A DNA stretch of 19,643 nucleotides, taken from contig JAJZZW010000016.1 of the NCBI GenBank assembly GCA_021797385.1, forward strand, positions 1 to 19,643, in the 5' to 3' direction. Both the position numbers and the translations under genes were made by a program. The stretch is from Thermoplasmata archaeon. Its GTDB lineage: Archaea; Thermoplasmatota; Thermoplasmata; Thermoplasmatales; Thermoplasmataceae. Below the pieces are notes generated by a model that worked only from the letters and a program-made list of their open reading frames with translations, was not told the DNA's origin and made no database searches. Below, one piece after another: positions 1 through 19,643 of the stretch (position 1 is its first letter; each line of letters starts with the position of its first letter).

Positions 1-17
1 CTTTTCAGATAGGTCAA

Positions 18-48
18 ATTAAAATTATTTTAATCATTTAATTTTAAT
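18..48. repeat. AT-only inverted repeat upstream of thermosome gene
   Basis: The 10-base arms ATTAAAATTA (18-27) and TAATTTTAAT (39-48) are perfect reverse complements separated by 11 bases. The element lies just upstream of the thermosome TATA box, where an archaeal regulator could bind. Both arms are pure A/T, so chance is a real alternative. Confidence 0.3.
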
Positions 49-66
49 ATTCTAATTTTAGAAAAA

Positions 67-73
67 TTTATAT
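67..73 (+). promoter_or_regulatory. TATA box of thermosome gene
   Basis: TTTATAT is preceded by an A-rich stretch that could act as a BRE. It sits about 30 bases before the ATG at 102, which predicts a transcript with almost no 5' leader. Confidence 0.5.
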
Positions 74-101
74 TGAAGAACATATTTATGAATCGATTGT
101 T

Positions 102-1751
102 ATGATGTCAGGTCAAACCCCAATATTAATATTAAAGGAAGGTACAGAAAGGCAGCAGGGAAAGAATGCCCAGAAGAACAACATTGAAGCCGCCAAGGCT
201 ATTGCAGATGCTGTAAGGACAACCCTGGGTCCGAAGGGCATGGATAAGATGATGGTTGATTCTATCGGTGATATAATTATATCCAATGACGGTGCAACCA
301 TTCTTAAGGAAATGGATGTAGATCATCCCACTGCAAAAATGATTGTTGAAGCATCAAAATCACAGGATACTGCTGTAGGCGACGGTACAACCACAGTTGT
401 GGTTCTCGCAGGAGAGTTGCTTAAGCAGGCTGAGGCGTTGCTTGATCAGGGAGTTCATTCCACCATAATAGCAGACGGGTACCACCTCGGAGCAGAGGAG
501 TCAAGAAGACAGCTTATAGCAATGTCTGTAAATGCCAATAATGATGAAATACTGAAAAAGATTGCAATTACTGCACTTTCTGGAAAAAACACCGGTGTCA
601 GCGCCGAATTTCTTGCTGACCTTGTGGTTAATGCTATAAATGCAGTTTCAGAGACAGATGGCAAAAAAATTGTTGTTGACACTGCAAATATAAAGGTTGA
701 TAAAAAGAGCGGTGGAAGTGCAGCTGATACAAAATTCATAAGCGGGCTTATAATAGATAAGGAAAAAGTCCATTCAAAGATGCCCTCTGTTGTAAAAAAT
801 GCAAAAATAGCATTAATAAATTCCGCACTTGAAATCAAGAAAACGGAAATAGATGCAAAGGTCCAGATAACAGACCCCTCAAAGATACAGGACTTCCTTG
901 ACCAGGAAAGTGACACCCTCAAGGAAATGGCTGAAAAAATACACAAATCAGGAGCAAACGTTGTTCTATGCCAGAAGGGTATAGATGACACAGTTCAGTA
1001 TTACCTTGCAAAATATGGAATATATGCTGTAAGGAGAGTTAAACAGAGTGATATGGAAAAGCTTGCAAAAGCAACAGGCGCAAAGATGGTAACAGACCTA
1101 GATGATATCTCCAATGAGACAATGGGAAAGGCTGAAACTGTAGAAGAGAGAAAGATCGGCGATGATAGGATGACATTTGTAACCGGCTGTGAAAATCCCA
1201 AGGCTGTAGATATACTTATCAGAGGAGGAACAGAGCACGTTGTTGATGAAATAGAGAGAGCACTAAACGATGCAATCAGGGTTGTTGCAATAACCAAGGA
1301 AGATGGAAGATATCTTCCAGGAGGGGGCGCAACTGAGGCTGAACTTGCAATGAAACTCAGATCATATTCCAACAGTGTTGGTGGCAGGGAACAGTTATCC
1401 ATAGAAGCATTTGCCAAGGCACTTGAAATTATACCCAGAACTCTTGCAGAAAATGCCGGAATGGATCCAATAAACACCCTTATATCACTAAAATCAGAGC
1501 ACGAGAAGGGAAACAAAAACTTCGGTGTGGATATGGATGCAAATAAAATCAGCGATATGCTCAAAGCAGGCGTCTTTGATACATTCCGTGTTAAAACCCA
1601 TGCCATTGAAAGCGCTGTGGAAGTTGCCACAATGATACTCAGAATAGACGATGTCATTGCAAGCAAGAAATCCTCTGCACCAGCAGGTGGAGCCGGTGGC
1701 ATGCCAGGAGGCATGGGTGGCGGTATGCCCGGTGGAATGGGCGGATACTGA
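102..1751 (+). CDS. ths: Thermosome subunit (group II chaperonin)
   Basis: This 549-residue protein is an archaeal group II chaperonin subunit, which builds a cytosolic double ring that folds proteins using ATP. Visible ATP-site motifs are LGPKG (42-46), NDGATIL (62-68) and GDGTTT (93-98). [10 protein letters not shown] lies in the C-terminal part of the equatorial domain. The last 25 or so residues are Gly/Met-rich repeats ending in Tyr, the flexible tail projecting into the cavity that is usual in this family. Length matches the family (about 540-550). There are two adjacent ATG codons (102 and 105); the first is used here but the second is equally possible. It is monocistronic, with a TATA box upstream and a T-run downstream. 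Archaea often carry two or three thermosome subunits, and I cannot say which this is, so no alpha/beta label is given. Confidence 0.97.
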
Positions 1752-1773
1752 TTTTTTTATTTTTCCATTTTTT
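1752..1773 (+). terminator. T-rich terminator after thermosome gene
   Basis: Directly after the TGA there are three T-runs in about 22 bases without a stem-loop, the usual form of an archaeal intrinsic terminator. The promoter of the next gene follows immediately. Confidence 0.5.
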
Positions 1774-1807
1774 ATAAAGTATAAATATTATTTAACAATG
1801 TTTTAAC

Positions 1808-1812
1808 GGTGA
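1808..1812 (+). promoter_or_regulatory. Ribosome binding site of trxB
   Basis: GGTGA matches the anti-Shine-Dalgarno end of archaeal 16S rRNA. It lies six bases before the ATG at 1819 and supports that start. TATA-like sequences at 1771-1777 and 1779-1786 lie further upstream, so this gene has a short leader, unlike many of its neighbours. Confidence 0.5.
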
Positions 1813-1818
1813 CATAGA

Positions 1819-2784
1819 ATGATGCAGTTTAATATTAGTTCTACCGAAAGGGATTATGAGACTGATTACGATGTAATTATAATAGGTGCAGGTGCAGCCG
1901 GCTATTCTGCCGGGGTATATATAAAAAGATCTGGAATGAGTGTTGCTATTCTTGAACGCGAAGCAGTCCCAGGTGGAAACACTGCAGTATCACCTCTTGT
2001 TGAGAACTATCTCGGGTACAGGGCTATAGATGGAGCCGATCTGGCCGAGGATTTCAGGAAGCACTACGCGCAGTATGGAAAAATAATTACGGAAATTGAT
2101 GTGCGTGATATAAAGAAAGACGGAGATAAATTTCGGATTATCACAAACAGGTCCGACTTTACTGCAAAGGCTGTTATAGTTACAACCGGAACAACCCATA
2201 GGAAAATGAATGTGAAGGGTGAGGATGAATACTATGGTAAAGGTATATCCTACTGTTCAACATGCGATGGATATTTATTCAAGGATAAGGATGTTGCTGT
2301 GATAGGTGGAGGCAATTCTGGTGCCATATCTGCACTTTACCTTGACGGTATAGCCAAAAGTGTTTCTATTATAGCCCACTCTAAAATTAAAAAATGTGAG
2401 GATGCCTACGTAAAATCCATTGACGAAAAAAAGATTCCTTTTATACTTAACGCTGAAACCGAGGAGTTTGTTGGAGACGGAAAGAAACTCACTGAATTAA
2501 AGTACAAGGATCTGAAAACCGGTGAGGAGAAAACTATTAAACTGGATGGAATTTTTGTTTATATCGGTGTTATACCTCAGACAGCTTTCCTTAAGAACAT
2601 AGGTGTGAAACTGGATAACCACGGATTCATAATTGGCGATGAAAAGGGGAGGACAAATATACCGGGAATATATGCAGCAGGTGATGTATTATCAGGCAGT
2701 GAAGAGCAGATAGCCACCGCAGTAGGTGACGGGAGCAAAGCTGCAATAACTCTTTATACTGATATAATAAATAAAAAGTTTTAA
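1819..2784 (+). CDS. trxB: Thioredoxin reductase-like flavoprotein
   Basis: This 321-residue FAD-dependent disulfide reductase of the low-molecular-weight TrxR class would pass electrons to thioredoxin-like proteins in the cytosol. The FAD-binding GAGAAG lies at 23-28, the redox-active CSTC at 146-149 and the second dinucleotide motif GGGNSG at 163-168. AAGDV (286-290) is the C-terminal FAD motif. Length is normal. Odd point: where NADPH-dependent enzymes carry HRRxxxR after the second Rossmann fold, this protein has AHSKIKK (186-192), lacking the arginine pattern that grips the 2'-phosphate of NADPH. The RQ usually found after the C-terminal GDV motif is EQ here. From memory, the Thermoplasma acidophilum enzyme is reported to use neither NADPH nor NADH well, which would fit. 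The fold is certain; the electron donor is open. Confidence 0.93.
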   Translation: MMQFNISSTERDYETDYDVIIIGAGAAGYSAGVYIKRSGMSVAILEREAVPGGNTAVSPLVENYLGYRAIDGADLAEDFRKHYAQYGKIITEIDVRDIKKDGDKFRIITNRSDFTAKAVIVTTGTTHRKMNVKGEDEYYGKGISYCSTCDGYLFKDKDVAVIGGGNSGAISALYLDGIAKSVSIIAHSKIKKCEDAYVKSIDEKKIPFILNAETEEFVGDGKKLTELKYKDLKTGEEKTIKLDGIFVYIGVIPQTAFLKNIGVKLDNHGFIIGDEKGRTNIPGIYAAGDVLSGSEEQIATAVGDGSKAAITLYTDIINKKF

Positions 2785-2808
2785 ATTTATTCTTTTTCTA
2801 TCGAATCT

Positions 2809-3714
2809 ATGAAGAGAGACATACTTTCCGTTGCAGATATGCAGAATGATCTTGAAGATATAATCGATTTGTCAATTAAATTGAAGAAATATAGAACCAT
2901 TAAATTTTCGGAAAAGAAGATACTTGGGATGATTTTTGAAAAACCCAGCACAAGAACCAGGATATCCCTTGAGGTTGCAATGGAGCAGCTGAACGGGCAT
3001 GCCATTTATCTCAGTCCCAAGGATATGCATCTTGGAGACGGAGAGACTATCGCTGATACGGCAAGGGTAATGTCCAGATTTCTTGATGTAATTTCTTACC
3101 GTGCGTTCGATTACAGGAATGTAAGGGAACTGGCAAAATATTCTACTGTACCAGTACTCAACGCTCTTGATAACAAGGAGCATCCCATGCAGATTGTGGC
3201 AGATTTTATGACCATAATGGAGAAGAGGCACAGGCTTGAAAACCTTAAAATGGCATACATAGGTGATGGAAACAATATGGCAAATTCACTTCTTCTTGGT
3301 GCTGCCATCACAGGAATGGATATATCAGTTGCATGTCCGGAAAACCACGATCCCGATCAGGACATACTTTACAGAGCGAAGGACATAGCCCTAAAAACTG
3401 GAAGCAGGATAGAAATAGTAAGGGATCCCAGAACCGCAGTTGATTCGTCAGATATAGTATATACTGATGTATGGGTTTCCATGGGTGAAGAAAATGAAAA
3501 AGATAAAAAGGAAAAGGCCTTCAAGAATTTTCAGGTTAATGAAAATCTGGTGGATTTCGCAAATAAAAACTATATATTCATGCACTGTTTACCTGCCAGA
3601 AGGGGTCTTGAGGTTACCGATGAGGTGATAGAGGGAATACACAGTGTCGTATTTGACGAGGCTGAAAACAGGCTTTACAGCGAAAAAGGAGTAATATATA
3701 CCGTACTTTCATAA
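2809..3714 (+). CDS. argF: Ornithine carbamoyltransferase
   Basis: This 301-residue protein forms citrulline from ornithine and carbamoyl phosphate in arginine biosynthesis; the reverse reaction in arginine breakdown is also possible. The carbamoyl-phosphate motif STRTR is at 47-51, the HPxQ motif (HPMQ) at 125-128, the ornithine-loop SMG at 224-226 following D220, and the catalytic HCLP at 259-262. SMG with HCLP favours ornithine over aspartate as substrate, so this is not pyrB. Length is close to the family norm (300-340). The ATG lies 24 bases after the trxB stop, and an AT-rich TATA-like stretch (about 2779-2790) overlaps that stop, which suggests its own leaderless promoter. No other arginine gene is in the window. 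Confidence 0.95.
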   Translation: MKRDILSVADMQNDLEDIIDLSIKLKKYRTIKFSEKKILGMIFEKPSTRTRISLEVAMEQLNGHAIYLSPKDMHLGDGETIADTARVMSRFLDVISYRAFDYRNVRELAKYSTVPVLNALDNKEHPMQIVADFMTIMEKRHRLENLKMAYIGDGNNMANSLLLGAAITGMDISVACPENHDPDQDILYRAKDIALKTGSRIEIVRDPRTAVDSSDIVYTDVWVSMGEENEKDKKEKAFKNFQVNENLVDFANKNYIFMHCLPARRGLEVTDEVIEGIHSVVFDEAENRLYSEKGVIYTVLS

Positions 3715-3803
3715 TATTTTAGAGATTGGCTGTACATACATTGTATAATTTTTATAACATTGAGTATATTCTTTTTCACTAGGGATTTAAATAATGTACA
3801 AAG

Positions 3804-3877
3804 CGCCCGCGCCGGGATTTGAACCCGAATCTAAGGCTCCGCAGGCCTTCAGGATATCCAAATTACCCCACACGGGC
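3804..3877 (-). tRNA. tRNA-Arg (anticodon GCG)
   Basis: The minus strand folds into a complete 74-base cloverleaf. The acceptor stem GCCCGUG pairs with CGCGGGC, including one U-G pair. The D arm carries A14, A15 and G18G19. The anticodon stem AAGGC/GCCUU closes the loop CUGCGGA, giving anticodon GCG (codons CGC/CGU, Arg). The T arm has the UUCAAAU loop. The discriminator is G; CCA is not encoded; there is no intron. It marks the left edge of the accessory block. Confidence 0.95.
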
Positions 3878-3966
3878 TCATTAGTATGGCTTATACATAT
3901 TTTAACTTTATAATTTTACATAAATAGAAGAATATGTTGGAGATTCTGACAGCACTATAAATGAAA

Positions 3967-5703
3967 TTAATCTGCCCTGAATTTAGGTAAAATAATGTCA
4001 ATAAGTGACGGATTCCCAATAATAGCAGATGAAACAGCCTTCTGGAATGCATCTTTAAGTTCTGATATATCATTAACGGTGTATGAGTCAACACTAAAAC
4101 CCTTTGCTATTGTTGCAAAATTAATTCTGGGATTGTCAATATCTATAAATTCCGTGTCCTTTGAATTTTTAATATATTTTTCCGTTGTGTTTTCAAAATA
4201 CGGCCACTCTATTGCCCAGGACCCATTATTCAAAATAATATATATTACTCCTAACCCGTAATGTTTAACACTCCACAAGGCAGAGGTGATATTTCCGAAG
4301 ATTGCATCTCCGTCTCCCGTTATGCAGACCACCGGTTTGTAATTTTTAACACCAGATATGTAATTCTCTTCGTTTCTGGCTAAAAATGTACCATAGGCCA
4401 TGCCCACAGGAGAACCCAAATGCCCACTGGGGTTGCTGAAAAATGTTCCGGGGGTATTAAGGTTTATCTGCTGGTTCAATCCATTGTATGATTTGATGCT
4501 GCCATTAACAAGTGCCATCCCCGCTTTCCATTCCTTATTGAGGACATACCCGATAGAATTGTCAGATAGTATGCCCTTTTCAATATCTTTAGCAGCCAAA
4601 TTTTCTATATCTCTCATTAATTTCTCATGTTTCTCAATAACAGAGGCTTTCCTATTTTCGATAACTTCCCTTTCTTTATGATTCAGTTCCGTTTTTTTCA
4701 TTATTAATTCCAGCGTTGGTCCAAGGTCACATTCTATATCAATAGAGTTGAACAGGTTGGAGGATCCATAATCACCACCGCTATAGATATCCCTCCTTCT
4801 TACAAATTCTGTGGAAAAATCTATAATATCCTTATCCACAGGGAAGGCATTTCCGGGAAGTATCCCGAATTCAAATAGAAGCAGAAGGTCATCGTTTGCA
4901 GTTTCGGGTACATACATTCTTGGAACAAAACCCAGATGCATCCGATTTTGCAGTGGAAAACTCATGAAATAGCGGCGTTCCTTAACACCTATTCCGAAAT
5001 TATCGGCAAATTTAATCATTGTATCCACATATTCCATATTTCTTCCTGCATGCGAAACAAAAATTTCAGGATTATTTGAAGCGAGTATTTTGCCCATTAT
5101 TACTTTTATGGTATCAATATCCGGTAATCTTTTGTTATAATAAAATTTCTTTGTCCTGATTTCCATCCCATCGTAGGGTTTCTGCATGAGATCATGGCGC
5201 AATGTCAGAAATGATATGCCTTTTGGTTCGAGTTGGGTAATAAAAAATGCCTTTGATAAGTCTTCCTCCATCATCTCCTCCGACTGTGAATTGTTTGACC
5301 ATTTAACCCATGGCTCGATGATATCAAGATGCTTTGAAGAATAATGGCTGGTAGGATCATTCAGAAGATGTGTCCCGGGAATATCTCTGGAAGCAAGTAC
5401 CAGAAGAGGTGCCATATTTAAGTATGATGAATATAGTGCACCGATGGAATTCTGTGTTCCGACTATCCTATCCACGAGTGCGATGCCGGTCCTGTTTTTT
5501 GCCAGAGCATAACCTTCCGCAGAACTTATTGCAGTAAATTCATGTAATGCCTGTACCCATTTCGTCCCTTTTTCAACAGATATTGCATCCTGAATTTCTG
5601 CCATTCCGGCTCCTGTTGTTCCGAAAATAAAATTATTTCCATATAATTTCAGAGATTTTATTAAAACCTGTGCCAGTGTTTTAATTTCATAATTTTTATC
5701 CAT
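3967..5703 (-). CDS. Thiamine diphosphate-dependent enzyme, acetolactate synthase-like superfamily, substrate unknown
   Basis: This 578-residue protein has the Pyr-middle-PP domain order of 2-oxoacid decarboxylase and acetolactate synthase type enzymes. The N-terminal domain carries HEFTAISSAEGYALA, in which E55 is the expected glutamate that activates the cofactor. The C-terminal domain has the ThDP/Mg2+ motif opening with GDGD at 463-466 and closing with NN at 492-493. The first domain resembles those of benzoylformate or sulfopyruvate decarboxylases, but no substrate residues can be assigned by eye. Length fits the superfamily (about 550-600). No regulatory subunit (ilvN) or branched-chain amino acid gene is nearby, which argues against biosynthetic acetolactate synthase. 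It is a lone minus-strand gene with AT-rich promoter-like sequence just beyond its ATG, at the left end of the accessory block. Confidence 0.85.
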   Translation of the reverse strand: MDKNYEIKTLAQVLIKSLKLYGNNFIFGTTGAGMAEIQDAISVEKGTKWVQALHEFTAISSAEGYALAKNRTGIALVDRIVGTQNSIGALYSSYLNMAPLLVLASRDIPGTHLLNDPTSHYSSKHLDIIEPWVKWSNNSQSEEMMEEDLSKAFFITQLEPKGISFLTLRHDLMQKPYDGMEIRTKKFYYNKRLPDIDTIKVIMGKILASNNPEIFVSHAGRNMEYVDTMIKFADNFGIGVKERRYFMSFPLQNRMHLGFVPRMYVPETANDDLLLLFEFGILPGNAFPVDKDIIDFSTEFVRRRDIYSGGDYGSSNLFNSIDIECDLGPTLELIMKKTELNHKEREVIENRKASVIEKHEKLMRDIENLAAKDIEKGILSDNSIGYVLNKEWKAGMALVNGSIKSYNGLNQQINLNTPGTFFSNPSGHLGSPVGMAYGTFLARNEENYISGVKNYKPVVCITGDGDAIFGNITSALWSVKHYGLGVIYIILNNGSWAIEWPYFENTTEKYIKNSKDTEFIDIDNPRINFATIAKGFSVDSYTVNDISELKDAFQKAVSSAIIGNPSLIDIILPKFRAD

Positions 5704-5772
5704 TAAATCAAATCTCTTTTATGAATTTAAGTCTTTCCAAGGTTATGTATCATATTATGTGTAAATATAAAC

Positions 5773-5812
5773 CTCCCTGTTAATAATGAAATGATCATTA
5801 AATAACAGGGAG
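5773..5812. repeat. Inverted repeat / hairpin
   Basis: CTCCCTGTTA (5773-5782) and TAACAGGGAG (5803-5812) are perfect 10-base inverted arms. An inner AATGA/TCATT pair (5785-5789 and 5795-5799) extends the stem after a small internal loop, leaving a five-base apex. It lies between the ThDP enzyme gene and the MFS gene. It could be an RNA structure, an operator or a remnant end of a mobile element. Confidence 0.6.
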
Positions 5813-5825
5813 AAATACCTCTTTT

Positions 5826-5862
5826 GAATCCAGGAGGTAATAAAATATTGGAATATACCGCT
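5826..5862 (+). repeat. Imperfect direct repeat, copy 1 (fragment of radical SAM 3' end)
   Basis: This stretch aligns with 8355-8393 in the same orientation. Both begin GAATCC, and both contain TATTG then one variable base, AATATAC, one variable base and GCT, with small indels between. In the frame matching copy 2 it reads NPGGNKILEYTAL beside SQGEIKVLQYTAI. The two copies flank the exporter-peptide-maturase cassette. Confidence 0.5.
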
Positions 5863-5964
5863 TTGAATTCACAAATCATTAAGTGTATCGATAAGTGAGG
5901 TAAAACAGGAGAATCCATCACGGGAAATCTCCACGAAGTTATATTCTGGAATGAGTCTATCAAA

Positions 5965-7176
5965 TCAATTGAGGGTCGTTGATTTATGTACTTTAGGCAA
6001 ATTTTTAAAGAACAATAGAATAAAAAAATTTATAGAAAAAATGACAGATATAAATATAAATGAGTATTTTAAAATATAAGACGATAAAATATATCCTATT
6101 ATTAGGGCGAATATTGGGATAACAATAGAATTTAATGTATTTTTTAATCCATATATACTGCCTGAGATATTTTTATCTATATACTTGAGATTAATAAGAC
6201 TATGGAATAAAGATAATATCGATTCCATAAATCCGCTTGCAAACAACACAATATAGATTGAATACAGATAATAATGTGATAAATATATAATATAATAAAC
6301 GAATATAAATGAAAATGATATAAATATATAATATTTATGGATAATTTTCCTGCTCTCTGTTTTTATTTTTGAAGTTAAAAACGTACCAATTAAGCTCCCA
6401 AGCAATGAAGAAACATAGAATGATGTTAATATAATTGCACTTACTTTTATTATATCATGTGATATAAACACAATAAGGGGCATAGTCATTACCATAGCCG
6501 CCCCATTAACTATCGCCAAAATGGTGAAAAGTTCGATAGTATTATTATTCTTTAAATATAGTATGCTATCTCTAAGGCTCTTCAATTTAGTTAAACTGAA
6601 TTTTTTGGTTTCAAATTTTATTCCACTAACATCTAACGATAGAAAAACTGAGGTCACCAATCCATAAATTATAAGCATAAATAGTATTGAATATATATAA
6701 TTATATGCTAATAACATACCAAGTGAAAGAAGACCAATAATTGATGAGATAAAAATCACCGAATGTAAATTTTTAAAATATTTTTTGGAACTTTCATTTT
6801 TAACGATGTGTTGCTGGATAGCCATAAAACTCAGATTAGAAAAAGTTGATAACAACCGCAATATAAATAATAGTAGTAGAAAAATAATATAATTATTAAA
6901 TGAAAAATTTAACAGATCTAAAAGCATAAAAAACAGAATAACTACCTTGAACATTTCAGAAAATGTTAATAGTAATTTTTTATTTTTTATGCTATCAGTT
7001 AATGGCCCTATGATAAATGAAAATATAGCCGGTATGTAAAATACAGATAACGTTATACTCCCCAGCAATATCGAACCGGTTCTAATTAGAATTAAATCAA
7101 CGAAAATTAATGCTGCCCCATATAATAAAGAATTCAAAAAAATTGCAATATATATTTTTTCGTAATTGTTAAGCAT
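5965..7176 (-). CDS. MFS-type transporter, probable exporter
   Basis: This protein of about 403 residues has 10-12 hydrophobic helices, rich in Ile/Leu/Phe/Ser, separated by short Lys-rich loops. That is the pattern of major facilitator efflux proteins of the MFS_3 (drug/siderophore export) kind. After the second predicted helix comes GPLTDSIKNKK, which matches the conserved loop 2-3 motif G-x-x-x-D-(R/K)-x-x-(R/K). The ATG at 7174-7176 is chosen because a TATA box at 7195-7204 lies about 25 bases before it; an upstream in-frame TTG at 7191 would start inside the promoter. The gene is strikingly AT-rich compared with the core genes, a sign of transfer. It is divergent from a 46-codon ORF and a radical SAM peptide-maturase-like gene, so I infer that it exports a small modified peptide. 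The substrate is not proven. Confidence 0.8.
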   Translation of the reverse strand: MLNNYEKIYIAIFLNSLLYGAALIFVDLILIRTGSILLGSITLSVFYIPAIFSFIIGPLTDSIKNKKLLLTFSEMFKVVILFFMLLDLLNFSFNNYIIFLLLLFILRLLSTFSNLSFMAIQQHIVKNESSKKYFKNLHSVIFISSIIGLLSLGMLLAYNYIYSILFMLIIYGLVTSVFLSLDVSGIKFETKKFSLTKLKSLRDSILYLKNNNTIELFTILAIVNGAAMVMTMPLIVFISHDIIKVSAIILTSFYVSSLLGSLIGTFLTSKIKTESRKIIHKYYIFISFSFIFVYYIIYLSHYYLYSIYIVLFASGFMESILSLFHSLINLKYIDKNISGSIYGLKNTLNSIVIPIFALIIGYILSSYILKYSFIFISVIFSINFFILLFFKNLPKVHKSTTLN

Positions 7177-7194
7177 AATCCTAAAATACAAACC

Positions 7195-7204
7195 TTTATA
7201 TATA
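7195..7204 (-). promoter_or_regulatory. TATA box of MFS exporter gene
   Basis: The plus-strand sequence TTTATATATA, read on the minus strand, is centred about 25 bases before the ATG at 7176. It supports a leaderless transcript and the shorter start. Confidence 0.5.
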
Positions 7205-7228
7205 CATATATCGCATCAATATCTTGAT
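7204..7228 (+). promoter_or_regulatory. Promoter and dyad ahead of the 46-codon ORF
   Basis: A TATA-like ACATATAT (7204-7211) lies about 25 bases before the ATG at 7233. Between them is the dyad ATCAA-TATC-TTGAT (7215-7228), placed where a repressor would block initiation. The TATA box abuts that of the divergent exporter gene, so both directions could be controlled together. Confidence 0.4.
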
Positions 7229-7232
7229 AGAC

Positions 7233-7373
7233 ATGAAAGAACATATAAAATGGAGTATAGAAGTTGATAGATTTGGTGTGATAAAATATTCTGAAATTAA
7301 TGGAGAGAATGATCCAATAAGCCCGAAAATGGCTAACTTAAGATGTGGCGTAGAGCTTGAAATACTTTATTAA
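7233..7373 (+). CDS. 46-residue peptide, candidate RiPP precursor
   Basis: This short ORF runs from ATG 7233 to TAA 7371-7373 and is not recognised as a known family. The N-terminal half (MKEHIKWSIEVDRF) is charged, the middle is acidic and polar (EINGENDPISP), and the C-terminal end contains MANLRCGVELEILY with a single Cys at 38. Support for it being real is positional: a promoter signal 25 bases upstream, and a gap of only 21 bases before the start of a radical SAM-SPASM gene in the same direction. Precursor peptides of RiPP pathways are typically this size and placed directly ahead of the maturase. With one cysteine, a Cys-to-backbone thioether or another single cross-link would be possible. 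The alternative is a chance ORF or leader peptide. Confidence 0.5.
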   Translation: MKEHIKWSIEVDRFGVIKYSEINGENDPISPKMANLRCGVELEILY

Positions 7374-7394
7374 TATTATTTTATTCTGAAATTT

Positions 7395-8456
7395 ATGATA
7401 TACAATAAAAATCTGATATTAATAATCATGCCTACCGAGCTATGCAATTTTCGGTGTGTTTATTGTTATGAAAATTTTATTCTTAAAAAGATGGAAACTA
7501 AAACTTTTAACGGTATTAAAAATTAGATATTGAATAGAGCACCTACACTTGAAGAATTAACCATAGATTGGTTTGGAGGAGAGCCCATGCTTGCATATAA
7601 TATAATAAAAGATATAATGCAATTTTCACACCGCTTGTCAGAGAAATACAATTTTACGCTCATATCATCTATGACCACAAATGGTAGTTTACTAACATTA
7701 AAGAAGTTATATGAATTGAATGAGTTGGGAGTTAACCGCTTTCAAATTTCTTTTGATGGAAATCAGGATCTGCACGATAAACTCAGGATAACCAGAGTTG
7801 GAAATGGCTCTTTCAAAATTATATATCGGAATTTAGTGAATCTACATAATAGTAACTTAAGATCATCAATCATAATTCGGCTACATTTAAATAAAAATAA
7901 TTATGAAGGTATATCAAAATTCATCGACAAATTATCAGAGGATTTTGCATATGATGATAGATTTTTGTTATTTATACGTGGGCTATCTAAACTGGGTGGG
8001 AAAAATGACAATGATTTACCGGTTATAGAAAATCCTGAGATAGTGAAAAATATGATAACAACCCTGACATTAAAAGCGAGGAAATTACATTTAACATTGT
8101 ATAGAGATGCTTGTATAATGTGTTATGACGCCTCGTTCTCGGAATATGTTATAAGGTCTGATGGTAGCATACAGAAATGTACTGTAGCCTTATATGACGA
8201 TAAGAATACTATATGGAAAATAAATGAAGATGGAACAGTAAATATAAACACTGATAAATTGACATATTGGGTTAGGGGTCAGTTATCTGGGAATCCGGCA
8301 CAGCTAAAATGCCCACTAAGGTCTAAAAATTGAAATATTCATAAACTATGTAAGGAATCCCAAGGTGAAATTAAAGTATTGCAATATACGGCTATTATAA
8401 ATAGTCTTAGCCTTAATTTGAGTCAAAATGTTTTACTCTTAAATTCAAATAAATAA
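7395..8456 (+). pseudogene. Radical SAM-SPASM peptide maturase-like gene interrupted by in-frame stops
   Basis: One continuous frame runs from ATG 7395 but is broken by TAG at 7524-7526 (codon 44) and TGA at 8331-8333 (codon 313); it closes at TAA 8454-8456. Before the TAG is the CNFRCVYCYE cluster motif (Cys 17, 21, 24). After it come WFGGEP (GGEP at 61-64), TTNGS and QISFDG, typical of peptide-modifying radical SAM enzymes. A SPASM start with Cys 240, 243 and 262 follows, including the CX13GX4C pattern. A CP at 306-307 and a Cys at codon 319, beyond the TGA, resemble the end of a SPASM domain, but the usual CX2CX5CX3C block is missing. The flanks of the TAG join smoothly (GIKN-stop-ILNR), as if a Tyr codon mutated. 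The piece after the TAG (from TTG 7530) lacks the cluster cysteines and should be inactive alone. Confidence 0.75.
8355..8393 (+). repeat. Imperfect direct repeat, copy 2
   Basis: This is the partner of 5826-5862 in the same orientation, about 2.5 kb away. It lies inside the 3' tail of the radical SAM gene, after the second in-frame stop. Confidence 0.5.
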
Positions 8457-8702
8457 TTTGGATAATGTAATTATTTTACTTCTATGAAAAACCTATACTT
8501 AACATTCCTTTATGCCACCGCTAAATAGTTATTCACTTTAGCGTTATCTACTCTATAGTTTTTCACTATTTCCTTCATTGAAAGCTTCTTCAGAATTCCA
8601 AAGTGTAGTTCATTAGTAGTTATAGATAGTTTAAACCTATGCAAATCTAAATAGATATATATAAAGAATAATTTATATAAATATATTAGCAAGGTAATCT
8701 AA
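8457..8702. other. AT-rich intergenic region with small hairpin
   Basis: These 246 bases hold a perfect 7-base inverted repeat, CGCTAAA (8519-8525) with TTTAGCG (8537-8543). At the right end a TATA-like TTTATATAA (about 8673-8682) lies roughly 25 bases before the IS remnant ATG. A 60-codon minus-strand open frame (8510-8692) ends with a helix-turn-helix-like stretch around KLSMKEIVKNYRVDNAKV, but its N-terminal part is low-complexity Tyr/Ile/Leu. It could be a fragment of a transposase or regulator, and I do not call it a gene. Confidence 0.4.
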
Positions 8703-8873
8703 ATGCCTGGAAGAATATGGACCGGTGAGGAGAAGTATAATATTATAATGGAATCATTCCAGAATCCTGATATTACCATAGCAGAGATATGCAGGAACCA
8801 TGGAATAGCTGTATCAATGTTCTACAAATGGAAGGATCAGTTCTTAGAAGGAGGAAGAAAGGAACTGGAATGA
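8703..8873 (+). mobile_element. IS3-type transposase OrfA remnant (N-terminal helix-turn-helix)
   Basis: A 56-codon ORF (ATG 8703, TGA 8871) starts PGRIWTGEEKYNIIMES and continues with AEICRNHGIAVSMFYKWKD, the helix-turn-helix of IS3/IS911 OrfA proteins (HTH_Tnp_1 type). Complete OrfA proteins are about 90-110 residues, with a coiled coil after this domain, and are followed by an OrfB integrase; both are absent here. About 120 bases of debris follow, including a short frame reading YRLYLVDKARRHEYRSDE of unknown origin. I see no convincing terminal inverted repeats. It is most likely a dead fragment. A domesticated small DNA-binding protein is possible, because it has a plausible promoter upstream. 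Confidence 0.65.
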
Positions 8874-8992
8874 TGAGAATAAATCCATGCAGAGAAATGC
8901 CTTTTTCATAACCTATCGATTGTACCTGGTGGATAAGGCCAGGAGACATGAATACAGATCTGATGAATGATAATATTTATTTTTAATGGCCT

Positions 8993-9277
8993 TTATCTTT
9001 TCCCATAGGTTTTATTATAAACTTCATCATGTGTGCCAATTTTTATAAATATGGCCATGCAGTCTTCTTCCTCTATTCTATAGAGTATTACGATTTTTTG
9101 CCTGTTTACTTTTACTGTTCTGTAATTTTTGATACGGCCTGTTTTAGTGGCACCGATATAGGGATTTTCCTTCACCGCATATATTTTCTTTTTAATCTGT
9201 TCTTTGATATTTTTATCTTTAACCTTTTGTATATAATCTTCTATAGCAGATAAATCAATAGAATAATTATCACACAT
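8993..9277 (-). CDS. RelE/ParE-superfamily toxin-like protein
   Basis: This 94-residue basic protein fits the RelE/ParE toxin fold. An N-terminal helical pair (LSAIEDYIQKVKDKNIKEQI) precedes KENPYIGATKTGRIKNYR, then the strands VNRQKIVILYRI and CMAIFIKIGTHDEVY. The NP(Y)xG-turn, basic centre and Gly-Thr-His-x-x-x-Tyr end are usual for the family, whose ribosome-dependent members cut mRNA; ParE members instead target gyrase, and the sequence does not decide between them. The ATG is only five bases after the stop of the upstream DUF4065 gene, so they form one transcript, antitoxin first. No separate promoter or clear Shine-Dalgarno site is visible, so translation is probably coupled. Confidence 0.78.
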   Translation of the reverse strand: MCDNYSIDLSAIEDYIQKVKDKNIKEQIKKKIYAVKENPYIGATKTGRIKNYRTVKVNRQKIVILYRIEEEDCMAIFIKIGTHDEVYNKTYGKR

Positions 9278-9282
9278 TTAAA

Positions 9283-9852
9283 TCATGAAAATAGAGAATC
9301 TATGTCAGAATCATCTTTTATTATATGCCTACCATATATTCCTTTTCGGATATTCTCTTTGTCTATTTCTTCGGCATTTTTCCAGAAATCATCAGAATTA
9401 ACTTCACTGTAAAACCATGCAAAGCTGTCAAGGTCTATAGGATTGTCGAAATCTTCTGCATCGATATAAGGCTCCGTTTTATCTGCCAGTTCCTCAAGTT
9501 CCTTTCCATTTTTATTAATATATGGTTTTATAAGATTATCTATAATAACTGAGGTTTTATTATCTATTTTAAAATCATCATTAATAAGCTCTGATTCCTT
9601 TGCAGGATTGGTACCTGCCTGTTCTTTAATTATAATATCTTCTTCAAGGTCTTCAATGTTTTTTATATCTTCAGAATAAGGACCAAAATAATAACGCTTG
9701 AATGATAGATCAGATAATCTTTTTCCATATTTTTTAACATATTCATATTCAGCAAAATAAGAAAGTTTTTGTAATTTCTTCTGGGACAATGGACCATATT
9801 TGCTTAATAGATATTTAACAAGGTCTACTCCGCTTATTTTTACTTTCTCCAT
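9283..9852 (-). CDS. Panacea (DUF4065/SocA-like) antitoxin
   Basis: This 189-residue acidic protein begins with the DUF4065 pattern. VDLVKYLLSKYGPLSQKKLQKLSYFAEY is the helical start, and FKRYYFGPYSEDI (about 47-59) is the family's typical F-x-x-x-x-x-GP(Y/V) block. The C-terminal third (DADFD/DLDSFAWFY region) is strongly acidic and may bind the basic toxin. Panacea-domain proteins are known antitoxins paired with many unrelated toxins; SocA is a ClpXP adaptor-type member. Here the partner is the RelE/ParE-like gene five bases downstream. The ATG at 9852 has a TATA box (9872-9879) about 24 bases upstream, giving a leaderless mRNA. The domain call is fairly firm; the antitoxin role is inferred from the pairing. 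Confidence 0.8.
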   Translation of the reverse strand: MEKVKISGVDLVKYLLSKYGPLSQKKLQKLSYFAEYEYVKKYGKRLSDLSFKRYYFGPYSEDIKNIEDLEEDIIIKEQAGTNPAKESELINDDFKIDNKTSVIIDNLIKPYINKNGKELEELADKTEPYIDAEDFDNPIDLDSFAWFYSEVNSDDFWKNAEEIDKENIRKGIYGRHIIKDDSDIDSLFS

Positions 9853-9871
9853 ATACTACAATTAAAATCAC

Positions 9872-9879
9872 TATATATA
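9872..9879 (-). promoter_or_regulatory. TATA box of toxin-antitoxin operon
   Basis: TATATATA is centred about 24 bases before the ATG of the DUF4065 gene. No obvious operator dyad accompanies it. Confidence 0.45.
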
Positions 9880-10022
9880 CATTTTTCGTTATAGCATACT
9901 TATAATATAATCCAGTAATTATATAATGTTATTTTTATATTACAAAAACAGGATCGGAAGTATATAAATAAAGAATTGAGAACACTAACCTAGCATGTTA
10001 CTGCATTGAACTTTTATAATCA

Positions 10023-10107
10023 TGCAAGGGACGGGATTTGAACCCGCGAACTCCTTCGAGATAGAATCTTAAGTCCTACACCTTTGGCCAAGCTTAGTTA
10101 CCCTTGC
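10023..10107 (-). tRNA. tRNA-Leu (anticodon UAA)
   Basis: The minus strand gives an 85-base class II tRNA. The acceptor stem GCAAGGG pairs with CCCUUGC and the discriminator is A, with no encoded CCA. The anticodon stem UAGGA/UUCUA closes the loop CUUAAGA, so the anticodon is UAA. A long variable arm (CUC-GAAG-GAG stem-loop) is present, as expected for Leu. The T arm GCGGG/CCCGU holds the UUCAAAU loop. No intron is seen. It marks the right edge of the accessory block. Confidence 0.95.
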
Positions 10108-10200
10108 GTTCCGGTAGTAATATGTTTTTGATTAATAAGTTTTTTTAAGAGCATCCTGAAGAGATAATATAATATTTATATGATATATCACTAAGATATT

Positions 10201-10455
10201 ATGGATGATGAAAATAATAATGCTGTTATGGGATTTAAAATGGAGGAGGAGCCAAAATGGATAAGGGTATCCCTGGATGATGGAGCCGTACTGGAAATTA
10301 AAATGGAAATAATGTCAATCATGAAAGTTGGAAACGATCCAAACACCGGGCTTCCACAGTATGGCATAAATGCAGTACCTATGATAAGAACCATGAAGGT
10401 ACCGAAAGAAGCTATAAAAAAGAAAACTGAAGCTGATAAAGGCCTTTATAGATAG
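10201..10455 (+). CDS. Conserved-looking 84-residue protein of unknown function
   Basis: I do not recognise a family. The protein begins with an acidic Asn/Asp-rich tail (MDDENNNAV). A compact beta-rich core follows, with WIRVSLDDGAVLEIKMEI, a glycine/proline turn (GNDPNTGLPQYG) and VPMIRTMKV, and it ends in a basic helix (VPKEAIKKKTEADK). There is no Cys, signal peptide or membrane segment, so a cytosolic small beta-fold protein is likely. Coding is supported by balanced codon use, a TATA box (ATTTATA, 10174-10180) about 24 bases before the ATG, and a matching position just ahead of two nucleic-acid-binding genes (Lrp-like and Alba). It could be a nucleic-acid or ligand-binding accessory protein, but this is a guess. 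Confidence 0.7.
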   Translation: MDDENNNAVMGFKMEEEPKWIRVSLDDGAVLEIKMEIMSIMKVGNDPNTGLPQYGINAVPMIRTMKVPKEAIKKKTEADKGLYR

Positions 10456-10504
10456 GAAAATATTCGTACAAATAAATTTAAATTATCTACTGAAATAGAG
10501 TAAA

Positions 10505-10894
10505 ATGGATGAAATGGATTTTAAGATTTTAGACATGTTGCGGGAAAATTCAAGAGAAAAAAATATGGAGATAGCAAGAAATTTAAACGTTTCAGAGGGA
10601 ACCATAAGGAAGCGTATATTTAATATGGTAAGTTCCGGTGTAATTCAAAAGTTTACCGTGGAAACTGCCATATCTATTGAGGGTATAGTTTTAATAAAAC
10701 TGGATTCAAGAATAGCAACAAACACAATTAAACTTTTGAAAAACATTTACAGGGATGTTTACGAATTTTCCGGTAGAATTGACGTTGCTGTGAGGATCCT
10801 GAAAAGTACAATTGATGAATTAAATATGGAGGTAGATAAAATCAGAGATATGAGTGGTGTACTGAACACAGATACAATGGTAAGGCTTAAATGA
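10505..10894 (+). CDS. Lrp/AsnC family transcriptional regulator
   Basis: This 129-residue protein starts with the AsnC-type winged helix-turn-helix. MDFKILDMLRENSREKNMEI leads into IARNLNVSEGTIRKRIFNMV (recognition helix around 28-40) and SGVIQKF, the family's typical wing. The remaining 75 or so residues form a short ligand-binding/RAM-like domain (beta-alpha-beta-beta-alpha-beta). The length is at the low end for Lrp proteins (140-160), and the C-terminal domain seems slightly trimmed. Lrp-type regulators commonly sense amino acids and act as oligomers. An AT-rich TATA-like element at about 10477-10484 is 24 bases before the ATG. The target is unknown; autoregulation or control of the adjacent alba is possible. 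Confidence 0.88.
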   Translation: MDEMDFKILDMLRENSREKNMEIARNLNVSEGTIRKRIFNMVSSGVIQKFTVETAISIEGIVLIKLDSRIATNTIKLLKNIYRDVYEFSGRIDVAVRILKSTIDELNMEVDKIRDMSGVLNTDTMVRLK

Positions 10895-10947
10895 AATTTA
10901 ACGATATTATTATATATTCTGAATAAATGTAGAATTGGGTAATTTAC

Positions 10948-11220
10948 ATGTCTGAAGAAAACATAATCTTTGTGGGAAGAAAACCAACTATGAACTATGT
11001 ACTGGCTATTGTGACTCAGTTTAATAATTCTGATATAAATAGAATAGTGATAAAAGCAAGAGGAAAAGCCATAAGCAAGGCAGTTGATATTGCAGAAATT
11101 ACCAAGCATAAATTTATCCAGACAGCAACATATGAAAGCATCAAGCTTGATACAGAAACGCTAGAAGGAGAAAATGGGCCTTCAAACGTTTCATCCATAG
11201 AAATAGTACTTACAAAATAA
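10948..11220 (+). CDS. albA: Alba DNA/RNA-binding protein
   Basis: This 90-residue protein matches Alba (Sac10b family), which coats archaeal DNA and also binds RNA. The hallmark segment VGRKPTMNYVLA (9-20) places R11-K12 where Sulfolobus Alba has the DNA-binding, acetylation-sensitive Lys pair. INRIVIKARGKAISKAVDIAE is the conserved central helix region, and the C-terminal strand SNVSSIEIVLTK ends the fold. Length matches the family (about 90). Within the accepted start, SEEN follows the Met. A TATA-like run at about 10909-10917 lies upstream and a T-rich run follows the stop. It is separated from the Lrp-like gene by 53 bases, so it is probably an independent transcript, expected to be highly expressed. 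Confidence 0.95.
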   Translation: MSEENIIFVGRKPTMNYVLAIVTQFNNSDINRIVIKARGKAISKAVDIAEITKHKFIQTATYESIKLDTETLEGENGPSNVSSIEIVLTK

Positions 11221-11299
11221 ATTTTTATAATGTGTAAAAAAAATTTCTACAAAACCTTAAATCATAATTTTCTATACATAAATATCACTTGGTGTTTCG

Positions 11300-12292
11300 A
11301 TGAAAAACTTCTATGAATGGCAGTATGGTCTCAGGGATAAGATTAATGAGGTTAATTCACGACTTCTTGAATCCATAAAAACTGACCAGAATTATCTGTT
11401 CGATATGGCAAAATATACGATTGATGCCGGCGGCAAAAGGTTCCGACCCCTGCTAACAATACTGTCATATGAAATATCCTGCTACGAGCCATACGAAAAA
11501 ATTCTGGACCTTGCCGCAGGTTACGAATTAATCCATACTGCCAGTCTCATACATGACGACATAATAGACAAATCAAAATACAGACGTGGCCGTGAAACTC
11601 TGTATTCCCGGGATGGTATTGACAATGCCATAGTAGTTGGAGACTATCTTTTTGCAAAGGCATACGAGCTCGGATCCAGATATGGGCCTGAGGTATCAAA
11701 AGTGATGGCTGATGGGTCTTCACATCTTGCTGAGGGTCAGGTTATAGAGGCTTTGAATATAGGAAATCTTTCACTTAGTATTGAAACATATAACAATATA
11801 ATAAAAAATAAGACAGCGTACTTTTTTTCGGCATGTGCAGAGGGTGCAACCATAGCCGGCAGGGCGGATAAAACAGTTAGAAAGAAATTAAGTGATTTTG
11901 CCTTCAACATGGGCATGGCATTTCAAATTACAGATGATATACTGGATATAGTTGGCAATGAAAAGGAAATGGGGAAGCCAACGATGGTAGATTTAAACCA
12001 TGACGTTATAACACTTCCCATAATACACGCCTTATCCCATGTAGATTCTGCAGATATGAAAATACTGGTAAGTATACTGCACGGTCAATATAAAGAAACC
12101 GATTATAAAATTAAATTCAGGGATTTACTTTTTAAATCAGGGTCTCTGGAATATGCTTTCAAGATAGCAAAGGACTATATTCTCAGATCAGTAGAAAATT
12201 TAAACGGTATAGGCAGATCAGAAGACCTGGGTCTATTAATGGACTTGGCACTTATTGTGGTGGATAGAATTAATGAATCAGGAGTGATATAA
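11300..12292 (+). CDS. idsA: Prenyl diphosphate synthase (GGPP-type or longer)
   Basis: This 330-residue trans-prenyltransferase condenses isopentenyl diphosphate onto allylic diphosphates, feeding archaeal ether lipids and/or quinone side chains. GGKRFRP (44-50) binds IPP. The first aspartate-rich motif DDIID is at 86-90, followed by the substrate-binding basic run KYRRGRET (93-100). The second, QITDDILD, is at 209-216. The residue five positions before the first motif is a small Ala (81) within TASLIH rather than a bulky aromatic, which permits long products, so chain length is not settled. The start is supported by GGTG at 11291-11294 and a TATA-like sequence near 11274-11283. The stop overlaps the next gene's ATG by one base (TAATG), so the two are translated from one mRNA. 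Confidence 0.92.
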   Translation: MKNFYEWQYGLRDKINEVNSRLLESIKTDQNYLFDMAKYTIDAGGKRFRPLLTILSYEISCYEPYEKILDLAAGYELIHTASLIHDDIIDKSKYRRGRETLYSRDGIDNAIVVGDYLFAKAYELGSRYGPEVSKVMADGSSHLAEGQVIEALNIGNLSLSIETYNNIIKNKTAYFFSACAEGATIAGRADKTVRKKLSDFAFNMGMAFQITDDILDIVGNEKEMGKPTMVDLNHDVITLPIIHALSHVDSADMKILVSILHGQYKETDYKIKFRDLLFKSGSLEYAFKIAKDYILRSVENLNGIGRSEDLGLLMDLALIVVDRINESGVI

Positions 12293-13452
12293 TGACAAGG
12301 GTATTATTGTATACAGGAAAAGGTGGAGTTGGCAAGACAAGTGTTGCAGCATCTACAGCGTCAATGCTGGCAAAAAACAACAGGAAAACCATAGTGATGT
12401 CAACAGATCCTGCTCATAGCCTCAGTGATTCTCTAAATACAGAAATTAAATCTCAAGCTACAAAGATTTCAGAGAATCTATATGCTCAGGAAATAAATAT
12501 AAACGATGCAATAGAATCACACTGGAAGGATCTCAGGGAGTACCTGACAGCCCTATTCCAGTACCAGGGCCTCGATCCTATTTCAGCAGATGAAATAGCT
12601 ATACTTCCAGGTTTTGAGGAAGCCACATATTTGCTGTACATAAATGATTATATAAAGAACAATGAATACGATGTAATTGTTGTGGACAGTGCCCCGACAG
12701 GAGAGGCATTGAGGATGCTTTCATTTCCCGAGGTTATGCGCTGGTACATGGAAAAGGTATTTCCCATAAGCAGGACTGCTGCCAAAATAGCCAGACCCAT
12801 AATGCGACCTTTCACTGGTATACCCATGCCTAATGACAAGGTATTCAAGAGTGCGGAAACACTTTACGATGACCTGGGCGAAATACATAAAATTCTGGAA
12901 GATCCGGATATCACTTCCATAAGGCTGGTAACCAACGCCGATCAGATGTCTTTCAATGAAACCAAGCGTGCGTTTACATATTTGCTTCTCTATGGATATC
13001 CTGTGGATGCAATAATAGCAAATAAAATATATCCGGAAAATACCGGCGATTTCTTCAGCAATTGGAGGGAAACACAGGCACAAATAATTGGAGAAATCGA
13101 CGCCTCATTTCCAGAAATAAAGGTTTTTAAAAGTTATCTGCAAAACTATGAACTCATGGGCCAGGGGAAGGTGCTCAAATTTGCTCATGACCTTTATGGT
13201 CCCGAGGATCCATATTCCGTCTTTTATAAGGGAAAACCCATAGAATTCACAAGAGAGAATGGCAAAACCACAGTCAAAATGAAGCTTCCATTTGCAGATA
13301 AAGAAAATCTGAATCTGTTTAATAGAGCCGGTGAACTTATTGTTGAGGTAAAAAACTGGAAACGTATACTTTATCTTCCACAGACCATGGCCAATATGCA
13401 ACCTACAGGGGCAGAACTCAAAAACGGTTATCTATATATAACATTAAGTTAA
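12292..13452 (+). CDS. ArsA/Get3-family ATPase with C-terminal HSP20-like domain
   Basis: This 386-residue protein is a SIMIBI-class P-loop ATPase. The deviant Walker A GKGGVGKTS spans 9-17, switch I STDPAHSLSDSL spans 38-49, and switch II VVDSAPTGEALRML spans 131-144. These match ArsA, the arsenite-pump ATPase, and Get3/TRC40, which handles tail-anchored membrane proteins. No cysteine occurs anywhere, so there is neither the arsenite-binding triad of bacterial ArsA nor the zinc CxxC of Get3. The last 75 or so residues (from about 310; TVKMKLPF to YLYITLS) form a beta-sandwich-like segment of the ArsA_HSP20 type, suggesting chaperone work rather than metal export. No arsenite permease is nearby. 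It overlaps the prenyl synthase by one base and is followed by a 61-residue gene after nine bases. Confidence 0.9.
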   Translation: MTRVLLYTGKGGVGKTSVAASTASMLAKNNRKTIVMSTDPAHSLSDSLNTEIKSQATKISENLYAQEININDAIESHWKDLREYLTALFQYQGLDPISADEIAILPGFEEATYLLYINDYIKNNEYDVIVVDSAPTGEALRMLSFPEVMRWYMEKVFPISRTAAKIARPIMRPFTGIPMPNDKVFKSAETLYDDLGEIHKILEDPDITSIRLVTNADQMSFNETKRAFTYLLLYGYPVDAIIANKIYPENTGDFFSNWRETQAQIIGEIDASFPEIKVFKSYLQNYELMGQGKVLKFAHDLYGPEDPYSVFYKGKPIEFTRENGKTTVKMKLPFADKENLNLFNRAGELIVEVKNWKRILYLPQTMANMQPTGAELKNGYLYITLS

Positions 13453-13461
13453 TTACTGGAT

Positions 13462-13647
13462 ATGGATAAAAAAACAGTAATACAGATAAATATAGAGGTA
13501 CCACGTATTGTTGGAACTGCCCTCCAGGAAGGCAAAAAGTTTTTTGATGGTGGACTTGAGCTTTTAAGGTTCGGTTCCAGGATGCTTAACAACAATGTAT
13601 CACCTGCAGAACCGGTAAAAAAATTAAAGAAAATAGATATAAAATAG
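13462..13647 (+). CDS. Small 61-residue protein, operon partner of the ArsA-like ATPase
   Basis: This is not a recognised family. The protein starts with a strand-like IQINIEVP. A segment rich in Gly and hydrophobic residues follows (IVGTALQEGKKFFDGGLELLRFG), which could form an amphipathic helix. It ends in a basic tail (KKLKKIDIK). There is no Cys. It begins nine bases after the ATPase stop, in the same direction, with no promoter of its own, and its coding pattern resembles that of the neighbours, so it is probably the third gene of the operon. An adaptor or membrane-associated partner of the ATPase is a reasonable guess from position and amphipathicity, but nothing in the sequence proves it. 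Only 12 bases separate it from the convergent taw1 stop. Confidence 0.65.
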   Translation: MDKKTVIQINIEVPRIVGTALQEGKKFFDGGLELLRFGSRMLNNNVSPAEPVKKLKKIDIK

Positions 13648-13659
13648 ATATGCCAATGC

Positions 13660-14637
13660 TCATTTTCTCTTTATTTCAAGTTTATTGAGAGTTTTTTGTA
13701 TTTCTTCATCAACATTTATTTTAGCGATTTCTGGATTTTTTGCTATCATGGCTACCCTGCTCTCAAATCTATCGGCATATTCAACATACCCAAGCCTTCG
13801 GGCGAGTTCACCGGAAAATTCCAGGATTTCATCATGTGTTGGCATGTTCTCGTATGATAATCTCCCTGCTGACTGCCCTACATGGACATATCCCTTTGAT
13901 TCTATGAAATCCGGATCGGCACGTCTGTCTATAGTTTCATACTCATCATAATACGGGAAATTAATATTTTTTACCATGGTATGCCTTATTACCGTTCTGG
14001 TATCCAGGGATGGCAGTAGATCAATTGTTTTATTGAAGTTTTCCCATGCATTTCCTATGGCAGGATGTAATACATCATTGAAAACCTCTTTATTAGGCCC
14101 TGCAACGGTCACATATAACTGAGTAGGCAACGGATTTAAATTCTCAAGTACCTTAGGCATGGTTCCATTTGTTACAACAAATGTTGTTATTCCTCTCCTG
14201 GTAGCCGCTTCTATTAGCTCACCAAGCCTGGTGTAAAGCGTGGGTTCTCCTGTCAGGGATATAGCCATATGTCTCGGATGCGATGCCTCCTCAAACAATT
14301 CTTTCTTTACCTTGGGATTTCCCTTGAAGCCGGATATGAGTTTGAGATGAGCTTTGATGCTCTCTTCCAGTATGAATTCCGGATCATCTTCCTCATTTAT
14401 ATGCATGGAATCAAATCCCTGGAATCTCCAGCAAAAATCGCAGTTCTCAGAGCACGAATTCAGTGCAGGGGTCATCTGTACGCACTGATGTGATTTTATT
14501 CCATAAAATGTGTTTTTATAACATGGGGCCTTACCGAGTAATTCACTTTTCGTCCAGTGGCAAACCTTTACAGCAGAATGACTCCCAACCAGCCCGTAAT
14601 GCTGCTTTTTATAGACGGCCTCATAATTGTTGATCAT
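13660..14637 (-). CDS. taw1: 4-demethylwyosine synthase Taw1 (TYW1)
   Basis: This 325-residue radical SAM enzyme builds the tricyclic base of 4-demethylwyosine from N1-methylguanosine-37 of tRNA-Phe and pyruvate. The radical SAM cluster is CSENCDFC (Cys 62, 66, 69). Three further cysteines at 26, 39 and 52 match the second iron-sulfur cluster of archaeal TYW1, and Lys41 sits where the pyruvate-binding lysine is described in Pyrococcus TYW1. SLTGEPTLY is the GGEP-equivalent motif. YVHVGQSAGRLSYENMP near the C-terminus is a further stretch I associate with TYW1. Full length, with no flavodoxin domain, as is normal for archaea. A TATA-like TAAATATT on the minus strand (about 14657-14665) lies 20-28 bases before the ATG, suggesting a leaderless mRNA. 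It is convergent with the ATPase operon and divergent from the SDR gene. Confidence 0.96.
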   Translation of the reverse strand: MINNYEAVYKKQHYGLVGSHSAVKVCHWTKSELLGKAPCYKNTFYGIKSHQCVQMTPALNSCSENCDFCWRFQGFDSMHINEEDDPEFILEESIKAHLKLISGFKGNPKVKKELFEEASHPRHMAISLTGEPTLYTRLGELIEAATRRGITTFVVTNGTMPKVLENLNPLPTQLYVTVAGPNKEVFNDVLHPAIGNAWENFNKTIDLLPSLDTRTVIRHTMVKNINFPYYDEYETIDRRADPDFIESKGYVHVGQSAGRLSYENMPTHDEILEFSGELARRLGYVEYADRFESRVAMIAKNPEIAKINVDEEIQKTLNKLEIKRK

Positions 14638-14710
14638 TATTTACCAATTTAATAAGAATATTTAACATTTACTAGAAAAGTTACCGATGTAATTTCAGGT
14701 TTGCACCATA

Positions 14711-14719
14711 TTTTTATAC
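14711..14719 (+). promoter_or_regulatory. TATA box of the SDR gene (decides the start)
   Basis: TTTTTATAC is centred about 24 bases before the ATG at 14739. A GTG at 14721 in the same frame lies directly beside this box and would fall before the transcription start, so the ATG is preferred. Confidence 0.5.
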
Positions 14720-14738
14720 GGTGGCAATATTATTAATT

Positions 14739-15506
14739 ATGGCAAAACTTGATAATAAAATAGTATTGATAACAGGATCTTCAAGAGGTCTTGGTAGTGC
14801 AATAGCAAGGAAATTTACAGAGGAGGGTGCAAGGATAGCTATAAATTACAATAGAGACAGGGAATCTGCAGAAAAATTGAGAAAGGATCTTCCCGGTTCA
14901 GAAATTTTTCAGGCCGATGTATCAGATCATGCTTCAGTCGAGCGTATGATAAAAGATATACATGAGAAGATGGGCACCATAGATATTCTGGTAAACAATG
15001 CAGGTATACTCAGCTCATTTTCATGGGATGAGTTTGACGAAGAAAAGGTGAGGAAAATATTCGATATAAATCTCATGGGACCAATATACACTGTGAAAAA
15101 CTGTTTGAACGATCTCAAGAAAAATCATGGCATAATAATTAATATGTCATCAAATGCCGGTGTGGGCACAGCAGCTAAGGGAACTACGATTTATTCAATG
15201 ACGAAGGCTGCAATTGCTATGTTGACAAAGAGGCTTGCATTTGATTTGATGGAATGGCATGTTAGAGTAAATGCCATTGCACCTGGATGGATAGAATCAG
15301 ATATGACCCTTGGTGGCAAGAGTCCTGAAGAAGCAGAGAAGCTCAGGCAGTCATTCAGATCGAGAACTGAACTCAATATGACAGGTAAACCGGAAAATAT
15401 AGCAGATGCAGCTTTATTCCTTGCCAGCAATGAATCTGAATATATGGATGGGCAGGTACTTGTTGTGGATGGAGGAAGAATTGATAACCTGACACATGGA
15501 CTGTAG
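14739..15506 (+). CDS. Short-chain dehydrogenase/reductase (SDR)
   Basis: This 255-residue classical SDR is an NAD(P)-dependent oxidoreductase. The cofactor motif TGSSRGLG sits near residues 13-20, NNAG around 87-90, and the catalytic set is the Ser in NMSSNAG followed by YSMTK (Tyr-x-x-x-Lys). PGWIESDM and the C-terminal VVDGG are usual family features. Length is typical. It resembles 3-oxoacyl-ACP reductase (FabG) and glucose/aldose 1-dehydrogenases; archaea lack a bacterial fatty-acid cycle, so a sugar, alcohol or other carbonyl substrate is more likely, but it cannot be assigned. Arg19 in the glycine motif and the later Asn-Arg-Asp suggest NADP preference, with moderate confidence. The stop abuts the stop of the convergent transporter gene with no base between. 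Confidence 0.9.
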   Translation: MAKLDNKIVLITGSSRGLGSAIARKFTEEGARIAINYNRDRESAEKLRKDLPGSEIFQADVSDHASVERMIKDIHEKMGTIDILVNNAGILSSFSWDEFDEEKVRKIFDINLMGPIYTVKNCLNDLKKNHGIIINMSSNAGVGTAAKGTTIYSMTKAAIAMLTKRLAFDLMEWHVRVNAIAPGWIESDMTLGGKSPEEAEKLRQSFRSRTELNMTGKPENIADAALFLASNESEYMDGQVLVVDGGRIDNLTHGL

Positions 15507-16406
15507 TCAGACCATATACCCAAGTATAAATCCCAGTGACGGTGATAATATCCATGTCAGAATAATAATAAAAAATGGCTTCATATAAATGGCCTTGTAT
15601 TTATAGGAAATGCCAACACCGAAAACACTGGATGTCAGTGTTTGGGTATTTGAAAGCGGTACAGCAAATAGTGTAGCAATTTCAACAAGCAGGGATGACA
15701 CAACCAGTGAAACCAGCGCGTTTGAATACCTCATAGAGTACATTTCCTCCCCCACCCTTTTTATTACTCCGCTGCTGAAGAATAGGGATCCTGCAAATAT
15801 TGCAAAAGTCATAATTAAAATGGTTGTAACATTAAAACCCTCCACATTTGCTATGAATCCAAGTGTATTCGCTCCCAGGGTAAAGGCTGTTAAAAATGAT
15901 GAAACAATTATTAAGAACTTAAGCCATTTTGCAACACCCCAGACATTCTTGAAATTTCTGTGAAAAACTTCGCGTTCCGTTATATATGAAACAATTATGG
16001 AAATAATAGGCGCTATTACCCAGAAGGTAATCATGAGAAGAACAAAATTATAATCGACGGGATAGCGAATGCGGATATCTATACCAAGAGCAGTACCTGC
16101 AAGTGCCATTGTCAGCGATAGAGGTGCCCTTCCTATATTCGCAAAAAGAAATATAAGAAATGAAATAAGAAATGCATATGTGATATAGAAATATGAATGC
16201 GGTATCAGAGAAAGAGATGCGCCATGAAGGAATCTTCCCTCAATTATAAGACCCATGAAAAAACCCGTAGAACCAATCAAAATTCCAGCATATCTTTCCA
16301 CTATTCTTGAACCTATTAGTGTTCCTACCGCTGCGGAAAGATTATTTCCCGAAACAAGAAGCGTGAGGAAGAATGTTAGTATGAGCGAAAAAATAAAAAA
16401 TATCAA
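15507..16406 (-). CDS. pit: PiT-family inorganic anion (phosphate/sulfate) transporter, atypical
   Basis: This 299-residue integral membrane protein has about 10 hydrophobic helices and the inverted duplication of the PiT family. Half one has SGNNLSAAVGT (19-29) and APLSLTMALAGTALG (94-108). Half two has GANTLGFIANVEG (178-190) and PLSNTQTLTSSVFGVG (250-265). Canonical PiT proteins have GxND in each half and PxSTTH partners; here the Asp positions read Asn and Thr, and the His reads Met or Gln, so ion coupling or substrate may differ. The start codon is TTG at 16404-16406, overlapping the TGA of the upstream DUF47 gene, with GGTGA four bases before it; no other in-frame start exists before residue 47. 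Pairing with DUF47 supports a transport role for phosphate or a similar anion. Confidence 0.82.
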   Translation of the reverse strand: MIFFIFSLILTFFLTLLVSGNNLSAAVGTLIGSRIVERYAGILIGSTGFFMGLIIEGRFLHGASLSLIPHSYFYITYAFLISFLIFLFANIGRAPLSLTMALAGTALGIDIRIRYPVDYNFVLLMITFWVIAPIISIIVSYITEREVFHRNFKNVWGVAKWLKFLIIVSSFLTAFTLGANTLGFIANVEGFNVTTILIMTFAIFAGSLFFSSGVIKRVGEEMYSMRYSNALVSLVVSSLLVEIATLFAVPLSNTQTLTSSVFGVGISYKYKAIYMKPFFIIILTWILSPSLGFILGYMV

Positions 16407-17083
16407 CTTGTCACCGCAAGCATTATGGTGAATACAAGGTCTGAAATATCCTCACAATCATCCAGTAAATCATCCAGTTTATGTGCAAGCGTGTTCAAGT
16501 GTTCGAATACAAGATATGACATTTTTCCAGAATTTTTATACGTATAATCTATTATATCATCCTTGATTTCATCCACCTGTTCTTCTATTGCCTCTATGTT
16601 TCTTCTATCAGATCTCATTTTGCCCAGATCGTTTTCATTCAATATACTATGAACATAATCCAATGCTTTTTTATTGGATTCAAGTATGTCGATGAAATTA
16701 GTGTATGCATGATCACGTATAGCCTTTTCATCAGGAGACATATTATAATTTATATTGAATCTATTCAATTCTCTGCTCACAAAATATGTTTTATCCAGTA
16801 TATCATCACATTTCTCTATAAGGTCCAGCAGATTATCCATTAAACTTGAGCTTATGGCACCGCTTGTAACCTCATGCCTAAAATCTATGTTCATTTCATC
16901 CCCTTTCTTTTCCATGGTTCTGACTTTTTCATTATATGCTTCAATATTGGCGGGGGCATTTTTAAGCATTGAAATTAAACTGGAAGAATTTTCTATTCCC
17001 ATCAATGGATATTCTGAAAGTCTCGATAAAAGATTTTTTTCACCAACAACAAGAATTTTTTTCAAAAAATTGTAATTTACCAT
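16403..17083 (-). CDS. DUF47/PhoU-like protein, PiT partner
   Basis: This 226-residue soluble, almost wholly helical protein belongs to the DUF47 (PhoU-like, TIGR00153) family. The charged helices carry spaced acidic/metal-binding patterns such as EKKGDEMNIDFRHE (about 58-71), LLDLIEKCDDILD (about 86-98) and LDDLLDDCEDISD near the C-terminus, equivalent to the repeated E/DxxxD metal sites of PhoU. DUF47 genes are commonly found directly before PiT transporters and are thought to control them. Here the stop (TGA) overlaps the TTG start of the transporter by four bases (TTGA), a clear case of translational coupling. The ATG at 17083 has a TATA-like sequence at 17104-17111, about 25 bases upstream. 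The family is secure; the molecular effect on transport is inferred. Confidence 0.92.
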   Translation of the reverse strand: MVNYNFLKKILVVGEKNLLSRLSEYPLMGIENSSSLISMLKNAPANIEAYNEKVRTMEKKGDEMNIDFRHEVTSGAISSSLMDNLLDLIEKCDDILDKTYFVSRELNRFNINYNMSPDEKAIRDHAYTNFIDILESNKKALDYVHSILNENDLGKMRSDRRNIEAIEEQVDEIKDDIIDYTYKNSGKMSYLVFEHLNTLAHKLDDLLDDCEDISDLVFTIMLAVTS

Positions 17084-17121
17084 GGCAGTGTATAAAAATT
17101 ATCTATAAATACTTTAAAGAT

Positions 17122-18798
17122 TTATGCTCTAGAGAGCATACTCAGTGAGGAAATTTCCTTTGAATTTTCTATTCCCCATTTCTTTACTTTATCTATATCA
17201 ACACCATTCTTTCTGGCTATTTTCTCAACCATCTTGAGCATTAATTCTCCACCGACGCTGAGAATTGTCCCTGTACCTGCACGTGAAAATATATTTCCAT
17301 GGGTATCACGGAATCCGTCTCTGGTTGCCATTTTTGCAAGATGCCTGTAGGATGCATAATAAACGCCGAGCTGTGTAGTGTTCAGCATTGAGTTCAGACT
17401 TCTGGATTTTATCCTTCCAAGCGGCACATTAACTAATGGTGTAACTGTAAATTCAAAAGGTCTTCCATCAACATATGAATGGCTGAGTTGGTTAATCATC
17501 GCAATAGAGTCCCAGTTATCCTCGTCGGTTTCCTCCTGCTGTCCGACCTGTATGGTAAAAGCCGATCTCCAATAGTACTTAGTTTCATTGTAGACACCTT
17601 CCCAGACGATCTCATGAAAAGACCCATCAGGACCTATTCTCAGTGGCATCGTTTTATTGGGCATATGCTTTAATGCAAGCGAATCGCTTCCCGTTTCAAC
17701 TCCGGTCTGGATGCCTATCCAGTTATCAGGCCCAGCCTTCAGTATTTCACTTAGCTTTTTTATAAGATCGGGGAATGCAGCAGGTATTGATATTCTTCCA
17801 TGTGTGGGATTTGATCCCGTTACCCCCTTTATAGACATTACTGTATTCATCAGGTCAACCAATTCATCCTGATTGGGAGTAAACATCTTTTCATGCTTGT
17901 ATTCAAATATTTCATCTGAATGAAGCCATGCATGGTCATTTCCACCCTTTACGTTTACTTCTATTTCTTTCTTTATTCTGTCCAGTGAGTAATATCTCAG
18001 AGGCCTCAGTGTAACCTCACAGAAATCACATCCAACACCGCAACCTCTCATGACCTCTACCATTCCCTTTGTTGCGGGATTGACAATTTCAGGTATATCC
18101 TCTAGTGCCGGATATGCTCTTATTCCTGTTCCCCTGCCAACAAATAGGTCATCGTTTTTTACAACTCTTCTGAAATGGTCATCGTATGTCATGTACCCCC
18201 TTGTGAACATATTTTTATCAATATCATCATGCTCTATGCCACGGAAAAGATCTGATATTATATCATCCATCTCTCCGGAAACTACATAATCAAAGTGATA
18301 TTTGTCAATTTCATCTCTTAAAACTGTAAATTCCCACACACCGGGTCCGCCAACAACGAGTTTGGCCTTTTTACCCTTTCTTATCTGGTTGATTCTCTCC
18401 ATGAGTATATCCCACTCACGCCTTACCCATGAATCAAGTGCCCCTCCGAATAATGCGGCATATGACATTGTTGTCGGACCTATACCAAGCGGGTCCATTG
18501 TGGATACGCCTATTATTTCCGTATCATCTGTGATAAAATTTGAAAGATAATCCATATGGGCAACTGCAACGTCCTTTTTTGGGTTATCCCTTAAAAGCCC
18601 TGCTTCTATTTTTCTTATTGCATATGGTGCGTTTTTTGCCTCGCCATTTGGTAATGCCTCAGGGGATGGACCTCTCAGGAATCTGTAAACCTTTCCGGGT
18701 ACCTTGCTTCCCGGAGCGCACGGTAAAAAGTCCAGCAACGGGAAATTTCTGTAGTCGTAACTCAAGGTAGAGTCCGAAACTAAAACGTATTTCGTCAT
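17122..18798 (-). CDS. B12-binding-type radical SAM enzyme, possibly lipid-modifying
   Basis: This 558-residue protein belongs to the COG1032-like class. The N-terminal 210 or so residues resemble a cobalamin-binding Rossmann domain (TEIIGVSTMDPLG at 93-105, KLVVGGPG at 146-153, YVVSGEMDDII at 171-181), without an obvious DxHxxG lower ligand. The radical SAM core follows with RGCGVGCDFCEV; the cluster cysteines are 253, 257 and 260. After it come WLHSDEIFEY and a GVETGSD motif that is typical of this class (GxExGSD). The C-terminal 100 or so residues are helical. Its length and layout recall the GDGT ring synthases (Grs) and calditol synthase of acidophilic archaea, which act on membrane lipids, but this is resemblance from memory and other substrates are possible. 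It is a single gene, with TTTATAAA at 18823-18830 about 28 bases upstream of its ATG. Confidence 0.85.
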   Translation of the reverse strand: MTKYVLVSDSTLSYDYRNFPLLDFLPCAPGSKVPGKVYRFLRGPSPEALPNGEAKNAPYAIRKIEAGLLRDNPKKDVAVAHMDYLSNFITDDTEIIGVSTMDPLGIGPTTMSYAALFGGALDSWVRREWDILMERINQIRKGKKAKLVVGGPGVWEFTVLRDEIDKYHFDYVVSGEMDDIISDLFRGIEHDDIDKNMFTRGYMTYDDHFRRVVKNDDLFVGRGTGIRAYPALEDIPEIVNPATKGMVEVMRGCGVGCDFCEVTLRPLRYYSLDRIKKEIEVNVKGGNDHAWLHSDEIFEYKHEKMFTPNQDELVDLMNTVMSIKGVTGSNPTHGRISIPAAFPDLIKKLSEILKAGPDNWIGIQTGVETGSDSLALKHMPNKTMPLRIGPDGSFHEIVWEGVYNETKYYWRSAFTIQVGQQEETDEDNWDSIAMINQLSHSYVDGRPFEFTVTPLVNVPLGRIKSRSLNSMLNTTQLGVYYASYRHLAKMATRDGFRDTHGNIFSRAGTGTILSVGGELMLKMVEKIARKNGVDIDKVKKWGIENSKEISSLSMLSRA

Positions 18799-18822
18799 AT
18801 GAAAGCACTTATAGAATTATTG

Positions 18823-18830
18823 TTTATAAA
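18823..18830 (-). promoter_or_regulatory. TATA box of B12-radical SAM gene
   Basis: TTTATAAA, identical on both strands, is centred about 28 bases before the ATG at 18798. That is consistent with a leaderless or near-leaderless transcript. Confidence 0.45.
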
Positions 18831-18922
18831 TATTGTCATAAATAGAATTATTTTTAAATAGAGATTTTTTAGATTACCAGTAATAACAAGGTTTTTCATA
18901 AATTTAGTAGAACCACTAAATA

Positions 18923-19456
18923 TTACAGCAGTAAAGAAAAAGTAAAAGCAGAATAAAATTTATTCTCATATCTAAAACGATACCTGGAAAAGCCATCCAT
19001 TGTGAACCCATTCACAGTGAGTATAATTATTGATGGGATGTTTGACGTCAACACTGTTGTGTAGAGGGTCTTTAATTTTAATTTTTCCCGTGAGAACTGT
19101 ACTGTAAGCCCAAGTGCCTTCCTGCCTATCCCCTTATTCCTGCAATCTTTTGCTATCCAGTATCCTATATGTGCCCGTGAATTTTCACAATCTATGTCAG
19201 ACAGCCCGATAACACCTACCAATCTGTTCATGTACATAATATAAAAATCTATCTCAAACATTTCACTTCCTGATTCACGGTTCTTATGGATAAATGCAAG
19301 TGCATCCTCCTCAGTGTATGGATAGGGAAAGCTATGCGTCATCAACTGGAAAGCCATCTCACTGTCACTGGCACTCCGGATAAACTCTTCCATGTGGCCG
19401 TCAGGGAATTGATTTGTAATCTCTATTTCACCATCCTTTAACGAGTACTTATTCAT
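18923..19456 (-). CDS. GNAT-family N-acetyltransferase (RimJ/RimL-like)
   Basis: This 177-residue acyltransferase uses acetyl-CoA. Motif A is seen as HIGYWIAKDCRNKGIGRKAL, where RNKGIG is the pyrophosphate-binding (R/Q)xxGxG loop, followed by LGLTVQFSREKLKLKTLYTTV and the N-rich TSNIPSIIILTVNGF, equivalent to the usual NxxSxxxxExxGF with Thr-Val replacing Glu-Lys-like positions. The early part (FIRSASDSEMAFQLMTH-type helices and FPYPYTEEDALAFI) is typical of RimJ/RimL ribosomal-protein acetyltransferases. The substrate cannot be read from sequence; a protein N-terminus or a small amine are both possible. The ATG at 19456 is preceded by GAAGGT, a plausible ribosome site. The C-terminus is hydrophobic (FTFSLLL). 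Confidence 0.85.
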   Translation of the reverse strand: MNKYSLKDGEIEITNQFPDGHMEEFIRSASDSEMAFQLMTHSFPYPYTEEDALAFIHKNRESGSEMFEIDFYIMYMNRLVGVIGLSDIDCENSRAHIGYWIAKDCRNKGIGRKALGLTVQFSREKLKLKTLYTTVLTSNIPSIIILTVNGFTMDGFSRYRFRYENKFYSAFTFSLLL

Positions 19457-19643
19457 CTCTTTTACCTTCTGATAGATTCATGGTATTCAAATTTTATAAT
19501 TAAATATTTGTTGCTATACAGACTCTCCGCATGTGTTAAAGCTGATGATGTAATACAGCCCTTTAACATGAAAACATCATGTTATTCCATCCATTAGATG
19601 CATTAATTGCCATAACTGTAGTACTATAAATAACATATAATCG
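19457..19643. other. Terminal intergenic sequence, no gene seen
   Basis: These 187 bases at the window's end hold an AT-rich promoter-like stretch for the acetyltransferase (about 19490-19510). No ORF, tRNA or repeat that I can support is present. Confidence 0.5.

Follow-up and report, generated by a model that had tools for sequence, protein, structure and literature searches.

A candidate archaeal RiPP cassette with an Asn-x-x-Cys precursor family in Thermoplasmatales and a probably decaying copy

Introduction

Does a short open reading frame (ORF) lying between a transporter gene and a radical SAM gene in a Thermoplasmatales contig encode the precursor of a modified peptide, and, if so, which bond would the enzyme form and is this copy still in use? 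We asked this of a 19,643-nucleotide stretch of DNA from an acidophilic Thermoplasmata archaeon (the window, meaning the whole stretch analyzed), where an earlier note had proposed a possibly undescribed RiPP cassette. According to the accessible text of a 2025 archaeal RiPP mining paper, only two archaeal RiPPs had been validated before it, both lanthipeptides from Haloarchaea (PMC12144867). Ranthipeptide and sactipeptide clusters figure there among the predicted classes that are abundant in archaea, and the radical SAM ones are deferred, so that the class as such has already been predicted in archaea (PMC12144867).

Locus architecture

The divergent layout proposed in the earlier note was found with every element in place: an MFS gene on the minus strand and, on the plus strand, a 46-codon ORF that ends 21 bases before the ATG of a gene carrying the maturase motifs (Table 1). 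No feature was assigned between the end of that gene and position 8456 (8334-8456). The AT-rich stretch between the divergent genes may be the promoter of the peptide gene, and both peptide genes of one relative, G006, are preceded by similar stretches. The cassette lies in a block that is as AT-rich as had been claimed (GC 28.4% vs. 38.1% in the rest of the window), flanked by a gene that we take to encode a ThDP enzyme on one side and by tRNA-Leu(taa) on the other. Among 10 congeneric genomes compared, four (G001, G004, G007 and G008) lack the block and have its flanks only 65–98 bp apart; in the other six the flanks are not side by side. A search for att-like repeats at the block borders found none that was convincing.

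Table 1 Features of the candidate cassette and its surroundings (positions in the window)
Feature	Position	Strand	Remarks
Accessory block	5737-10022		4.3 kb; cassette, transposase remnant and toxin-antitoxin-like pair
MFS gene, putative exporter	5965-7191	minus	Pfam MFS_1, E 6.7e-14; transcribed away from peptide gene
MFS gene start codons	7176; 7191	minus	First ATG at 7176; start of listed ORF is TTG at 7191
TATA-like AT-rich stretch TTTATATATA	7195-7204		Putative divergent promoter region; starts 38 bases before peptide ATG
Candidate RiPP precursor gene, 46 codons	7233-7373	plus	Member of 8-peptide archaeal family
EVDRFGVI, within precursor leader	7260-7283	plus	
NLRC, within precursor core	7335-7346	plus	
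Radical SAM twitch-type peptide maturase gene, TAG-interrupted	7395-8333	plus	Pfam radical SAM domain PF04055, E 2.3e-17
CNFRCVYC	7443-7466	plus	Maturase
In-frame amber codon TAG	7524-7526	plus	Between CX3CX2C motif and WFGGEP
WFGGEP	7569-7586	plus	Maturase
QISFDG	7743-7760	plus	Maturase
CX13GX4C, C-terminal twitch-type iron-sulphur domain	8121-8180	plus	

A family of small ORFs upstream of the maturase

Of 117 genomes from the order, four carry homologous maturases, with seven genes between them. A 34–40-residue ORF with a common leader-like start lies directly before the maturase in all six genes that have upstream DNA (the seventh, in G413, is cut off by a contig end), such that loss of the peptide where the maturase is kept, which the earlier note had named as counterevidence, was not seen. 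The window peptide matched a second peptide gene of G006 with E 8.2e-5 among 3022 ORF segments. Together with the ORF upstream in all six testable relatives, this match makes the small ORF more than a chance occurrence. Against a profile of the other peptides, the window peptide scored E 0.79, below two unrelated ORFs, when the profile did not yet contain the second G006 peptide and E 0.0042 when it did. Left-out profile searches backed five of the six relatives' peptides and the window peptide; the sixth, upstream of the maturase at locus L035 (G003:C56), reached only E 1.7 when left out, and its membership is proposed from position, length and motif. Five of the six relatives' peptides, the second G006 peptide and the window peptide match entries of a public protein set, which lists the window peptide on 16 contigs. 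That the 46-residue ORF might instead be an N-terminal part of the maturase, separated by a frameshift, was rejected, as these ORFs form a family of their own with their own position in the relatives.

All seven relatives, like the window, have an MFS_1 gene next to the maturase or to its peptide, with an orientation that varies by locus (divergent in some, downstream in others). The co-occurrence that had been suggested as a check was thus found as exporter adjacency and as a fixed Asn-x-x-Cys within an otherwise variable core, though not as a single gene order. Besides its one maturase, G006 carries two MFS/peptide pairs, both divergent, and the pair whose MFS protein is closest to that of the window (50% amino acid identity, with a divergent upstream peptide gene) also carries the peptide closest to the window's. 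The G009 copy of the MFS protein, intact and with no adjoining maturase gene, is 74% identical to that of the window. Possibly every peptide lineage retains an MFS protein of its own.

The Asn-x-x-Cys motif

All eight archaeal peptides have Asn-x-x-Cys (NxxC) near the C-terminus, two of them (G037:C59 and G037:C56) twice. Shuffling the last 18 residues 100,000 times gave the motif in a mean of 1.3 of the eight peptides and never in all eight, and the other Asn-Cys spacings tried occurred in 0–1 of the eight; the motif had been named only after inspection of the peptides. Bacterial maturase homologues from Pseudoalteromonas, Shewanella, Nostoc and others (31–42% identity; 74 loci listed besides 6 from Thermoplasmata) are of the same enzyme type and have, in part of the loci, upstream leader-motif ORFs with NxxC. 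Of the 74 bacterial loci, only 14 yielded leader-matched ORFs in the 500 bases upstream. NxxC is present in 13 of 15 such ORFs vs. 7 of 150 leader-matched ORFs elsewhere in the 80 loci. The 13 differ from the archaeal peptides in their length of 54–88 residues, and in many of them the leader closes with a double glycine. A scan of viral contigs gave two loci; at L116 (44% identity), an ORF that matches the leader and carries NxxC lies upstream, and this locus was left out of these counts. We recognized no paper in the open-access literature searched that is attributable to these bacterial homologues.

Asn-x-x-Cys is the motif of the NxxcA/NxxcB pair, in which NxxcB joins Cys to the Asn beta-carbon, according to the accessible parts of the two sources (PMC8326336, PMC13361665). 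This ranthipeptide system, of the NxxC streptococcal RaS-RiPP subfamily, shares with the archaeal loci the substrate motif and a radical SAM enzyme that is paired with a small precursor (PMC8326336, PMC13361665); it is the motif that ties the two systems. The archaeal cassettes differ from it in their host domain, in a core at the very C-terminus, with the motif doubled in the two cases above, and in their presumed MFS export. The constant Asn-to-Cys spacing in archaeal and bacterial sequences is consistent with the two residues being bonded to each other.

A probable RiPP maturase with a twitch-like domain

Residues 1–309 of the window maturase are 61% identical to the intact G006 homologue. 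Its best NCBIfam models were TIGR04463 (112 bits against a curated cut-off of 525), CefB (110/600), Clo7bot (104/600) and PapB (99/340), none of which reached its cut-off, and all 53 homologues scanned match these four RiPP-maturase models at E ≤ 1e-20. Alignments to the first three start at model positions 79–87 and leave their N-terminal stretch without a counterpart here, whereas the PapB model aligned from position 5. PHROGs matches were to radical SAM families of unspecific function for the maturase (best phrog_1802, E 1.1e-31) and to a family of unknown function for the MFS protein.

A SPASM domain consists of CX9-15GX4C followed by a full second set of cysteines, holding two auxiliary clusters. 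The window maturase and its archaeal relatives have CX13GX4C, one later Cys (LKCP) and then the protein end, leaving only three Cys beyond the CX3CX2C motif in their common C-terminal domain. Judged from these residues, the domain is twitch-like and not a full SPASM domain; the second half of SPASM present in TIGR04463, Clo7bot, CefB and PapB maturases is absent, so the SPASM-like C-terminus of the earlier note stands for its first motif and not for the full Cys set. For an intact relative, modeled with AlphaFold2 at a pLDDT of 93.6, the closest solved fold was the SCIFF thioether maturase CteB (PDB 5wgg/5why; TM 0.77 on the query), which was also the sole solved structure matched by sequence profile at E ≤ 1e-10 (2.1e-21). 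In CteB, an RRE at the N-terminus is combined with a SPASM domain (PMC8326336), while the enzymes described here lack both the RRE region and the full Cys set.

Interruption of the window copy

The window does not hold an intact set: the maturase motifs are all present, and the frame is broken by TAG, a break implied by the earlier note's own "joined maturase frame". The other six aligned archaeal maturase genes are open at this position, and L035 has a single in-frame TAG elsewhere in the gene. Protein-set entry P0047 equals the 248-residue C-terminal piece of the window maturase and represents three member sequences on five contigs, clustered at 90% identity, so that TAG need not be present on all five. 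Among the 120 matches listed, we found no near-identical maturase of full length; the best after P0047 had 61% identity to the window protein. The window peptide lacks a C-terminal Cys, with which six of the other seven archaeal peptides end. In G003 and G009, an MFS gene without an adjoining maturase has beside it a frame-broken relic of this peptide, and since G003 has maturases elsewhere, its relic does not come from an enzyme-less genome. The window branch in the maturase tree is 0.34, not longer than its sisters (about 0.28–0.37), which means that the nonsense change is recent or that the gene is still used somehow. Taken from these sequences, the window cassette is probably decaying and this copy would be inactive.

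Flavoprotein genes near some cassettes

The cassette at G037:C59, outside the window, adjoins a flavoprotein gene whose best solved relatives are 7cfu, MrsD and EpiD, but also PPC decarboxylases; its best NCBIfam models were CoaBC/CoaC, below cut-off, and the CypD model was unmatched. An EpiD-like flavoprotein as a fixed cassette part was rejected, being intact beside this one of seven archaeal loci. The gene is broken beside G003:C10, was not found beside G006, G003:C56 or G413 or in the window, and could not be judged at G037:C56 and C72, where contigs end soon after the MFS gene. A 60% relative in G021 has no cassette seen around it. Flavoprotein relatives occur in 17 of the 74 bacterial loci, nine of these being near-identical Paenibacillus loci, and lie more than 3 kb from the maturase in two (L048 and L113). 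ORFs with a C-terminal Cys, scored by eye, occur with and without the flavoprotein, so our main reading is not built on it.

Discussion

The homology of maturase, peptide and MFS protein and the NxxC motif lead us to read these loci as a thioether-peptide RiPP cassette with a short leader, an RRE-less twitch-type maturase and MFS export. We consider it probable that this is an archaeal cassette of the NxxC kind, making a ranthipeptide-like Cys-to-Asn thioether, of which the window holds a decaying copy. In an intact copy, a radical SAM enzyme of ~314 residues, with no N-terminal RRE and, presumably, one twitch-type auxiliary cluster, would recognize the short precursor by the [IVLF]-D-x-[FYH]-G motif in the N-terminal part of the peptide. 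A 5'-deoxyadenosyl radical would take a hydrogen from the Asn of Asn-x-x-Cys, after which the Cys sulphur would bond to that Asn, most likely at the beta-carbon; cores with two motifs would yield two small rings, and the adjoining MFS protein may export the product. The earlier note's RiPP reading thus gains from the small ORF family, the maturase models, the exporter and the motif, with the window copy excepted as an intact set.

The same cassette could make another modification in the NxxC/C-terminal region, such as an alpha-carbon thioether, an epimerisation or a C-C bond, which we regard as unlikely. The similar, sub-cut-off scores to several RiPP-maturase models, the presence of SuiB and the epimerase EpeE among the near folds besides CteB and the small number of Cys in the shared C-terminal domain would all suit such an enzyme, while the fixed Asn-Cys spacing in 8/8 archaeal peptides and 13/15 bacterial ORFs speaks for the thioether. 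Very improbable is an anSME-type or cofactor enzyme next to a chance ORF, the first of which the earlier note had put forward as a refutation. Structures of anSMEs rank directly behind CteB in the fold search, but the anSME model TIGR03942 gave 59 bits against a cut-off of 349, compared with 99–112 bits for the RiPP-maturase models, themselves far below cut-off, and on this score the assignment was rejected. No sulfatase was recognized on inspection of the window's ORFs, and the recurrence of the small ORF, with its common start and motif, upstream in 6/6 relatives and the protein-set entries for these peptides likewise argue against it.

For the window copy itself, it seems unlikely that the gene works, with its TAG either read through or introduced by an assembly error. 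The conserved remainder of the maturase, its unaccelerated branch and the single TAG of L035 would be expected of such a gene; the lack of a near-identical full-length protein among the matches listed, the missing C-terminal Cys and the frame-broken related copies favor decay. Pyrrolysine at the TAG was rejected: PylS exceeded its cut-off in none of 12 related genomes (the source genome not among them) and in one of 14 controls, with sub-cut-off matches in 12/12 and 12/14, respectively, as expected from other synthetases.

A further step within the preferred NxxC cassette is doubtful. An EpiD/MrsD-like flavoprotein might act together with the NxxC enzyme on a Cys-ending precursor in intact archaeal cassettes like the one at G037:C59 and in some of the bacterial homologues, with the C-terminal Cys decarboxylated to an enethiol and its sulphur radically attached to the Asn beta-carbon, giving an aminovinyl-cysteine-like ring without a dehydratase in archaea and bacteria. 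The CoaBC/CoaC matches lower our confidence in this. If the flavoprotein takes part, the outcome would be a ring not known to us from any described RiPP. No description of a radical SAM and EpiD-like pair was recognized in the open-access literature searched.

Nor did we recognize there a description of a Thermoplasmatales NxxC cassette; since enzyme and motif point to chemistry of a known kind, "undescribed" can apply to the archaeal variant only. The present analysis delimits a Thermoplasmatales precursor family along with its enzyme, its putative exporter and the residues likely to be targeted; the product is probably an antagonistic or signalling peptide. At 34–46 residues the peptides are small enough for synthesis, and G006, G037 and G003:C10 hold open-frame peptide/maturase pairs that allow direct testing. 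The occurrence of this motif in bacterial precursors extends the predicted bond to a broad enzyme family.

Cassette and maturase family

The layout described in the earlier note, an MFS gene on the minus strand and a 46-codon plus-strand ORF followed after 21 bases by a radical SAM gene, is present in the window, and the RiPP-type cassette that it had spotted from raw sequence is real. A Pfam search of the 46-codon peptide gave no match. The window DNA looks chromosomal and of a Thermoplasmatales-type archaeon; it starts with ORFs that, from their translations, we take to be thermosome-like, thioredoxin-reductase-like and carbamoyltransferase-like, and the closest compared genome (G001) has 32% of the window's sampled 31-letter words in common.

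Features of the cassette and its surroundings
Feature	Position	Strand	Evidence
MFS exporter ORF	5965-7191	minus	Pfam MFS_1, E 6.7e-14
Precursor peptide ORF, 46 codons	7233-7373	plus	ORF reading
Radical SAM maturase gene	7395-8333	plus	Pfam PF04055, E 2.3e-17
Transposase accessory protein remnant	8703-8873		HTH_Tnp_1, E 3.6e-9
ParE-like toxin and SocA/Panacea-type antitoxin (likely pair)	8993-9852	minus	PF15781, E 1.3e-9; PF13274, E 1.2e-11

Radical SAM matches at E ≤ 1e-8 occurred in 37 of 101 related genomes, and strong maturase matches (E below 1e-80) were confined to three genomes, with one in G006, three in G037 and two in G003; nothing else scored better than E 1.1e-18. These six proteins are 47-61% identical to the window protein. 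A profile aligned from five of them (threshold E ≤ 1e-40) found matches in 3 of 400 genomes when run across the class and in 4 of 117 when run across the order, G413 being the fourth. The window maturase paired with the G006 enzyme (100/98) in a maximum-likelihood tree built on 105 rows, 103 of them different. Both joined the other archaeal maturases, except that of locus L035 (G003, contig C56), in a 19-row clade (100/99), where 13 rows are without organism label. L035 was placed in a neighbouring clade, and labelled rows outside were bacterial or unassigned bins, plus one Thermoproteota row. Because the aligned archaeal maturases stop shortly past a single CX13GX4C and one further Cys, their C-terminal domain is twitch-like rather than a full SPASM domain.

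Precursor peptides and the Asn-x-x-Cys motif

Each of the six relatives with DNA 5' of the maturase has one ORF with a MEIDEYGR-type start, picked among other short frames upstream, with variants in G006 (MIDNIEIDNYG) and L035 (MNVDKYG); a second G006 precursor is located between two MFS genes. Profiles built without one member and searched against 3022 ORF segments recovered the peptides of L002 (E 1.7e-8), L032 (1e-6), L033 (1.4e-4) and L034 (8.1e-8), as well as the second G006 peptide (6.3e-5) and, with the latter in the set, the first G006 peptide (1.1e-4) and the window peptide (0.0042). The L035 peptide was not significant (E 1.7), and the window peptide fell to E 0.79, beneath two unrelated segments, when the second G006 peptide was absent from the profile. 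As lone query against the same segments, that peptide found the window peptide at E 8.2e-5, and the core stretch ANLxCGxEL is common to both. When 39,078 ORF segments from the loci compared were searched, the eight-peptide profile placed its own members on top, followed by a remnant in G003 (contig C31, E 0.083) and an ORF at L094 (E 0.19) that looks like chance; precursor ORFs of two Pseudoalteromonas loci were insignificant (E 1.6 and 3.4). Searching a public protein set with the eight peptides gave seven entries, the L035 peptide not among them, and placed the window peptide on 16 contigs.

All eight archaeal peptides carry Asn-x-x-Cys (NxxC) within their last 18 residues, with 10 motifs in total and two peptides carrying two. 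Over 100,000 shuffles of these residues, a mean of 1.3 peptides had the motif and eight was never reached, while other Asn-Cys spacings tried occurred in 0 or 1 of the eight. Since NxxC was named after viewing the archaeal peptides, bacterial homologues are the fairer check. The 80 homologue loci comprised 6 from Thermoplasmata and 74 counted as bacterial, though one (L072) is labelled Sulfolobus. ORFs of 25-120 residues with the leader pattern and ending ≤500 bases upstream of the maturase numbered 18, of which 3/3 archaeal and 13/15 bacterial ones (14 loci) had NxxC, compared with 7/150 leader-matched ORFs elsewhere in the loci (7/102 among Cys-containing ones); plus-strand ORFs 500-1500 bases upstream were left out of both counts. 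No ORF was found by the leader pattern within 500 bases upstream in 60 of the 74 bacterial loci, some of which have small Cys-terminal ORFs of other kinds.

On a Chlorobiota contig (L115), three precursor-like ORFs stand in tandem about 976 to 44 bases upstream of the maturase; their cores read CLNIFCP, CLNIGFCA and EINLGC. Four bacterial loci (L088, L098, L103, L109) have tiny downstream ORFs of 22-24 residues that start M[KT]W and end NCNC, NCNCG or NCGIC; L088 and L109 each have a tandem run of three. These ORFs are possibly another precursor family.

Exporter, flavoprotein and proposed chemistry

An MFS_1 gene adjoins peptide or maturase in 7/7 relatives and the window, divergently in the window and twice in G006, and downstream on the same strand in G037 (three times), G003 (twice) and G413; G003 contig C10 has an additional one upstream. 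The window exporter shares 50% identity with one G006 MFS and 39% with the other intact one. The first of these is divergent from the peptide that is the closest homologue of the window peptide, a pairing which suggests, from one cluster, that each MFS may be dedicated to its own peptide.

A gene for a 193-residue flavoprotein (PF02441) lies beside the cassette on G037 contig C59. Among solved structures it is nearest to 7cfu, MrsD and EpiD, and phosphopantothenoylcysteine decarboxylases match too. CoaBC and CoaC are its best NCBIfam models, neither reaching the cut-off, and it did not match the CypD model for RiPP decarboxylases. At the other cassettes that could be judged (all but G037 contigs C56 and C72), the gene was broken at G003 contig C10 and not found near the G006, G003 contig C56 or G413 cassettes or in the window. 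Of the 74 bacterial loci, 17 gave relatives by tblastn, nine being near-identical Paenibacillus loci. The C-terminal residue is Cys in six of the eight archaeal peptides and Cys is next to last in one. Together with the flavoprotein, this thinly suggests that precursors might be decarboxylated C-terminally in some lineages.

An AlphaFold2 model of the G037 contig C72 enzyme (mean pLDDT 93.6) was nearest in fold to CteB, then anSME, SuiB, ChlB and SkfB. NxxcB joins Cys to the beta-carbon of the Asn in NxxC (PMC8326336, PMC13361665), and by analogy we propose that the archaeal system may form such a bond. The maturase starts at its radical SAM core, and as the N-terminal RRE region is absent, the leader would be bound via another surface.

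State of the window copy

An in-frame TAG (7524-7526) lies between the cluster-binding motif of the window maturase and the remaining protein. Decay of the window copy is the likeliest reading, given this TAG, the missing C-terminal Cys (the window peptide ends in Tyr) and the fact that none of the 120 matches listed is a full-length near-identical protein. The window branch in the tree is no longer than its sisters, so the nonsense change would be recent. PylS exceeded its cut-off in 0/12 related genomes and 1/14 controls. The L035 maturase (7598-8581) is likewise interrupted by one in-frame TAG, located elsewhere in the gene than the window's, and its neighbours are a small ORF with NxxC and an MFS gene whose frame is open.

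On G003 contig C31 and G009 contig C8, a relative of the window MFS adjoins a frame-broken remnant of a window-type peptide, with no maturase beside it; this MFS is one open frame in G009 (74% to the window's) and frame-broken in G003. G009 gave no match of the maturase family at E ≤ 1e-40, and G003 carries maturases on other contigs. In four of ten congeneric genomes (G001, G004, G007, G008), 65-98 bp separate tRNA-Leu from the gene that lies left of the AT-rich block (5737-10022) in the window, so the block was either gained by the window lineage through insertion or lost from the others; the remaining six genomes do not show the two flanks next to each other. The likely toxin-antitoxin pair (8993-9852) belongs to this block too. 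A repeat of about 115 bases at its left border (5741-5856), holding an internal inverted repeat CTCCCTGTTA...TAACAGGGAG, matches many places in related genomes, as does about 8615-8870 in congeneric ones; 9900-10046 and 19497-19640 each match several places in related genomes.

The RiPP-type cassette pointed out in the earlier note is real, and the window copy is better called a worn member of an archaeal NxxC-type system, which is open to testing through its intact relatives.
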